From positions 3,782,001-3,846,000 of the forward strand of contig NC_010175.1 of NCBI RefSeq assembly GCF_000018865.1: a stretch of 64,000 nucleotides of DNA, written 5' to 3'. The translations under genes and the position numbers were made by a program. Shown here one piece after another: positions 1 through 64,000 of this stretch. The DNA comes from Chloroflexus aurantiacus J-10-fl (GTDB lineage Bacteria; Chloroflexota; Chloroflexia; Chloroflexales; Chloroflexaceae). Each line of letters starts with the position of its first letter. Position 1 is the first letter of the stretch. The notes under the pieces are model-generated. The model saw only the letters and a list, made by a program, of their open reading frames with translations, did no database searches and was not told where the DNA came from.

Positions 1-688
1 GCCGGATTGCTTCCAGATGAACGTCGGCGAAGGTGCGAATTGGCCCGGCGGTGTCGGGTGTCAGGTGGGCGGCTGGGCCGGCGAGGTAGTAGTTCGGCGC
101 TGTTCGCCCAAGTGGTGTGTCAACTGGCACCAGATGTCCGACGATCACTTCGGCAAGCTCCAGGCGCAATGAGGCATGGCTGTCGGCCAGAATCAGCGCC
201 TCGCCGGTTAGCAGATCACGTAGGGTCGCACCGGCATTGGGATGTAGTCGCTCAACCTGGTACGGACGTAAGCGAACATTGACCCACGTCGGCAGAAGCT
301 GTCGTTCGAGCGGTGATAGATCGCTCTCCTGCATCTGATGTACCATCTGCTCAACCAGTGTCTGTCCGTCTGATCGGCGATAGTCGAAGGCAAACCAGAC
401 CATGAAGCGGTCGGCCCCGTACCCTTCGCGCTGGTTCAGTTCGGCCAACTGGGCAAACTGGTAACGCTGTTGCCAGTATCGATCAAAGGCAGTTTGTAGT
501 TCCGCTGCTTCAGCCTCAGTGGCTTTGGCCAGAATACGTTGTAAGAGCTGGTCTTGAGCGTTGCGCAGGCGTAATTGCTGACTGCGCCATTCCTCTTCGA
601 TGCGCAAATGGCAATCCTTGTATTTGCGCCCACTACCACAGTGGCAGGGATCGTTGCGGCCTAATTTAAGCGTTTTGGCTGGGTTCAT
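1..688 (-). CDS. SEC-C motif protein, 3' end outside window
   Basis: An open frame runs leftward from an ATG at 688 to the window edge without a stop, so the C-terminus is missing. Residues 10-27 carry a SEC-C zinc motif (DPCHCGSGRKYKDCH), the short metal-binding module known from the SecA tail and from many uncharacterised proteins. The rest (alternating helical, with a conserved-looking RLRPYQVERLHP stretch) is not recognised. AAGGAG lies about 8 nt before the ATG. The gene follows the FGE-like gene by 18 nt and is the last visible member of a leftward operon starting at 5459. The function is unknown; SEC-C only suggests zinc-dependent protein binding. Confidence 0.85.
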   Translation of the reverse strand, partial: MNPAKTLKLGRNDPCHCGSGRKYKDCHLRIEEEWRSQQLRLRNAQDQLLQRILAKATEAEAAELQTAFDRYWQQRYQFAQLAELNQREGYGADRFMVWFAFDYRRSDGQTLVEQMVHQMQESDLSPLERQLLPTWVNVRLRPYQVERLHPNAGATLRDLLTGEALILADSHASLRLELAEVIVGHLVPVDTPLGRTAPNYYLAGPAAHLTPDTAGPIRTFADVHLEAIR

Positions 689-706
689 AAAGCGAATGCT
701 CCTTAA

Positions 707-1516
707 TTATTCCAGGTCTAGTGCAAGGCGCATGCCCAGAAACTGGTTGCGCATCGTCGGTTGTAGTCGAAAACGACAGGCACAGCGTGCATACCCCTGG
801 GGATTGGCGTAACAACCGCCGCGTAAAATCCGTCTCCCGGTTGCGGTTGGGTCTTCACGTCCATCATCGGGTCGGTAGGGATATTCCCGGTCGAGCGATG
901 CTGTCCATTCCCATACATTACCGGCCATATCTTCAACACCATACGGACTCTGTCCGGCAGGGTATGTGCCGGGCGGGTTAGGTGCTGATCGTCCCCCCTC
1001 GCGCGTATTGGCGTAATCGGGATGAAATGTCTCGCCCCACGGGAAGCGCCGACCGTCGGTGCCGCGGGCGGCGTGCTCCCATTCCGCTTCGGTTGGCAGG
1101 CGAAAGCGCAACACAGGAGGTGGCGTAACCGGCTGACCGTTCGGGTCGATCAGGCGGAGGGACAGACCGGATTGTTGACTCAGCCAGGCGCAGAAGGCCA
1201 TGGCTTCGTACCAGGTGATGTCGGTGACCGGTAATGCTGCCAGTTTGTCCGGCGGGGTCGTGCCATGCCAGGCGGGAGGTGGTGGCACAGCTCCATCAGC
1301 AACAGCGCAGGCGTAGAGGGCATTGCTCAGCGGATGTTGTGCAATGGCAAATGCCGGAAGCGTCAGTTCGTGTTGTGGTGTCTCTTCACGGTAGCTTTCG
1401 CGAGTGCCGCCATAGTGACGGGCCAGGTCACTGATGTCGCTCACAGGTGTGCCCATGCGAAAGGGACGTGACGGAATGTGTATAAAAACCGGTAATAATT
1501 CAGTAAGCCTGCTCAT
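707..1516 (-). CDS. FGE-sulfatase (SUMF1/EgtB-like) domain protein
   Basis: The 269-residue protein is essentially one formylglycine-generating-enzyme-like fold. Diagnostic segments are FRMGT (about residue 20), PVTDITWYEAMAFCAWLSQ, LPTEAEWEHAARG, MAGNVWEWTAS and the C-terminal ILRGGCY...CRFRLQP...FLGMRLAL. In true sulfatase-activating FGEs two cysteines sit five residues apart near the C-terminus. Here the order is C-A-C and the first of that pair is not in place, so sulfatase activation is doubtful. Family members also act as iron oxidoreductases or binding modules. The start overlaps the upstream stop in ATGA, giving translational coupling. Confidence 0.9.
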   Translation of the reverse strand: MSRLTELLPVFIHIPSRPFRMGTPVSDISDLARHYGGTRESYREETPQHELTLPAFAIAQHPLSNALYACAVADGAVPPPPAWHGTTPPDKLAALPVTDITWYEAMAFCAWLSQQSGLSLRLIDPNGQPVTPPPVLRFRLPTEAEWEHAARGTDGRRFPWGETFHPDYANTREGGRSAPNPPGTYPAGQSPYGVEDMAGNVWEWTASLDREYPYRPDDGREDPTATGRRILRGGCYANPQGYARCACRFRLQPTMRNQFLGMRLALDLE

Positions 1517-2121
1517 CGTTGATAAATCCGATTGAGCCGATCTAGCTCACGCTGGTAGATCGTCTCGGCGAAATGATCGATGGATGTCACGTTCTGTAGG
1601 GCATCATAGCCGCGCCGTAAAAAGGTATGGACATGACCAATACCGGCGAGGCGGGCTATGAAGTGGGAGCGGCGCAGCGCCATCCCCAACACTGCCGAAC
1701 GCGACAGGTGAAAGACATTGTACAACGTTGTTCTGACCAGTGTTAACTGACGATGGCGATCATCATATTTATCGGCCAGCCGGTAGAAGTATTCATACGT
1801 CGGCTCGTCAAAATCGGTGCCTATATTGGCCTGCCACATACGCTGGGCCAGGTCTTCATCGAGTTGATTGGTGAGATCGAGTAATTCCAGTACCTCCTCA
1901 AGGTCGCGCAGGCGTACACCGGGGAGCATGCCGATAAAATGGTGCAGGCGGCGGCCTTCCTGATCGCGCTGGCTGAAATCACGCGGGCCGTACATTTCGT
2001 TGAAGAAGAATTCGCCTAACGGTTCGTAGGCCGGCACCTCCGCCAGATCACGGTAATCCCGGCGGAGGCGATTTGATTGAAAGATTTGCAGGGCGATGCG
2101 ATACTGGCGTAGCGTACTCAT
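1513..2121 (-). CDS. conserved-looking protein of unknown function
   Basis: This is a 202-residue soluble protein, strongly helical and rich in Arg, Asp and Glu. It contains a distinctive FFFNEMYGPRDFSQRD segment and a LRRGYDALQNV...FAETIYQRE tail. I do not recognise a characterised family. The ATG at 2121 overlaps the stop of the TPR gene (ATGA), and its own stop overlaps the FGE-like start the same way, so it is made with both neighbours and probably works with them. A longer in-frame start at 2160 exists but would overlap the upstream gene by 43 nt and lacks an obvious ribosome-binding site. Confidence 0.8.
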   Translation of the reverse strand: MSTLRQYRIALQIFQSNRLRRDYRDLAEVPAYEPLGEFFFNEMYGPRDFSQRDQEGRRLHHFIGMLPGVRLRDLEEVLELLDLTNQLDEDLAQRMWQANIGTDFDEPTYEYFYRLADKYDDRHRQLTLVRTTLYNVFHLSRSAVLGMALRRSHFIARLAGIGHVHTFLRRGYDALQNVTSIDHFAETIYQRELDRLNRIYQR

Positions 2122-5100
2122 GGTAAACGTTCGATTTGGGCAAGTGCACGCTGACCCCACTCGCTGGTTGGTTCCCGACTGATCAGGGTCTGATAGGCAT
2201 CACGGGCGGCGGCAAAATTGGCCTGATCTTCCGCAATGAGACCACTGTAGAAGATAGCTTCACTGTAGTTCGGATTCAGGGTGATCGCTTGTTGAATAGC
2301 CTGTAAGGCGCTTTCACTTCGGCCCTGGGCGTAATAGGCGCGACCCAACCAGTAGTAGGCTTCGGGAAAGTTGGCTTGCAGTGCGGTGGCCCGATTGAGG
2401 TCACGAATGGCCTGGTCGTATTCACCATTGCGGATGGCGAGCAGGGCACGACGGTAGAAGCTCTCGGCAATGCGATCATTGGCACCAATGGCTGCATCGT
2501 AAGCGGCGCGTGCCTCCGCGAAGCGACCGGCTTCTTGCAACAATTTGCCGCGGAAGAGGTGTGCTTCGGCATAGTTGCTCTTCTGCTGAATAGCTCGCTC
2601 TACCGTCTGAAGTGCTTCCTCGGCCCGACCTAATGCGTATTGGGTCTGGGCCAGCCCCAGCAGGGCTTCTGGATATTGCGGTTGCAATTCCAGCGCGCGC
2701 TGGTAGGCGGCGAGAGCACGCACAAGGTTGTCGTTGCGCAAGAGGGCTTCACCCAGCCAGAATTGAGCTGCGGCATTCGTATCACCACCGGGTAGTGCAG
2801 CAGCAGTCTCGAAGTAGGCCAGGGCAACTCCCCAATTCCCCTGTCCACCGGCGAGTTCACCCAGGCCAATGTGAGCGGGAATCGACTGTGGATCGGTTGC
2901 AATTGCCTGTTGATACGCCTGCTCGGCGGCTGCCAGATCGTTTCGGCGCCGGGCTATCTCGGCCAGGGCGAGAAAAGCATTGACTCGTGCTGAAATCGCT
3001 TCCGGGTCGGTGCGGTTAGCGGTTAGATCGAGCGTGCGTTGCGCAGTTTGCGCTGCTGCTTCCAGGCGGTTTCCGTTCAGGTACGCCCGTGCCAGCAATT
3101 GATTCACCGTCGCCGATTCGGGATTTCCCGTGAGCGCACGTTCGAGCGCCTGAATCGCTACCGTTGTGGCATTACCGGCAAGCGCGGCCTGACCGATGCG
3201 GATTAACTGGTCAAGGTCATTCACCCCCTGGCCGAGGGCAATCCGGTATTGTTCGATGGCACGATCAGGCTGATTGAGGGGGCCTTCGTACAATTCGGCC
3301 AGGCGGAGGCGGGCGTCGAGATTACGCTCATCGAAGGTGAGCGCATCACGTAGCATGCGTTCAGCGGTGGCAACATCACCCAGCCGGATATACGTTTCCC
3401 CTAACTCAAAGGCGGCGACGGTTGAACGCGGATCAAGCACGAGGGCATCGCGGTAGACACTGGCCGCTTCGTTGGGATAACCGGCATCGTTGTACAGCCG
3501 GGCCAGCTCAATCGTTGCTTCGACATGCTCGGTGGCCAGGGGAACGAGTAGCCGTTCAGCTTCAGCAAAACCGCTGGCACCACTCCGTCGTAGCGCACGT
3601 GCAAGATGAACGACGGTGTATGGCGTCTCTTGCCAGTTGACCAGGGCGCGCCAGTGATTAATCGCTGATGACCAGTCGCCGGTATCTTCAGCCACTTGCG
3701 CCAGCAACAGGTGGGCCGGGAAGAAGCGATTGTTTCGGTCAAGCGCCTGGCGCAGCCATTGCTGAGCACTTTCGCGATCATTGCGCGCCAGGGCAACCAT
3801 CCCAATTCCGGTATAGCCGTCGGGAAGCTGTGGTGCGAGTTCAATCACGCGCTGATAGGTCTGGACAGCCTCGTCGTACTGTTCATCCATACGTAGGGCA
3901 AACCCAAGCGTGAGCAAGGTCATCACGTCGTCGGGCTGTTGTTCGCGCAACTGGCGCAATGCTTCCACACTGGGATTACCACCGCTGACGGCACCGAAGA
4001 GCGCAGCAATAAATTGATTAAACGGATTTTGCCGGTTGGAATTTTCTACAGACCACAAGACCGCCTCGGTCAGTGCCAGTGATAATCGCTGGCGTCGTGC
4101 CAGCTCTTCACTTCGTTCAGCCTGACCGGTTGCCATCAGGCCACTACCGGGAAAGATGGCGGCCTGACTGGCGGCTTGTTGGCGCCACAAGGTGACTGCC
4201 CGGTTACTCTGTTCAGTTGCCACGCGCAGTTGGTCACGTGTCTGCCGTAATGTATCGGCAGAAGGGAGTGGATTGGCCGTTGCCAGTGCCCAGTAGAAGG
4301 GGCCGGTCATTGGTAACCGTGCTTCGAGGGAAGTCAGTGCCCGCTCTTCAGAAAACACTGCATTCAAGCGAGTTTCATACGCTGAGCGAAACGCAACTGG
4401 GACGCGTGCTGCTGTAGCGGCTTTGGTTGCCTCAAATCGGGTAAGTGATGCCTGAGCTTCAGCGATACGACCACTCTCGCGATAGGCAGTAGCGATGAGC
4501 AGTTCCAGCTCAGGGTCAGGCGACAACAGATTGCGGGCCTGTTCGAGGTCGGAGACAGCATCAGATGCACGTTGTTCGCGTAATGCCCACAGCGCCAGAT
4601 TGACCCGCAGTTGACCGAGATCACGCCCATCCAGGAGATTGATCGCCTCGGCAAAATAACGCGGTGCCTCAGCGTTACCGGCATCAAGGAGAATGGCTCC
4701 GAGGTTATTGGCGAGCAGTGCTCGTTCACCCTGGGCAAGGCTTAGTGCCGTCTGGTATTCCGTTGCCGCTGCACCATACCAGCCGCGCGCCCACAAGAGA
4801 TTTCCCCGCAACACGTGGAGTAAGAGGGGGTGAAGCTGGGGATTATTTTCAACCAGGCTTTGTAGCTGATCAAGCGCCAGATCGGCTTCACCGTGGTGAT
4901 ACGCGGCCAGGGCCAGCAGATACGGAGTCAGGATCGTTTGACCATTGATCGGTTCAGTACTGATGACGTATCGGTTAGGGATGGCGAAACGAATGGGAAA
5001 CCCGTACCACGCCTGACTAATGTCAATATTGTGCGGCGTGTAAATGATTTCGGGCGACAGGCTGGAGCTGTCGATCATCCCACCGGCTGCAACTGTTCCC

Positions 5101-5459
5101 CAGACCAGGAGATCGGCGTTGGTCTGGCGGGCAAGGGCAAGGGCTTCTGCACCATTGGCCGGCTTTGTTTCGCTCAAAACGACGTGAACAAGGTTGGCAC
5201 CTTGATTGCGTAATTGACGTACCAGCGCGTTGGCGATTTGCTGGCCGGTACGTCCGTCCTGATCGGCGAATGGCGTTACTACGATCACAAAGCGCGGGTC
5301 AGCAGGTCGCGAGATGAGGAACAGGACAATGACAACACCTGCGATAAGCAATGCGAGTAGTGGCCAGGGCAGACGCTTGCGCCAGGAGATTGGTTTTTCC
5401 GCAGTTGCTTTTTCCGTAACGACCGAATCCGTCGGTTTGCGTTGCCATGGCCACCGCAT
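2118..5459 (-). CDS. large membrane-anchored TPR-repeat protein
   Basis: The protein has 1113 residues. After a basic N-terminus (MRWPWQRKP) comes one transmembrane helix (LPWPLLALLIAGVVIVLFLIS, about residues 31-51). A small extracytoplasmic-type domain follows (FVIVVTPFADQDG...ADLLVWGTV), then an almost continuous solenoid of TPR units with A-x-x-x-Y-x-x-A-L-x-L-x-P signatures, strongest in the last 600 residues (PEALLGLAQTQYALGRAEEALQ, PEAYYWLGRAYYAQGRSESAL). It probably scaffolds a protein assembly at the cell surface or membrane. The start at 5459 is chosen because AAGGAG lies 10 nt upstream. It is the first gene of a coupled four-gene operon. Confidence 0.9.
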   Translation of the reverse strand: MRWPWQRKPTDSVVTEKATAEKPISWRKRLPWPLLALLIAGVVIVLFLISRPADPRFVIVVTPFADQDGRTGQQIANALVRQLRNQGANLVHVVLSETKPANGAEALALARQTNADLLVWGTVAAGGMIDSSSLSPEIIYTPHNIDISQAWYGFPIRFAIPNRYVISTEPINGQTILTPYLLALAAYHHGEADLALDQLQSLVENNPQLHPLLLHVLRGNLLWARGWYGAAATEYQTALSLAQGERALLANNLGAILLDAGNAEAPRYFAEAINLLDGRDLGQLRVNLALWALREQRASDAVSDLEQARNLLSPDPELELLIATAYRESGRIAEAQASLTRFEATKAATAARVPVAFRSAYETRLNAVFSEERALTSLEARLPMTGPFYWALATANPLPSADTLRQTRDQLRVATEQSNRAVTLWRQQAASQAAIFPGSGLMATGQAERSEELARRQRLSLALTEAVLWSVENSNRQNPFNQFIAALFGAVSGGNPSVEALRQLREQQPDDVMTLLTLGFALRMDEQYDEAVQTYQRVIELAPQLPDGYTGIGMVALARNDRESAQQWLRQALDRNNRFFPAHLLLAQVAEDTGDWSSAINHWRALVNWQETPYTVVHLARALRRSGASGFAEAERLLVPLATEHVEATIELARLYNDAGYPNEAASVYRDALVLDPRSTVAAFELGETYIRLGDVATAERMLRDALTFDERNLDARLRLAELYEGPLNQPDRAIEQYRIALGQGVNDLDQLIRIGQAALAGNATTVAIQALERALTGNPESATVNQLLARAYLNGNRLEAAAQTAQRTLDLTANRTDPEAISARVNAFLALAEIARRRNDLAAAEQAYQQAIATDPQSIPAHIGLGELAGGQGNWGVALAYFETAAALPGGDTNAAAQFWLGEALLRNDNLVRALAAYQRALELQPQYPEALLGLAQTQYALGRAEEALQTVERAIQQKSNYAEAHLFRGKLLQEAGRFAEARAAYDAAIGANDRIAESFYRRALLAIRNGEYDQAIRDLNRATALQANFPEAYYWLGRAYYAQGRSESALQAIQQAITLNPNYSEAIFYSGLIAEDQANFAAARDAYQTLISREPTSEWGQRALAQIERLP

Positions 5460-5654
5460 ATCCTCGCTCCTTACCACCGTAGACCATACCATCTCCTATT
5501 GTAAGCAGTTTTGATGATATTTCAAGCAGTGGGATTGATTATGACTTTGTTGTCAACAATGAGAATGGCTTACAGGCATTGAACGGTGGTGTGGGGGTGT
5601 CCTTATATCAAATCTGGCGTCATAGAATTCAGGCTACGTGATCCGACAATCACC

Positions 5655-6012
5655 CTGGCAGCATAGCTGAGGGCGGATGAATTGAGCCGGCAATCTCGTT
5701 GCCTGAGCAGTGGTGTGCTGTGCCTGAGCGGATACCTTTCCTGGAAGGTTGCCCGTGTCGCAGCGTTTAGAGTGCGGCAGCCATGCTGCCGCACCCACCA
5801 GGCTCACGTGGCGGGCGTGTCGTAGCGATGGGTCTGGCAGCATAGCTGAAGGCGGATGAATTGAGCCGGCATTTTCGTTGCCTGAGCAGTGGCGTGCCGT
5901 GCCTGAGCAGATACCTTTCCTGGAAGGTTGCCTGTGGCGCAGCGTTTGGAGTGCGGCAGCCATGCTGCTGTACCCACCAGGCTCACGTGGCGGGCGTGTC
6001 GTAGCGGTGAGC
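5655..6012 (+). repeat. two tandem copies of a 179-bp hairpin repeat
   Basis: The 819-bp gap between the TPR gene and the cyclophilin gene holds two direct copies (5655-5833 and 5834-6012). Each begins CTGGCAGCATAGCTGA and contains GAGTGCGGCAGCCATGCTGC, a hairpin core also found at 24.6, 50-54 and 57.7 kb. Short open frames across the copies exist in several phases and look like by-products of the repeat. The rest of the gap holds a small inverted repeat (6136-6171) and no convincing gene. Confidence 0.85.
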
Positions 6013-6135
6013 CTGATAACAATGGGAATGACGTGCAGTCTCATCTACAAAGGAATGTCGTATGCGAGCCAGAATAATGCAGATACAAGGCGTCAGCTTC
6101 CCGCTTTGCCGGGCACGATTGTTCTTATTGCGTCC

Positions 6136-6171
6136 AGTAGGGGCGGGGGCGCACGGCTATGCGCCCCTACT
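6136..6171. repeat. inverted repeat AGTAGGGGCG...CGCCCCTACT
   Basis: Ten-base arms at 6136-6145 and 6162-6171 can pair around a 16-nt centre. A related but perfect palindrome lies at 57262-57295, so this appears to be a dispersed small repeat. It has no T-run and is not a clear terminator. Confidence 0.7.
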
Positions 6172-6278
6172 ACGTTCGCCACGAATGTCTGTGCCCGGAG
6201 TCAGTTTAACGTGATTGAGGTATGAGAACCTGCAATCCCGATTCCTGCAATTTTGACTAAAGCCTAAACTGACGTTAC

Positions 6279-6761
6279 CTACAACTCTTGCACCGTCACT
6301 TTTGTCATTTTGTCGCCTTGTTTAATGGCGTAAACGACATCCATGCCGGCGACAACTCGCCCAAAGACGGTATGCCGCCCGTTCAAGTGTGGCTGTGGCG
6401 TGTGGGTAATGAAGAACTGGCTGCCGTTGGTGTTGGGGCCGGCATTTGCCATCGAAATCACGCCGGCTTCATGGGTGAGCGGGTTGCCAACCACCTCATC
6501 GCGAAACCGGTAGCCTGGGCCGCCGCTTCCGCGTCCGGTGGGGTCGCCTCCCTGGATCACAAAGTCTTTAATAACGCGGTGGAATGTCAGGCCATCGTAG
6601 AACCCTTCGCGTACCAGAAAGACGAAGTTGTTGACGGTGAGTGGGGCGTGTTGCGGGTAGAGATCAAGTTCAATCGTCCCGCGCGTTGTTTCCATTGTGA
6701 CCCGATATGTCTTACTGACATCAATTTGCATTGCGGGTGGACTGCTCCACTGTTTTGCCAC
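6279..6761 (-). CDS. cyclophilin-type peptidyl-prolyl cis-trans isomerase
   Basis: The 160-residue protein covers a complete bacterial cyclophilin: [33 protein letters not shown], then [30 protein letters not shown], then [20 protein letters not shown] and [18 protein letters not shown]. The catalytic Arg of FHRV and the QFFIT, GSQFF and HTVFG residues of the active site are present. It has no signal peptide, so it is cytosolic and should catalyse proline isomerisation during folding. The start is GTG at 6761, with AGGAG 7 nt upstream. It is monocistronic, separated by about 120 bp from the next leftward gene. Confidence 0.97.
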
Positions 6762-6879
6762 GGTTGTTCTCCTGTGTTATTCGACGGATACCACTGTTAT
6801 TATACCTCTCACCGGCGTTGGAAACCTCTCATAGGGAGTATACCGGCTAGCCTGCTCAGGCACAAAGGGATCAACTGCG

Positions 6880-8220
6880 TCACCCTCGTTGTGTTCCCAG
6901 CCGACGGGTGGCGTAAGTTAATTCTTTGGCTGTGGTACTCGATTGATGATTGTGGGCGAGTGCTGTTGCTTCTGCCATCGCCAGCGCAGCCAGATCGGGT
7001 TCGTCCAGATCGTAGAGGCGATTGGCGAGTTGCCGGAGAGTTTGGGCAGCCGTCGCATAATCGCCCTGTTGCCGGGCCTGATCGGCTCGCTGCTGAAGTG
7101 TGGCGATGGTTGCCCGACTGATGATCGGCAGAAGTTCTGGTGGTGGGTTGATTGCATTCGGCGCATAATGGGCAACTACGTCGTGGGTGATGTGCGATTG
7201 GCCACTGTTGAGGTGAAGGTGCGCCAGACGGCGTTGTTGACCGGCTGCACCGGGTGCGACCAGGAACTCAACCAGGAGCCGCACCTCTTCGCCGTGACGG
7301 AGATCACCAAGGTGAATGGTCAGACGCCGACCATGTTCCGTGCTCAGCGGGTTCAGAACGGTGAGCGCTGGTGTCAGGCGGATGATGCGGCGTAAGCTAA
7401 CTGTTTGCGGCAGGTTGCATTGCAGTGTAAGCGCCTGTGCCGTTGTTTGCCGCGCACTCTCAAGTTCAGCAGCAATAATTGCCGGAATGTCGGCAGCATC
7501 ATACACAAAACTGGCCCGTCCGCCGCTCAAATCGGCGAGTTGGGTGAGCAGATGTTCTTCAAATGATCCACCAAGGCCAATCGTGCTCAGGCTGATCCCA
7601 CGGGCTGCCGCCTCTCGCGCCAGCGTCAGACACAGGGTCTGATCGGTTGTAAAACCATCGGTGATCAAGACAATCCGCCGCACGGTTGCGTCATCAGCAG
7701 CGACAAACTGCGCCAGCGCCAGTTGCAGACCCTGGGCGAGATTGGTGGTTTCACCCAGGCGTAACGCCGGCAGACGGGCAATGGCCGCCACCAGTTCAGC
7801 CCGTCGGCTCCCAGGAATCCCAGACGCAAGCACAATTGCATCGCTGGCACAGGCAATCAATCCCAGGCGGTCGTTGTGATCAAGGCGCTCGATCAGACTA
7901 TGTAAGGCGTGGGTGGTATAGTCGATAGGACTCCGATACCGGCTGCGCTGTTCGGCAGAGAGCGGATTGTTGAGTTGCCAGACCGGTACCCCATCGACTA
8001 AGACTTCGTGAGCACCGCTGCCGCGCACAACGTCGCGAAACTGCTGTTCATTAAGGATTGGGATGCGCATTGAGCGGCTGGCGTCGGCGACAATGGTCAT
8101 GTGAAGCGGCAAACCGGTCGTACCGGCTGCCGCGATGGTGAGGTGTAGATACGCGACTTGCGGCTGGTTGAGTGCCGGAATAGCGATTAGCTCAGGTGTA
8201 CAGCGTATATGCAGCGACAT
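6880..8220 (-). CDS. von Willebrand factor type A domain protein
   Basis: The protein has 446 residues with an N-terminal beta region, then a VWA domain from about residue 39. It carries the metal-ion-dependent adhesion site DASRS, a GETTNLAQGL threonine segment and VLITDGFTTD. An insertion (DVVRGSGAHEVLVDGVPVWQLNNPLS) follows the MIDAS strand. The C-terminal 200 residues hold a beta-sandwich and a helical end (ADQARQQGDYATAAQTLRQLANRL). No signal peptide or membrane segment is visible, so it is probably cytosolic, mediating protein interaction through Mg2+. It ends a leftward gene run with the biotin carboxylase. Confidence 0.92.
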   Translation of the reverse strand: MSLHIRCTPELIAIPALNQPQVAYLHLTIAAAGTTGLPLHMTIVADASRSMRIPILNEQQFRDVVRGSGAHEVLVDGVPVWQLNNPLSAEQRSRYRSPIDYTTHALHSLIERLDHNDRLGLIACASDAIVLASGIPGSRRAELVAAIARLPALRLGETTNLAQGLQLALAQFVAADDATVRRIVLITDGFTTDQTLCLTLAREAAARGISLSTIGLGGSFEEHLLTQLADLSGGRASFVYDAADIPAIIAAELESARQTTAQALTLQCNLPQTVSLRRIIRLTPALTVLNPLSTEHGRRLTIHLGDLRHGEEVRLLVEFLVAPGAAGQQRRLAHLHLNSGQSHITHDVVAHYAPNAINPPPELLPIISRATIATLQQRADQARQQGDYATAAQTLRQLANRLYDLDEPDLAALAMAEATALAHNHQSSTTAKELTYATRRLGTQRG

Positions 8221-8262
8221 AGGCTGCTGTCCTCTGCTGGTAGCCTGCTTGTTGCGCAGATG

Positions 8263-8634
8263 TCAATTACACTGTGCCGGTAATGGCTGATCGCTAAACG
8301 TAATCTCCAGCACGGTTCCGTTGTTGAACGTCGTAACCCTGCGTGTGCGGGGGATTGACACCAGTTCATTGGAACCGGCGATACGAATACACGAATCGAC
8401 GCTCGTCGTTTCAACCGTCTCGCGAATACCGCCGCGTGTGAAACCGATGATATATTCCTGGGCTATAGCCAGCTTAACCGGCTGGAGAAATCCGATGCCA
8501 AGGAGACCCAACGTCAGTACTGCAAACACAAAGAGCCAGAGTGTGCAACCAAAGCGACGCTTTGGTTTCGCCGGTGGTTTCTGATTAGCGGTTGCCGGTG
8601 GTTTGGCAGGTTGAGTAGCCTGTTGCGATGCCAT
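8263..8634 (-). CDS. small membrane-anchored protein, unknown function
   Basis: The 123-residue protein has a Pro/Ala/Lys-rich cytosolic N-terminus (about 28 residues), one transmembrane helix (LWLFVFAVLTLGLLGIGFLQP, about residues 32-52) and an extracytoplasmic beta-rich part ending in Cys-Asn. No family is recognised. It lies between the biotin carboxylase gene (26 nt upstream) and the VWA gene (42 nt downstream), all on the same strand, so co-transcription is likely. Confidence 0.8.
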   Translation of the reverse strand: MASQQATQPAKPPATANQKPPAKPKRRFGCTLWLFVFAVLTLGLLGIGFLQPVKLAIAQEYIIGFTRGGIRETVETTSVDSCIRIAGSNELVSIPRTRRVTTFNNGTVLEITFSDQPLPAQCN

Positions 8635-8660
8635 ACGTTGCCTGTTATCTCTCAGAGTAG

Positions 8661-10625
8661 CTATTCCGATACCGATATTGGTTCAAGGTCAACGAGGTGA
8701 GCGCCAGCCGCGACGCTGGCACCGGCCTGGTAGGGTAGACGACGGACAATGCCGGCATACGGAGCGACGACTGTGTGCTCCATCTTCATCGCCTCCAACA
8801 CCAGCAGTGGTTGCCCTTCGCGTACCTGCTCACCGACGGCAACGTGGATACGCACAATGGTGCCGGGCATCGGCGCAGTGAAGCTGGCCGCATTCTGATC
8901 ACCACTGCGCGTCACGCTATCGGCGGTCAAGGGAGCGGGGCGGGTAAGATGGTACGCTTCACCACGCCATGCGATCAGCCAGCCGTCATCGGCCTGCGCA
9001 AAGAAGAACTGCTGGCGTTGCCCATCAATGTCCAGAGCCAGTTCGTGGTCACCACGATAGACCAGTGTTGTCTGCACACCCCAGCCATCGCCATGGATAT
9101 GCCAGCCGCTGGTTGACGGCGCTACCCGCAGGCGGTGATCGCCATGGGAGCTAAAAGTGAGCGGGATGGTGTCGCCACCCAGACGCCAGACCCTGGCCAG
9201 CGGGTCGCGAGCCGGTGGTTCGGCGGTAACTGTCAGGACGGCGGCGGCGACCAGCACTTCGCACGGTGGTGGTGCGGGTGGCGGTACCAGTCCTTCGTGT
9301 TCACTCAGGAAGCCGGTATGAGTAGCACCGGCGGCAAATGCCGGGTGCTCGGCAATCGCCTGCAAGAGCGGTAAATTGGTCGTTGGCCCCAGCACCACCA
9401 TCTCGCGCAGCACCCGGCGCAGCCGGGCCACCGCCTGCTGACGATCAGCTCCGGCCACAATAATCTTGGCCAACAGCGGGTCATAATGGACGGTCACTTC
9501 ATCGCCGCTGGTCAGGCCGGCATCGACGCGCACGCCCGGCCCTTGTGGCGGCACAAACAGCGCCACCTTCCCAACCGCCGGCAGATAGGTGCGAGGGTCT
9601 TCGGCGTAGAGACGCACTTCAATTGCGTGACCGCGCACCGTGACATCCTCTTGTCGGAACGGAAGTGGCTGACCGGCGGCAATCGCGATCTGCAAGTGCA
9701 CCAGGTCATAACCGCAAATCAGTTCAGTGACCGGATGCTCAACCTGCAAGCGAGTGTTCATCTCCAGAAAGTAGAATTCACCATCAGGGGTAAGAATGAA
9801 TTCAACCGTACCGGCATTGACATACCCTGCCGCTCGTGCGACCGCCACCGCAGCCTGGCCCATCGCGTTGCGTAGAGCAGGGGTCAGCGCCGGCGATGGT
9901 GCCTCTTCGACCACCTTCTGGTGGCGGCGCTGGATCGAACAGTCGCGCTCGCCGAGGTGAACGACATTGCCGTGCTGATCGGCCAGCACCTGAATCTCAA
10001 CATGGCGGGGGCGGAGGACGAGACGCTCGATGATCAGCCGGTCATCGCCGAAGGCGGCACGGGCTTCACGGCGGGCGCCTTCGATAGCGGCGGGTACTGC
10101 GGCCAGATCACCAACGGAACGCATGCCCTTGCCACCGCCACCAGCACTCGCCTTGATCAGCAGTGGTGGCCCGATACGGTGCGCCTCGGCCAGCAGGCGC
10201 TCATCACTCTGATCTTCACCATCATACCCCGGCACCACCGGCACACCGGCGGCCTGCGCCAGCGCACGTGCTTCCGCTTTACCACCCATGGCAGCAATCG
10301 CAGATGGTGGCGGGCCGATAAACGTGATCCCAGCCGCTGCACACTGTTCGGCCAGTTTGACACTTTCGCTGAGAAAGCCGTAGCCGGGGTGTATGGCCTG
10401 GGCACCCAGTTGAAGCGCTGCTTCAACGATGGCCTCGGCACGCAAATAGCTTTGTGCGGCAGGGGGTGGGCCGATCAAGGCGGCAGCATCGGCCATGCGC
10501 ACGTGCAGCGCACCGGCATCGGCAGCCGAGTAGACAACCACCGGGCTAATGCCCAGTTCGCGACAGGCGCGGATAATACGCACGGCAATCTCGCCGCGAT
10601 TAGCGATCAGGATACGGTTGAACAT
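8661..10625 (-). CDS. acyl-CoA carboxylase alpha: biotin carboxylase fused to biotin carrier
   Basis: The 654-residue protein uses ATP and bicarbonate to carboxylate its own biotin. Domains in order: biotin-carboxylase N-domain (MFNRILIANRGEIAVRIIRACRELGI), ATP-grasp with glycine loop ASAGGGGKGMR (about 160-170) and the EMNTRLQVEHPVTE segment (about 290), a C-domain with RLYAEDP, a middle linker, and a biotinyl domain with the lysine in EAMKMEH (about 615). This is the architecture of propionyl-, methylcrotonyl- and some acetyl-CoA carboxylase alpha chains; no carboxyltransferase subunit is nearby to decide the substrate. The upstream F420-type gene overlaps its start by 19 nt. Confidence 0.96.
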   Translation of the reverse strand: MFNRILIANRGEIAVRIIRACRELGISPVVVYSAADAGALHVRMADAAALIGPPPAAQSYLRAEAIVEAALQLGAQAIHPGYGFLSESVKLAEQCAAAGITFIGPPPSAIAAMGGKAEARALAQAAGVPVVPGYDGEDQSDERLLAEAHRIGPPLLIKASAGGGGKGMRSVGDLAAVPAAIEGARREARAAFGDDRLIIERLVLRPRHVEIQVLADQHGNVVHLGERDCSIQRRHQKVVEEAPSPALTPALRNAMGQAAVAVARAAGYVNAGTVEFILTPDGEFYFLEMNTRLQVEHPVTELICGYDLVHLQIAIAAGQPLPFRQEDVTVRGHAIEVRLYAEDPRTYLPAVGKVALFVPPQGPGVRVDAGLTSGDEVTVHYDPLLAKIIVAGADRQQAVARLRRVLREMVVLGPTTNLPLLQAIAEHPAFAAGATHTGFLSEHEGLVPPPAPPPCEVLVAAAVLTVTAEPPARDPLARVWRLGGDTIPLTFSSHGDHRLRVAPSTSGWHIHGDGWGVQTTLVYRGDHELALDIDGQRQQFFFAQADDGWLIAWRGEAYHLTRPAPLTADSVTRSGDQNAASFTAPMPGTIVRIHVAVGEQVREGQPLLVLEAMKMEHTVVAPYAGIVRRLPYQAGASVAAGAHLVDLEPISVSE

Positions 10626-11605
10626 GGGCGTAATTTGGGCAAAACCGCTTCTCCGTAGGCTTTAATCCATTCCGCTTGATTGCGACCAACGTTATGCACA
10701 TAAATCTCGTCGAAGCCGAGATCGATGAACTGTTGCAGGTGAGCGCGATGCTGGTCGAGATCGGATGAAATCAGTACCCGACCACGAAAATCTTCCGGTC
10801 GTACCAGCCTGGCCATCGCGGCAAAATCCTCCGGTGAGCGAATGTCCTGCTTGGGGAAGTTCATGCCACCGTTTGGCCATTCGGTAAGCGCATTCTGCAA
10901 CGCCTCTTCATCGGTTGGCGCCCACGAGACGTGCAACTGCAACAACTTGGGCATCTGATCGGGGTCTTTTCCGGCTTCGCGGGCACCGGCGGCGAAATCG
11001 GCCAGGATGCGGCGCAGTTTGTCGGGGGCAGCCCCCGGCGTGATCAGACCGTCACAGGTACGCCCTGCCCAGCGCAGTGTTTGCGGGCCGGTAGCGGCAA
11101 TGTAGATCGGTACCGGTTCTTCGGGCAGCGTCCAGAGCCGGACTTTGTTCATCCGAAAATAACGACCCCGGTAACGGGTCTCTTTGCCGCTGAGCAGCTT
11201 CTGAATAATCTCGGTTGCTTCCTGAAGCATCTCGAAGCGCACGAGCGGTTCCGGCCATTCCCCGCCAACCACATTTTCGTTCAGCAATTCACCACTACCC
11301 AACCCCAGCCAAAAGCGACCGGGGAACATTGCACCGAGCGTTGCTGCGGCCTGGGCAATGACCGCCGGATGGGTGCGGAATGAGGGGCAGGTAACACCCG
11401 GCCCAAACCGATGATTCGTCACCACTCCCAGGGCACCCATCCAGCTATACACGAACGCATTATGGCCCTGAGCCGGCACCCATGGCTGAAAATGATCGGC
11501 AGCCATCACACCCCGAAAGCCGTACTGTTCGGCCAACCGACAATGTTCGAGGAGTTCATTGGGATGGAACTGTTCCAGTGCTGCTGATAAACCAATCGTT
11601 GCCAC
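10607..11605 (-). CDS. F420-dependent luciferase-like oxidoreductase (LLM class)
   Basis: The protein of about 332 residues has a luciferase-like TIM barrel: LLEHCRLAEQYGFRGVMAADHFQPW at the N-terminus, VYSWMGALGVVTNHRFGPGVTCPSFRTHPAVIAQAAATLGAMFPGRFWLGLGSGE in the middle, and PVPIYIAATGPQTLRWAG later. These match the F420-dependent glucose-6-phosphate-dehydrogenase-like group, so a hydride transfer using F420 is likely; the substrate is unknown. I take the GTG at 11605 (MATIGLSAALEQF) as the start because upstream residues do not match the family. Its 3' end overlaps the biotin carboxylase gene by 19 nt. Confidence 0.93.
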   Translation of the reverse strand: MATIGLSAALEQFHPNELLEHCRLAEQYGFRGVMAADHFQPWVPAQGHNAFVYSWMGALGVVTNHRFGPGVTCPSFRTHPAVIAQAAATLGAMFPGRFWLGLGSGELLNENVVGGEWPEPLVRFEMLQEATEIIQKLLSGKETRYRGRYFRMNKVRLWTLPEEPVPIYIAATGPQTLRWAGRTCDGLITPGAAPDKLRRILADFAAGAREAGKDPDQMPKLLQLHVSWAPTDEEALQNALTEWPNGGMNFPKQDIRSPEDFAAMARLVRPEDFRGRVLISSDLDQHRAHLQQFIDLGFDEIYVHNVGRNQAEWIKAYGEAVLPKLRPCSTVS

Positions 11606-11722
11606 GTGATCTACCCTTGTATTGTATTCAGCGAGGTCTGTTGCATAGTATACCACGGTGGGCAGGACTCTTCCGCGATAAGCACTCTCACAAACAACTG
11701 GCGTTGGGTGGGTACGGCCTTG

Positions 11723-12436
11723 CTATGGCGCCGGTACTGCAATCGTGATCAGGCGATGCGTCAATTCCACATTCCCATCAACAATCACCCGATCCCCAAT
11801 ACACGAGACCAGGGTGAGCCGTTCGTCGCCGGTTGGCAGAATGTACTGCACTTGATCGGGGGTTACCCGCTCTTTGCGGGCGACAACGTAGCGAAAAGCG
11901 GTGCCGTCGGCGCTGTAGAGCAGGATTTCGCTGCCGATCTGCAATCGATCAATGTTGGCAAACGGGGCAGGAATCTGGGGGGCTTTGCGAAAACGCAAGA
12001 CATGACCCCACAGCACGATATTTTCGCCCTGGCCCGGTTTGGCGCTGTAGATGTACCAGCCGACATCGTGATCGGGCACGATGGGAACGTTCTGGGCGTC
12101 CAGGCCGACCGGTATCAACTCGCGGTTGAGATTAATCTCTGGGATAACCAGGCGCACCGGGGTGCGGTCGCCAACCGGTGGCGGGGTTGGAGTTGCTGAT
12201 GGCGCAGGTGTGGGTGGTTGGGTTGGGGTGGCTGATGGCGTCGCCGTAGCGGTGGGTGCCTGGGTTGGGGTTGCCGATGGGGTGGGCGAAGGTTGGGGGC
12301 TGAGGCTTGACAATTGCTCCGCTGTCGGCGTTATGGATGCTGCCGGCGTAGGTGATGGTACGGTAGCGCTGGCCGTCGTTTCACCGCATGCACTCAAGAG
12401 AAGACAACCGGTCAGGACAATCAACAAAACTCGCAT
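11723..12436 (-). CDS. sortase-family lipoprotein with Pro/Thr-rich linker
   Basis: The protein has about 237 residues. A lipoprotein signal (MRVLLIVLTGCLLLSACGE, lipobox LSAC) is followed by a low-complexity linker of about 75 residues (repeated SPTPSATPT units), then a sortase-like beta barrel. The barrel shows LWGHV (catalytic His) and TLVSCIGD (catalytic Cys), with a later THRLI arginine. Such enzymes cleave a sorting motif and transfer the protein to an amine. A membrane-tethered sortase with no obvious substrate next door is notable. The start ATG at 12436 follows GAGGTGG; a GTG three bases upstream is also possible. Confidence 0.88.
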   Translation of the reverse strand: MRVLLIVLTGCLLLSACGETTASATVPSPTPAASITPTAEQLSSLSPQPSPTPSATPTQAPTATATPSATPTQPPTPAPSATPTPPPVGDRTPVRLVIPEINLNRELIPVGLDAQNVPIVPDHDVGWYIYSAKPGQGENIVLWGHVLRFRKAPQIPAPFANIDRLQIGSEILLYSADGTAFRYVVARKERVTPDQVQYILPTGDERLTLVSCIGDRVIVDGNVELTHRLITIAVPAP

Positions 12437-12590
12437 CACGATCCACCTCGCTATATTCGGTGCCCTTTTCAGCCTACCACAATTCAGAGTTGGTGCCCAC
12501 AGGCAATCTTCCCGGCAGGGCGACGGGATCGGTTATACTGAAAAAGATGCCGTTAGCAACACCCGGAGGATCGCAGGAACGAGGCTCACC

Positions 12591-13262
12591 ATGCGCACGT
12601 TGACGGTTCATTATCTGGGGCAAATAGCCTATACCGCCGCCTGGGACATTCAGCGTCAACTGGCTGCCGAGCGGTCGCGTGGGCAGATTGGCGATACGCT
12701 CCTCTTGCTGGAGCACCCGCCGACGATCACCCTGGGGAACAAAGCCCGACCCGATCATGTGTTGGCGTCACCTGCCGAACTGGCAGCGCGTGGCGTTGCC
12801 GTGGTGCAGAGTGATCGGGGTGGCGAGGTGACCTATCATGCGCCGGGTCAACTGGTTGCCTATCCGATCTTCAAACTCTCGCAGCATGGGAGCGATGTGG
12901 GCCGCTACGTGCGCGGTTTGGAAGAGAGTGTTATTCGCGTGTTAGCCGGTTATGGTCTGGTGGGTGAGCGGGTTGCCGGATTGACCGGGGTCTGGGTGCG
13001 CAACGGTGCGGCGAAGATTTGTGCCATTGGCGTGAAGCTCAGCGCGAGTGGGGTGACAACCCATGGCCTGGCGCTCAACGTCGATCCCGATCTCAGCGGG
13101 TTTGATTTGATTGTACCCTGTGGTATCACTGATCGCAGCGTGACCTCGCTGGCGTTTGAACTGGGGCAAGCGCCAGCGCTGGCCGAGGTAGCCGAGCGCC
13201 TGATCGCACAGATAGGCGAGGTGTTTGCCCTTGAACCGCGGGTTGAAGCGCTGGCGATGTAA
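12591..13262 (+). CDS. lipB: lipoyl(octanoyl) transferase LipB
   Basis: The 223-residue enzyme moves octanoyl from acyl carrier protein to lipoyl domains, the first step of lipoate assembly. It shows the family signature RGGEVTYHAPGQLVAYPI, the lysine-containing AAKICAIGVK and the catalytic cysteine in IVPCGITDRSVTSL. The ATG at 12591 gives the expected N-terminus (HYLGQIAYTAAWDIQ); the open frame extends upstream but without homology. lipA and lpd follow at 16.7-19.2 kb on the same strand, making a loose lipoate/2-oxoacid dehydrogenase cluster interrupted by unrelated genes. Confidence 0.97.
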   Translation: MRTLTVHYLGQIAYTAAWDIQRQLAAERSRGQIGDTLLLLEHPPTITLGNKARPDHVLASPAELAARGVAVVQSDRGGEVTYHAPGQLVAYPIFKLSQHGSDVGRYVRGLEESVIRVLAGYGLVGERVAGLTGVWVRNGAAKICAIGVKLSASGVTTHGLALNVDPDLSGFDLIVPCGITDRSVTSLAFELGQAPALAEVAERLIAQIGEVFALEPRVEALAM

Positions 13263-13279
13263 AGGTTTGGGCGGTGTTG

Positions 13280-13356
13280 CACCAGAGAGGCACTGAGAGC
13301 ACAGAGGGTAGTAGACTGTTTTGAGCATTCTCTGTGTCCGTCGTGTCTTTGTGGTG
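13280..13356. repeat. imperfect inverted repeat of the CACAGAGACACAGAG type
   Basis: CACCAGAGAGGCACTGAGAG at 13280 pairs imperfectly with the segment ending GTCTTTGTGGTG at 13356, around a centre of about 20 nt. A half copy (CACCACAGAGACACAGAGG) is at 21559. The repeat lies between the convergent lipB and methyltransferase genes and may act as a bidirectional transcription stop, though there is no long T-run. Confidence 0.7.
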
Positions 13357-13369
13357 ATCATAGCATTGC

Positions 13370-14941
13370 TCAGCGTTCTTCTCTTCCGGGTACCTCCGTC
13401 TCCTCTTCAGCGAAGCCGTTTTGAAACAGAAGATACTGGTTTGCGCCCTGGGTAGACTCAGCAATTTGTCGTTCCGCGAGCAGTTGGTCAACAGCAGCTT
13501 CTTTTCCCAACAATCGAGCAAGACGCCTGAGATCGAGTGCATTCAGCAAATGTGCCGTAATTGGTCGCTTGGCATCCCAGAAAATCCTGGATGACCAGAA
13601 TGCTTTGGCCGGTTCGGATGTGACCAGCTCGTAGAGCAGGTTGCAGGCTTCTGCGGAATAACAGGAAAAGAAGTAGCAGGTATCATCAAGCATGACCGGG
13701 CGATCTGCATACGGTGGTACCTGTACGAATTCGAGTTTTTTGTAGAGACCTGAGATTGCAACCTTCCATGGAGCGAACGAATACGATCCAACATCAAAGA
13801 TAGAAAATCGTGGGCGGTTTTTGTATATCTGGCTCTTCCTTTTGTTTAACAGATGGGCGTGAGCAGTCAGGTAATGCCACGCTTTAGGCGCATGGGTCTT
13901 AAGATGGTTCGGATCATCATTTGCTGCTCGCTGTGGAACCAGAATCCAGCGTTGTGGTCGGCGTCGGGCTGCCAGGTCAGCGCTCTTCAAGAGTGGGAAA
14001 AGTACTTCAGGTTCAATATCAACCTGTGTTCCCAGTCCGTTCACGAGCCTGTCACCTTCAACGTGCAGTTCAAAGACGTTACTGCAATCGTGCTTTATTC
14101 CTGACCGCCAGACCTTCAGGCTATTTCCTCCCAGCTCTTGCCAATGCGGAGGTAATGCAGTATCAGCCACCAGTATGCCTTCTCGTAATCCAAAGGTGCT
14201 GGCAGGTTGCACTGCATCCAGAGAATGAAACACCTGACACACCTTGTCTGTACCGGTTGGAGTAATCGGTACAAGTAGTAAACAGGCGTCGACCGCAGCA
14301 CCGAAATGTGTGTGCGCGTCGATAAGATAGAGTGATGCTGTGCCGGAGTGTATTCCGTTGTGCCAGGCGTATTTGAGCACCTTGCGGGCAACGGTTGTCT
14401 TGCAGAGCATTGCCAGCAGTCCGGTTTTATCTCTAAACCAGGAAATGATCTCTCTCATTATCCATTCTGAAATGTCGAAGTTACTACTTCCGGTAAGCGC
14501 GTCAATGCCACGAAGATGGTCGCGGTTTGACTTTACGGGAAGATTCGTACTGCTAAGCGTGCTTAGTGCTGTGTTTGTGACCCACGGTGGGTTGCCAATC
14601 ACCAGGAGTGGTTCTGGTAGTGCTGCAACAATATTTGTCCAGTCGGTACGAAAGAAGTCGGCCTGACATATTTCAACAGATGCAGGTGAATGAGGGTTGA
14701 TGGGTGTGATGGTGTGTCGTGCCTGCGTGATATGTTGTGGATTGATATCAAACCCAAGAATGCGCGTTACACCTGGAAATGTTTCCAATGCTGCTTGAAG
14801 GAATGCCCCCGTCCCACAGGTGGGTTCGAGAATGGCAGCAGGCTGAAAGCCAGTTCGCGCAATCAGCGCACAAATATCTCTTGCCAGGCTAACAGGTGTT
14901 TGAAAATCTCCGAATTCAACGTTGCGAAGTTGTCGGTTCAT
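13370..14941 (-). CDS. N6-adenine-type DNA methyltransferase, no restriction partner seen
   Basis: The 523-residue protein has an S-adenosylmethionine-binding motif EPTCGTGAFLQAA (about residues 39-51), a following acidic motif (GFDINPQH) and the catalytic motif IGNPPWVTN (about 115-123), the NPPW form typical of gamma-class N6-adenine methyltransferases. The C-terminal 300 residues probably form the DNA target-recognition part. No endonuclease gene lies next to it and it has no clear nuclease motif, so it is either a solitary methyltransferase or an unusual single-chain enzyme. Flanking genes belong to lipoate metabolism, suggesting insertion into that cluster. Confidence 0.9.
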   Translation of the reverse strand: MNRQLRNVEFGDFQTPVSLARDICALIARTGFQPAAILEPTCGTGAFLQAALETFPGVTRILGFDINPQHITQARHTITPINPHSPASVEICQADFFRTDWTNIVAALPEPLLVIGNPPWVTNTALSTLSSTNLPVKSNRDHLRGIDALTGSSNFDISEWIMREIISWFRDKTGLLAMLCKTTVARKVLKYAWHNGIHSGTASLYLIDAHTHFGAAVDACLLLVPITPTGTDKVCQVFHSLDAVQPASTFGLREGILVADTALPPHWQELGGNSLKVWRSGIKHDCSNVFELHVEGDRLVNGLGTQVDIEPEVLFPLLKSADLAARRRPQRWILVPQRAANDDPNHLKTHAPKAWHYLTAHAHLLNKRKSQIYKNRPRFSIFDVGSYSFAPWKVAISGLYKKLEFVQVPPYADRPVMLDDTCYFFSCYSAEACNLLYELVTSEPAKAFWSSRIFWDAKRPITAHLLNALDLRRLARLLGKEAAVDQLLAERQIAESTQGANQYLLFQNGFAEEETEVPGREER

Positions 14942-15404
14942 GTCTATCTCAGTCTTTCAATTCCTGCAACGAAACCAGCTTGCTCGATAACTCGACTGTA
15001 TTGCAGGCGCCACTGAAGTGCATTCGAGATGGTGAGATTGCACCGTTGGTTGAATCTGACTTGAGCAAAACACTATCACTTTCACGCAACACATTGTTTC
15101 TGATACCATATTCCATTATGCGATACGACGTGGTATAATACCAGCGTACTATGCTCCATGTTTGAGTTCCCCTGTCATTGCCGTTCGTTCTTCCTGTCAT
15201 TTTAGATTGAAGATACGGTGTTAAACCCCTGTTCAGATCATATTTTGTTGGATAAGCATTTGTTATCCGATATTTTTATACAAAGATTTTCTCTGGCGGC
15301 GTGTTGTGATACTGTAGCTGCTCCGGCTACTTCGCTACGAACATTTCATTATTAACCGGTCGGCATGCTGTTGGTTTGCTTGAAATGATCTGGAGGCATG
15401 GAAT
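14942..15404. other. intergenic region, no gene seen
   Basis: This 463-bp, relatively AT-rich stretch separates the divergent methyltransferase and AhpD-like genes. Short open frames on both strands lack ribosome-binding sites and recognisable residues. It should contain promoters for both sides, but I see no unambiguous -35/-10 pair. Confidence 0.5.
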
Positions 15405-15887
15405 ATGGAGGATGTTACGTCGGAAATCATCCATGATCTTGGGTTTGGGGTTGTGCCGAATGTCTTTGCATACGCTAAAAGTACCGATACCCAGATCGCT
15501 CTTTGGAAGGCGTTTCGCCATGTGGTTTTACGAGGGGTATTGCCGCGTACTGTAAAAGAAATGATGGGTGTGATCATTTCACAGACGCGTGGATCGCGAT
15601 ATGCCGCCGAAATTCATCTCCACGCGCTCATGGTGCAGGGGCTGGAAGCAGAAATTCTTGATGCGTTACGTCGTGGGGTTCTCATACCGACTCTACCGGG
15701 TCGAGTTCAGGCACTCCTTCAGTTCGCTCAGGCCGCGGCGGTTTCACCTCATCCGCAGCTTTTGATCGGACTTCAGGCTGTAGGGTTGAGTGAGGTAGAG
15801 ATACAGGAAGCGGTTGCCGTGGTGGGGGTCTTTACATTAATCAACAATTGGACAGATATGCTGGAAATCCCTGTTGACCCACTATGA
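15405..15887 (+). CDS. AhpD/carboxymuconolactone-decarboxylase-like protein without active-site cysteines
   Basis: The 160-residue helical protein has the AhpD-like pattern: FRHVVLRGVLPRTVKEMMGVIISQTRGSRYAAEIHLHALM. Catalytic members carry C-x-Y-C-x3-H at this place. Here it reads S-R-Y-A-A-E-I-H, so both redox cysteines are replaced (Ser and Ala) while Tyr and His stay. It is therefore probably not a peroxidase and may bind a ligand or partner instead. GGAG precedes the ATG. Its stop overlaps the next gene's ATG (ATGA), coupling it to the diguanylate cyclase. Confidence 0.85.
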   Translation: MEDVTSEIIHDLGFGVVPNVFAYAKSTDTQIALWKAFRHVVLRGVLPRTVKEMMGVIISQTRGSRYAAEIHLHALMVQGLEAEILDALRRGVLIPTLPGRVQALLQFAQAAAVSPHPQLLIGLQAVGLSEVEIQEAVAVVGVFTLINNWTDMLEIPVDPL

Positions 15888-16645
15888 CAACACGAACTGA
15901 GTCATTGCTGGTTCGTTTACTCCTCTTACACGAAGCAGCAACCGGCTACACTAACCTCAGCTTTGCCGAAGTTCTTGAGCATGCTCGCCGTTGGGTGAGC
16001 TGGATATTTGAGCGCGGCCATCTTGAGGTTATCGATCCCTCCTCTACGGTGATTGAGCAGAAGTTTCCAGTTCGTGGCCGGGTACCGGGAGGGTATGGGA
16101 TTAGCTTTTCTGGCCCGCCGTACCCGGTTTATGTTCGGCTGGTATTGCCTGATATTGATGATCCGGATGAGTTGCGGATGGCAGCTCTCTATTGTGATTA
16201 TCTGTTTGCTGCACTCCAGGCTGCCGGCTATCGAGAAGAACTTGATCGTCAGGCTCGTTACGATTGGTTAACCGGTTTAGGGAATCGGCGTGCACTTGAG
16301 CGACGGTTAAAAGGGGGATTGCCTGCAGATTGGGGTGTAGCGTTTCTCGACCTTGATAATCTGAAAAGGGTAAATGATACTCAGGGTCATCTGGCCGGCG
16401 ACCAGTTGCTCCAGCGTTTCGCCGACGCGCTTCGGCAGGCGGCGTTTGAAGCGTTTCGGCTGGGTGGGGATGAGTTTGTTGTTCTGTTGACCAGACAGCA
16501 GCAAGCAGCATTGCTGGAAGCAATAAGCCATTTTCAAGTTAGCTACGGTTTCGCCTGGGCCGATGAAGACAATTGCACAAATTTGCTGCAACGAGCCGAT
16601 CAACGCATGTACGCCCAAAAACAACACAAAAAGACCGGTCGCTAA
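15884..16645 (+). CDS. GGDEF-domain diguanylate cyclase
   Basis: The 253-residue protein has an N-terminal domain of about 120 residues with a GAF-like beta pattern (GYGISFSGPPYPVYVRLVLPD). A GGDEF domain follows from YDWLTGLGNRRALE, with the metal/substrate residues VAFLDLDNLKRVNDTQGHLAGD and an intact RLGGDEF active site. The usual RxxD inhibitory site just before GGDEF is absent. It probably makes cyclic-di-GMP in the cytosol in response to something sensed by its N-terminal domain or by the coupled AhpD-like protein. Confidence 0.94.
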   Translation: MTTRTESLLVRLLLLHEAATGYTNLSFAEVLEHARRWVSWIFERGHLEVIDPSSTVIEQKFPVRGRVPGGYGISFSGPPYPVYVRLVLPDIDDPDELRMAALYCDYLFAALQAAGYREELDRQARYDWLTGLGNRRALERRLKGGLPADWGVAFLDLDNLKRVNDTQGHLAGDQLLQRFADALRQAAFEAFRLGGDEFVVLLTRQQQAALLEAISHFQVSYGFAWADEDNCTNLLQRADQRMYAQKQHKKTGR

Positions 16646-16740
16646 CTTTCTAATAATATGCGGTACAATACGTATGCCAATCGAATCGTTATCGTTGATC
16701 GTCCGACCCGGTCGGCGATCACTGGAAGGCGAGAACGCCA

Positions 16741-17661
16741 ATGGCAGAACTTATTCCGCTAAATGAGGTAGGTGTCGCGCAACCGGCATCAGGTGCAGTC
16801 AATCGGCCACGCCGCCCGGAGTGGTTGAAAGCGCGGGCACCGGGTGGGGTGAATTATCACGATGTGTTGCGCTTGATGCGCGAAAAGAATCTGCATACGG
16901 TCTGCGAAGAAGCCCGCTGTCCAAATATCGGTGAGTGCTGGAATCATCGCACTGCCACCTTTCTCTTGCTCGGTGATATTTGTACCCGTGGTTGTCGCTA
17001 CTGCGCTATCGGTAAAGGGAAACCAAAGCCAATTGACGAGAACGAGCCGGAGCGGGTTGCCGAGTCGGTTGCTCACCTGAAACTCAAGTTTGCCGTGCTC
17101 ACGTCGGTCAACCGTGATGATGTACCCGACGGTGGTGCGCATATTTTTGCCCGTACTATCGAGCTTATCCGCCAGAAGGTGCCTGATTGCAAGGTCGAAG
17201 TGCTCATCCCCGATTTCGATGGTAATTGGGATGCACTGGCGACGGTGCTGGCCGCCGAACCCGATGTGCTGAACCACAATATCGAGACGGTACCGCGTCT
17301 GTTCCGGCGGTTTCGACCACGCGCTAAATTCGAGCAGAGTATTGAATTGCTGGCCAGAGCACGGGCTGCTCGCCCCAAGCTGGTTACCAAGAGTGGCATG
17401 ATGGTCGGTGCCGGTGAGACCAACGAAGAGGTGTACGAGGTGATTGATCGTCTGCGCAGTGTTGATGTGAATGTGCTGACGATTGGTCAGTATCTGGCAC
17501 CCGATGCGAGCTATTGGCCGGTGCATCGCTATGTCACGCCCGCCGAGTTTGCTGAGTTTCGCAGCTACGCGCTGGCCCGTGGTTTTACGCACGTTGAGAG
17601 CGGGCCGCTGGTGCGGTCGAGTTACAATGCCCATCTGCACGTGGGCGCTGCCCAACATTAG
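16741..17661 (+). CDS. lipA: lipoyl synthase LipA
   Basis: This 306-residue radical SAM enzyme inserts two sulphurs into protein-bound octanoyl groups. Both iron-sulphur cysteine sets are present: CEEARCPNIGEC (auxiliary cluster) and CTRGCRYC (radical SAM cluster). The C-terminal serine of the auxiliary cluster is in RSSYNAH. Other family marks are HRTATFLLLGDICTRGC, LTSVNRDDVPDGG and TKSGMMVGAGETNEEV. It sits 132 bp before lpd and near lipB, consistent with lipoylation of 2-oxoacid dehydrogenase complexes. Confidence 0.98.
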   Translation: MAELIPLNEVGVAQPASGAVNRPRRPEWLKARAPGGVNYHDVLRLMREKNLHTVCEEARCPNIGECWNHRTATFLLLGDICTRGCRYCAIGKGKPKPIDENEPERVAESVAHLKLKFAVLTSVNRDDVPDGGAHIFARTIELIRQKVPDCKVEVLIPDFDGNWDALATVLAAEPDVLNHNIETVPRLFRRFRPRAKFEQSIELLARARAARPKLVTKSGMMVGAGETNEEVYEVIDRLRSVDVNVLTIGQYLAPDASYWPVHRYVTPAEFAEFRSYALARGFTHVESGPLVRSSYNAHLHVGAAQH

Positions 17662-17673
17662 ACGCAGGATTGC

Positions 17674-17704
17674 TCGCGCAGGGAGTGATAGAGTACCTGC
17701 GCGA
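17674..17704 (+). terminator. hairpin after lipA
   Basis: Nine-base arms TCGCGCAGG (17674-17682) and CCTGCGCGA (17696-17704) pair perfectly around 13 nt. Only a weak T-rich tail follows, so it may be a partial terminator or an RNA-stability hairpin between lipA and lpd. Confidence 0.45.
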
Positions 17705-17793
17705 TTGCCTATCATTTCAATGCTGTTGTATCTTTTGGTAACGGCATCTGAGTGTTGCGTTGTCGTGATCAGATGAGATGAAAGGATAGTTCC

Positions 17794-19206
17794 GTGAGTG
17801 AGCAAGTATACGATCTCGTGGTACTTGGTTCAGGGCCGGGCGGGTACGTTGCTGCCATCCGTGCTGCCCAACTGGGTATGAAGACAGCGATTGTTGAGGT
17901 GAATGCCCTGGGTGGCGTGTGTCTGAACATCGGCTGTATCCCAACCAAAGCACTCTTGCACAGCGCCGATCTGCTTGAAGAGGTGAAGGAGGCGAAGCGT
18001 TTCGGCATTACCGTTGAGAACGTCGCCTTTGAGCTGGCCGGGGCAATGAAGCACAAAGATACGGTCGTCAAGCAGAGCACCGATGGCGTGGCATTTTTAA
18101 TGAAGAAAAATAAGATTGAGGTAGTGGCCGGTCGGGGCCGGCTAATTGGTCGCGGTCAGGTGCATGTGCAGTTAAACGAAGGTGGTGAGCGGGTTCTGGC
18201 GGCCAAACATATTATTGTCGCTACCGGTGGTCGGCCACGTCCCTTCCCCGGTATTCCCTTCGATGGCGAGCGGGTGCTCTCTTCGACCGATATGCTTACC
18301 TTGAAAACGGTACCGTCCAGTCTGCTGGCTATCGGTGCCGGAGCCATCGGGGTTGAATTCGCCTCGATGTTCCGTTCGTTCGGCAGTGATGTGACGATTG
18401 TTGAAGCCTTACCCCGCATTGTGCCGAATGAAGACGAAGAGGTCAGTGCTGAGTTGACCAAGGCGTTCCAGCGCCGAGGGATCAAGACGCTGGCCGGGGC
18501 AAAGGTCGAAGGGGTGGATGTTGGCGGCGAGAAAGTGGTGGTGACCGTGGTTGATAGCTCTGGCAAGCCACAGCAGATTGCCGTCGAGAAGTTGCTGGTC
18601 TCGATTGGCATCGCTCCCAACACCGAGAATATCGGCCTGGAGGAGGTCGGTGTCAAGGTAAACAATCGCGGTTTCATCGAGACCGACGGTTTCCTGCGAA
18701 CCAGTGCCGAGGGTGTCTATGCCATCGGTGATTGTACCGCCAATACCCCCTGGCTGGCGCACAAGGCCAGCGCCGAGGGGATTCTGGCCGCCGAACATAT
18801 CGCCGGTCATCACGTGACGCCGATTGACTACGGGAAGATTGCTGCCTGTACCTACTGCAACCCTGAAATTGCCAGTGTTGGTTTGACCGAGGCAAAGGCA
18901 CGCGAGCGTGGTTACCAGGTGAAGGTGGGCAAGTTCCCCTTCTCGGCCAACGGCAAAGCGCGGGTGCTCGGTCAGACCCGGTTTGGTTTCATCAAGCTGG
19001 TTGCCGATGCCCAGTACGATGAGATTTTGGGTGTGCATATGATCGGCCCGCGGGTCACCGAAATGATCGCCGAAGGTGGCATTGCCCTCAGCCACGAAGC
19101 AACCGGTGAGAGCATGATGCAGACGATCCATGCTCACCCGACGCTGTACGAGGCGATTGGTGAGGCTGCCCATGCGCTGGTGCACGGTGCGCCGATCCAT
19201 CTGTAA
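17794..19206 (+). CDS. lpdA: dihydrolipoamide dehydrogenase (E3)
   Basis: The 470-residue flavoprotein reoxidises dihydrolipoamide using NAD+. It contains the FAD-binding VVLGSGPGGYVAAIRAAQLG, the redox disulphide GGVCLNIGCIPTKALL, the NAD-binding AIGAGAIGVEFASMFRSFG, the second FAD motif YAIGDCT, and the C-terminal interface His-Glu pair (HAHPTLYEAIGEAAH). The start is GTG at 17794. With lipA and lipB nearby it belongs to the lipoate/2-oxoacid dehydrogenase system; the E1 and E2 genes are not in the window. Confidence 0.98.
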   Translation: MSEQVYDLVVLGSGPGGYVAAIRAAQLGMKTAIVEVNALGGVCLNIGCIPTKALLHSADLLEEVKEAKRFGITVENVAFELAGAMKHKDTVVKQSTDGVAFLMKKNKIEVVAGRGRLIGRGQVHVQLNEGGERVLAAKHIIVATGGRPRPFPGIPFDGERVLSSTDMLTLKTVPSSLLAIGAGAIGVEFASMFRSFGSDVTIVEALPRIVPNEDEEVSAELTKAFQRRGIKTLAGAKVEGVDVGGEKVVVTVVDSSGKPQQIAVEKLLVSIGIAPNTENIGLEEVGVKVNNRGFIETDGFLRTSAEGVYAIGDCTANTPWLAHKASAEGILAAEHIAGHHVTPIDYGKIAACTYCNPEIASVGLTEAKARERGYQVKVGKFPFSANGKARVLGQTRFGFIKLVADAQYDEILGVHMIGPRVTEMIAEGGIALSHEATGESMMQTIHAHPTLYEAIGEAAHALVHGAPIHL

Positions 19207-19298
19207 TCCACGCCGGGCATTGGTCAAGAGACGTTACGTTAGAATTGCGTATTTTTACCCTGAATAAAGCGGTTTTTTGTGCCGGAGTGCACTATCAT

Positions 19299-19336
19299 AG
19301 ACTGTGGCAGCCAACCTGCCACAGTCTACGTTTTTT
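19299..19336 (+). terminator. rho-independent terminator after lpd
   Basis: A perfect 12-bp stem (AGACTGTGGCAG / CTGCCACAGTCT, loop CCAAC) is followed three bases later by TTTTTT. It lies 93 bp after the lpd stop and just before the next lipoprotein gene. The arms are a variant of the local GTGCGGCAG hairpin family. Confidence 0.85.
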
Positions 19337-19360
19337 GTCAGCCAGATCAGGAAGATTGCT

Positions 19361-19855
19361 ATGCGCCGAATACTGTCGCTACTCCTCTTGTTGATTGTGC
19401 TAACCGGTTGTGCCGGTCGCTCCTTCATTCCCGAACCAGAACTGGCTCCACCTGACGCACCTGTAGCGTTGCAATACCTGTTACCGCCGACATTTGCCGA
19501 TGATTACGATGTCTTGCCCGAACCGGTACCATTTGCCGATGAACGTGGGTTTTTGGTGGCAATCCGCCCGCGCGGTGGCTCGGCGACGATTACCATTGGT
19601 GGTGGTACGCCGGCTCGCGCAGTGTGGGAGCAGAATCAGCCAATTGAAGGGAGCGACCGGATTAAGAAGACCCTGTTACGCGGCGTGCAAGGCGTAGCTG
19701 TGATCGATCCTTCGCTGATCACAATGGCCTGGGTTGCCGGCGGCGTCCCTTATTTTGTCTCGGTCACGACTGCCGATGACAAGACGGTGCAAATCTTCAT
19801 CAATGCCCTGGCCGTATATGATCTCGATACCTGGCGGAGTCGGGTTGGTCGTTAG
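19361..19855 (+). CDS. small lipoprotein of unknown function
   Basis: The 164-residue protein starts MRRILSLLLLLIVLTGCAG, a clear lipoprotein signal with lipobox LTGC. The mature part is a compact beta-rich domain (AVALQYLLPPTFADDYDVLPEP ... GGSATITIGGG ... PYFVSVTTADDKTVQIF). No known family was recognised. The start at 19361 is chosen because it begins the signal peptide and follows AGGAAGATTGCT. The gene stands alone between two hairpin terminators. Confidence 0.85.
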   Translation: MRRILSLLLLLIVLTGCAGRSFIPEPELAPPDAPVALQYLLPPTFADDYDVLPEPVPFADERGFLVAIRPRGGSATITIGGGTPARAVWEQNQPIEGSDRIKKTLLRGVQGVAVIDPSLITMAWVAGGVPYFVSVTTADDKTVQIFINALAVYDLDTWRSRVGR

Positions 19856-19903
19856 GTGGTTGATAGGCAGAGGCTGGATTGCGGGTCAATCATCTCTCAG
19901 GCA

Positions 19904-19935
19904 GACGTAGCACAGCTCGCAGCCTGTGCTACGTC
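19904..19935. terminator. bidirectional hairpin between convergent genes
   Basis: A perfect 12-bp stem (GACGTAGCACAG / CTGTGCTACGTC) with an 8-nt loop lies between the convergent lipoprotein and decarboxylase genes. It lacks a T-run, so its role as terminator is inferred from position. Confidence 0.6.
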
Positions 19936-19988
19936 GCTGACCTGACCTCACATGTCCCCTGGACATACCGTCTCTTATACTGTAACGG

Positions 19989-21410
19989 CTACGGTGCGAC
20001 ACGTGTGGCCATGGCTTGCATCAGCTCCCACAAGGCCACAACATCGGCGTGTTCGGTTGGCTCGGCGCCGATACTCACCCGCACCATCCAGCGTCCATCG
20101 AGTACTGCCGGCGTGAGGTAAGCTGCCCCGCTGGCGTTAATCATACCGACCCAGCGTAACGTGTGCTGATCGAGCGCCTCTCCCGTCAGTCCGGGTGGTT
20201 CGTGGCGGACACAAACTGTTTGCAGCGGCACCGGTGCCAGGCGTCGCCAGTGAGGTGTTGCATCGACCTGTGCGGCCAGCCAGCGTGCGTTAGCCAGATC
20301 GCGCCGCAGGCGGGCACGTAAGCCCTCGGCACCTTCACAGCGCAGGAGAAAGTAGAGTTTCAGCGCCCGGAAGCGCCGACCGAGCGGAATCCCCCAATCA
20401 CGGTAGTTGGTGACCGTACCGTCGGCACTGGTTTGCAGATAGCTGGGATTAGTAGACATAACTCTGATCAGATGCTGCGGGTCGCGCACATAGTACAGCG
20501 AACAATCGAATGCCGCCCCCAGCCATTTGTGCGGATTGAGTACCAGACTATCGGCCTGTTCGATCCCCTGCCAGAGCTGCCGACATTCGGGCAAGATCAT
20601 CGCCGATCCGGCCATTGCGGCATCAACGTGCAACCAGATACCCTCGCGCTGACACAGAGCACCAATCGGTTCGAGCGGATCGCATGCGGTTGTCGCAGTT
20701 GCGCCAATGCTGGCGACAACGGCACATGGCACCCGTCCGGCGGCGCGGTCGGCGGCGATGGCCGCTTCGAGGGCATCCACGCGCATGGCAAACTGATCGT
20801 CAACCGGAATCAGCCGAAGATTGTCGCGCCCGAAACCGGCCAGAAGCACCGCCTTTTCGACCGAGCTGTGGCTTTGGGTTGAGGTATACACTACCAGCGG
20901 TGCCGGCAGCGCCTGTAGCCCGCCGCGCACCTGGCAGTGGTCGGTCGCACGCTCACGGGCACAGAGTAGTGCAACCAGCGTACTGGTGCTGGCGGTGTCC
21001 TGAATAACGCCACGCCACGTCTCGCTTAAGCCGAGCAACTGCCGCATCCAATCGGTGGTCAGCTCTTCCAGTTCGGTCAATGGCGGGCTGGCCTGCCAGT
21101 TGAGTCCTAACTGACCGAGACCGCCGCTGAGCATATCGCCAAGCAATGACGCCAGACTGGCATTGGCCGGGAAATAGCCAAAGAACCGTGGATGTTGCCA
21201 GTTGGAAAGGCCAGGGATAATCAGGCGTTCAATATCGGTCAGAATGTCGGTGGCCGGTTCGGGATGTTCAGGTGGATTGGCCGGAAGCTGACTACGCAGC
21301 TCACCGGGGCGTAACTGTGACCAGACCGGGCGCTGAGCAATAGTCGCACGGTAATCGGCGATCATATCGATAATCTGATAGCCGAGGCGACGAAACTCAT
21401 CAGGCTGCAT
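19989..21410 (-). CDS. PLP-dependent group II amino-acid decarboxylase (aromatic-type)
   Basis: The 473-residue protein matches the aromatic L-amino-acid decarboxylase family. It shows NWQHPRFFGYFPANASLASLLGDMLSGGLGQLGLNWQASPPLTELE at the N-terminus, VYTSTQSHSSVEKA, ATTACDPLEPIG, HVDAAMAGSA (Asp to the pyridine nitrogen, Ala before the cofactor) and the PLP lysine in NPHKWLGAAFDCS. It should decarboxylate an aromatic amino acid; the exact substrate cannot be read from sequence. The start at 21410 follows AAGGAG at good spacing; the longer open frame upstream lacks support. It is monocistronic. Confidence 0.94.
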   Translation of the reverse strand: MQPDEFRRLGYQIIDMIADYRATIAQRPVWSQLRPGELRSQLPANPPEHPEPATDILTDIERLIIPGLSNWQHPRFFGYFPANASLASLLGDMLSGGLGQLGLNWQASPPLTELEELTTDWMRQLLGLSETWRGVIQDTASTSTLVALLCARERATDHCQVRGGLQALPAPLVVYTSTQSHSSVEKAVLLAGFGRDNLRLIPVDDQFAMRVDALEAAIAADRAAGRVPCAVVASIGATATTACDPLEPIGALCQREGIWLHVDAAMAGSAMILPECRQLWQGIEQADSLVLNPHKWLGAAFDCSLYYVRDPQHLIRVMSTNPSYLQTSADGTVTNYRDWGIPLGRRFRALKLYFLLRCEGAEGLRARLRRDLANARWLAAQVDATPHWRRLAPVPLQTVCVRHEPPGLTGEALDQHTLRWVGMINASGAAYLTPAVLDGRWMVRVSIGAEPTEHADVVALWELMQAMATRVAP

Positions 21411-21530
21411 ACGATGCTCCTTGAAACTGATCTGCGGCCATGTGCATTGTACTGCATGTTGCCGATGGGTTATACCGGTGCTTCCTGTCAGTTGCAGAGA
21501 TTGGGAGTCGAATGGCAATCACCAGCGACA

Positions 21531-21762
21531 GCAAGATAACCCAAGTTGCTACCTTTATCACCACAGAGACACAGAGGATGGGGAGAATCCAGGTTGCTGC
21601 CGTGAGACGCAGCGTCGCACGCTCACAGGCACTGGCTGCTCACCACGTTGTTTGTGCGATTACGCCATACGGTGTTGCGGGCAATGTCATGCTGGTCATC
21701 CTGGCAGTCAGTCTCCGTAGCCTGTCACAGTATAGGTGGCAACCTGGGTTAAGATAACTTCT
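21531..21762. mobile_element. possible MITE-like element with imperfect terminal inverted repeats
   Basis: AACCCAAGTTGCTACC at 21538-21553 is matched in inverse by GGTGGCAACCTGGGTT at 21735-21750 (14 of 16 positions). The interior of about 180 bp has no convincing gene and includes a CACCACAGAGACACAGAGG half-repeat. The right edge reads AAGATAACTTCTA, the same terminal sequence that ends the dispersed hairpin elements at 24.7, 54.5 and 57.8 kb. No transposase is inside; mobility is inferred. Confidence 0.45.
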
Positions 21763-21814
21763 AGCATTGTTGTGGACAGTACCTGTCCATTCGCCTGTCT
21801 ACTCTCATCGAGGA

Positions 21815-21844
21815 AACGAAAACAGCCGCCTCGTTCGGCGGCTG
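21815..21844 (-). terminator. rho-independent terminator after tRNA-Asn
   Basis: Read on the minus strand just after the tRNA, CAGCCGCC / GGCGGCTG form an 8-bp GC-rich stem with a 6-nt loop, followed by TTTTCGTTTCC. Confidence 0.85.
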
Positions 21845-21850
21845 CTTATC

Positions 21851-21925
21851 TGGCTCCCCAACCTGGATTCGAACCAGGAACCCGCTGATTAACAGTCAGC
21901 TGCTCTACCGTTGAGCTATTGGGGA
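21851..21925 (-). tRNA. tRNA-Asn (GTT)
   Basis: On the minus strand the sequence begins TCCCCAATAGCTCAACGGTA and ends TTGGGGAGCCA. Acceptor arms TCCCCAA/TTGGGGA pair, the anticodon loop reads CTGTTAA with anticodon GTT, and the T arm has GGTTCGAATCC. The 3' CCA is encoded (21851-21853). Confidence 0.97.
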
Positions 21926-21940
21926 TTGACTTCGGCTGAG

Positions 21941-21969
21941 AGTATAGCACAGGTTGCCAAAATGTGCAA
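21941..21969 (-). promoter_or_regulatory. sigma-70-type promoter of tRNA-Asn
   Basis: On the minus strand TTGCAC (21969-21964) and TATACT (21946-21941) are separated by 17 bp. The -10 ends 16 bp before the mature tRNA 5' end. Confidence 0.75.
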
Positions 21970-22132
21970 GTGGTAACAAACGTCGGGTGACAAGTGATTT
22001 CTGGCGCATTCTGATGCTGAAAGCTAACTGCAACATCGTAGACACACAGACAAACAATTGCGCAGCCGTTTGCAGACAACGACTGCGCCTGGCGAAGGGA
22101 ATGCCGGCATATGGTAATATGCCGACGAACGG

Positions 22133-22384
22133 TTACTCGGCGCTCGTACTCTCACTCTTGCCATTGCGCTCGGCCTCGTACCGTTCAGCCAGTTCGCGCA
22201 GCGCAGTGAAGAGTTCGACATCAAGCAGAACGCCGGCTGGATAGCCTTTCTGAGTGACGATAATCGGTTGGTGGGTAGCCTGCGAGCGCTTGATAAGCGC
22301 AGCAAGCGACGATGCCGCCTTTGAGATGGGAACAACACCCTGTCGCAGATCGACGTTGAGCAGGTTTTTGGTGATGTCTGACAT
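22133..22384 (-). CDS. orphan Phd/YefM-type antitoxin-like protein
   Basis: The 83-residue protein shows the Phd/YefM N-terminal pattern (VVPISKAASSLAALIKRSQATHQPIIVTQKGYPAGVLLDVELFTAL), a DNA-binding dimer fold, followed by a charged C-terminal tail (ERYEAERNGKSESTSAE) that would wrap a toxin. No RelE/Doc-like toxin gene lies on either side, so it may be an orphan or act on a distant partner. The start at 22384 follows CGGAG; a longer start at 22423 is less likely. Confidence 0.85.
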   Translation of the reverse strand: MSDITKNLLNVDLRQGVVPISKAASSLAALIKRSQATHQPIIVTQKGYPAGVLLDVELFTALRELAERYEAERNGKSESTSAE

Positions 22385-22399
22385 TGTCTTCTCCGTTTT

Positions 22400-22489
22400 A
22401 CAAGTAACAACTTGTTTTAGCACCCTCGATACCTGTTCGTGGGTTTGTGATGGTCAAGGTTGAGAAAAGTAGATAGTAGCAATCTACTT
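22400..22489. promoter_or_regulatory. two short palindromes upstream of the antitoxin gene
   Basis: ACAAGT/ACTTGT (22400-22415, 4-nt spacer) and AAGTAGAT/ATCTACTT (22467-22489, 7-nt spacer) lie in the divergent region between the antitoxin gene and the transglycosylase operon. Phd-type antitoxins usually repress their own promoter by binding such palindromes, so these are candidate operators. This is inference. The 233-bp gap holds nothing else recognisable. Confidence 0.4.
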
Positions 22490-22617
22490 AACATGCACAC
22501 GCGGCAAACAAAAAACCGACACAAACAGGAATCAAATATTGCGACTTCTGCGATAGTATAGCGCACGATTTACCAAATTTCAACCCTCGAATGTCTATAT
22601 AATTGTTGGGATGGTAT

Positions 22618-23730
22618 ATGACGGACTTCTTGACTCTTCAGCATGGCCAGTTATCCTTACCGACATTTTTGCCCGATGCAACCTTTGGCACGGTGCGCGC
22701 AGTTGATAGCCGTGATCTCAGCGAAGCCGGTATCAGAGCGTTGGTCATGAATGTCTTTCATCTCATGCAACGTCCCGGTAGTTCGACGATCACCGCCTTA
22801 GGAGGGTTGCACCAGATGACAGCCTGGTCGGGGCCAATTGTGACCGATAGCGGTGGTTTTCAAGCCTATTCGCTGATCCGAAATAATTCCAAACAGGGTC
22901 GGATTACCGATCAGGGGTTAACCTTTCAACCAGAGGGGGCTGAACGGCGGTTTCAACTGACGCCGGAGAAGAGCATTCAACTGCAATTGAGCTATGGCGC
23001 TGATATCGTCATTTGCCTTGACGATTGCACACACGTTGACGACCCACCTGCCGAACAGCGCCGTTCGGTTGAACGGACGATTCGCTGGGCCCGTCGCTGT
23101 CGGCAGGAATTTGATCGTCAGGTAGCACAGCGCCGACGCCAGGGTCCGCCACCATTGCTCTTTGCTGTGGTACAGGGTGGGGGCGATCTGCATTTGCGCG
23201 CCGAGTGTGCAGCCGCACTTCTCGACATTGGGTTCGACGGATTCGGGTTTGGGGGATGGCCGCTCGATGCCCAGGGCCAACTTCTCGATGAGGTGCTGGC
23301 GTTCACCCGTGATCAAATTCCCGCTCGCTTTCCTATGCACGCGCTGGGGGTTGGACACCCGGCCAGTGTAGTGGCCTGTGCCCGGATGGGTTACGACATC
23401 TTCGATAGTGCATTACCGACCCGCGATGCTCGTCAGGGGCGTCTGCTGGCGTTTACGGCTGATCCGCAGCGACCGGGCTTCCAATTGCGCGGTGATTGGT
23501 TTACCTATGTTTATCTGGCCGACCGCAAGCATGTGAAAGCTGATACACCAATCTCGCCGGGATGCCAGTGCTTTACCTGTAGCCGGTACAGTCTGGGGTA
23601 TTTGCATCATCTGCACAAACTGGGTGAGACGCTGGTCTTGCGATTGGCAACCATCCACAATCTCCACTTCATGGCGCAGTTGATGGAGCTGATCCGGCAC
23701 GAACGGAGAGGATCGCAAGCTAATGACTAA
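22618..23730 (+). CDS. tRNA-guanine transglycosylase paralogue
   Basis: The 370-residue protein has the whole transglycosylase core. VTDSGGFQAYS and ICLDDCT carry substrate-pocket aspartates, FDSALPTRDARQG carries the catalytic aspartate, and the zinc site C-x-C-x2-C-x25-H (CQCFTC...IH) matches the family exactly. The loop that in bacterial Tgt reads GG(L)(A/S)VGE is here GGWPLD, so base recognition may differ from preQ1. I take the ATG at 22618; a TTG 15 nt upstream is in frame. It overlaps the following rRNA methyltransferase gene by 8 nt. Confidence 0.93.
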   Translation: MTDFLTLQHGQLSLPTFLPDATFGTVRAVDSRDLSEAGIRALVMNVFHLMQRPGSSTITALGGLHQMTAWSGPIVTDSGGFQAYSLIRNNSKQGRITDQGLTFQPEGAERRFQLTPEKSIQLQLSYGADIVICLDDCTHVDDPPAEQRRSVERTIRWARRCRQEFDRQVAQRRRQGPPPLLFAVVQGGGDLHLRAECAAALLDIGFDGFGFGGWPLDAQGQLLDEVLAFTRDQIPARFPMHALGVGHPASVVACARMGYDIFDSALPTRDARQGRLLAFTADPQRPGFQLRGDWFTYVYLADRKHVKADTPISPGCQCFTCSRYSLGYLHHLHKLGETLVLRLATIHNLHFMAQLMELIRHERRGSQAND

Positions 23731-24523
23731 TTGTGAGACGCAACTGGCTGAATTGGTAGCAGCAGTTCAAACCAGCGCACGTTACCGAACGATTGATCGG
23801 CAACTGGTCGAGCGTGTCGGTCGGGAAGCACTGTCTCGCTATCCATCGCTGAAAGCTGCGATCAAGGCCACCAAGAGCCAGTTACACCAGATGATCGGGG
23901 CCTATGCCGAACGAACCCCACCGTATGATCAGTGGCTCGCCGAACTGCAACAGGCACCGGATGTTGCTTCACGTAAGGTCATTTGTCAACGGTTGCTGGC
24001 CTCGCATGCCTCAACCCGTGAGCGCCTGGCAGTGCTTGATCGGCTCTACCCTGCCTGTCTCGGTGATCAACCGCCGCAGCGTATCCTTGATCTGGGATGC
24101 GGTTTCAATCCGTTAGCGGTGCCCTGGATGAATGTGCCTGCTACCACCTTTTATGCCGCGTATGACATTGATACTGCCCTCTGTTCATTTGTAGGCGCAG
24201 TACTGCCTTTGCTGGGTGTGCAGGGTAGCGCCGATGTTTGTGATCTGGTGACAGGGCCGCCGCCAGTTGCCGCAGACGTTGCGCTGGTACTGAAAGTAAT
24301 TCCCTTGCTGGAACAACAACGACGCGGCGCCGGGGCCGATCTGTTGCGCGCTATTCAGGCGCCGCGCCTGGTAGTGTCCTTTCCGACGCGCAGTCTGGGT
24401 GGGCGGAATGTAGGGATGCTCGAAACGTATCGCCGCTATATGACAACGCTTGCCGCGACGGAAGGCTGGTCACCGCACGAGATAGTCTTACCCGGTGAGC
24501 TGGTCTTTATCATTCGTCGCTAG
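23723..24523 (+). CDS. ArmA/Rmt (FmrO) family 16S rRNA guanine-N7 methyltransferase
   Basis: The 266-residue protein carries the hallmarks of the aminoglycoside-resistance 16S rRNA m7G1405 methyltransferases, in order: TKSQLHQMIGAY (N-terminal helical domain, about residues 52-63), ASTRERLAVLDRLYP, the SAM motif ILDLGCGFNPLAVPWMN (about 116-132), a DIDT acidic residue, LKVIPLLEQQRRG, VVSFPTRSLGGRNVGM and a final ELVFIIRR. In ArmA and RmtB the family methylates N7 of G1405 in the A site and blocks kanamycin/gentamicin binding. The gene is chromosomal and coupled to the transglycosylase, not associated with an integron. Confidence 0.93.
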   Translation: MTNCETQLAELVAAVQTSARYRTIDRQLVERVGREALSRYPSLKAAIKATKSQLHQMIGAYAERTPPYDQWLAELQQAPDVASRKVICQRLLASHASTRERLAVLDRLYPACLGDQPPQRILDLGCGFNPLAVPWMNVPATTFYAAYDIDTALCSFVGAVLPLLGVQGSADVCDLVTGPPPVAADVALVLKVIPLLEQQRRGAGADLLRAIQAPRLVVSFPTRSLGGRNVGMLETYRRYMTTLAATEGWSPHEIVLPGELVFIIRR

Positions 24524-24568
24524 TTTGTGATCAGCCTTCGCGTTCGTAGATGCAGATAACGGTGCCAT

Positions 24569-24758
24569 CATGCGCTGGATTGGTGGTCTTGCCCGCTCTT
24601 CATGCGCGTGTTGCCAGTTTGGAGTGCGGCAGCCAAGCTGCCGCAAGCAGCCGTGCTCATGATCTGGGGCGTGGTACGCCTTTGACCTTGCCGGTCACAG
24701 ACGCGACGTATGTTCTCGTTACGATACCAGGCTTGTCGATGATTTGAGATTACTTCTA
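24569..24758 (+). repeat. single copy of the dispersed hairpin element
   Basis: Starting TGCCATCATGCGCTGGATTG, this copy of about 190 bp contains GGAGTGCGGCAGCCAAGC (hairpin core at 24621) and ends GAGATTACTTCTACCC. It aligns along its length with 57604-57799 and with the central part of the 374-bp units at 50-54 kb. It occupies the gap between two convergent genes. Confidence 0.8.
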
Positions 24759-24788
24759 CCCAGGAATGCGACTCGGCATTCTCCCCGA

Positions 24789-25265
24789 TCACAAACCTTC
24801 ACGTTCCCGGATGTGGGCCAGTAGTCGACGACAGGCCGTCTCAATCAGATGGTAGACCTCATCGAAGCGACCATTGTAGTAAGGATCAGGAACTTCCGCT
24901 GTGCCCAATTCTGGCGCAAAACTCAACAAAAGCCGGGCGCGTTCGCGGGCTTTCGGATGAAAATGGCCCAGATCGGCCAGATTCTCGTGATCCATCACCA
25001 GGATGTAGTCGAACTGATCGATATCGCTACTGCGTACCTGCCGTGCCCGTATACCGGCGGTCGAAATGTTGTGGCGGGCCAGCACACGCTGGGTACCAGG
25101 GTGTGGTGGTTCTCCCACGTGCCAGCCGCCGGTTCCGGCTGAGTCAATCTCAAAGTGCTCGCTCAGGCCGGCTTCGTTGACCAGATGGCGAAAAACCGCC
25201 TCGGCCATCGGTGAACGACAGATATTCCCCATGCAGACGAACAACACACGTATTTTACGGTGCAT
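24789..25265 (-). CDS. low-molecular-weight protein-tyrosine-phosphatase
   Basis: The 158-residue protein starts MHRKIRVLFVCMGNICRSPMAEAVFRHL, with the complete phosphate loop CMGNICRS (C-x5-R-S, general nucleophile Cys). It ends with the catalytic aspartate in VPDPYYNG and an adjacent Tyr pair. It hydrolyses phosphotyrosine or similar low-molecular-weight phosphate esters in the cytosol. GAGGAG precedes the ATG at 25265. It follows the metalloenzyme gene by 7 nt, so the two form an operon. Confidence 0.96.
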   Translation of the reverse strand: MHRKIRVLFVCMGNICRSPMAEAVFRHLVNEAGLSEHFEIDSAGTGGWHVGEPPHPGTQRVLARHNISTAGIRARQVRSSDIDQFDYILVMDHENLADLGHFHPKARERARLLLSFAPELGTAEVPDPYYNGRFDEVYHLIETACRRLLAHIREREGL

Positions 25266-25272
25266 AGTCTCC

Positions 25273-26184
25273 TCACAGCATACCGGCAGCCAATGCATAC
25301 AGAATCGCATCGGCCACCTCATCGATTCGACGCACATGCCGGAAATAGCCGGCGTGTGGCCCAACCACCAGCAGCGGTGTTGGTGCGGTCGTATGAGTGG
25401 TGGTTGCTGCCTGTTCGATATTGCCATGATCTGACGTAATCAGCAAACTGTCTTCGGGGCGACGGGCGTGCAGCCAGCCTGCGATCAGACCATCGATCCG
25501 GGTCAGGGCTTCCCATACCCCGTGCTCACCCAGGCGACCATGACCGGCAAGGTCGGGCAGAAAACTCTCGAAGAAGACCAGGTCGTAGTCGCCGGCAAGA
25601 CTGGCCAGCCGCTCACCTGCCAGGTGTGGATCAATGAATGGTATAGTTGCGGCAGCCGGATCGCGTGCTGCCAGCCTGTCGCCGCTAATATCCCAACTGA
25701 GTGCCTGTCCACGTTTCAGATCATCGAGATTGCGCAAATATAGCCCGGCCCCTTCGGCAGCAATCACACTCGCCGACCGGCGAAGCCGGCGGGTTGCCAG
25801 TGCCTGCCAGTAACCGGCAGTAAAGACATTGGCAAACGCAACCCGCCAGCCCTGTTCCAGGGCTCGTCGAAACAGCGAGCGTTCGGCAAGCAGCGGACGC
25901 AGGGCAACGGGTGGAAAGTGGGGCTGGTGGCGACCGTGAATAGCCGGTGCATTGACGCCGGCAAGTAAGGCGACGTGATTGGTGCCACTCTGCGGTAATC
26001 CTTCTACTCCCAGACAGGCGTCAAGTGCACTCAATAACAGCCCATCACGGTAGCCAATCTGTTCACTGGTGAGTGGGCCTCCCAACAGATGGTGGATGGC
26101 CGGCATTGGTACCGTTGCCAGTGGGTTGTCGGTTGTGGCGGGGGCCAGTCCGATGCCGTCGAGAAAGACGAATGTAATAGCCAT
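25273..26184 (-). CDS. alkaline-phosphatase-superfamily metalloenzyme (phosphoglycerate-mutase/phosphopentomutase-like)
   Basis: The 303-residue protein opens with FVFLDGIGLA (metal-binding Asp) and contains GLPQSGTNHVALLAGVNA, where Ser/Thr would be the phosphorylated nucleophile. It later has FFESFLPDLAGHG and LLITSDHGNIEQ (metal-binding Asp-His). These match the metalloenzyme core shared by cofactor-independent phosphoglycerate mutase and phosphopentomutase. It is shorter than both (about 510 and 390 residues), lacking the inserted domain, so the substrate is unclear. The start ATG at 26184 lies next to a heptanucleotide-like repeat. Confidence 0.88.
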   Translation of the reverse strand: MAITFVFLDGIGLAPATTDNPLATVPMPAIHHLLGGPLTSEQIGYRDGLLLSALDACLGVEGLPQSGTNHVALLAGVNAPAIHGRHQPHFPPVALRPLLAERSLFRRALEQGWRVAFANVFTAGYWQALATRRLRRSASVIAAEGAGLYLRNLDDLKRGQALSWDISGDRLAARDPAAATIPFIDPHLAGERLASLAGDYDLVFFESFLPDLAGHGRLGEHGVWEALTRIDGLIAGWLHARRPEDSLLITSDHGNIEQAATTTHTTAPTPLLVVGPHAGYFRHVRRIDEVADAILYALAAGML

Positions 26185-26225
26185 TGGTAGGAAATAGGAA
26201 GTAGAAAATAGGAAATAGAACGTAG
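26185..26225. repeat. short heptanucleotide repeat
   Basis: Six degenerate 7-bp units (AGGAAAT, AGGAAGT, AGAAAAT, AGGAAAT, AGAACGT and similar) run immediately upstream of the metalloenzyme start codon. They resemble the much longer heptamer tract at 35660-35956. Confidence 0.65.
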
Positions 26226-26295
26226 GGGAAGTATATCACATTGAGGAGGAGAGAGCTTCAACAGCGATCCGTGATGGGGGCCATAATCTACGTAT

Positions 26296-26925
26296 CGCCT
26301 GTTGGCGTGCAGCAGTTGTGTTTTCGTCCAGCCTATGCTTCGGAACAGAGGCGCGTGGTCTGCAACCGCGCTGGTCGCCGTGATTGAGAGGCTCTTGCCA
26401 GGGTGACAGCACGTGCTGCCTGCAAAGTCGTGCCTGCGCAGTGAATCACGTGTGGCCTGTTGGGAGTGCGGTAGTCGTGTTTTCGTCCAGCCTATGCTTC
26501 GGAACAGAGGCGCGTGGTCTGCAACCGTGCTGGTCGCCGTGATTGCGAGGCTCTTGCCAGGGTGACAGCACGTGCTGCCTGCAAAGTCGTGCCTGCGCAG
26601 TGAATCACGTGTGGCCTGTTGGGAGTGCGGTAGTCGTGTTTTCGTCCAGCCTATGCTTCGGAACAGAGGCGCGTGGTCTGCAACCGTGCTGGTCGCCGTG
26701 ATTGAGAGGCTCTTGCCAGGGTGACAGCACGTGCTGCCTGCAAAGTCGTGCCTGCGCAGTGAATCACGTGTGGCCTGTTGGGAGTGCGGCAGTTGTGTTT
26801 TCGTCCAGCCTATGCTTCGGAACAGAGGCGCGTGGTCTGCAACCGCGCTGGTCGCCGTGATTGAGAGGCTCTTGCCAGGGTGACAGCACGTGCTGCCTGC
26901 AAAGTCGTGCCTGTGCGATGAATTG
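26296..26925. repeat. four tandem copies of a 159-bp repeat
   Basis: TTTTCGTCCAGCCTATGCTT recurs at 26321, 26480, 26639 and 26798, giving an exact 159-bp period. Copies differ at a few positions (for example CCGCGCTGG versus CCGTGCTGG). Each contains the 12-bp palindrome CAGCACGTGCTG and a GGGAGTGCGG segment like the core of the other hairpin elements. Because 159 is divisible by three, an open frame persists across the minus strand, but it has no ribosome-binding site or protein-like character. The remainder of this 1.08-kb gap is the S1 promoter and leader. Confidence 0.88.
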
Positions 26926-27001
26926 AACTCTGTAATGGTACACCGGACAGTTGTCCTGTTTGCCCCTCGCGACAAACGCACAGGCACCGTTTGTGAAAAT
27001 G

Positions 27002-27030
27002 TTGACAGGTTCATCATCATCACCTATAAT
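27002..27030 (+). promoter_or_regulatory. consensus sigma-70 promoter of the S1 gene
   Basis: TTGACA (27002-27007) and TATAAT (27025-27030) are separated by exactly 17 bp, a perfect consensus. Transcription would start near 27037, leaving a leader of about 230 nt before the S1 ATG. Confidence 0.85.
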
Positions 27031-27268
27031 TACCGGCATTGTAAAACATGTCTCGACTTCCGCGACGGTCGAACTCCACAGACTGGAACGGTTACGACGG
27101 CCTTGGAGCACTTGCCAGCAAGCGGAGCCGGCGGCTCACGCCAGTATAGCAACCTGCATAAAGCATTTGCGCGACTGACGTGCGCCACTGCACCAATTGG
27201 TTCGCGCTCTTTTTACGTCTAAGCGGAAGGTAGAGGCAAATCAAATCTCTTTGAGGAGGCTTTGTAGC

Positions 27269-28444
27269 ATGTCTGTCCAGCCCGACCCTGTAACCCAGCA
27301 GAATGAGGAAAATCTGGATTGGACCCAATTACTTGATGAGTATGATTATGCCCGTCCCCAGCGTGGTGAGCTGCGCGAGGGCCTGATCATGCACATCGAA
27401 GAGAGTGGTGTTCTGGTCTCGATTGGCACTAAGCGCGAAGGTATTATTCCGGCTCAGGATTTGCGCCAGATGGGCGAAGATTTTATCAATTCGCTGAAGG
27501 TTGGCGATACGGTTCAGGTGTACGTACAGGAGCCGGAGAATCGCGACGGTGATCTGATCCTCTCGCTTTCGATGGTGCAGGTGGCGAAGGACTGGGAGGT
27601 TGCCGAGCAACTCTTCCACGATGGCGGTATCACTCGGTGCAAGGTGATTGGCTTTAACAAAGGCGGCTTGCTGGTGCAGTTTAACCGGATTCGCGGCTTT
27701 GTGCCGTCATCGCAAGTTGCCCAGTTGCACGGGCGAACCGCTGCTGATGAACGCCAGCAGGCCCTGCAGAAGATGGTCAATCAAGAAATTCCATTGAAGG
27801 TTATTGAGGTTGATCGCGAACGCAATCGGTTGGTGCTCTCTGAGCGGGCAGCGACGCAAGAGTGGCGTAAGGCGCAGAAGCATCGCCTGCTGACTGAGTT
27901 GCAGCCCGGTGATGTCCTGGTTGGTCGCGTCAATCAGCTTACCAATTTTGGCGCATTTATCGATCTGGGTGGGGCTGATGGTCTGGCCCACATCTCTGAG
28001 CTGAGCTGGCAGCGGGTGAACCATCCACGCGAAGTTCTGCAACCCGGCCAGGAAGTCAAGGTTGTGGTCGTCGAGATTGATCGCGAGCGCGAGCGCATCG
28101 GTCTCTCGATCCGGCAGTTGCAGAATAATCCCTGGGAGACGATTGACCAGCGTTATACGCTCGGCCAGTTGGTGACCGGCCCGGTAACCAATGTGACACC
28201 GTTCGGGGCCTTTGTCCAGGTGGAAGAGGCTGTTGAAGGTTTGATCCACGCCAGTGAGCTTGATGCCGATCCCCAGGCTCAGCCACGCGATATTCTGCAG
28301 CCGGGTCAGATCGTAACCGCGCGCGTGATTAGCCTCGACCGCCAGCGCCAGCGCATGGGTCTGTCGTTGCGCCGGATTGGCGAGAATGAGAACGAGCCTG
28401 CTCCAGCGCCTGCTGATGAGGCTGACCAGCCGGCCCAGGCGTAA
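27269..28444 (+). CDS. rpsA: ribosomal protein S1 (four S1 domains)
   Basis: The 391-residue protein has four OB-fold S1 domains beginning near [61 protein letters not shown] and [20 protein letters not shown]. It binds mRNA on the 30S subunit and helps initiation. Four domains is the short form common outside proteobacteria, where six is usual. The C-terminus is acidic and Pro/Ala-rich. GAGGAGG precedes the ATG by 8 nt, and a perfect consensus promoter drives it, in line with high expression. Confidence 0.95.
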
Positions 28445-28483
28445 ATTGTCTGTTACTTTTCAGCTTCATTAACTTGACTTGCG

Positions 28484-28515
28484 AACCGGCATGGATCGTT
28501 ATCCGTGCCGGTTTT
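28484..28515 (+). terminator. rho-independent terminator after S1 gene
   Basis: AACCGGCATGGAT pairs with ATCCGTGCCGGTT (one mismatch) around CGTT and runs into TTTT. It lies 39 bp after the S1 stop. Confidence 0.85.
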
Positions 28516-28567
28516 GTCGTATGATAAGTGCGTGAAGTGTTTTGCCGGCACGTTGAAGGAGGGATGA

Positions 28568-29554
28568 ATGCGTTTTCTTTCAGCAGCCGATATTGCGCAG
28601 GCAGTGCCAATGTCAGCCGCGATTGATGCAGTTGCGCAGGCGTTTGGTATGCTGGCACGCGGTGAGGCTGATATTCCGTTACGAACAGCAATTACAACCC
28701 CGGCACAGGCAGCGACGACCTTCTTTATGCCGGGTCGTCTCGGTGGCGAAACCCCCGCACTTGGTATCAAGACCGTTTCAGTCTTCCCCCATAATGTCTA
28801 CCGTGCTGAACCAACAATTTACGCGCTGGTCACCCTCTTCGATCCGGCCAGTGGTCGCCCAATTGCGGTCCTTGACGGTACCTATCTTACGGCACTGCGT
28901 ACCGGTGCTGCGTCGGGGGTGGCGACCCGTCTGCTGGCACGTGAGGATGTCCGCACCCTGGTGGTGTTCGGTGCTGGTGCCCAGGCATTACCGCAGCTTC
29001 AGGCAGTGCTGGCAGTACGACCATCAATCAATAATGTCTGGATTGTGAACCGTACTCGTGACCGGGCGACATTACTGGCGGCACGCTTACGTGGCGAAGG
29101 TTTTCGTGGCGACATTCGCATCGCTACCGATCCGACAATGCCACTGGCCGAAGCCGATGTGGTCTGTACCGCAACGAGTAGCCCAAACCCACTCTTCGCC
29201 GCCGATCTGATCCGCCCTGGAACGCATATCAATGCGGTTGGTGCTTATCGCCCCGACATGGCCGAACTGCCCCCCGATCTGGTTGCCCGTAGTCGGGTCG
29301 TGGTCGATCAGCGTCACGCAGCCTGGAGCGAGGCCGGCGATTTGATTCAGGCTCGTGCTGCCGGTCTGATCGATGAGCAGCACGTGATCGCCGAATTGGG
29401 TGATCTCGTCAATGGTACCGTACAGGCTCGAACGACTGCTGATGAGATCACCCTCTTCAAGTCGGTTGGTAATGCGGTGCAAGACCTGGCCGTGGCCTCA
29501 TTGGCTCTGGCCCAGGCGACCACTCTAGGTCTCGGCGTTGAAGTGACAATCTGA
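28568..29554 (+). CDS. ornithine cyclodeaminase / mu-crystallin family protein
   Basis: The 328-residue protein has the family core: LDGTYLTALRTGAASGVATRLLA (substrate-binding region) and the dinucleotide-binding VVFGAGAQALPQLQAVLAV, followed by VVCTATSSPNPLF, HINAVGAYRPDMAELP and a C-terminal FKSVGNAVQDLAVASLA. Members are NAD(P)-dependent ornithine cyclodeaminases, alanine dehydrogenases or imine reductases; sequence alone does not choose. GGAGGG precedes the ATG at 28568; another ATG four bases earlier is out of frame. No operon partner is seen. Confidence 0.93.
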   Translation: MRFLSAADIAQAVPMSAAIDAVAQAFGMLARGEADIPLRTAITTPAQAATTFFMPGRLGGETPALGIKTVSVFPHNVYRAEPTIYALVTLFDPASGRPIAVLDGTYLTALRTGAASGVATRLLAREDVRTLVVFGAGAQALPQLQAVLAVRPSINNVWIVNRTRDRATLLAARLRGEGFRGDIRIATDPTMPLAEADVVCTATSSPNPLFAADLIRPGTHINAVGAYRPDMAELPPDLVARSRVVVDQRHAAWSEAGDLIQARAAGLIDEQHVIAELGDLVNGTVQARTTADEITLFKSVGNAVQDLAVASLALAQATTLGLGVEVTI

Positions 29555-29672
29555 GCTTTTGTCATCAGGTGAGGGAGCATTATTCATCAAAATGTCACGC
29601 CGATTCCGTACAACCATCATGACAATTGCGATGGATAATGCTTCATTGAAGGCAACATAAGGAGACACAAAC

Positions 29673-31013
29673 GTGAAAAACATCTGTGTGGTAGGTACAG
29701 GCTATGTTGGACTGACGACCGGTGTCTGTTTTGCCGATCTCGGTCATTCTGTTACCTGTATCGAAATTGACTTGCACAAACTGGAATTGCTCCGCAGCGG
29801 TAAATCCCCCATCTTCGAGCCTGGTCTGGAAGAGTTGCAAGAGCGCAATATGCGCGCCGGTCGCTTGCGCTTCACCGATGATTATGCCGTCGGTATTCCC
29901 GATGCTGAGTTTATCTTCATCACAGTCGGTACCCCCATGGGCGAAGACGGCTCGGCTGATCTAACGTATGTCAAAGCCGCCGCACGTAGCATTGGTCAAT
30001 ACTTGCGTTCGGGTTCAATCATTATCGACAAGAGCACCGTGCCGGTAGGCACCGGTGATATGGTCGAAAACATCATTGCCGAGTATGCCGGACCTGATGT
30101 GAAGTTTGATGTCGTGTCGAACCCGGAGTTCTTGCGCGAAGGGAGTGCGCTGAGTGATTTCTTCAAGCCCGACCGCATTGTCCTCGGTGCGAAGAATCGC
30201 GAGGCGGCACAACGGGTAGCTGCGCTGCATGAAACATTGGGCGCGCCGATTATCATCACCGATCTGCGCACAGCCGAGATGATTAAATATGCATCCAATG
30301 CCTTTCTGGCGACCCGCATTTCGTTCATCAATGAAATTGCGCAAATCTGCGAGCGTCTGGGCGCTGATGTGCGTGAGGTTGCTCGCGGTATGGGTGCCGA
30401 CAAACGCATTGGCCCCCACTTTCTGGAAGCCGGCGTTGGCTACGGTGGCTCCTGTTTCCCGAAAGATGTGCTGGCGCTGTACCACATGGCTGCCTCTGCC
30501 GGTTGCCACCCGCAGTTGCTTCAGGCAGTGATGGACATCAACAGCGATGCGCGCAAGCGGTTTGTGAAGAAGGTCGAAACAGTCCTGGGTGATCTCGAAG
30601 GCCGCGTTATTGGGGTGCTGGGTCTGTCATTCAAGCCCAATACTGATGATATGCGTGAGGCACCGAGCGTTGATATTATCAATTCCCTCCTGAAGAAGGG
30701 GGCCAGGGTCAAGGCGTATGACCCGGTAGCCATGGCGCGTGCCGAAGAGCTGTTGCCAACAGTAACCTTTACCGCGACAGCGTATGATGTGGCAAAAGAT
30801 GCCGATGCGTTGCTGCTGGTTACTGAATGGAATGAGTTCAAGCAGTTGGACTGGCAACGCATCAAACGCTATATGCGCCAGCCGGTCGTAATTGATGGCC
30901 GTAATCTCTACGATCCGCGTGAGATGCGCAATTTGGGCTTCATCTATTGGGGGGTTGGTCGCGGTGAGGCACCGGTGCCGATTATGGAAGAAGCGCAGAA
31001 TATCGGTGATTAG
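29673..31013 (+). CDS. UDP-glucose 6-dehydrogenase family
   Basis: The 446-residue protein begins with a Rossmann motif [28 protein letters not shown] and contains [26 protein letters not shown], the [19 protein letters not shown] lysine region and the catalytic cysteine in [16 protein letters not shown]. It oxidises UDP-glucose (or a close UDP-sugar) to the uronic acid with 2 NAD+, feeding cell-surface polysaccharides. The start is GTG at 29673 with TAAGGAG upstream. A strong terminator follows. Confidence 0.96.
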
Positions 31014-31077
31014 GCGCTAGCAAACGTTGCTGAAGCGACACCCTCCTTGCTAAAAGTGAGCTTTTTTCACTGATGGG

Positions 31078-31107
31078 AAAGAGTGGCATAATACTGCCAC
31101 TCTTTTT
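31078..31107 (+). terminator. rho-independent terminator after UDP-glucose dehydrogenase gene
   Basis: AAAGAGTGGCA and TGCCACTCTTT form a perfect 11-bp stem with a 6-nt loop, ending in a T-run. Confidence 0.92.
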
Positions 31108-31188
31108 GCTGTTACCGGCAGCACCGACTAAAAATAGCGTTACAATAGGCCATGTACCTTGTGGTTCAGATGTGTGAGGAGGCTCATA

Positions 31189-32874
31189 ATGAGCGATAAT
31201 CGCCGCAGTCGCATGATCACCGAAGGGCCGCAGCGCTCGCCGAATCGGGCGATGTTACGCGCTGTGGGGTTTGGCGACAACGATTTCACCAAGCCGATTG
31301 TGGGAGTGGCCAATGGCCATAGTACGCTGACACCCTGTAACGCCGGGTTGGGTGCGCTGGCTGCCCGTGCAGAAGAGGCCATTCGGGCTGCCGGTGGGAT
31401 GCCGCAAATCTTCGGTACCATTACCGTTAGTGATGGTATTTCAATGGGTACCGAAGGTATGAAGTATTCGCTGGTCAGCCGTGAAGTGATTGCCGATTCA
31501 ATTGAAACGGTTGTCAATGCTCAGCGCATGGACGGCATTCTGGCGGTGGGTGGTTGTGACAAGAATATGCCGGGTGCGCTGATTGCCATGGCGCGGCTGG
31601 ATATTCCGGCCATCTTTGTGTACGGTGGGACGATTAAGCCCGGACATTATAAGGGGCGTGACCTGACGATTGTCAGTGCCTTTGAAGCAGTCGGTGAATA
31701 CAGTGCCGGTCGCATTGATGAGCACGAGCTGCTTGAGATTGAGCGTCATGCCTGTCCTGGCGCCGGCTCATGTGGCGGGATGTACACCGCCAATACGATG
31801 TCGTCGGCAATTGAAGCCCTCGGTTTGAGTCTGCCCGGCTCTTCCACGATGGCTGCCGAAGATGAAGAGAAGGCATTGAGCGCGGCGCGGTCTGGTGAAG
31901 TGCTGGTTGAGGCGATTCGCGCCAATCGTACTGCCCGCCAGATGCTGACCCGCAAGTCGCTTGAGAATGCGATTGCGGTAGTGATGGCGCTCGGTGGTTC
32001 AACCAACGCGGTCTTGCATTTGCTAGCGATTGCACATGCCGCCGATGTCCCGCTTACGATTGATGATTTCGAGACAATTCGCCAGCGGGTGCCGGTGCTC
32101 TGCGACCTGAAACCCTCTGGCCGCTACGTGGCGACCGATCTGCACCGGGTCGGTGGGGTGCCGCAGGTGATGAAGATACTGTTGAATGCCGGCTTACTAC
32201 ACGGCGATTGTATGACTATCACTGGGCAGACGATTGCCGAGACGCTGGCCGATGTGCCTGATGAACCTCCGGCCAATCAGGACGTCATTCGTCCGTTCAG
32301 TCAACCAATCTATCCTCAAGGGCATCTGGCTATTCTACGCGGCAATCTGGCCGAAGAGGGTTGTGTTGCCAAGATTACCGGTATCAAGCAACGCCGTATT
32401 ACCGGCCCCGCTCGGGTCTTTGATGCTGAAGAGGAGTGCCTGGAGGCTATTCTAAGCGGGAAGATTAAGGCCGGTGATGTAGTGGTCATCCGCTACGAAG
32501 GGCCAAAGGGTGGCCCCGGTATGCGTGAAATGCTGGCACCAACGTCGGCTATTATTGGGGCTGGTTTGGGTGACAGCGTGGGGTTGATTACCGATGGTCG
32601 CTTTTCCGGTGGTACCTACGGCCTGGTCGTCGGCCACGTTGCCCCAGAGGCCGCCGTCGGTGGTACGATTGCGTTGGTCGAAGAGGGTGACAGTATCACG
32701 ATTGATGCCGATGCTCGTCTGCTGCAATTGAATGTCTCTGATGAAGAACTGGCACGGCGACGGGCTGCCTGGCAGCCGCGACCACCACGCTACACTCGTG
32801 GTGTTTTGGCCAAATATGCCCGTCTGGTGTCGTCGGCCAGTCTGGGCGCGGTAACCGACCGGTTTAGCGAGTAG
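31189..32874 (+). CDS. ilvD: dihydroxy-acid dehydratase IlvD
   Basis: The 561-residue enzyme dehydrates 2,3-dihydroxy acids to 2-oxoacids in valine, isoleucine and pantothenate synthesis. Iron-sulphur ligands are visible in GGCDKNMPG and [16 protein letters not shown]. Other marks are [26 protein letters not shown]-like [29 protein letters not shown] and [30 protein letters not shown] lies 6-12 nt before the ATG at 31189. It stands alone, away from other branched-chain genes. Confidence 0.97.
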
Positions 32875-32881
32875 TTGCATA

Positions 32882-32917
32882 CCATTGCGGCAGAGGCACT
32901 GCTCTCTGCCGCAATGG
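32882..32917. terminator. bidirectional hairpin between ilvD and the CphA-like gene
   Basis: CCATTGCGGCAGAG and CTCTGCCGCAATGG form a perfect 14-bp stem with an 8-nt loop between two convergent genes. There is no T-run, so termination is inferred from position and stability. Confidence 0.7.
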
Positions 32918-32928
32918 CTTCATAGCCG

Positions 32929-33861
32929 TCATTCCTTGACCGGTGTCCAACCGATCACACCGTTTGGTGCGTAGCTCAGCAAGGGGTGCAGCGCCGGATC
33001 GGTGAGGTTTATCAGGGTTGGGGCGACGCTGCACAGCATGGGTAGGCCGAGTGCGCGCAGCCATTCATCATCATCGGCGGCAGTTGGTGGTCGTGAACCG
33101 GCGCGGTCGGTAATGATCGCCAGGTCGCAACGGTCAAACGGTAGTCCTTCCCGGATCAGGCTGTCGGTATCGAAGCCGACAATCAGGGCAGTGCAGGCAG
33201 GATCGGCCAATGCTGTGATGACTGATGCTCGATTGGCCTGGTCGAGAATGATACCTTGATGGCGAGCAGCCTGTTCGGCGATGGCCTGTTGACGGTAGCG
33301 CTCACCAGTAACCGCGATGATCAGAATCCGACCAAGACGTGACCACGGCGGTTGCAGATCGGGCGCTGCGCGTAGATCGGCAGGAGCGACAATCCAGCCC
33401 CGCTCACCCTGCCCAATCAGCAGCCTGCCATCGTCCAGGATCGTCGTTGGGATGTCTCGGTGACGGGCGTTGGCCATCAATTGCAATGCCGCCACCGGTA
33501 ATGCCTGCGCCTGACGGCGGTCACGTAGTGCCAGCAACGGTTCATCGGGGTCCCAGCTCTCATCGTGGCCGAGTTCGGCGTTGATCCCGTCGACCACATA
33601 CCGACAGAGTTCGGCACCAATCGCCGGTTCAGGCGTTGTGAAGAACGCACTCATCAGCATGTCGTCGTTGTCTGGTTTGGCCTCGACGTGGAGTTGTGCG
33701 ATCACCAACCCAATCGCTAACGCGCCACCCTTGAGTGCCGTGCGTAGCCGATCACTGTAATCGGCGGCGGCGCCGACGCGGAGCACAACACCGGGTTGCG
33801 GACGGTAGATGTTGGGGCCATACAGGGCAGCCAGATGACGTATTCGGAGCGGTTGGGTCAT
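32929..33861 (-). CDS. degenerate cyanophycin-synthetase-like protein lacking catalytic domains
   Basis: The 310-residue protein keeps islands of cyanophycin synthetase (CphA, normally near 880 residues). These are RHLAALYGPNIYRPQPGVVL (residues 8-27, N-terminal domain), NARHRDIPTTILDDGRLLIGQGERG (131-155, the stretch before ATP-grasp), IIAVTG (181-186, where CphA continues TNGKTT) and DSLIREGLPFDRCDLAIITD (233-252, matching the GILREGLGFDRCDV... region). The ATP-grasp domain is absent and the Mur-ligase P-loop is replaced by GERYRQ, so it cannot make cyanophycin by the known route. The frame is intact, which argues for a retained, changed function. Confidence 0.7.
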   Translation of the reverse strand: MTQPLRIRHLAALYGPNIYRPQPGVVLRVGAAADYSDRLRTALKGGALAIGLVIAQLHVEAKPDNDDMLMSAFFTTPEPAIGAELCRYVVDGINAELGHDESWDPDEPLLALRDRRQAQALPVAALQLMANARHRDIPTTILDDGRLLIGQGERGWIVAPADLRAAPDLQPPWSRLGRILIIAVTGERYRQQAIAEQAARHQGIILDQANRASVITALADPACTALIVGFDTDSLIREGLPFDRCDLAIITDRAGSRPPTAADDDEWLRALGLPMLCSVAPTLINLTDPALHPLLSYAPNGVIGWTPVKE

Positions 33862-33899
33862 AAGGGCATCCCAGATAGCGTTTCAATTAACTACCTGCA

Positions 33900-34568
33900 A
33901 TGATAACACGTCTCCACGAGCCATACCTCGCACTGCTTCAGCAGGCAATGCTGGCAGCTACACCATCTGGATCACGAGTAGCCCTCGATCTAGGGTGTGG
34001 TGATGGCTCAAAAACACGCTGGTTGCGTGCGTGCAGTGCCTCTGACGCGCTCATCGTGGGGGTAGATCGCGACGGGTCTGTCTTGCGTGCTGCTGACGAC
34101 ATGATGTTCATCGCAGGTGATGCCTCGCACCTCCCGCTCCGTGATGCGTGTATTGACCTGGTCTGGTGTATTGCTGCGCTCAACCTCTTCCCACATCGCC
34201 ACCTTGCGCTACGCGAAATGTGGCGTGTGCTGCGTCATGGGGGAACGCTGGTTGTTGCGAGTGCCGGTGAATACTGGGTGCGGCTGCGCAACCATCCAGC
34301 GCCGCTAATCGCTGCGCTACCTGACACGCCATTGCCACTCCCGCCCGCCGACGGCCTTGATGAAGAGTGGTTGCTCCTGATGGCGGCTGCCGGTTTCCAA
34401 CCACGTCAGACACAGGCATATCTGCTGGATGGTGGCAGACTGGCGCAGGTTGCGTTGATCAATAGCGAGGCACTGACATCGTACCTTTCGCTTCCCCCGT
34501 GTGCCAGTCCGGTCGCCGATCCCGAACCGCGCCATCTCCTGATTGTGACGAGCGCCCGGAAGGGGTGA
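33900..34568 (+). CDS. SAM-dependent methyltransferase, class I
   Basis: The 222-residue protein has a class I methyltransferase fold: motif I VALDLGCGDGSKTRWL (about residues 27-42), the acidic VGVDRD, FIAGDASHLPLRDACIDLVWC and MWRVLRHGGTLVVAS. It belongs to the Methyltransf_11-type group; the substrate is unknown. It is divergent from the CphA-like gene with only 38 bp between starts, so the two may share regulation. Confidence 0.9.
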   Translation: MITRLHEPYLALLQQAMLAATPSGSRVALDLGCGDGSKTRWLRACSASDALIVGVDRDGSVLRAADDMMFIAGDASHLPLRDACIDLVWCIAALNLFPHRHLALREMWRVLRHGGTLVVASAGEYWVRLRNHPAPLIAALPDTPLPLPPADGLDEEWLLLMAAAGFQPRQTQAYLLDGGRLAQVALINSEALTSYLSLPPCASPVADPEPRHLLIVTSARKG

Positions 34569-34753
34569 GTGTGGAATAGTTGCCTGTGTTAACAGATTGA
34601 TTGCCTGGTGTACAAAACTTTACAATATGGCTTTAGAAATCATCTCACACATGCTTGTAAAAATGACTGATACTTCCTTACCGATTGGGCATCCAGAGCA
34701 GCCATATACGGTAGCTGGAGGAACGTTTTGTTACAGTTATACGAGACCAGGTT
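34569..34753. other. intergenic region, no gene seen
   Basis: This AT-richer stretch follows the methyltransferase. A 121-residue open frame on the plus strand (34597-34962) lacks a ribosome-binding site and protein-like composition and overlaps the more convincing minus-strand remnant, so I do not call it. Confidence 0.5.
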
Positions 34754-35005
34754 TTACACCATGTCAAATCCACCCTGTAAATCTGTCGGAAGAACTTCCT
34801 CGATTTGTAAGACTAATTTGCGCCGAAAGATACCGCGGTAGGTGTAACGCACCTTCACCAGTAAGCCATACACGGCGTAGACGATTTGTTGTCTGTTGTT
34901 GGGAAGAGGACGTGTATAATCGTAACGTCCAATGTCGGGGTGCGAGCGCAAAATCTCGATAAGTCGTTATGCGTTGATTTGTTCAGCGGGAGAAAGGGTC
35001 TGAAA
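34754..35005 (-). pseudogene. remnant of a small gene with an internal TAA
   Basis: On the minus strand the frame reads FQTLSPAEQINA, TAA (34969-34967), then RLIEILRSHPDIGRYDYTRP and on through PLPNNRQQIVYAVYGLLVKVRYTYRGIFRRKLVLQIEEVLPTDLQGGFDMV to a stop at 34754. Both sides of the TAA look like one continuous protein. No good start codon is present, and a TAG lies just before the readable part. It follows the 96-residue gene at 35051 by about 45 nt. The family is not recognised. Confidence 0.45.
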
Positions 35006-35050
35006 CTACATAGCTGCACGGTTTGTCCAGATAACATCAAGGTACATGCA

Positions 35051-35341
35051 TTATCCTTTGAGCTGCTCACGAAGCATGATCGCGACTTCTTCCTCGCTAA
35101 GCGGTCCTTCTTCAGGATCGGGGATATACTCGATGTGAGTTGGTAAACCGTCTGGACCTGCCAGGTACAGGATAGGAGAATGTTCCTCGATGCGTGTCTC
35201 GTGGGTTATATCCGGTGATACAGGGATTGGAAGTCCCAAGAGAATGTCTGCTGCACGCTTAACACGATCTGCCGGATCAATTGCTTCATCCAACAGAATA
35301 GTAAGAACCTCTCGCACCGCACTGCGAAACTGTTGCTCCAT
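35051..35341 (-). CDS. small protein of unknown function
   Basis: The 96-residue, acidic protein starts MEQQFRSAVREVLTILLDEAIDPADRVKRAADILLG and ends with EEGPLSEEEVAIMLREQLKG. Its helical ends and central beta hairpin are the only visible features. The ATG at 35341 is chosen over one at 35446 because the upstream residues are Cys-rich and atypical. It could form a pair with the downstream remnant at 34754-35005. Confidence 0.6.
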   Translation of the reverse strand: MEQQFRSAVREVLTILLDEAIDPADRVKRAADILLGLPIPVSPDITHETRIEEHSPILYLAGPDGLPTHIEYIPDPEEGPLSEEEVAIMLREQLKG

Positions 35342-35659
35342 GGGCGATAGCCTTTCATCATTGGTTTTGCAAGGTATGTTTACACACTCTGATCGACAAT
35401 GCACTGTTTTCAATAGTATACCATCGAGACAACGTTTGGAACCCATTTAGTACACGTAGCCGGATTTGTCGTAAAGCAGGAGTCATTTCACACATTTTGA
35501 AAAGGGTGATGGTAAGAGTTAATCGTACCACCACCGCAACGACAGGGGGCGAGGCTACACACCCCTACAAAGTACGGTCAGAACAATCTCTTCTAAAGCA
35601 TGATTGGACCGCTACCCTGTAGCGATATATTGCCTACATTCTCCCCTCTCCTTCGTCCC

Positions 35660-35956
35660 CTATCTTCTATCTTCTATCTTCTATCTTCTATCTCCTATCT
35701 TCTATCTCCTATCTTCTATCTCCTATCTTCTATCTCCTATCTTCTATCTCCTATCTTCTATCTCCTATCTTCTATCTCCTATCTTCTATCTCCTATCTTC
35801 TATCTCCTATCTTCTATCTCCTATCTTCTATCTCCTATCTTCTATCTCCTATCTTCTATCTTCTATCTCCTATCTTCTATCTCCTATCTTCTATCTCCTA
35901 TCTTCTATCTCCTATCTTCTATCTCCTATCTTCTATCTCCTATCTTCTATCTCCTC
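35660..35956. repeat. heptanucleotide tandem repeat, about 42 units
   Basis: TATCTTC and TATCTCC units alternate almost without error for nearly 300 bp. The tract runs into the 3' end of the debranching-enzyme gene and encodes its last residues (EEIEDRR then stop). It resembles the short tandemly repeated heptamers known from cyanobacteria. The 590-bp gap also holds a partial GGGGCG/CGCCCC-type repeat near 35547 and no gene. Confidence 0.93.
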
Positions 35957-37912
35957 ACCCCTATCTTCTACCTCATACCATACCCGCAGCACTTCCGCTA
36001 CACTCCATGCCTGGGCAAAACAGCCGCGTGGCTGGTGTGGCGGATCGCCGTCGAAAATTTCACTGATCGTCCCAACACAGCCATCGACGAGGTGATCGAT
36101 CAGCGGCAAGAGAAGGCGGCGTGTGGCGTCACGGTCGCGAGTAATGCGATACCATGCGCTGGCAAAGGGGCCAATCAGCCAGGCCCAAACCGTGCCCTGA
36201 TGATAGGCGGCGTCACGCGCCAGCAGCGAACCGGTGTAACGCGGTGCATAATCGGGATGATCTGGTGTCAGACTGCGCAAACCAACGCCGGTCAGAAGCG
36301 AGCGGGCACATGCCTGTACCACAGCTTCCTGCCGCTGGCGGTCAAGCGGACTGTAAGGCAGACTCACCGCAATGATCTGATTAGGTCGAAGTGTGGGGTC
36401 TACCCCATCGGGGCCATCAATCACATCGTAGAGATAGTGGCCATCGGCATACCAGAAACGGTTAAATCCGGCTTTGGTCGCTGCGGCCATCGTCGTGTAG
36501 CGCTCGTCGGCTTTACCGAGATGTCTGGCGAACGCAGCCATACTTTGCAAGGCGTTGTACCACAGCGCATTGATCTCAACCGGCTTGCCACTACGCGGTG
36601 TCACTACCCAACCGCGAACCCGTACATCCATCCAGGTGAGCTGGGTTGTCGCAGTGCCGGCCCGCAGCAAGCTATCACCGCGATCCAACCCTATTCCGTC
36701 ACGGGTGCCACGGATATGCCAATCGATAATCTCTTCCAACAGCGGGAAGAGTTCGGTGATCAGGTCATCATCGCCAAAGGCAGCGTGATGGGCACGAATC
36801 GCCTCAAAAAACCAGAGCGTTGCATCGGCAGTGTTGTACTCAGGGGCGACGCCTTCATCGGGAAATCGGTTGGGGAGCATACCTTGATCAACAAAACGGG
36901 CGAAGGTGCGCAGCACAGCCGCCGCTACCTCTGGTCGTCGTGTCGGGATCGTTAACCCGGGCAGGCTGATCATCGTATCGCGTCCCCAATCGGTAAACCA
37001 GGGATAACCGGCGATAATCGTCCGTCCGCGCAGACCGGTGTCGAGTGGTCGGTCAACAATAAACTGGTCGGCAGCCAGCGCAAGCTGGTGAACCACTGGA
37101 TCATCAGTCCACTCGATCCGGCTGAGCAGCTCCGCTTCGTAACGGGCACGTTGGCTCCAGGCTGCATCGGCATCAAGTGTGGCAGTCTGTTCAGTGGTAG
37201 CAACCACCAGGAGCGACTCACCGGTGCTCAACGTCACTGTAAGCCGCCCCACCCGGCGCAGATTGTCGGTAGCCGGTTGACCACGTTCATCTTCCACTGC
37301 GAGGTACAGATCGGTCAGCCATCCGCCGAGCGGTTTCCAGGACGCTCGATCACTGAGCAGACGTAAACTATGCCCACCAATCATTGGCCCGATCCGGAGA
37401 CCGTTATTGATCGTCTCGACCTGAAGCGCGATCTTACCGACCTGCGCCACCGTGTGATGATCGCGTGCTGTTGCCAGGGCATCAAGGCGTATCGTCAGTG
37501 GTGCCGAGGCGCGTTGCACAGTGTAGCGAATGAAGGTGGTATTGGCACCTGGCGCCATCCAGACTCGTCGTTCAAGCAGGGCATCGGCCAGCGCATATTC
37601 CCACACCGGCGTCGTGCCGTCACGCCACCAGCGTTCGAGCCAGCGACAGGCACGCGCCGGTTCACCTACCCGACGGTGAGTTGTCAAATCGAAATGGTGG
37701 CCCAGATATGACACATGTGTATCGAGAGCAGCAAGCGTAAGGACACGGCCCAGCGGTGGTTCGAGCGCAGCAATCAGCAACCCGTGGTAGCTCCGCGTTA
37801 ATGTGCCGGCGATGGTACCGGCTGCATAACCGCCAATGCCGTTCGTCACCAGCCACTCGCGGCTGGCAGCAATCATCGGTTCTGTACAGAGAGCGCGTCC
37901 AAACGTAAACAC
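35933..37912 (-). CDS. glycogen debranching enzyme (amylo-alpha-1,6-glucosidase family)
   Basis: The protein of about 659 residues has an N-terminal domain (ASREWLVTNGIGGYAAGTIAGTLTRSYHGLLIAAL) and a C-terminal (alpha/alpha)6 barrel. The barrel begins with GRTIIAGYPWFTDWGRDTMISLPGL, then FPDEGVAPEYNTADATLWFFEAI and AYHQGTVWAWLIGPFASAWYR. The acidic catalytic residues lie in FTDWGRD and PEYNTADA. It removes alpha-1,6 branches of glycogen in the cytosol. I choose the GTG at 37912, 8 nt after AGGAG; an ATG at 37948 is in frame. The C-terminal EDRGEEIEDRR comes from the heptamer tract. Confidence 0.93.
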   Translation of the reverse strand: MFTFGRALCTEPMIAASREWLVTNGIGGYAAGTIAGTLTRSYHGLLIAALEPPLGRVLTLAALDTHVSYLGHHFDLTTHRRVGEPARACRWLERWWRDGTTPVWEYALADALLERRVWMAPGANTTFIRYTVQRASAPLTIRLDALATARDHHTVAQVGKIALQVETINNGLRIGPMIGGHSLRLLSDRASWKPLGGWLTDLYLAVEDERGQPATDNLRRVGRLTVTLSTGESLLVVATTEQTATLDADAAWSQRARYEAELLSRIEWTDDPVVHQLALAADQFIVDRPLDTGLRGRTIIAGYPWFTDWGRDTMISLPGLTIPTRRPEVAAAVLRTFARFVDQGMLPNRFPDEGVAPEYNTADATLWFFEAIRAHHAAFGDDDLITELFPLLEEIIDWHIRGTRDGIGLDRGDSLLRAGTATTQLTWMDVRVRGWVVTPRSGKPVEINALWYNALQSMAAFARHLGKADERYTTMAAATKAGFNRFWYADGHYLYDVIDGPDGVDPTLRPNQIIAVSLPYSPLDRQRQEAVVQACARSLLTGVGLRSLTPDHPDYAPRYTGSLLARDAAYHQGTVWAWLIGPFASAWYRITRDRDATRRLLLPLIDHLVDGCVGTISEIFDGDPPHQPRGCFAQAWSVAEVLRVWYEVEDRGEEIEDRR

Positions 37913-38005
37913 AATAGGTACTCCTGGGTACAATGCTTCCTCTTCCATGGTACACTACCTGATGGTGACGATAGGTATACCAGCGCAAAAGGGAACCTGA
38001 AAACG

Positions 38006-38848
38006 ATGAAAGTAGCTGTTCTGGCCGATATTCACGCCAACCTGGCTGCCTTCACTGCCGTTATTGCAGATATTGACCGGTGGCAACCCGATGCGGTGAT
38101 TATTGCCGGCGACATTATTAATCGTGGCCCCAACCCGCGTCCGTGCCTTGAACTGGCTCTGCGTCTACGTGCCGAGCGGGGGTGGTATGTGCTGCGGGGG
38201 AATCACGAGGGGTATGTGTTGAATTACGATCACGACCTGCGTGCGGGTCGTCCGCCACAGGGTGGGCGGCGTGCGCTATTGGGGCCGATCATCTGGACCC
38301 ATCACGAAGTTGCCGATCTGCTGCCTGCTGTGGCGGCACTACCGACCAACCTTGCGCTGACAAGTCGTGAAGGCGTGGTTATGGCTTACCACGGTTCAAT
38401 CCATCATGATCGTGATGGACTACTACCAACCCACGACCAGCACGAGCTGCAATCGCGCATCGATCCGCACGCAGCAGTCTTCTGTACCGCTCATACGCAT
38501 ATGCCATTCGCCCGTCGGGTTGGCAAGACCCTGGTTGTTAATGTCGGATCGGTCGGCTTGCCCTTCGATGGCGACTGGCGGGCTGCCTATGCCCGGTTGA
38601 CCCTGGATCAGGATGGCTGGCGGGCAGAGATTGTCCGTGTGGCTTACGATCAAGCTGCCACGCTACGGGCGGCGCGAGAGCTGATGCTACCGGCTGGTGG
38701 GCCAATTGCCCACATTATGCTGCGTGAACTAGAGACTGCCCGCTCGCTGCTCTTCGATTTTGGGCCGGTCTACAACGAACCGGTGATCGCCGGCGTTATC
38801 AGTCTGGATGAAGCCGTACACCGCTTCTTAGCCGAACAGGCAGCGTAA
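38006..38848 (+). CDS. metallophosphoesterase (calcineurin-like, YfcE/MJ0936-type)
   Basis: The 280-residue protein has the dinuclear metal motifs in order: VLADIHANLAAF (D-x-H), IIAGDIINRGPNP (G-D), VLRGNHEGY (G-N-H-E), MAYHGS and TAHTHMPF (G/A-H-T-H). It hydrolyses a phosphodiester or phosphomonoester that sequence does not reveal. About 60 C-terminal residues extend past the core. It is divergent from the debranching enzyme and followed after 14 nt by a small gene on the same strand. Confidence 0.93.
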   Translation: MKVAVLADIHANLAAFTAVIADIDRWQPDAVIIAGDIINRGPNPRPCLELALRLRAERGWYVLRGNHEGYVLNYDHDLRAGRPPQGGRRALLGPIIWTHHEVADLLPAVAALPTNLALTSREGVVMAYHGSIHHDRDGLLPTHDQHELQSRIDPHAAVFCTAHTHMPFARRVGKTLVVNVGSVGLPFDGDWRAAYARLTLDQDGWRAEIVRVAYDQAATLRAARELMLPAGGPIAHIMLRELETARSLLFDFGPVYNEPVIAGVISLDEAVHRFLAEQAA

Positions 38849-38862
38849 ATACAGGAAGGAAC

Positions 38863-39198
38863 GTGCCCGTGCTTCAGGTTGTCCGCTACGACCGTGCGCC
38901 CGAACCACGTGCGGCAGTGATTGCCGCCGATATGGAAGCCTGGCTGGCCCAGGAGGGTTACGAACGCTTCTCAACCTTCGTGGTTCAGGCAGCCGGCCAA
39001 TCAATGACCATCGAGGTCTTCCGCCGTGAAGGCAGTGACCCCTTTGCCCTCTACCATCCAGCATTTGCTCCCGGCGGTCTGCGCCCCACCCTCTACCTGT
39101 TGCCCAACGTCGATGCGATGGACGAATTACTTCAGCGTGCCCAGCAAATGGTCGCGACCCTGATGACCATTGCGGCGCAGCGGGGTGGTGGGTCGTAA
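38863..39198 (+). CDS. small protein of unknown function
   Basis: The 111-residue soluble protein (VLQVVRYDRAPEPRAAVIAADMEAWLAQEGYERF ... FRREGSDPFALYHPAFAPGGLRPTLYLLPNVDAMDELLQRAQQMVATLM) begins at GTG 38863 after AGGAAGGA and lies 14 nt behind the phosphoesterase, so they are probably co-transcribed. No family is recognised. Its last 51 nt, including the stop, are duplicated 164 bp downstream. Confidence 0.75.
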   Translation: MPVLQVVRYDRAPEPRAAVIAADMEAWLAQEGYERFSTFVVQAAGQSMTIEVFRREGSDPFALYHPAFAPGGLRPTLYLLPNVDAMDELLQRAQQMVATLMTIAAQRGGGS

Positions 39199-39237
39199 CT
39201 CGCAACTCCCATCGATCTGTGTGCTCTGTGTGTAGAA

Positions 39238-39575
39238 CACGGATTGACGCGGATACACGCGGATAATCCGCGCCAATCCGCCACATCCGCGTTTATCCGC
39301 GTACCCTGTTTATGGTCGCAACCCTGATGACCATTGCGGCGCAGCGGGGTGGTGGGTCGTAACTCGCAACTCCCATCGATCTGTGTGCTCTGTGTGTAGA
39401 ACGCGGATTAACGCGGGTTTACGCGGATACACGCGGATAATACGCGCTAATCTGCCCAACCGCGCCCATCCGCGTACCCTGTCTATGGGACACAGATTGA
39501 CGCGGGTGCTCACGGATACACGCGGATAATCCGCGTTCATCCACCCAATCCGCGTCGATCCGCGTCTCAATAGCA
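39238..39575. repeat. cluster of CGCGGAT-type repeats with a duplicated gene end
   Basis: Many short units such as ACGCGGATACACGCGGATAA and TCCGCGTNNATCCGCGT form inverted arrays. Within the cluster 39312-39409 copies 39148-39245 (gene 3' end plus downstream) with only a few changes. A sister cluster lies at 43645-44035, on the other side of the SBBP gene. No gene is present in this 458-bp gap. Confidence 0.88.
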
Positions 39576-39576
39576 A

Positions 39577-39606
39577 TTGACACCAGCACAGAGCGCCTTA
39601 TATAAT
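39577..39606 (+). promoter_or_regulatory. sigma-70-type promoter of the SBBP gene
   Basis: TTGACA (39577-39582) and TATAAT (39601-39606) are separated by 18 bp, about 50 bp before the ATG. A second TATAAT occurs at 39623. Confidence 0.7.
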
Positions 39607-39656
39607 TGCAGAGTACCGTCTGTATAATTCGGTTCCTTCACGGAGAGGAGATATAT

Positions 39657-42600
39657 ATGACGGTCGTTCCTCTCCCGCGTCCTGCGTTTCCACTGCCGCT
39701 TCCTCGTTCACCGATAACGCTGTTACCTCTTTCCCTGCTGCTTGTGCTCTTACTCGCAGCAATCCAGCCGCTCGTTGTGTTCATAGCGCCAGTGCTACCA
39801 TCGACAACCACCCCGGCACTCCCCTACGCTCGCACCGATAGTAACGTCTTCATCGAAAATTGGGGGCAGTTCGACCCTGCGTTTGTGGCGATACTGATAG
39901 GCCAGGATGCCCGGCTGGCCGTGGGGCACGATGGACGATTGCACCTGCACGTGGATGGGGCAGCCCCCCTGACCTTCACTGCTGCCGGAGTGACCACCAC
40001 GCCTGACGTCAGCCTGCACGGGCCACTGGCAACGACAATATCGTTCCTGACCGGTAATGATCCCAATCAGCACGTGAACGTGCCGGTGTGGGAAGTGGCA
40101 CGGCTGGCGCTGACGCCAGGGGTGACGCTGGAACTGACGGTAATTGACGGGCGGTTGCGTCTGTGCGCACGTACCGCCGACCCGACGCTGCTCAACCGTG
40201 TGCAGATGCAGGTCAGCGGTGGTGAGGTAATCGGGATGGTGGATGGGGAACTGGAGGTGCAGGCCGGAGCGCACCGCCTGCGTCTGCCGCTGCTGGAAGC
40301 GGTCACACCAGCCGGTATTCCCCATCAGCAAACCTTCTCACCGGCTATCGCACCGGATGGCGTGGTACGGGCACCGGTTGGCATACCAGAAGGGATAGGC
40401 ATTACCGGTCAGGCCACACCCACCCAGACCAGTGCGGCAATGCTGCTGGGAGCGAGTACGTTTGTGGGAGGAGCGGCTGGTAGCGGCGAAGACACCGCTA
40501 CGGCAATGGTCATAGACGGGCAAGGGGCTGTATATGTAGCCGGGAATACCGGATCTGCCGACTTCCCCACCACGCTGGGGGCGTATGACAGGTCGTTGAA
40601 TGGAGGTGATCGTGGTGACGCCTTCGTGAGCAGGTTGAGCGGCGACCTGCGCAACCTGCTTGCCGGTACCTTCCTCGGCGGGAGTGATTGGGACGAAGCC
40701 AATGATCTTGCGTTGGACGCGCAGGGGAATGTCTATGTGGCAGGAGAGACCTCTTCCACCGACTTCCCCACCACGTTGGGAGCGTATGATAGGACGTACA
40801 ATGGTGATGGCAGCGATGTGTTCGTAAGTCGCTTGAGCGGTGACCTGGGCAGCCTGCTCGCCAGTACGTTTCTCGGTGGGAGTTATTGGAACTTCGCCGG
40901 CGCCCTCGCGCTGGACGGGCAGGGCACTGTCTATGTGGCAGGAGGGACCTCTTCCACCGACTTCCCCACCACGTTGGGAGCGTATGATAGGACATACAAT
41001 GGTGGTAGCAGCGATGTGTTCGTAAGTCGCTTGAGCGGTGACCTGAACAGCCTGCTCGCCAGTACCTTCCTCGGTGGGAGTGCTTGGGACTCTGCCACCG
41101 CCCTCGTGCTGGACGGGCAGGGGAATGTCTACGTGGCGGGGGAGACTGGGTCTGCTGACTTCCCCACCATGGCGGGAGCGTATGATGGGTCTTATAATAG
41201 TGGTGACAGGGATGCATTTGCGAGCAAGTTGAGTGGTGACTTGGGAAGCCTGCTCACCAGTACGTTCCTCGGCGGGAGTGATTGGGACGTCGCCACCGCC
41301 CTCGCGCTGGATGGGCAGGGCACTGTCTATGTGGCGGGGTATACCTCTTCCACCAATTTCCCCACCACGTTGGGAGCGTATGATAGGACGTACAATGGTG
41401 GTAGCAGCGATGCGTTCGCGGGCCGCTTGAGCGGCGACCTGGGCAGTCTGCTTACCAGTACCTTCCTCGGCGGGAATGACTCTGAATACGCCCTTTCCCT
41501 CGCGCTGGACGGGCAGGGCGCTGTCTATGTGATGGGGGAGACCGGTTCTACTATCTTCCCCACTACGGCGGGGGCGTATGATAGAGTGTACAATGGCGGT
41601 TACAGAGATGCGTTCGTGAGCCGCTTGAGCAGCAACCTGGGCAGCCTGCTCGCCAGTACCTTCCTCGGCGGGAGTGGTTGGGACGTCGCCATCGCCCTCA
41701 CGCTGGACGGGCAGGGCACTGTCTATGTGGCGGGGTATACCTCTTCCACCAATTTCCCCACCACGTTGGGAGCGTATGATGGGTCTTACAATGGTGGCGA
41801 CAGGGATGCATTCGCGAGCAAGTTGAGTGGTGACCTGGGCAGTCTGCTTACCAGCACCTTCCTCGGCGGAATGTTTGGGAATGGAAATGATGTCGCGAAC
41901 TCGTTAGCGATCAGCAGCCAGGACACTGTCTATGTGGCGGGGTGGACTGGTTCTGCCAACTTCCCCACCACAGCAGGGGCGTATGATGGGGTGTTCAATA
42001 GAGGTTTCAGAGATGCGTTCGTGAGCCGCTTGAGCAGCGACCTGGGCAGCCTGCTCGCCAGTACGTTCCTCGGTGGAAGTGATTGGGACGTCGCCACCGC
42101 CCTTGTGCTGGACGGGCAGGGGAATGTCTACGTGGCGGGAGAGACCTGGTCTGCCAACTTCCCCACTACGGCGGGGGCGTATGATAGGACGTACAATGGT
42201 GGTGCCAGAGATGCGTTCGTGAGCAAGTTGAGCGGCAACCTGGGCAGCCTGCTCGCCAGTACGTTCCTCGGTGGGAGTGATTGGGACTCTGCCACCGCCC
42301 TCGCGCTGGACGGGCAGGGGAATGTCTATGTGGCGGGGGATACCTATTCCACCGATTTCCCTACCACGGCGGGGGTGTATGATAGGGCGTACAATGGTGG
42401 TGGCAGCGATACGTTCGTGAGCCGTTTAAGCGGCGATCTGGGAGGCCTGCTTGCCGGTTCCTTCCTCGGCGGGAGTCTCCCCGACAGTGCTACCGCCCTC
42501 GCGTTGGATGGGCAGGGGAATGTCTATGTGGCGGGATGGACTGACTCTGCTAACTTCCCTACTACGGCGGGGTCGTATGATGGGTCGTTCAATGGTAGCG

Positions 42601-43529
42601 ATGGGTTCGTGAGTAAATTGAGTGGTGAGCTGCGCAGCCTGGTTGCCAGCACCTTCCTTGGCGGGAGCATTGATGAAAGCGCTACCGCTCTCACACTGGA
42701 CGGGCAGGGCAATGTCTATGTGGCAGGAGAGACCTCTTCCACCGACTTCCCCACCACGTTGGGAGCGCATGATAGGACGTACAATGGTGGTGGCAGCGAT
42801 GTGTTTGTAAGTCGCTTGAGTGGTGACCTGGGCAGCCAACTCGCCAGTACCTTCCTCGGCGGGAGTGATTGGGACTCTGCCACTGCCCTCGTGCTGGACG
42901 GGCAGGGGAGTGTCTACGTGGCGGGGGAGACTGGGTCTGCTGACTTCCCCACCATGGCGGGGGCGTATGATGGGTCGTACAATGGTAGTGGTGACACCTT
43001 CGTAAGCAGATTGAGCGGCAACCTGGGTGGCCTGCTCGCCAGCACCTTCCTCGGCGGGAGTGCTTGGGACTCTGCCACCGCGCTCGCGCTGGACGGCCAG
43101 GGCACTGTCTATGTGGCGGGGTATACTGAGTCTAATAACTTCCCCATCACGGCAGGGGCGTATGGTGGGGTGTACAATGGTGATAGGGATGCGTTTGTCA
43201 GCAAGCTGGTCTTCGCCTTCACCAAAACCAGCTCGGCTGTCAGTACCACTAATCAATCCATCAATCTCACCCTCCAGTGGCAGTCGGCAGGGGCCACGGT
43301 TCATCACTATCGCTACTGCCTGGATACTAACCCTGGCTGTACGCCGACAACCAATGTGGGTGCCAACACCAGTGTGACCGTTGCCGGCATCACCCCCAAC
43401 ACAACTTACTATTGGCAGGTGCGGGCCTGCGCCGATAGCGACTGTGCAGTGTTCATTGATGCGAACAATGGGCAGCACTGGTCACTTAAGACATCTTTCA
43501 TGATATATCTAACATTTGCTGCTCGATAG
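39657..43529 (+). CDS. large secreted SBBP-repeat beta-propeller protein
   Basis: The 1290-residue protein has a signal/membrane segment (about residues 17-45, LLPLSLLLVLLLAAIQPLVVFIAP). An N-terminal beta domain of about 200 residues follows (VFIENWGQFDPAFVAIL), then 14 repeats of about 60 residues, each built on FPTTxGAYDxxYNGGxxDAFV, SxLSGDLGSLLASTFLGGS and ALDGQGxVYVAG. These are SBBP (seven-bladed-propeller-type) repeats. A fibronectin-III-like domain (SVTVAGITPNTTYYWQVRACADSDC) closes the protein, which ends IYLTFAAR. It is probably exported to the cell surface. Repeats are nearly identical at DNA level, a sign of recent expansion. GGAGAGGAG precedes the ATG. Confidence 0.93.
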   Translation: MTVVPLPRPAFPLPLPRSPITLLPLSLLLVLLLAAIQPLVVFIAPVLPSTTTPALPYARTDSNVFIENWGQFDPAFVAILIGQDARLAVGHDGRLHLHVDGAAPLTFTAAGVTTTPDVSLHGPLATTISFLTGNDPNQHVNVPVWEVARLALTPGVTLELTVIDGRLRLCARTADPTLLNRVQMQVSGGEVIGMVDGELEVQAGAHRLRLPLLEAVTPAGIPHQQTFSPAIAPDGVVRAPVGIPEGIGITGQATPTQTSAAMLLGASTFVGGAAGSGEDTATAMVIDGQGAVYVAGNTGSADFPTTLGAYDRSLNGGDRGDAFVSRLSGDLRNLLAGTFLGGSDWDEANDLALDAQGNVYVAGETSSTDFPTTLGAYDRTYNGDGSDVFVSRLSGDLGSLLASTFLGGSYWNFAGALALDGQGTVYVAGGTSSTDFPTTLGAYDRTYNGGSSDVFVSRLSGDLNSLLASTFLGGSAWDSATALVLDGQGNVYVAGETGSADFPTMAGAYDGSYNSGDRDAFASKLSGDLGSLLTSTFLGGSDWDVATALALDGQGTVYVAGYTSSTNFPTTLGAYDRTYNGGSSDAFAGRLSGDLGSLLTSTFLGGNDSEYALSLALDGQGAVYVMGETGSTIFPTTAGAYDRVYNGGYRDAFVSRLSSNLGSLLASTFLGGSGWDVAIALTLDGQGTVYVAGYTSSTNFPTTLGAYDGSYNGGDRDAFASKLSGDLGSLLTSTFLGGMFGNGNDVANSLAISSQDTVYVAGWTGSANFPTTAGAYDGVFNRGFRDAFVSRLSSDLGSLLASTFLGGSDWDVATALVLDGQGNVYVAGETWSANFPTTAGAYDRTYNGGARDAFVSKLSGNLGSLLASTFLGGSDWDSATALALDGQGNVYVAGDTYSTDFPTTAGVYDRAYNGGGSDTFVSRLSGDLGGLLAGSFLGGSLPDSATALALDGQGNVYVAGWTDSANFPTTAGSYDGSFNGSDGFVSKLSGELRSLVASTFLGGSIDESATALTLDGQGNVYVAGETSSTDFPTTLGAHDRTYNGGGSDVFVSRLSGDLGSQLASTFLGGSDWDSATALVLDGQGSVYVAGETGSADFPTMAGAYDGSYNGSGDTFVSRLSGNLGGLLASTFLGGSAWDSATALALDGQGTVYVAGYTESNNFPITAGAYGGVYNGDRDAFVSKLVFAFTKTSSAVSTTNQSINLTLQWQSAGATVHHYRYCLDTNPGCTPTTNVGANTSVTVAGITPNTTYYWQVRACADSDCAVFIDANNGQHWSLKTSFMIYLTFAAR

Positions 43530-43644
43530 CTTTTAGTGGTCCCAGAAGTGCATAATCGTGATGGGTTTCATCGGCACATTATGGCAATGATCTTGTGAAG
43601 GTAAGGACACGGAGCACAGGAGTCAACCTGTGCTCCGTCGTTTA

Positions 43645-44035
43645 TAGCCAATCCGCCCAATCCGCGTCCATCCGCGTACTCTGTTCAATAGAACACGGAT
43701 AAACGCGGGTTTACGCGGATACACGCGGATAATCCGCGCCAATCCGCCCAATCCGCGTCCATCCGCGTACTCTGTTCAATAGAACACGGATAAACGCGGG
43801 TTTACGCGGATACACGCGGATAATCCGCGCCAATCCGCCCAATCCGCGCATATCCGCGTACCCTGTTCATGGAACACGGATGCACGTGGGTTTACGCGAA
43901 TACACGCAGATAATCCGCGCCAATCCGCCCAATCCGCGTCCATCCGCGTACCCTGTTCAATAGAACACGGATGCACGCGGGTTTACGCGAATACACGCAG
44001 ATAATCCGCCACATCCGTGTTTATCCGCGTCCTTA
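43645..44035. repeat. CGCGGAT-type repeats, four copies of about 92 bp
   Basis: The phrase GAACACGGATAAACGCGGG or a close variant recurs near 43690, 43782, 43872 and 43963. Each copy holds inverted CGCGGAT/ATCCGCG arms. The array ends 3 bp before the stop codon of the ketopantoate reductase gene and mirrors the cluster at 39238-39575. Confidence 0.9.
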
Positions 44036-44038
44036 TTT

Positions 44039-44959
44039 TCACTTCACCCGCAGCGGTGTAGTCGCTTCGAGGGCAGTGATCAAGTCGCAGAGGAAGGCGT
44101 TAAACGGTGTTGGTACACCAAGCCGTTGCCCTTCGCGCACAATTGCCCCGTTAATCGTGTCAATTTCGGTTGGCGCACCACGTAGTACATCCTGAAGCAT
44201 TGATGAGCGATTCGTTGCCGTAGCCCGCGCAACTGCCAGCGTTTCGGCTACCGGGTCGCTCAATCCAATCGTAATTCCGGCGGCACAGGCTACAGCGACC
44301 GCCTCTTCCACCGCACGGCGCACCAGTTTTTCTGCAGCCGGGATGTTCGCCAACGCTCCGTTTGGCACCCGCAGTAGAGCCGTTAACGCATTGATCCCGG
44401 TATTGACGATCAATTTGCCCCATACCAGACTTGCCAGATCGGTTGAGACACCCGCCGGTAATGAACTGGCGCGAAAGGCATCGGCGACGGCGTAGGCTAA
44501 TTGCAGCGAGGGGGTTGCGGCAAATGTCGTGGGGCCACGACCGGCCATCCGCACGTGTCCAGGCGCCAGCAAGGTCGCACCAATCGTGGTCACCCCCTGC
44601 CCGACCCGTTGTGTTCCCAACCGGCTGGCGAGTCGTTCGGCGTTGCCCAGACCGTTTTGCAGCGTGTAGGCAACGCCGTTCGGTTGTACTATCTGTGCGG
44701 CAATCTCAGCAGCCCAGGGCGTTTGGGCTGCTTTGACCGTAATCAGGGCAACCTCAACCGGTTCAAGGTTGTCAGCGCTGGTCGTAGCCGGTAACAGACG
44801 CACCTGCTCTTGATCGTCAAAGCTACAGCGCAGGCCATACTCGTTAATTGTGTTAACGTGCTCTTCCCACGGGTCTACCAGCGTGACGGCGTGATTGGCT
44901 GCCAGATGGAATCCAATCACGCTCCCCAGGGCACCGGCGCCGATAATCGCGATCTTCAT
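44039..44959 (-). CDS. panE: 2-dehydropantoate 2-reductase (ketopantoate reductase)
   Basis: The 306-residue protein begins MKIAIIGAGALGSVIGFHLA, the NADPH-binding loop, followed by ALITVKAAQTPWAAEIAAQ, YTLQNGLGNAERLA and VWGKLIVNTGINALTALLRVPNG (catalytic Lys). The C-terminal segment is MLQDVLRGAPTEIDTINGAIVREGQRLGVPTPFN. It reduces ketopantoate to pantoate for coenzyme A synthesis. The start at 44959 is chosen because the Rossmann motif begins there. It is divergent from the lipoprotein gene with 63 bp between. Confidence 0.95.
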   Translation of the reverse strand: MKIAIIGAGALGSVIGFHLAANHAVTLVDPWEEHVNTINEYGLRCSFDDQEQVRLLPATTSADNLEPVEVALITVKAAQTPWAAEIAAQIVQPNGVAYTLQNGLGNAERLASRLGTQRVGQGVTTIGATLLAPGHVRMAGRGPTTFAATPSLQLAYAVADAFRASSLPAGVSTDLASLVWGKLIVNTGINALTALLRVPNGALANIPAAEKLVRRAVEEAVAVACAAGITIGLSDPVAETLAVARATATNRSSMLQDVLRGAPTEIDTINGAIVREGQRLGVPTPFNAFLCDLITALEATTPLRVK

Positions 44960-45022
44960 AGGAATTACCTCTGGTATACTATTCTCACAACCATGGTAGC
45001 ACGGCAACTGAAAAGGTGCTTT

Positions 45023-45745
45023 ATGAAGCATGTCTGGAAATGGCTGATTGCTGGTTCCCTGTTATGGCTGGTGGCCTGTGGTGGTATCGCTTCCCCTCCC
45101 ACTCCTACCCCAACTCCTGACCCACGCGCACTGGCGGCTGCTATCGGACAGGCGACGCAGAATAGTCAGAGTGCTCATTTCCGTATTACCCTGAGTGGCA
45201 AGCCGGTCGCGCTCGATGCCGGTGGCGTGACTATTCTCAACAGCATCGAAGGTGATTTGCGCCGTCCTGACGCGGTTCTCTCCATTCTCAACATCACCCT
45301 TGGCAGTGCAATTGGCGAGATTCGCACCGTCTCGCTGGCCGGTAAACAGTACGCTACCAACCCGATTACCCGCCAGTGGATGTGCTTGCAGGCCGGTTCA
45401 ACCTTCGATCCGGCAGTGCTGTTCGCACCTGAGATCGGCATCGAAGCGCTGCTGGCGAACGGCTTTACCGATGTGACGCTCGTCGGGATTGAAGAGTTGA
45501 ACGGTCGACCACATTACCATCTGCGGGGAACCCTGCCTGCCGATTTGTTGCGTGCGATTAGCCTCAACCTCCTGGGCGCCGGGCCGGTGACCACCGATCT
45601 CTGGGCGGATCAAGAGACGCTGCGCGCCAGTCGCGTGGTACTGGTCGATACAGCCACTGACGCCAGTAGCCCCACCACCTGGACGCTTGAGTTCAGTGAC
45701 TATGACAAAGCGGTTGATGTTCGTGAACCGGTGCAATGTCCATGA
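45023..45745 (+). CDS. LppX/LprG-like lipoprotein
   Basis: The 240-residue protein has a lipoprotein signal (WLIAGSLLWLVACGG, lipobox LVAC), a short Pro/Thr linker and a domain matching the LppX_LprAFG pattern: SAHFRITLSGKPVALDAGG, IEGDLRRPDAV, VSLAGKQYATNPITRQW, VGIEELNGRPHYHLRGTLPADLL, VTTDLWADQETLRASRVVL and a closing WTLEFSDYDKAVDVREPVQ. In mycobacteria LprG-type proteins carry lipids in a hydrophobic pocket. The stop overlaps the next ATG (ATGA), coupling it to the MFS transporter, exactly the gene order of mycobacterial lprG and its P55 transporter. Confidence 0.88.
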   Translation: MKHVWKWLIAGSLLWLVACGGIASPPTPTPTPDPRALAAAIGQATQNSQSAHFRITLSGKPVALDAGGVTILNSIEGDLRRPDAVLSILNITLGSAIGEIRTVSLAGKQYATNPITRQWMCLQAGSTFDPAVLFAPEIGIEALLANGFTDVTLVGIEELNGRPHYHLRGTLPADLLRAISLNLLGAGPVTTDLWADQETLRASRVVLVDTATDASSPTTWTLEFSDYDKAVDVREPVQCP

Positions 45746-47274
45746 AAAATCCTGCCTTGACAACGGTTGAAACCCGTCCGGTCGATCCACGGCTGACCCT
45801 GGGGCTGGTCTGTCTGGCAATCTTCATCGGCGCAGTTGACCTGACGGTGATCAGTGCTGCGTTACCGAAGGTCATGATTGACCTGCGTCTTTCCCTGGAT
45901 ACGGAGTTGAATCGGGCTTCCTGGGCGGTGAGTGGCTATTTGCTGGCCTACACGGTGAGTATGACCTTTATGGGTCGGCTGTCTGATCTGTTTGGCCGGC
46001 GAATGGTGTATCTGATCTGCCTGGTCGTTTTCCTCATCGGTTCAGCCTGGGTGGCAGCCGCGCCGAATCTGACGATGCTGATTATCGGACGGGTGATTCA
46101 GGCGTTTGGGGCCGGAGCGATGGTGCCGGTCTCGATGGCCCTGGTTGGCGATCTCTTCCCGCCAGGACAACGGGCAGCCGCGCTCGGTCTGATCGGTGCC
46201 GTTGATACCGCCGGATGGATGGTCGGGCATCTCTACGGCGGCGTGCTTATGCGCATCTTTGACGACTGGCGGCTCCTGTTTTGGCTCAACCTGCCTATTG
46301 GTCTGGTCGCCCTGGCATTGACGTGGTATGCGCTGCGTCAGGTGCCGACCCCGCCGCGGGTCGGGCGTTTCGATTGGCCGGGCACGCTGTTGTTGAGCGC
46401 TAGCCTCGTTGCGTTGAATATCGGTCTGGCTGCCGGGAGCGAACTAGGCGCGACCGATTTCTACGGTGAGCGCCTGGGACCACCGCCCTACGCCGGGCCG
46501 CTGGTGATAGTGTCCCTGCTGTTGCTGGCACTCTTCGTTTGGGTCGAGCGCCGTAGTGACGATCCGCTGATTGGCCTGGAACTGTTCACCCACCGTCATA
46601 CCGCGATGGCCTGCGTGATCAACGTGATGGTTGGGTTCGGACTGGCAATTGCGATCACGAATGTACCTCTCTACATCAACACCCGTTTGTTGCTGTACCA
46701 TCCGACCGATAGCGACATTCTCCGTATCGCCGCCTGGGATGCCGGCTGGATGCTATCAGCATTAACCCTGACAATGGCGGCTGCTGCACTCCCCGGCGGA
46801 CTGCTCACCGGGCGGTTTGGAGCACGGTTGCCGGCAATGTTGGGCTTAGGACTGGCTATCATTGGCTATGGCCTGATGGCGTTTTGGGGGCCGGACGCGA
46901 CCTACCTGCGGATGGGTCTGGAACTGGCGTTGACCGGTATTGGTCTGGGCCTGGTGATTGCGCCGGTCGCCGACACAGTGATTGCCGCTGCCGGTGAAGA
47001 TCGTCGCGGTGCAGCCTCGGCTCTGGTGATCGCCCTGCGTCTGGTGGGCATGACGGTGGGTGTAGCAATCCTCACCCTGTGGGGCGTTCATCGCCAGGAC
47101 GAGCTGCGGCGGGCTGGCGCTGACAACCCGCTCGCTGTCACCGAGCCGGCTCGTTTTCTGATGGAGATTGCGGCACGGGTCATCGGGGAGACATTTCTCT
47201 TCGGGGCAGCAGCATGCCTGGTTGGCCTCCTGGCCGCCCTGGTAATGCGAGAGGTATCCGGGCGCCGAACATAG
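45742..47274 (+). CDS. MFS transporter, DHA2 (14-helix) type
   Basis: The protein of about 510 residues has a hydrophobic pattern compatible with 14 transmembrane helices. The first is LGLVCLAIFIGAVDLTVISAALPKVMIDL with the DHA2-type D-x-T-V-x-x-x-A-L-P signature. The loop motif FMGRLSDLFGRRMVYLICL is motif A, and GAVDTAGWMVGHLYGGVL is related to motif C. It probably exports a hydrophobic or lipid substrate by proton antiport. The ATG at 45742 overlaps the lipoprotein stop; another ATG at 45736 is possible. Pairing with an LprG-like protein suggests lipid export. Confidence 0.93.
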   Translation: MKNPALTTVETRPVDPRLTLGLVCLAIFIGAVDLTVISAALPKVMIDLRLSLDTELNRASWAVSGYLLAYTVSMTFMGRLSDLFGRRMVYLICLVVFLIGSAWVAAAPNLTMLIIGRVIQAFGAGAMVPVSMALVGDLFPPGQRAAALGLIGAVDTAGWMVGHLYGGVLMRIFDDWRLLFWLNLPIGLVALALTWYALRQVPTPPRVGRFDWPGTLLLSASLVALNIGLAAGSELGATDFYGERLGPPPYAGPLVIVSLLLLALFVWVERRSDDPLIGLELFTHRHTAMACVINVMVGFGLAIAITNVPLYINTRLLLYHPTDSDILRIAAWDAGWMLSALTLTMAAAALPGGLLTGRFGARLPAMLGLGLAIIGYGLMAFWGPDATYLRMGLELALTGIGLGLVIAPVADTVIAAAGEDRRGAASALVIALRLVGMTVGVAILTLWGVHRQDELRRAGADNPLAVTEPARFLMEIAARVIGETFLFGAAACLVGLLAALVMREVSGRRT

Positions 47275-47332
47275 ATGTGAATTCGTGGTATCATCATCCC
47301 ATGGTGCCATTTGCTCCGTAAGGACACACTCA

Positions 47333-47845
47333 ATGCACGATGAAGAGATCCAACGTCTCATTAACCAGTATTTGCCGATTGAAGTGCGGGCCGGGCTGCC
47401 TGACATTCGCCGGTATAGTGATGAATTGCTGATCATTCTCCACATTAGCCGTCCGGCTGAAGACATTCCACTCTTGCGTGAGCAGACGCGCCGTCAGCGG
47501 ATGCGCATTGCCCGCGAAATCGAACGCCAGACCGGTCTGCCGGTGGCCTGGGGGATGCGATCTGCTGATCACGAAGTGCTCTTTACCACACGCACAGTAC
47601 CGGTCATGACCCGTCTTGGTCGTGCCGAGCGTGAATTGCTCGATCTGCTGGTTGCGGTTGGGATTGCCGATACGCGCAGCAGTGCACTCGCCTACATTGC
47701 ACGTGCCTTTGCCTACGAACATCGTGAATGGCTGGCCGAAGCCCGCCTGGCCGTTGGGGAAATGGCTCGCGTGCGGGCGCGCCTGCACCTGCAACCACGC
47801 TCTGGGCCGCCGGTTGTGCCGCCGGAGCCAGGCGATGACGCTTGA
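47333..47845 (+). CDS. protein of unknown function
   Basis: The 170-residue protein has a first half of mixed alpha/beta (LINQYLPIEVRAGLPDIRRYSDELLIILHIS). The second half is helical (RAERELLDLLVAVGIADTRSSALAYIARAFAYEHREWLAEARLAVGEM) and resembles a ribbon-helix-helix-like or dimerisation module, followed by a Pro-rich tail. It has no signal peptide. The ATG at 47333 follows GTAAGGAC. No family is recognised; its 3' end overlaps the tRNA-Pro promoter. Confidence 0.7.
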   Translation: MHDEEIQRLINQYLPIEVRAGLPDIRRYSDELLIILHISRPAEDIPLLREQTRRQRMRIAREIERQTGLPVAWGMRSADHEVLFTTRTVPVMTRLGRAERELLDLLVAVGIADTRSSALAYIARAFAYEHREWLAEARLAVGEMARVRARLHLQPRSGPPVVPPEPGDDA

Positions 47846-47870
47846 CAAAATGGCGTCACTGCTGTTAATC
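47842..47870 (+). promoter_or_regulatory. promoter of tRNA-Pro
   Basis: TTGACA (47842-47847) is followed after 17 bp by TTAATC, 11 bp before the tRNA. The -35 overlaps the stop of the preceding gene. Confidence 0.6.
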
Positions 47871-47880
47871 TTAATGGCGT

Positions 47881-47957
47881 CGGGGCGTGGCTCAGCCTGG
47901 TAGAGCACCGCGTTTGGGACGCGGGGGTCGTGGGTTCAAATCCCTCCGCCCCGACCA
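47881..47957 (+). tRNA. tRNA-Pro (TGG)
   Basis: It begins CGGGGCGTGGCTCAGCCTGG and ends CGCCCCGACCA. Acceptor arms CGGGGCG/CGCCCCG pair, the anticodon stem CGCG/CGCG encloses TTTGGGA with anticodon TGG, and the T arm carries GGTTCAAATCC. CCA is encoded. Confidence 0.97.
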
Positions 47958-47975
47958 CATTCGCCACGTGGCAAT

Positions 47976-48004
47976 GACCGCCGACTCACAAGCGGCGGTC
48001 TTTA
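47976..48004 (+). terminator. hairpin terminator after tRNA-Pro
   Basis: GACCGCCG/CGGCGGTC (8-bp perfect stem, 9-nt loop) runs into TTTA. It lies 18 nt after the tRNA and 15 nt before the response-regulator gene, so it may also tune read-through. Confidence 0.75.
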
Positions 48005-48018
48005 TGTGTGGAGTAACT

Positions 48019-48717
48019 ATGGCGACGGTTCTCATCGTCGAAGACGAAACCACGTTGGCCGAGACACTACGCTACAACCTCGAACGCGAAGGCTATTCCG
48101 TCATTGTCGCCGGTGATGGTGTTCAGGGTCTCGACCGTGCTCGCCGTGATCAACCCGATCTCGTTGTCCTCGACATTATGCTCCCCCGTCTTGACGGCTT
48201 CTCGGTCTGTCGGATTCTGCGTCAAGAGAGCGATGTACCGATCATCATGCTCACGGCTCGTCAGGACGAGGTTGATCGGATTGCCGGTCTGGAACTGGGG
48301 GCTGATGACTACATGGGCAAGCCGTTTAGCCTCGGCGAGTTCCTTGCTCGTGTGCGGGCGATCCTGCGGCGCAGCGAACGACAGCCTCATTCGATTGTAC
48401 GTGAAGTGCTAGAGGCCGGGGCGATCCGGGTGGACACCAGCAGCCGTCGGGCCTGGCGGAATGGGCAGGAACTGAATCTCCCGCAGAAAGAATTCGATCT
48501 GCTCACCTGTCTGATGCGTAATCGTGGGATTGCCCTGACGCGCGATCTGCTGCTCGAACGGGTATGGGGACAGGACTTCATCGGTGATAGTCGCACTGTC
48601 GATGTCCATATCCGCTGGCTGCGCGAGAAGATAGAGCCAGACCCTGGCAAACCGGTTTATATCCAGACGGTGCGAGGGGTTGGGTATCGGTTTGAACCGC
48701 CATCTGATGATGCGTAA
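48019..48717 (+). CDS. OmpR/PhoB-family response regulator
   Basis: The 232-residue protein has a receiver domain with acidic pocket VEDE, phosphoacceptor Asp52 in VVLDIMLPRLDG, LTAR and KPFSLGEF. The C-terminal winged-helix DNA-binding domain includes LPQKEFDLLTCLMRNRGIALTRDLLLERVWG and RTVDVHIRWLREKIEPDPGKPVYIQTVRGVGYRF. It is the partner of the histidine kinase that starts 9 nt after its stop. PhoB is the nearest well-known relative, but the signal is not shown by context. Confidence 0.96.
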   Translation: MATVLIVEDETTLAETLRYNLEREGYSVIVAGDGVQGLDRARRDQPDLVVLDIMLPRLDGFSVCRILRQESDVPIIMLTARQDEVDRIAGLELGADDYMGKPFSLGEFLARVRAILRRSERQPHSIVREVLEAGAIRVDTSSRRAWRNGQELNLPQKEFDLLTCLMRNRGIALTRDLLLERVWGQDFIGDSRTVDVHIRWLREKIEPDPGKPVYIQTVRGVGYRFEPPSDDA

Positions 48718-48726
48718 ATTGCACCA

Positions 48727-50004
48727 ATGATGCTGCTCGAATGGATGCTGATGGTAGCGACGATTGCACTGGCGGTTGGGTTTATCGTCAGTATGTATCG
48801 CCGACATCAGAAGAGCCATTCATCATTGGTTGACCATCCCTCTCCGCCCGGTACTCAGGAACACTCCATGATCTCATCTGCCAGATCAGAAACGATAACG
48901 TCCGATTCGCATCTTGCGTTGTTAGCCATTCATCGTCAGCCGCTCTTTCTGGCGCTGGCAGCAGCGATTGATACCGGTGTGATTGTGATCAATACCGAAC
49001 GTCGTATTGTCTTTCACAACGACACCGCGCTGCATCTCCTGGCTACTCAATCGCCGATGCAAGACAGCGGCCTGATTACACTGCTCCGCGATCATCAAGC
49101 CGATCAGTTAGCCTCTGATGTGCTTAGCGATGGAGAACATCGTGAATTGACGATCCGTCCAATCGCAACCGGGCGGACATTACATTTGCACTACGTGCCA
49201 TTGCGGGAAGGGGGCGGAAAACCGGTTGGCGCTCTGATCACGATTCGCGACCTGACGCAAATCAGTATGCTTGAACGTGCGCGGCGTGATCTGGTGGCGA
49301 ATGTATCGCACGAGTTGCGCACGCCACTGGCTTCGCTTAAGTTGCTGGTGGAGACCGTACAATCAGCACCACCCCCCGATATTGCCAGCCGTATGCTGGA
49401 GCAGATGGCGCAAGAGATTGATGCCGTCACGCAACTGGTTGACGAATTGCACGAGCTTTCCCGCCTTGAGTCGGGGCGGGTCTCGCTCAAGCTGGAACCG
49501 TTACCGGTCTGGCCGGTGATCGAACGTGCCGTTGAGCGCATTCGACCCCAGGCTGATCGTAAACAACAAGTGATCTGCGTCGAGCCGGCGGCTGATTTGC
49601 CACTGGCATTGATGGACGGTGATCGAATTGGTCAGGTATTGTTGAATCTGCTCCACAATGCGGTGAAGTTTACACCTGAAGGTGGAACCATCACGGTAGC
49701 GGCTGAGGTGCTGACCCTGCGTGATGATGAACAACCGTCACGGCCTGATCGTCCTCCGCATCCGGCGGGGACGTGGTTACTGATCAGGGTCAGCGACACC
49801 GGCATCGGAATTCCCAATCGCGATATTCAACGCATCTTCGAGCGCTTCTACAAAGTTGACCGGGCGCGCACCCGCCACGCTGGAGGTACCGGGTTGGGTC
49901 TGGCAATTGCCAAGCACCTGGTCGAGGGCCACGGTGGCCGCATCTGGGCGAGCAGTCAGGAAGGACACGGCTCGACCTTCTGGTTTACGCTACCGGCAGC
50001 GTAG
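48727..50004 (+). CDS. PhoR-like sensor histidine kinase
   Basis: The 425-residue protein has one N-terminal transmembrane helix (MLMVATIALAVGFIVSMY), then a PAS-like domain (IDTGVIVINTERRIVFHNDTALHLLA ... LRDHQADQLASDVL ... GALITIRDLTQ). The dimerisation/phosphoacceptor helix has His195 in VSHELRTPLASLKLLVE, and the ATPase domain shows N-box LLNLLHNAVKF, G1 ISDTGIG-like VSDTGIGIP and G2 GGTGLGLAIAKHLVE. It lacks a large periplasmic sensor, as in PhoR-type kinases that sense through PAS or partners. It forms an operon with the response regulator. Confidence 0.95.
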   Translation: MMLLEWMLMVATIALAVGFIVSMYRRHQKSHSSLVDHPSPPGTQEHSMISSARSETITSDSHLALLAIHRQPLFLALAAAIDTGVIVINTERRIVFHNDTALHLLATQSPMQDSGLITLLRDHQADQLASDVLSDGEHRELTIRPIATGRTLHLHYVPLREGGGKPVGALITIRDLTQISMLERARRDLVANVSHELRTPLASLKLLVETVQSAPPPDIASRMLEQMAQEIDAVTQLVDELHELSRLESGRVSLKLEPLPVWPVIERAVERIRPQADRKQQVICVEPAADLPLALMDGDRIGQVLLNLLHNAVKFTPEGGTITVAAEVLTLRDDEQPSRPDRPPHPAGTWLLIRVSDTGIGIPNRDIQRIFERFYKVDRARTRHAGGTGLGLAIAKHLVEGHGGRIWASSQEGHGSTFWFTLPAA

Positions 50005-50085
50005 AGTGGGTGCTATTGGGAGGGCAACGTCAGGGTTGTTCTGCATGGTATCTGCCGTGATCCTTACGCCGTACCCTTCAGCGCT

Positions 50086-50233
50086 CTACTGTGGTGCACA
50101 AACAATGGCCCTGGGAGCGTGCGCCTCCGGCGCGCTGATCACTTGCCACAGCTCACCGTGCCCGCTTCCAGCGGGGGATCGCCCCCACGAATCGGTACGC
50201 GACAGCGGAAGCCACATTCCCGCCCCCAGCGGG
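50086..50233 (+). repeat. left flanking direct repeat of the satellite array
   Basis: This stretch (CCCTGGGAGCGTGCGCCTCC ... CGACAGCGGAAGCCACATTC ... CCGCCCCCAGCGGG) is closely repeated in the same orientation at about 54180-54335, on the other side of the ten-unit array. Confidence 0.85.
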
Positions 50234-53200
50234 CTATGCACTACCCATAACTTGTGTCAACCACGTGCGTATCAGCGCGTGTGTATCGCTATTGGTGCTG
50301 GTTTGAGCGACTGGCCCGGTGGCAGTGCGCTGCTCAAGCCGTGCCGGCGCGTGCTGATTGATTGCCTTGCCCGCCCGTCATGCGCGTGTCGCGCAGTTTG
50401 GAGTGCGGCAGCATGGCTGCCGCGCCAGCCGCGCTCTCGATCCGGCGCGTGGCATACTGTTACCCATCCTGGTCACGGGGGTGCTGGATGGGATCGTGCC
50501 GATCATCGCGTCCGTCAGGCATGCATGCGATCCCTGCGCGTAGACGGGTATGTTGCAAAAGATTTGTGCCTGCGCACCAGCGGCCACGGCCTGCCCTGAC
50601 GGCGGTCTATGCATTACCCACAACTGGTGTTAACCACGTGCGTATCAGCGGGTGTGTATCGCTATTGGTGCTGGTTTGAGCGACTGGCCCGGTGGCAGTT
50701 CGCTGCTCAAGCCGTGCCGGCGCGTGCTGGATTGATTGCCTTGCCCGCCCGTCATGCGCGTGTCGCGCGGTGTGGAGTGCGGCAGCATGGCTGCCGCGCC
50801 AGCCGCGCTCTCGATCCGGCGCGTGGCATACTGTTACCCATCCTGGTCACGGGGGTGCTGGATGGGATCGTGCCGACCATCGCGTCCGTCAGGCATGCAT
50901 GCGATCCCTGCGCGTAGACGGGTATGTTGCAAAAGATTTGTGCCTGCGCACCAGCGGCCACGGCCAGCCCTGACGGCGGTCTATGCATTACCCACAACTG
51001 GTGTTAACCACGTGCGTATCAGCGGGTGTGTATCGCTATTGGTGCTGGTTTGAGCGACTGGCCCGGTGGCAGTGCGCTGCTCAAGCCGTGCCGGCGCGTG
51101 CTGGATTGATTGCCTTGCCCGCCCGTCATGCGCGTGTCGCGCAGTGTGGAGTGCGGCAGCCATGCTGCCGCGCCAGCCGCGCTCTCGATCCGGCGCGTGG
51201 CATACTGTTACCCATCCTGGTCACGGGGGTGCTGGATGGGATCGTGCCGATCATCGCGTCCGTCAGGCATGCATGCGATCCCTGCGCGTAGACGGGTATG
51301 TTGCAAGAGATTTGTGCCTGCGCACCAGCGGCCACGGCCAGCCCTGACGGCGGTCTATGCATTACCCACAACTGGTGTCAACCACGTGCGTATCAGCGGG
51401 TGTGTATCGCTATTGGTGCTGGTTTGAGCGACTGGCCCGGTGGCAGTGCGCTGCTCAAGCCGTGCCGGCGCGTGCTGGATTGATTGCCTTGCCCGCCCGT
51501 CATGCGCGTGTCGCGCAGTGTGGAGTGCGGCAGCCATGCTGCCGCGCCAGCCGCGCTCTCGATCCGGCGCGTGGCATACTGTTACCCATCCTGGTCACGG
51601 GGGTGCTGGATGGGATCGTGCCGATCATCGCGTCCGTCAGGCATGCATGCGATCCCTGCGCGTAGACGGGTATGTTGCAAGAGATTTGTGCCTGCGCACC
51701 AGCGGCCACGGCCAGCCCTGACGGCGGTCTATGCATTACCCACAACTGGTGTCAACCACGTGCGTATCAGCGGGTGTGTATCGCTATTGGTGCTGGTTTG
51801 AGCGACTGGCCCGGTGGCAGTGCGCTGCTCAAGCCGTGCCGGCGCGTGCTGATTGATTGCCTTGCCCGCCCGTCATGCGCGTGTCGCGCAGTTTGGAGTG
51901 CGGCAGCCATGCTGCCGCGCCAGCCGCGCTCTCGATCCGGCGCGTGGCATACTGTTACCCATCCTGGTCACGGGGGTGCTGGATGGGATCGTGCCGACCA
52001 TCGCGTCCGTCAGGCATGCATGCGATCCCTGCGCGTAGACGGGTATGTTGCAAAAGATTTGTGCCTGCGCACCAGCGGCCATGGCCAGCCCTGACGGCGG
52101 TCTATGCATTACCCACAACTGGTGTTAACCACGTGCGTATCAGCGGGTGTGTATCGCTATTGGTGCTGGTTTGAGCGACTGGCCCGGTGGCAGTGCGCTG
52201 CTCCAGCCGTGGTATCACGTGCTGAATGGGTTGCCTTACACGCGCATCATGTGTGTGTCGCGCGGTGTGGAGTGCGGCAGCCATGCTGCCGCGCCAGCCG
52301 CGCTCTCGATCCGGCGCGTGGCATACTGTTACCCATCCTGGTCACGGGGGTGCTGGATGGGATCGTGCCGATCATCGCGTCCGTCAGGCATGCATGCGAT
52401 CCCTGCGCGTAGACGGGTATGTTGCAAGAGATTTGTGCCTGCGCACCAGCGGCCATGGCCAGCCCCTGACGGCGGTCTATGCATTACCCACAACTGGTGT
52501 TAACTACGTGCGTATCAGCGGGTATAACCGCTATGGGTGCTGTTGTGGGCGACTGACCCGGTGGCGGGGCGCTGCTCCAGCCGTGGTATCACGTGCTGAA
52601 TGGGTTGCCTTACACGCGCATCATGTGTGTGTCGCGCGGTGTGGAGTGCGGCAGCCATGCTGCCGCGCCAGCCGCGCTCTCGATCCGGCGCGTGGCATAC
52701 TGTTACCCATCCTGGTCACGGGGGTGCTGGATGGGATCGTGCCGATCATCGCGTCCGTCAGGCATGCATGCGATCCCTGCGCGTAGACGGGTATGTTGCA
52801 AGAGATTTGTGCCTGCGCACCAGCGGCCACGGCCAGCCCTGACGGCGGTCTATGCATTACCCACAACTGGTGTTAACCACGTGCGTATCAGCGGGTGTGT
52901 ATCGCTATTGGTGCTGGTTTGAGCGACTGGCCCGGTGGCAGTGCGCTGCTCCAGCCGTGGTATCACGTGCTGAATGGGTTGCCTTACACGCGCATCATGT
53001 GTGTGTCGCGCGGTGTGGAGTGCGGCAGCCATGCTGCCGCGCCAGCCGCGCTCTCGATCCGGCGCGTGGCATACTGTTACCCATCCTGGTCACGGGGGTG
53101 CTGGATGGGATCGTGCCGATCATCGCGTCCGTCAGGCATGCATGCGATCCCTGCGCGTAGACGGGTATGTTGCAAAAGATTTGTGCCTGCGCACCAGCGG

Positions 53201-53971
53201 CCATGGCCAGCCCCTGACGGCGGTCTATGCATTACCCACAACTGGTGTTAACTACGTGCGTATCAGCGGGTATAACCGCTATGGGTGCTGTTGTGGGCGA
53301 CTGGCCCGGTGGCAGTGCGCTGCTCCAGCCGTGCCGGCGCGTGCTGGATTGATTGCCTTGCCCGCCCGTCATGCGCGTGTTGCGCAGTTTGGAGTGCGGC
53401 AGCCATGCTGCCGCGCCAGCCGCGCTCTCGATCCGGCGCGTGGCATACTGTTACCCATCCTGGTCACGGGGGTGCTGGATGGGATCGTGCCGACCATCGC
53501 GTCCGTCAGGCATGCATGCGATCCCTGCGCGTAGACGGGTATGTTGCAAAAGATTTGTGCCTGCGCACCAGCGGCCACGGCCAGCCCTGACGGCGGTCTA
53601 TGCATTACCCACAACTGGTGTTAACCACGTGCGTATCAGCGGGTGTGTATCGCTATTGGTGCTGGTTTGAGCGACTGGCCCGGTGGCAGTGCGCTGCTCA
53701 AGCCGTGCCGGCGCGTGCTGGATTGATTGCCTTGCCCGCCCGTCATGCGCGTGTCGCGCAGTGTGGAGTGCGGCAGCCATGCTGCCGCGCCAGCCGCGCT
53801 CTCGATCCGGCGCGTGGCATACTGTTACCCATCCTGGTCACGGGGGTGCTGGATGGGATCGTGCCGATCATCGCGTCCGTCAGGCATGCATGCGATCCCT
53901 GCGCGTAGACGGGTATGTTGCAAGAGATTTGTGCCTGCGCACCAGCGGCCACGGCCAGCCCTGACGGCGGT
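50234..53971 (+). repeat. ten-unit tandem array of a 374-bp repeat
   Basis: The core GGAGTGCGGCAGC recurs at 50400, 50774, 51148, 51522, 51895, 52269, 52643, 53017, 53391 and 53765, a period of 374 bp (once 373). Each unit runs from CTATGCA to GACGGCGGT. Units are near-identical and differ mainly at a few diagnostic sites and one exchanged block. Each contains a hairpin GCGGCAG/CTGCCGC. Since 374 is not a multiple of three, no reading frame persists across units, and the many small open frames have no ribosome-binding sites. I see no coding capacity. Confidence 0.95.
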
Positions 53972-54179
53972 GGCGATGATGCCTCCACGCAGGCTGGAAG
54001 CCCGCGCCACGGGGAACGCTTACAGCCTGATCTAACGCAGGGTGACATGTGGGTGATGTATAGCCCAGCGGGGACGAGTGAGTATAGGGCGTGTCGCAGC
54101 ACACTGCTAGACGCAGCACCATCTTCACCCTCGCTACCTGTGACCCTCACGCTGAACCTGACATCGGCGCTCTTGAGCG

Positions 54180-54335
54180 CTCCATCGTGGCGCACAAGCA
54201 CTGGTACGCCCTGGGAGCGCGCGCCTCCGGTGCGCTGACCACTTGCAACCGCCTGCCGTGCTCGCTTCCAGCGGGGTATCGCACCCACGAACCGGTGCGC
54301 GACAGCGGAAGTCATATTCCCGCCCCCAGCGGGGG
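54180..54335 (+). repeat. right flanking direct repeat of the satellite array
   Basis: This matches 50086-50233 along its length (CCCTGGGAGCGCGCGCCTCC ... GCGACAGCGGAAGTCATATTC ... CCGCCCCCAGCGGGGGCG) at roughly 80-85% by eye. The stretch between the array and this copy (53972-54179) shows nothing recognisable. Confidence 0.85.
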
Positions 54336-54345
54336 CGGGCGAGGG

Positions 54346-54515
54346 TGGGGGCGTGTTGTGGCGTTTGGAGTGCGGCAGCCATGCTTGCTGCCGCTCCAAC
54401 CGTGCTCACGATCCGGCGCGTGTTATGACGTTGATCCTGCTGGTCACGGGGATGCTGGGTGGACTCATCACGATTATGGAGTCTGTCAGTAGTTAATGAG
54501 ATAACTTCTACCCAC
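54346..54515 (+). repeat. dispersed hairpin element, diverged copy
   Basis: It contains GGAGTGCGGCAGCCATGCTTG (a longer-looped version of the array hairpin, core at 54367) and GATCCGGCGCGTG, and ends GAGATAACTTCTACCCA. The last bases, read on the minus strand, supply the TAG stop of the permease gene at 54508. Confidence 0.8.
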
Positions 54516-55266
54516 GCACGAAAAACCAGATCGTAAGCCCGATACTCAACCAGACCACGGCAGTTCGTACCCGCCCGGCATCAATCCGCCGCGCGATTGC
54601 CGCACCGCCGTAACCACCAACAATTGCGCCGCCAATCATCACCAGTGCCGGCATCCAGGCAATCAGACCGGTGGCAACGAAGGTCACAACCGCGATCCCA
54701 TTCACCAGCGCGGCCTGCAGAGTCTTTAGTGCGTTCATCCGATGGATATTGTCGTAGCCAAGCAACGACAGAGCTGCCAGGGTCAAAATGCCTAACCCGG
54801 CACCAAAAAAGCCACCGTAAATGGCAATCGCGACATAAACGATCACAACCAGCAAGCGCTGGCTACCGCCATGGGTGCCTGCCACATAACGGGTCAAGCG
54901 CGTGATCTGCGGACTAAACGTAAAGATCAGGGTCGCAAAAAGCAACAGATAGGGGATCAAGGCGGTAAATCGTCGCTCGTCGGTATAGAGCAACAGAACC
55001 GCCCCAACCAATCCACCGATCAGACTCAGCCCGCTGAAGAGCCAGATGTCACGTTGCTGACCGTGCAGTTCCTGTCGGTACGCACCAACACTGGCCAGCG
55101 TTCCCGGCCAGAGGGCCAGCGCATTAGTGGCATTGGCAACAATCGGTGGTACGCCGGCCACCAGCAGGGCCGGAAACGAAAAGAAGCTACCGCCGCCGGC
55201 AATGGCATTGAGCGCACCGGCTAGCAGTGCTGCACCAAAGATCAAACCGAGATCGAACACGTCCAT
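54508..55266 (-). CDS. TauE/SafE (TSUP) family membrane permease
   Basis: The protein of about 252 residues has about seven to eight transmembrane helices and the family features GLIFGAALLAGALNAIAGGGSFFSFPALL and VGAYRQEL in the first half, repeated in the second half (GIGGG-like FFGAGLGILTLAALSLLGYDNIHRMNALKTLQAALVNGIAV). TSUP proteins move sulphite, sulphonates or other organic anions. The ATG at 55266 follows AAAGGTG; a GTG 12 nt upstream is in frame. It lies next to a FadR-type regulator on the same strand, which may control it. Confidence 0.93.
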   Translation of the reverse strand: MDVFDLGLIFGAALLAGALNAIAGGGSFFSFPALLVAGVPPIVANATNALALWPGTLASVGAYRQELHGQQRDIWLFSGLSLIGGLVGAVLLLYTDERRFTALIPYLLLFATLIFTFSPQITRLTRYVAGTHGGSQRLLVVIVYVAIAIYGGFFGAGLGILTLAALSLLGYDNIHRMNALKTLQAALVNGIAVVTFVATGLIAWMPALVMIGGAIVGGYGGAAIARRIDAGRVRTAVVWLSIGLTIWFFVRG

Positions 55267-55296
55267 AGTACACAACACCTTTCAATTCATCTGATG

Positions 55297-55307
55297 ATCT
55301 GATGTTT
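55297..55307 (+). promoter_or_regulatory. candidate operator upstream of the permease gene
   Basis: ATCTGATGTTT lies 31 bp before the permease start, preceded by an overlapping CATCTGATG. The same 11 bases occur before the regulator gene at 56195-56205. A shared site for the FadR-type regulator is inferred. Confidence 0.4.
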
Positions 55308-55463
55308 AAGAACGATAAAAAATAGTGACGTATCTGTAATGCTGGCGTAGTATAACAACCGACTGCGGTCTGCCTGTACCTGCCGGTGCTGCCGTCAGCA
55401 GGGAGTACATGCCTGTCGGTTGGTGAGTGATGTTCAGCGCCATACCGCCTTTCCCTGCTTGTT

Positions 55464-56168
55464 CTACCGTTCAGCCTCCTGCCTGTGCGCTTCCTCTGCG
55501 CCGTAGCGATAAATTGTCGCTTCGTGGCGAGCCAGAATCTGGCGGGTCACCGCAATGGCAGTTTCAGCATCGCCGGCTTCGATGGCCGCCACCAGATCGG
55601 CGTGGGAATGGTCATCGCGGGCCGGCGCTGTGACATCCCACAGCACACCCAGCGCATCGCGCAAGGTAACGGCAAATATCCGATACAGATCACGCAGCAT
55701 TGCATTCTGCGTAGCACCGGCAATAGCGCAGTGCAATTCAATGTCGGCATTGAGAGCCGCAGTGGTATCACCGTTTGCCAGCGCGGTGGTACGCACTGCC
55801 AGCCAGTGCCGGATCATTGTCAGATCATCGGCACTGCGCCGCTCGGCGGCCAGGGCAACGACCTCCAGTTCGAGCGCCCGCCGAACCTCGTGAACCTCCT
55901 GCACTTTGGCCTGGCGCAGGCGTGCTGCTAACGGTTCTGTAGTGACCGCTGCACGCACGTAGGTGCCATCGCCCTGGCGAACTTCCAGCAACCCTTCGTG
56001 GGCCAAGGCCCGAATCGCTTCGCGCACCGTCGAACGCCCAACGCCGAGTTGTGCCATCAGTTGTGGCTCTGGTGGTAAGCGGCTGCCTACCGGATACACC
56101 TGTGCCTGAACCTGCTGTCGGAGATGTTCGATTACTTGTTCAACGAGCGGTTGTCTGGTAATTGACAT
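55464..56168 (-). CDS. GntR-family regulator, FadR/FCD type
   Basis: The protein of about 234 residues has an N-terminal winged helix-turn-helix (YPVGSRLPPEPQLMAQLGVGRSTVREAIRALAHEGLLEVRQGDGTYV). A C-terminal helical FCD domain follows, with the metal/ligand residues EVRRALELEVVALAAERR, NADIELHCAIAGATQN and RDDHSHADLVAAIEAGDAETA. Such proteins repress transport or catabolic genes until an organic acid binds. The ATG at 56168 follows AGGAGTG. The neighbouring TauE/SafE permease is the likely target. Confidence 0.95.
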   Translation of the reverse strand: MSITRQPLVEQVIEHLRQQVQAQVYPVGSRLPPEPQLMAQLGVGRSTVREAIRALAHEGLLEVRQGDGTYVRAAVTTEPLAARLRQAKVQEVHEVRRALELEVVALAAERRSADDLTMIRHWLAVRTTALANGDTTAALNADIELHCAIAGATQNAMLRDLYRIFAVTLRDALGVLWDVTAPARDDHSHADLVAAIEAGDAETAIAVTRQILARHEATIYRYGAEEAHRQEAER

Positions 56169-56194
56169 GATCACTCCTGACTAAAGATCATATC

Positions 56195-56205
56195 ATCTGA
56201 TGTTT
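56195..56205 (+). promoter_or_regulatory. candidate operator upstream of the FadR-type gene
   Basis: ATCTGATGTTT is identical to the site at 55297-55307 and lies 27 bp before the regulator start, as expected for autoregulation (inferred). Confidence 0.4.
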
Positions 56206-56230
56206 CAGTATACGTGATGTGTAGCAGGCT

Positions 56231-56335
56231 GTCAATCGTGGTGAAACTTGCACCGGTTGTTCCCACGTCGTATCTGCGCAGTCATCACCTCAACCTCAAG
56301 GTCAATCGTGGTGAGGCTTGCACCGGTTGTTCCCA
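56231..56335 (+). repeat. two 35-bp direct repeats
   Basis: GTCAATCGTGGTGAAACTTG... (56231-56265) and GTCAATCGTGGTGAGGCTTG... (56301-56335) match at 33 of 35 positions, 70 bp apart, between the regulator gene and the IS element. Confidence 0.85.
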
Positions 56336-56367
56336 TCCCCAGCTAAAGCGTTCCTGTTGTGCCACTA

Positions 56368-57226
56368 GAGCCTGTTATGAACTTTGAACCATGAGAGCGA
56401 CAAACCGATGGGCCAACAAGATGGCAACGGCAACGAAATGCAAGCCGGCCAGCGTCGCTGCCACACGTTCGTCGTCACGCACCAGGCGACGGAAGCGCGT
56501 CATCCAGGCAAACCTGCGCTCGACCACCCAGCGCCGCGGCAGCAAGACAAAGCCTCGTTTGGCGGTCGGCAGCGTGACCACCGCCAGGCGACTGCCGTGG
56601 GCGGCGGCATCGGCTGCCGGTTGCTCACCAGGGTCGCCCTGGTCAACGAAGGCCACCTCTACCGTGTCGCCAGTTACCTCTTGAATGCGCTGCGCCAGTG
56701 CCGCTACCTGCGCCCGGTCTTGGTCGTTGGCTGGGGTGACCACCACCGCCAGCAGTTGTCCAAGCGTATCCACGGCCAGATGCACCGTCGAGCCGTTCCG
56801 ACGTTTGTGCCCATCGTAGCCGGCACGTCCCCCGCTTTCTGGCGTCGACTGAAGCGTCCGGCTGTCCACAATGACGGCGCGGGGCTGGGGTGTGCGGTCG
56901 GTGATGTCGCGCAGCAGCATCCGCACATCATGCACCATCTGCTCAACCACGCCCGCTTTCAGCCAGCGCTGGGTCTGTTGATACACCACGTGCCACGGCG
57001 GTACGTCGTTGGGCAGCATCCGCCACGGCGCACCGGTACGCAGAAGGTAGCGCAGCCCGTTGGAGACGTCGCGCAGGGAATAGTTCCGCTGCGGCGCTGC
57101 TTCGTCCATCAGTGTCAAATAGGGCGCAACAAACGCCCACTCTTCATCGGAAACATCACTGGGATACGCTTTTCGTGTCATAGCGTCATGATATACGAGC
57201 AGAACCGAAAAGTCCATAACAGGCTC
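56368..57226 (-). mobile_element. IS5-family insertion sequence, intact
   Basis: The ends are inverted repeats starting GAGCCTGTTATG and continuing with ACTTT after one mismatch (17 of 18). TA dinucleotides flank both ends (56366-56367 and 57227-57228), matching a 2-bp target duplication. The 859-bp length suits the IS427-like group. One transposase gene fills the element. Confidence 0.9.
56375..57181 (-). CDS. IS5-family DDE transposase
   Basis: The 268-residue protein has an N-terminal domain typical of the family (YPSDVSDEEWAFVAPYL, NGLRYLLRTGAPWRMLPNDVPPWHVVYQQTQRW). The catalytic core has the first Asp in AVIVDSRTLQSTPESGG, GYDGHKRRNGSTVHLAVDTLGQLLAVVVTPANDQDR, a second Asp in VAFVDQG, and the Glu in RRWVVERRFAWMTRFRRLVRDDE (Y/R-x-x-x-E motif). 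The reading frame appears complete. I take the ATG at 57181 because upstream codons lie outside the element. Confidence 0.95.
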   Translation of the reverse strand: MTRKAYPSDVSDEEWAFVAPYLTLMDEAAPQRNYSLRDVSNGLRYLLRTGAPWRMLPNDVPPWHVVYQQTQRWLKAGVVEQMVHDVRMLLRDITDRTPQPRAVIVDSRTLQSTPESGGRAGYDGHKRRNGSTVHLAVDTLGQLLAVVVTPANDQDRAQVAALAQRIQEVTGDTVEVAFVDQGDPGEQPAADAAAHGSRLAVVTLPTAKRGFVLLPRRWVVERRFAWMTRFRRLVRDDERVAATLAGLHFVAVAILLAHRFVALMVQSS

Positions 57227-57261
57227 TAGCCGTGCACTATTATGTTGCTGTTGTCGTGGCA

Positions 57262-57295
57262 GTCGTAGGGGCACGGCATGCCGTGCCCCTACGAC
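57262..57295. repeat. 34-bp perfect palindrome
   Basis: GTCGTAGGGGCACGGCA is followed directly by its exact reverse complement, with no loop. It lies 36 bp beyond the IS end. Similar but less perfect GTAGGGGCG repeats occur at 6136 and 35547. From here to 57603 I see nothing else recognisable. Confidence 0.9.
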
Positions 57296-57603
57296 CCCTA
57301 TCATACCAGCGCTGGCGTCCGGCGGTACATCGTTCAGGCACAGCATCAGGGTTATCGTTGGCTGGTGGGCCATGACTGCTACCCTGTTAGACTTGACATA
57401 ATAATCATGACTGCTCGTGGATGGATCGGACACCCGCAGATCACCGTGCGACCGGTCGCGTACCGTATTTGATAATCAATAATGATGCCGTGTAATTCAG
57501 TGCTCGTCGGGCTGGAGATGCGTGTTGGCCGTTCCTTTCTCGTACAATACTAGAACTTATTTCATAAAAAAGCTGTACTGTCGCGCTCTAATAACCATCT
57601 CCA

Positions 57604-57799
57604 GTGCCATCACGCGCTGCATTGGTTGCCTTGCTCGTCTATCACCCGCGTGTTGCGTCGTTTGGAGTGCGGCAGCCATGCTGCCGCGCCGGCCGTGCTT
57701 GCGATCCGGTGCGTGATACGCCGTTGAACCGGCTGGTTACGCGGATGCGGTGTGCCTGTCACGATCCTGGAGTCGGTCGGTAGAATGAGATAACTTCTG
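57604..57799 (+). repeat. dispersed hairpin element overlapping the end of an antitoxin gene
   Basis: The element starts TGCCATCACGCGCTGCATTG, has the hairpin GGAGTGCGGCAGCCATGC (core near 57664) and ends GAGATAACTTCT. It is the same layout as the copy at 24569-24758. Its right 60 bp encode the last residues of the nucleotidyltransferase gene. Confidence 0.82.
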
Positions 57800-58111
57800 G
57801 TAGCTGTTTTTTGCAACAAGTTCTACCCCAACCCGCTGGATGTGTTCAATCACGTCGGGATCGCTGATCTGGTGCAGGATAGAGAGATCGAAGGTATAGG
57901 GCAGCAGCAAATCGTCGATGTCATTGATAATTCGGTAGAGCACGTCGAGGGTCAATGCTTCATTGCCGGTCAAGGTCAGATCAATATCAGAGCCGGGCTT
58001 GTAGTTACCTTTGGCGCGTGATCCGTACAGAATAGCCTTTTCGACCTGGGGATAATGCGACAACACGGTACAAATCTGCTCGATCGTTGTTTCCTTAAGA
58101 CCAAATCTCAT
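57737..58111 (-). CDS. MntA-type nucleotidyltransferase antitoxin
   Basis: The 124-residue protein belongs to the minimal nucleotidyltransferase family. It has AILYGSRAKGNYKPGSDIDLTLTG, with the G-S-x-A-x-G loop and metal-binding D-x-D, and a third acidic residue in YTFDLSIL. In MntA/HepT systems this enzyme adds AMP to the HepT toxin and silences it. The normal family end is near LVAKN; the final 20 or so residues (from QKLSHSTD onward) come from the adjacent repeat element, so the C-terminus was replaced. It overlaps the HepT-like gene by 4 nt. Confidence 0.9.
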   Translation of the reverse strand: MRFGLKETTIEQICTVLSHYPQVEKAILYGSRAKGNYKPGSDIDLTLTGNEALTLDVLYRIINDIDDLLLPYTFDLSILHQISDPDVIEHIQRVGVELVAKNSYQKLSHSTDRLQDRDRHTASA

Positions 58112-58533
58112 GCCCGTTCTTCCTCAGCGATGATATTGAGTCTGTTCAACAATTGCTGAAAGGCCGTGACATAGCGTTCAACGATTCTGCCGGCAATCGC
58201 ATCGGCAATCTCCTGATTGTACGTATGCGAAGAGAGATTGCGGCTCTTGATCATGTCCATCCAGACTTCGCCATCATCAATCAGACCACGCTTGAAAGCC
58301 TCGCGAGTACTGTCTCTGGAACCGTACAGATTGTACACACCCTTATCTTCGAGAAAATCCTTTAGAGTTTTCCATGCCAGTTCATGCGTATATTCAAAAG
58401 CCTGGATGAGTCCCAGGGTTTCTAATTCCGAAAGTGCTCTGGTGCGAGATAGTTCTATTGCCTGTTCAAGTTGCCATAGAGCTTTTGTAAAATGTTTGAA
58501 CCTTTGTATCCAGCGAATATCTGGTGAGTTCAT
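58108..58533 (-). CDS. HepT-like (HI0074-type) toxin / substrate-binding protein
   Basis: The 141-residue all-helical protein matches the HI0074 nucleotidyltransferase-substrate-binding family: WIQRFKHFTKALWQLEQAI, LIQAFEYTHELAWKTLKDFLEDKG, TREAFKRGLIDDGEVWMDMIKSRNLSSHTYN. R-x4-H followed by Tyr (RNLSSHTY) is the ribonuclease motif of HepT toxins and the site modified by MntA. It is translated first and its stop overlaps the MntA-type start (ATGA), the usual order of these pairs. Confidence 0.9.
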   Translation of the reverse strand: MNSPDIRWIQRFKHFTKALWQLEQAIELSRTRALSELETLGLIQAFEYTHELAWKTLKDFLEDKGVYNLYGSRDSTREAFKRGLIDDGEVWMDMIKSRNLSSHTYNQEIADAIAGRIVERYVTAFQQLLNRLNIIAEEERA

Positions 58534-58650
58534 GCCAGCGTATCACCTTCCAGGTTTCGTCGGTATGGATGTAGTGCAGCACGAAACTGCGTGACCATCA
58601 GGTTTCTGGTGATACGGTTATGGGTAGCAATCAAATTCCAGTTTGTCACG

Positions 58651-59526
58651 TTAGATGAATTCGCCCTGTGCGACCACAATACTCTTCCCGCCAACGAAGA
58701 TATTAATATCATTGCCATGTTGCTCTGCTCTCAGTAGTAAAAGTGAAGGTCGATTGATTTCGTAGCCTTGCTCACTGCGAATATTGATACTATCTTTGCC
58801 AAAATAGCGATACTTTACCAGATACCCAGCCAGGCATCCGTTTGCACTTCCTGTTGCCGGATCTTCGGGGACACCATAATAGTCGGTAAAAACCCTGACA
58901 CTGATATGGTTGTCTGGATTGTGAGTCTCGGGACAAAAGACAAGAATAGCTTTCGCGGCGGTGTTTGCTATAAAAGAAAAATATTTGTCTTTGTTGATCT
59001 TCACCTTCTTTAAGGCTGTGATAGTTTTTAATGGCACAATAAAGAAGGGAAGACCGGTAGAAACTTCCTGGATCGGAAATCGTTCGTCTAGTTCGGAAGG
59101 GTTTATATTAAGGATACCGGCGATCATTTCCGGATCATGCTGGTGTCCAAAGACCGGTTTCATCTGTTGCATCCAGCTATACCCGTCTGTTTGACATGTC
59201 ACGGGGATTTGGCCCACTTTTAAGTTGAGAATGATCTGGTCGGTGGTACGTTGAAGAATATATGTATTGATAATATGCGCAGTGCCTAGAGTGGGATGGC
59301 CTGCAAAAGGTATCTCTTCTGCAGGGGTAAAAATTCTAACATCAAAACCACCATTACGTGGTCGGTCTGATACAATAAATGTGGTTTCCGAGAAATGCAT
59401 CTCCTGGGCAATGTGTTGCATTTCATCATCGGAGAGCGTTCCTGCTTCGCGAAATACTGCAAGCTGGTTTCCTGTATATTTGTGTTCAGCGAAGACATCA
59501 ACAATGTAGAATGGTAATCTTCTCAC
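58651..59526 (-). CDS. PhzF-family isomerase-like protein
   Basis: The 291-residue protein has the PhzF two-lobed fold signature: FYIVDVFAEHKYTGNQLAVF, the catalytic Glu in MHFSETTFIV, EIPFAGHPTLGTAHII, then in the second lobe VRVFTDYYGVPEDPATGSANGCLAGYL and the closing IFVGGKSIVVAQGEFI. Members isomerise small cyclic acids; only PhzF itself acts in phenazine synthesis, and no phenazine genes are nearby, so the substrate is unknown. The start is GTG at 59526. It stands alone. Confidence 0.94.
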   Translation of the reverse strand: MRRLPFYIVDVFAEHKYTGNQLAVFREAGTLSDDEMQHIAQEMHFSETTFIVSDRPRNGGFDVRIFTPAEEIPFAGHPTLGTAHIINTYILQRTTDQIILNLKVGQIPVTCQTDGYSWMQQMKPVFGHQHDPEMIAGILNINPSELDERFPIQEVSTGLPFFIVPLKTITALKKVKINKDKYFSFIANTAAKAILVFCPETHNPDNHISVRVFTDYYGVPEDPATGSANGCLAGYLVKYRYFGKDSINIRSEQGYEINRPSLLLLRAEQHGNDINIFVGGKSIVVAQGEFI

Positions 59527-59611
59527 TGCTTTCTCTTTTCATTTATTGATAGTAATGTTGTCACACTGGTAGCTGGTGGTGTATCGGCTCCTTGCTTCGA
59601 TTATACATCAT

Positions 59612-59644
59612 AAAAAGGAGGAGCTGCGAATGTGCCGCTCCTCC
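59612..59644 (-). terminator. rho-independent terminator of the secreted propeller gene
   Basis: On the minus strand GGAGGAGC/GCTCCTCC form an 8-bp stem with a 12-nt loop followed by TTTTT, 50 bp after the stop at 59694. Confidence 0.88.
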
Positions 59645-59693
59645 GCTGAAACAGGTGTGTGATTTGATAGAGATGTGATCTGACACGTTGTTG

Positions 59694-61346
59694 TTAGCGG
59701 ATTACCATCGGTAAGTAGACCGATGCGATACTGACCGGTCGCCAGCTTGCTTCAAGGCTCACGCCATCGGTTGTGATGGGGCCGGTTGCGCCACTGGCTA
59801 TCTCCAGCCACCAGATGTCACTCTGACCGTTTGCCTGTTCGAGGGTATAAGCGAGATACGCACCGTTCGGTGACCAGCTTATCGATCTGACGGAGCGACC
59901 ATGGTCGGCAAAGAGCACCTGACGCGGCAACGCGAGATTGTCGCGATCATATACCATAATAGCGGTAACCCGTTCGCTCGCATCTGCCGATGGACTCACT
60001 GTGTCGCGCACGACGGCAAAGCGTCTGCTATCAGGTGACCAGACCGGTTGGGTTTCGCGTCCGCCCGCTAGCAACAGTTCCGGCGTCGGTGAAGATGATG
60101 TTGCGACTACTTCCCATATCCCGCTGGTTCGTCCGCCAAAATGTTCAAACAAGACCCGGCCATTGCGATTGGCGGTAGGTCTTACTGCTGCTGCGGCCAG
60201 TGTGGGGGGAAAGGTGTTATTTGGGCGTGCCGGAGCGACATGGATATTGGCCGCACCACCTGTCACCTGCCCATTGCAGAACTGGTTAAAACCAACGATG
60301 TCGAAGACAAGCTGATCGGCTGACAACCAGGCCAGATGATTCACACGTAGTATCTGAGATGGCACCTCGCTTTGGCCTGGCACGCCGACAAACGGACAAC
60401 GCGACCCCTTCTGGCTCTGCGTTTGAAATACCTGTTGTCCCCCACCACCATTTGCATTGAGAACGGTGATGGCTGAGGCCAGCAGGTTATTTTGCGGATC
60501 AGGGTCGGGCACCGGCCAGGGCCAGGTATTGTAGTCAACCACAGCAATCCGCTGCCCATCAGGTGACCAGACCGGATTGCGCACATTGTTGAGTAAACCG
60601 CGGTAGAGCAGTGTACGGTTTCCGCCATCGGTATCCATCCGGTAAAGGAACCGGCTATCACCTTCACGTCGAATCACAGCCAGTGGGCGACTGCCATCGC
60701 CGCGTAAGGCCGGCGGCAGCGGTGAGGCACGAGTACGCTGGTCAGCGGCTACCACCCGGACATCATCAACGAGCAGATAGGCGGTTTCTTCTGTGGGAGC
60801 ATCACTCTGAATAACAATGGAGAAGAAGAGTGTCTGGCCGCGTACCCGATCCAGGTTCTCTCCAGTCAGGACAGTGCGATAAAGTTGCCAGCCGGGAGGG
60901 AGATCGGTGGCAAATGAACCAAGCTTCACACCACCAAGACTCGGATCGAACTGGTAGAGACCACGTGCCAGGAACATATCGACTGCTGTACCGGCAGCAG
61001 CGCGGTACCAGAAGGAAACAGTCACTGCTGGTGCGTTGGCCGGAATACTCAATTGTTGTTGCAATATCTGTTTAGGGGTAGTCAGATTGGGCAACTGCGG
61101 ACAACCGCTCCCGTCGGCGTCAATCCCTAACGCAGCAGCATAACGACCGGCGTACACGAATTCTGAACCGCTAACCTGCGCATCCACCAGACCGACATTT
61201 CCGCATCCTGCCCAATTGATAGCCCCCTGCTCAAATCCACCATCCTGGATCAGATTTTGCGGTTGTCCCTGAGCGATAGAGAACGTCGCTACCAGGAAAA
61301 GGATCACACCGGTAAACAGAACGAGGGATGCTGGCAAACGATACAT
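59694..61346 (-). CDS. secreted protein with carbohydrate-binding-like and WD40/TolB-like propeller domains
   Basis: The protein of about 550 residues starts with a signal peptide (LPASLVLFTGVILFLVATFSIAQG). A beta-sandwich like those of carbohydrate-binding modules follows (NLIQDGGFEQGAINW ... VTVSFWYRAAAG ... AYLLVDDVRV, about residues 33-200). A TolB/PD40-type propeller comes next, with NPVWSPDGQRIAVVDY, TQPVWSPDSRRFAVVRD and SISWSPNGAYLAYTLEQ blades. It ends VYLPMVIR, a tail I associate with secreted Chloroflexota proteins. It probably acts at the cell surface; no enzymatic motif is seen. Confidence 0.9.
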   Translation of the reverse strand: MYRLPASLVLFTGVILFLVATFSIAQGQPQNLIQDGGFEQGAINWAGCGNVGLVDAQVSGSEFVYAGRYAAALGIDADGSGCPQLPNLTTPKQILQQQLSIPANAPAVTVSFWYRAAAGTAVDMFLARGLYQFDPSLGGVKLGSFATDLPPGWQLYRTVLTGENLDRVRGQTLFFSIVIQSDAPTEETAYLLVDDVRVVAADQRTRASPLPPALRGDGSRPLAVIRREGDSRFLYRMDTDGGNRTLLYRGLLNNVRNPVWSPDGQRIAVVDYNTWPWPVPDPDPQNNLLASAITVLNANGGGGQQVFQTQSQKGSRCPFVGVPGQSEVPSQILRVNHLAWLSADQLVFDIVGFNQFCNGQVTGGAANIHVAPARPNNTFPPTLAAAAVRPTANRNGRVLFEHFGGRTSGIWEVVATSSSPTPELLLAGGRETQPVWSPDSRRFAVVRDTVSPSADASERVTAIMVYDRDNLALPRQVLFADHGRSVRSISWSPNGAYLAYTLEQANGQSDIWWLEIASGATGPITTDGVSLEASWRPVSIASVYLPMVIR

Positions 61347-61349
61347 CAC

Positions 61350-61856
61350 GATACCTGCCTTACGAGGAGAATGCCTGTATAAACGATTCCGCCACAGAAC
61401 TGGTAATGCACTGCTTGCTGTAGACGCTACTGGCAGAGATACGGTATTGATGGTGTCTCAGCTTACAATATGTTTTGCGATGGATTTAATGCTTAGATAG
61501 TGTCTGATAGCGTTACTCCGACTACGTTGATGAGATAAATCGTGAATTAAGGATCGTGAAATGCGAAGTTTGTTTGCGATATTATCTCTTGTCATTATTT
61601 TATTCAGTCAAATCACGGGAAGTCAAGTAATGTGAACAAAATGAAATGTGATTTATCAGATGAATAAATGATTAAAAGCGTCATGCTCTCTTGTTAAACG
61701 CGAAAATTGTCGATGTTGAACGATGATGAAAAGAAGTGCTCTCCACGTACCTGATAACATCCATCGACAGATATCCACTTGCCGAACCTGCCCATCACGG
61801 CTACAATACAGAGCATAACGCGGCGCTGCGGTCTTTGTCCGCTGTGGAGCAGGTTC
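61350..61856. other. AT-rich intergenic region, no gene seen
   Basis: This 507-bp region separates the divergent propeller and galT genes. Bases 61480-61740 are clearly AT-richer than the surroundings. No open frame of interest, hairpin terminator or repeat was found. It must contain both promoters. Confidence 0.5.
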
Positions 61857-62846
61857 ATGTCCGAATTACGGCAAAATATCGCTACTCGTGAATGGGTTAT
61901 CATTGCCAGCGAACGTGCCCGTCGTCCAAATTCGTTTACCGAACATCGTCAGCAACTGTTGACCGCCGAGCGACCTCAGCACGATCCTCAATGCCCCTTC
62001 TGTGTAGGCAATGAAGAACTCGACCTCGAAGTTGATCGCTATCCGATCACCGGGCCTTGGCAGGTGCGGATTGTTCGCAACAAGTATCCGGCGCTGCACG
62101 GTGATAGGCCGCTTGTACGTCACTTCGAGGGTGTACGGCGTAACATAAGTGGTTATGGTTACCACGAGGTATTGGTCGAGCATCCACACCACAATACCAC
62201 GCTTGGTCTGATGACCCATGCTGAGGTGCGGCTGGTGCTGGCAACCTATCTTAGCCGGGGACTGGCGATGAGCAGTGATCCCCGGATTGAGCAGGTGGTG
62301 ATCTTCAAAAACCACGGTGAACGGGCTGGGGCCTCGTTGCCACATCCGCACAGCCAGCTCATGGCCGTTCCGGTTGTGCCTGCTGATGTGCGCCACCGGA
62401 TCGAAGAGGCACGTCGTTTCTTCGACGATACCGGACAGTGTGTCTTCTGTACAATGCTGGCCGACGAACTGGCGCAGCGGGAACGGATCGTCTACGCCAA
62501 TGATGATTTTGTGGCTTTTGTTCTCTACGCTGCTTCGTCACCATTTCATATCTGGGTCTTGCCGCGAAAACATCGTGCCAGCTTTTTTCACATTGCCGAG
62601 GCGGAGCTTGATGGTCTGGCTGATGTTGTCCGTGAGGTGTTTCATCGCCTCTACTATCGGCTCAACGATCCCGATTTTAATCTGGTATTGCGCTCAACTC
62701 CGGCCAAAGAAGCAGAGAACGGCTACTTTCACTGGTACCTGGCAATTGTTCCCCGCCTTTCGTATATGGCCGGCTTTGAGCTGGGCAGCGGCATCTTTAT
62801 CAACCCCAGCATTCCCGAAGCCTGTGCTGCATTTCTGCGTGAGTAG
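61857..62846 (+). CDS. galT: galactose-1-phosphate uridylyltransferase
   Basis: The 329-residue enzyme exchanges UMP between UDP-glucose and galactose-1-phosphate (Leloir pathway). It shows the zinc cysteines in CPFCVGNEE, RIVRNKYPAL, YHEVLVEHPHH and the active-site GASLPHPHSQLMAVP, in which the second His of H-P-H is the uridylylated nucleophile. A second HIT-like half (FVLYAASSPFHIWVLPRKHRASFFHI) follows. The ATG at 61857 follows GGAG. It is a single gene; no galK or galE is in the window. Related ADP-glucose-type transferases are possible. Confidence 0.94.
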   Translation: MSELRQNIATREWVIIASERARRPNSFTEHRQQLLTAERPQHDPQCPFCVGNEELDLEVDRYPITGPWQVRIVRNKYPALHGDRPLVRHFEGVRRNISGYGYHEVLVEHPHHNTTLGLMTHAEVRLVLATYLSRGLAMSSDPRIEQVVIFKNHGERAGASLPHPHSQLMAVPVVPADVRHRIEEARRFFDDTGQCVFCTMLADELAQRERIVYANDDFVAFVLYAASSPFHIWVLPRKHRASFFHIAEAELDGLADVVREVFHRLYYRLNDPDFNLVLRSTPAKEAENGYFHWYLAIVPRLSYMAGFELGSGIFINPSIPEACAAFLRE

Positions 62847-62947
62847 CTGTGCCTGATAAATCTTCGTCAACATCGTTAGTAAAATCGAGTACAATGACGT
62901 TTAACTATATGGAATATTGATTGATCTGATTTGGAAGGGTTTCAATC

Positions 62948-63961
62948 ATGGCTGGCGCATTTCCCCTCAGTGATGATACCGTCAAAGCACTTGCGCCGTG
63001 CAATTTGCCTTTTCTCCGTCGTGATCCATTTGTCCGCAGTAGTAGTAGCCTGAGTATTTCTGAACTACCGCCGTCGCTGCAAGACCTGGTACGACGTTTA
63101 TACGACACCTTGCTGAGGATTTACAGCAGTTTTGTTCAGAAGCGCCACGTTGATCACAGTCATTTGCTTCATTTGCTTGGCGAAACCGGCTGGCACGATT
63201 TGCTCAACGAATTGCGCAATATTTCGCTTGAACAACGCGACTCAACATTGAGCCAGGTTATCCACGATGTGCGTGGTGGATCGTTGCAGGCACTTGTATT
63301 GCAGTTGCAATTGCTCGAACTGGCGCAACACCAGCCAGTTGATACCGAGCGTATCTACCTCTTAACACGTGATCACCTCAAGATTATGCGCAATTGCCTT
63401 CCCGACCTCGACCCGGTACGCACTGCTCGTGACATCGAATTACGTGAGCACGGGGTTGATCTGTTGCTTGAGAAGTGGCAACAGGCAGACTATCGCCTGC
63501 CTGATGGGACGGCGAGTGTGATCGTTGATGCCCGCTACAATGGGGTGGTAGCCGACCGCTGTGTTGAGTTCTCTGCACTTGATCGGGTGCTGTACAATCT
63601 TGTGAACAATGCGACACGCCATAGTGCCGATCAGCGGGTGATGATTGGCATCTTTCCCATTTTAGAGTGCGAGTCGCCATCGTTGCGGCTAGTGGTTGCC
63701 AATCGCATTGATCCTGTGCAGCATTCAGCCCTCGTGCAGCGCTTCGGGCAGCAATGGAGTGATCTCTTCCGCGGCGGTTTCACATTTAGCAGCGGTGGTC
63801 AGGAAGGTCATGGCTTCGGTCTGGCCATTTGCGCCGAGCTGGTTGCCAATGCCTATGGCCTTAGTAACGGAGCTGCTGCGATCAATGGTGGTTACGTCGG
63901 CGCTCGTCCACACGGTGATCTTTTCGTTGCCTGGGCACACTGGCCAATTGCAGCGCCCTAA
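62948..63961 (+). CDS. histidine-kinase-like ATPase protein
   Basis: The 337-residue cytosolic protein has a helical segment with a possible phosphoacceptor (LSQVIHDVRGGSLQALVLQLQLLELAQ, His near residue 106). A GHKL ATPase domain follows: N-box LYNLVNNATRHSA and G2 box GHGFGLAICAELVANAYGL. No transmembrane helix or receiver domain is present, and no response regulator lies between it and the window end. It could be an orphan soluble sensor kinase. GGAAGGG precedes the ATG by 9 nt. Confidence 0.88.
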   Translation: MAGAFPLSDDTVKALAPCNLPFLRRDPFVRSSSSLSISELPPSLQDLVRRLYDTLLRIYSSFVQKRHVDHSHLLHLLGETGWHDLLNELRNISLEQRDSTLSQVIHDVRGGSLQALVLQLQLLELAQHQPVDTERIYLLTRDHLKIMRNCLPDLDPVRTARDIELREHGVDLLLEKWQQADYRLPDGTASVIVDARYNGVVADRCVEFSALDRVLYNLVNNATRHSADQRVMIGIFPILECESPSLRLVVANRIDPVQHSALVQRFGQQWSDLFRGGFTFSSGGQEGHGFGLAICAELVANAYGLSNGAAAINGGYVGARPHGDLFVAWAHWPIAAP

Positions 63962-64000
63962 ATCCTTGCAGGAGGGGAAACTACCTGCTATACTGATAGC

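Follow-up and report, generated by a model that had tools for sequence, protein, structure and literature searches.

How does a long, regular array of repeats come to lie on a bacterial chromosome, and does it serve the cell that carries it? This question is raised by a locus of Chloroflexus aurantiacus J-10-fl, situated in a stretch of 64,000 nucleotides (genome positions 3,782,001 to 3,846,000) that we call the window. An earlier note, based on the letters of the window, had described ten near-identical non-coding units and had considered a locus for chromosome organisation or replication, a template for non-coding RNA, or a by-product of rolling amplification. Coordinates are those of the window unless they are given as genome positions.

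The explanation that we favour, with a probability of roughly 85%, is that the array represents a non-autonomous Tn5-like mini-transposon (MITE) of the IS4 family, IS50 group, whose left 374 bp, counted from the tip, were amplified ten times between normal ends. It builds on inverted repeats, a 9-bp duplication, about 50 relatives, transposase elements, the insertion site and recurrent tip-phased amplification, all of which can be read directly from the sequence, and it takes in a seeding event, an expansion and a lack of function, which we infer.

Structure of the array

Tandem Repeats Finder reports a single array (50229-53971; period 374, 10.0 copies, 96% matches, score 6750), and cutting at the conserved start yields ten units (50234-53971), each 373-375 bp long and 90-100% identical to one another. 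The ten-unit array is thus real. The period of 374 bp given in the earlier note holds as well, except that four units of 373 bp and two of 375 bp replace its single deviant of 373 bp. Its placement of the array between a sensor kinase gene and a permease gene agrees with the gene positions listed below, and the GC-rich hairpin that it ascribed to each unit was recovered as the palindrome GCGGCAGCCATGCTGCCGC, or a close variant, in every unit. With head-to-tail copies over several kilobases (10 x 374 bp), the array is a satellite. CRISPR, BIME and other short-repeat arrays, with their spacers or clusters of REP palindromes, were considered and rejected, as the units measure 374 bp and are without spacers. 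The features of the locus are as follows:

48727-50004, + strand: sensor histidine kinase gene, convergent neighbour
50076-50233, no strand: flanking dispersed repeat, 84% identical to 54172-54333 in the same orientation; its end CCCGCCCCCAGCGGG is the target
50225-50233, no strand: left target-site duplication CCCAGCGGG, identical to 54064-54072
50234-54063, + strand: whole mobile element, 3,830 bp; ten tandem left segments, then one right segment, with terminal inverted repeats and a flanking 9-bp duplication
50234-50247, + strand: left terminal inverted repeat (tip) CTATGCACTACCCA, 1 mismatch to the family end CTATGCATTACCCA
50234-50606, + strand: unit 1, 373 bp
50607-50980, + strand: unit 2, 374 bp, starts exactly at the transposon tip
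50981-51354, + strand: unit 3, 374 bp, identical to unit 10
51355-51728, + strand: unit 4, 374 bp
51729-52101, + strand: unit 5, 373 bp
52102-52476, + strand: unit 6, 375 bp, 99.7% identical to unit 8
52477-52849, + strand: unit 7, 373 bp
52850-53224, + strand: unit 8, 375 bp
53225-53597, + strand: unit 9, 373 bp
53598-54063, + strand: unit 10 (53598-53971, 374 bp) plus right segment, one complete 466-bp mini-transposon in end-to-end alignment with about 40 dispersed copies
53972-54063, + strand: right segment, 92 bp, single copy; ends with the right terminal inverted repeat TGACATGTGGGTGATGTATAG (54043-54063)
54064-54072, no strand: right target-site duplication CCCAGCGGG, outside the right terminal inverted repeat
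54508-55278, - strand: TauE/SafE-type permease gene, convergent neighbour

The array as part of a mobile element

All array units begin exactly at a transposon tip, and the unit corresponds to the left 80% of a dispersed mini-transposon. Judged from its sequence, the array is the interior of one 3,830-bp mobile element and not a stand-alone satellite. This element shares the hallmarks of a MITE: The terminal repeat CTATGCACTACCCA at 50234 returns inverted at 54063, CCCAGCGGG flanks both sides as a target-site duplication, many dispersed copies exist without a transposase gene (50 of them full-length in the 1.79 Mb examined), and there is an autonomous partner with the same ends, though only in two degenerate copies in the C. 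aurantiacus genome and as an intact relative in an Anaerolineae MAG. The typical length of a few hundred base pairs is exceeded by the window copy (3,830 bp), while single copies (442-489 bp) comply with it. We therefore describe the window element as an amplified MITE derivative, not as an ordinary MITE.

The family became apparent when a whole-genome search with two units returned 66 places scattered round the chromosome, mostly full-length single copies with 82-90% identity. The alignment of the dispersed copies begins abruptly with CTATGCATTACCCA, the very sequence with which the array unit starts. To the right, the copies stay similar for about 92 bp past the unit end and finish with TGACATGTGGGTAATGCATAG, an inverted version of the left edge. 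Copies with both ends have a consensus length of 465 bp.

Our element census covers 1.79 Mb of the 5,258,541-bp single-contig genome (published size 5.26-5.3 Mb; PMC3150298; PMC6749651) and includes 267 of the 303 ends that match CTATGCATTACCCA with at most one mismatch. By the same measure, each of seven congeners holds 0-1 ends, and the reversed pattern, used as a control, has 0 matches in the C. aurantiacus genome. The earlier note had proposed looking for arrays of the same unit in related genomes; a similarity search of the seven other Chloroflexus genomes with the array unit matched only its 27-bp palindromic core. On these sequences, the burst of the element appears to be species-specific.

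Target duplications of 9-11 bp were found for 33 of 89 chains of ends, compared with an expectation of 2.9 and a maximum of 9 in 2000 shuffles of the pairs; 18 chains have exact duplications, where shuffled pairings predict 1.1. Among the 33 chains, the duplication measures 9 bp in 20 and 10-11 bp in 13. They include the window element and a 4-copy array at genome positions 1045612-1047120 (CTAACGATTC), while the duplication is missing in 56 of the 89 elements, an array with a 239-bp unit among them. This test pairs the outermost left end with the right end. The version with the nearest left end gives a weaker signal (11/75 versus 1.0), because many chains have several left ends.

A preferred target, CAGCGG/CCGCTG, occurs in 38 of 75 flanks, that is, in half of the simple elements and at ten times the background. 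The motifs form the centres of GC-rich palindromes, e.g., CCCGCCCCCAGCGGGGGCGGG, that are scattered over the genome. Since the preferred target is itself repetitive, the window duplication CCCAGCGGG by itself carries less weight than a unique sequence would. In five of the seven congeners, the kinase and permease genes converge, with 15-16 bp between the aligned ends; they lie apart in the other two. In C. aurantiacus they are separated by 4.5 kb, and the rest of this gap is partly repeat too, namely the two direct copies listed above. The empty site would read CCCGCCCCCAGCGGGGACGAG.

The mobilising system

An element at genome positions 766523-768006 carries the same inverted repeats as the MITE, a 9-bp duplication, GTTCCCCCC, and a transposase ORF split by one in-frame TAG. 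The transposase comprises PF14706, PF01609, and PF02281 (Tnp_DNA_bind, DDE_Tnp_1 and Tn5 dimerisation domains, respectively) and matches Tn5 transposase structures in the PDB (E 2e-41) with the D-D-E residues aligned. A second transposase-bearing element, at 21936-23100, has the same ends and is more decayed. Both are degenerate, and no intact autonomous partner was found in the C. aurantiacus genome sequence examined. Our genome collection yielded one relative when scanned: an Anaerolineae MAG encodes an intact transposase of 455 aa between CTATGCGTTACCCATAAGT and CTATGCATTACCCATAAGT. The assignment of the ends as Tn5-like is supported by this MAG, as it independently pairs the same ends with the transposase.

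The Tn5-type domains, the catalytic residues and the 9-bp duplication together are those of the IS50 (Tn5) group. A Tn5-like transposase of the IS4 family, IS50 group, is accordingly our candidate for the mover of the elements. Like IS50/Tn5, the C. aurantiacus family combines Tnp_DNA_bind, DDE and Tn5 dimerisation domains with target duplications of mostly 9 bp. It differs from IS50/Tn5 in its inverted repeats (CTATGCATTACCCA), its degenerate transposase copies, the additional duplications of 10-11 bp, and about a hundred or more non-autonomous derivatives.

Two side observations concern transposases. The Anaerolineae relative also lies within a GC-rich inverted repeat (sequence L232, 1160-1185 and 2658-2683). 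Near the array, the window contains an IS5-type transposase gene (DUF4096 and DDE_Tnp_1; 56375-57433), which is outside the Tn5-like family.

Composites and tip-phased junctions

Composites, in which at least two left ends in the same direction are followed by a single right end, are common. Of the 28 chains with at least two left ends, 13 show the duplication at the outermost left end and none at the innermost. Its restriction to the outermost left end implies that composite chains transpose as one unit, or that they arose within a transposon whose ends stayed intact. With its ten left ends and one right end, the window array is an extreme composite.

Tandem junctions were listed without the tip as a search term. 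Four of them lead from the interior of the element to base 1: 373|1 in the window array, 239|1 in a 13-copy array at genome positions 2112229-2115497, and 243|1 and 236|1 in dimers. The 13-copy array is a second satellite, composed of 13 times the left 239 bp, each from the transposon tip, and one right end. Two further duplications inside the element avoid the tip. Four junctions exactly at base 1 are rare for random breakpoints and point to a transposase-cut tip. Three of the four are confined to an 8-bp interval (236-243), which may reflect a local hotspot or a shared history. The arrays at genome positions 1045612-1047120 (348 bp) and 3001755-3003768 (384 bp) were dropped as tip-to-interior fusions, since foreign, target-like sequence precedes their inner tips; they appear to be composites. 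Single elements, left-left-right composites, dimers, and arrays of 4, 5, 10 and 13 coexist in the genome.

Two observations support growth by homologous exchange. Identical units sit at multi-unit distances, as in the pairs 3 and 10 (and, nearly identical, 6 and 8) of the window array and 3 and 9, 5 and 11, and 8 and 12 of the 239-bp array, and units are closer to each other (90-100%) than to the dispersed copies (82-90%).

The element core (about positions 107-343, with the palindrome GCGGCAGCCATGCTGCCGC) is also found in tandem arrays devoid of the tip, at genome positions 3879206-3881506, 4036997-4038587, 4248742-4250394, and 4983952-4985667. The palindrome itself was counted 163 times in 1.48 Mb (genome positions 3782001-5258541). 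Arrays of the core without the tip indicate that tandem growth does not always depend on transposon ends. An array of a different type, at genome positions 4823275-4824972, repeats whole elements plus flanking DNA with a 677-bp period.

Proposed origin of the array

Most likely, aberrant transposition gave rise to a tip-phased dimer, which recombination then expanded. The seed would be a dimer [1-374][1-465], formed when the transposase cut a left tip and this became fused to position 374 of an element copy. An element might have inserted into itself or a sister copy, with later loss or bypass of the inner right end. In one concrete version, the outer left end and the inner right end are used after the insertion, or the two right segments recombine. 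Among the elements, no nested intermediate carrying both right ends and an inner target duplication turned up. Unequal homologous exchange between units would then account for growth and partial homogenisation. The end state would be selfish DNA without a cellular function, its moving transposase presumably dead by now in this strain. Of the ideas offered in the earlier note, a by-product of amplification comes nearest to this scheme; its rolling mode is not needed, because tip-phased units and multi-unit repeats fit transposition and unequal recombination.

In its general form, the proposal is that errors of Tn5-like transposition give birth to bacterial satellites directly: A cut tip is joined to the element's own interior, the resulting dimer with one right and several left ends transposes as a unit, and recombination yields kilobase arrays. 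We advance it tentatively, as its chances may lie slightly below even. Alternatively, the MITE would be as described and its tandem duplication would go back to short homologies, at which ordinary illegitimate recombination or replication slippage took place without a transposase; recombination would again expand the array. This alternative is favoured by a short homology, GCGG, that stands just ahead of both breakpoints (cagcggg for unit 1, ggcggt for units 2-10), by the two in-element duplications that make no use of the tip, and by the abundance of tandem arrays (66 with a period of at least 60 bp in 1.48 Mb, only 3 of them with the transposon tip). Four separate junctions of the family exactly at the tip would, however, be very rare from random breakpoints over about 400 bp, and we regard this alternative as rather unlikely.

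An error in copy number during assembly or finishing deserves mention, since the published genome was assembled from Sanger reads, its repeats were finished with computer aid (PMC3150298), and the array exceeds the length of a Sanger read. The 8-kb and 14-kb libraries from which the genome was built (PMC3150298) nevertheless span the array, most units carry distinct point changes, and the family has other arrays, all of which makes such an artefact improbable.

A role of the array in the cell

No Rfam family matches the array, and only a tRNA was detected nearby; the ORFs of the array have no significant Pfam match (one insignificant), and one unit folds no better than shuffled sequence (z = -1.2). 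Long, regular and GC-rich, with a palindrome per unit, the array might suggest a functional satellite, i.e., a locus for chromosome organisation, partitioning or replication whose units are each bound by proteins. Against this, no copy exists in any congener searched, the array is one among many mobile-element insertions whose copies are dispersed rather than clustered, and the convergent genes on its two sides almost abut in relatives; we consider such a locus highly improbable. Marginally less probable still is a structured non-coding RNA or a repeat protein: The strong palindrome in each unit and array ORFs of 60-186 aa are offset by the Rfam, Pfam and folding results, and units of 373-375 bp shift the reading frame. 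The latter agrees with the earlier statement that a unit length not divisible by three is incompatible with a repeat protein, and its description of a long, regular array as non-coding stands with the Pfam result. Its ideas of chromosome organisation, a replication locus and an RNA template, by contrast, find no support in a unit that is part of a dispersed mini-transposon with a target-site duplication, is absent from congeners, and folds unremarkably.

The mini-transposon reading thus regards the array as probably selfish, functionless DNA. The lack of a recognisable protein, RNA family or unusual folding, the absence from relatives, and the location between convergent genes support this view. 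Regular non-coding arrays of this kind are not necessarily functional loci.

Relation to known systems

The closest counterparts are BrickBuilt and MITE464/PgRS of Porphyromonas gingivalis (PMC4596501), which likewise are bacterial MITEs in intergenic positions, enclose a tandem array between terminal inverted repeats, are restricted to their species, and have ends that relate them to a resident insertion sequence. They differ in their units of 23 or 41 nt and IS5-type ends, and the BrickBuilt units lie between a unique leader and tail, whereas the C. aurantiacus unit of 374 bp (or 239 bp) makes up 80% of the element, begins at the tip and belongs to ends of a Tn5-like transposase. A eukaryotic parallel is Tetris of Drosophila virilis (PMC4079207), a satellite that also arose by tandem amplification of part of a DNA transposon; Tetris is a foldback element, while the unit studied here includes the tip and its host is bacterial.

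A survey of prokaryotic satellites puts C. aurantiacus at the head of its bacteria, with 76 satellites, of which a substantial number have long repeats; the text consulted does not link these long satellites to a mobile element, and Leptospira interrogans is the only bacterium it names with families of transposed non-coding long-repeat satellites (PMC6749651). In a recent review of prokaryotic MITEs, a term search for tandem arrays or satellites came back empty (PMC10969869), and a literature text search found no paper on mini-transposons in Chloroflexus. Known already are a minisatellite within a bacterial MITE (BrickBuilt, PMC4596501) and the satellite counts of C. aurantiacus (PMC6749651). 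New are the Tn5-like family, a unit that starts at the tip and covers 80% of the element, its recurrence at separate sites, and the evidence that chains with several left ends behave as single transposons. This ties long non-coding satellites to one mini-transposon family and offers them a concrete origin, in a species already known to have more satellites than other bacteria. As several stages coexist, the route from transposon to satellite is readable and testable in a small genome.

Other tandem repeats

The 66 tandem arrays with a period of at least 60 bp at genome positions 3782001-5258541 are mostly unrelated to the element, and the chromosome seems prone to tandem duplication. Inside the window, a 14-bp repeat, CTATCTCCTATCTT, is present in 21.6 copies (35660-35955) and fits the published (GATAGRA)n satellite family Fam_1_14_23 of C. 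aurantiacus (PMC6749651). A 198-bp repeat in 13 copies (40558-43182; a multiple of three, 76% matches) probably belongs to a repeat-protein gene. Short arrays are located at 26285-26913 (159 bp x 4) and 43647-44009 (91 bp x 4).
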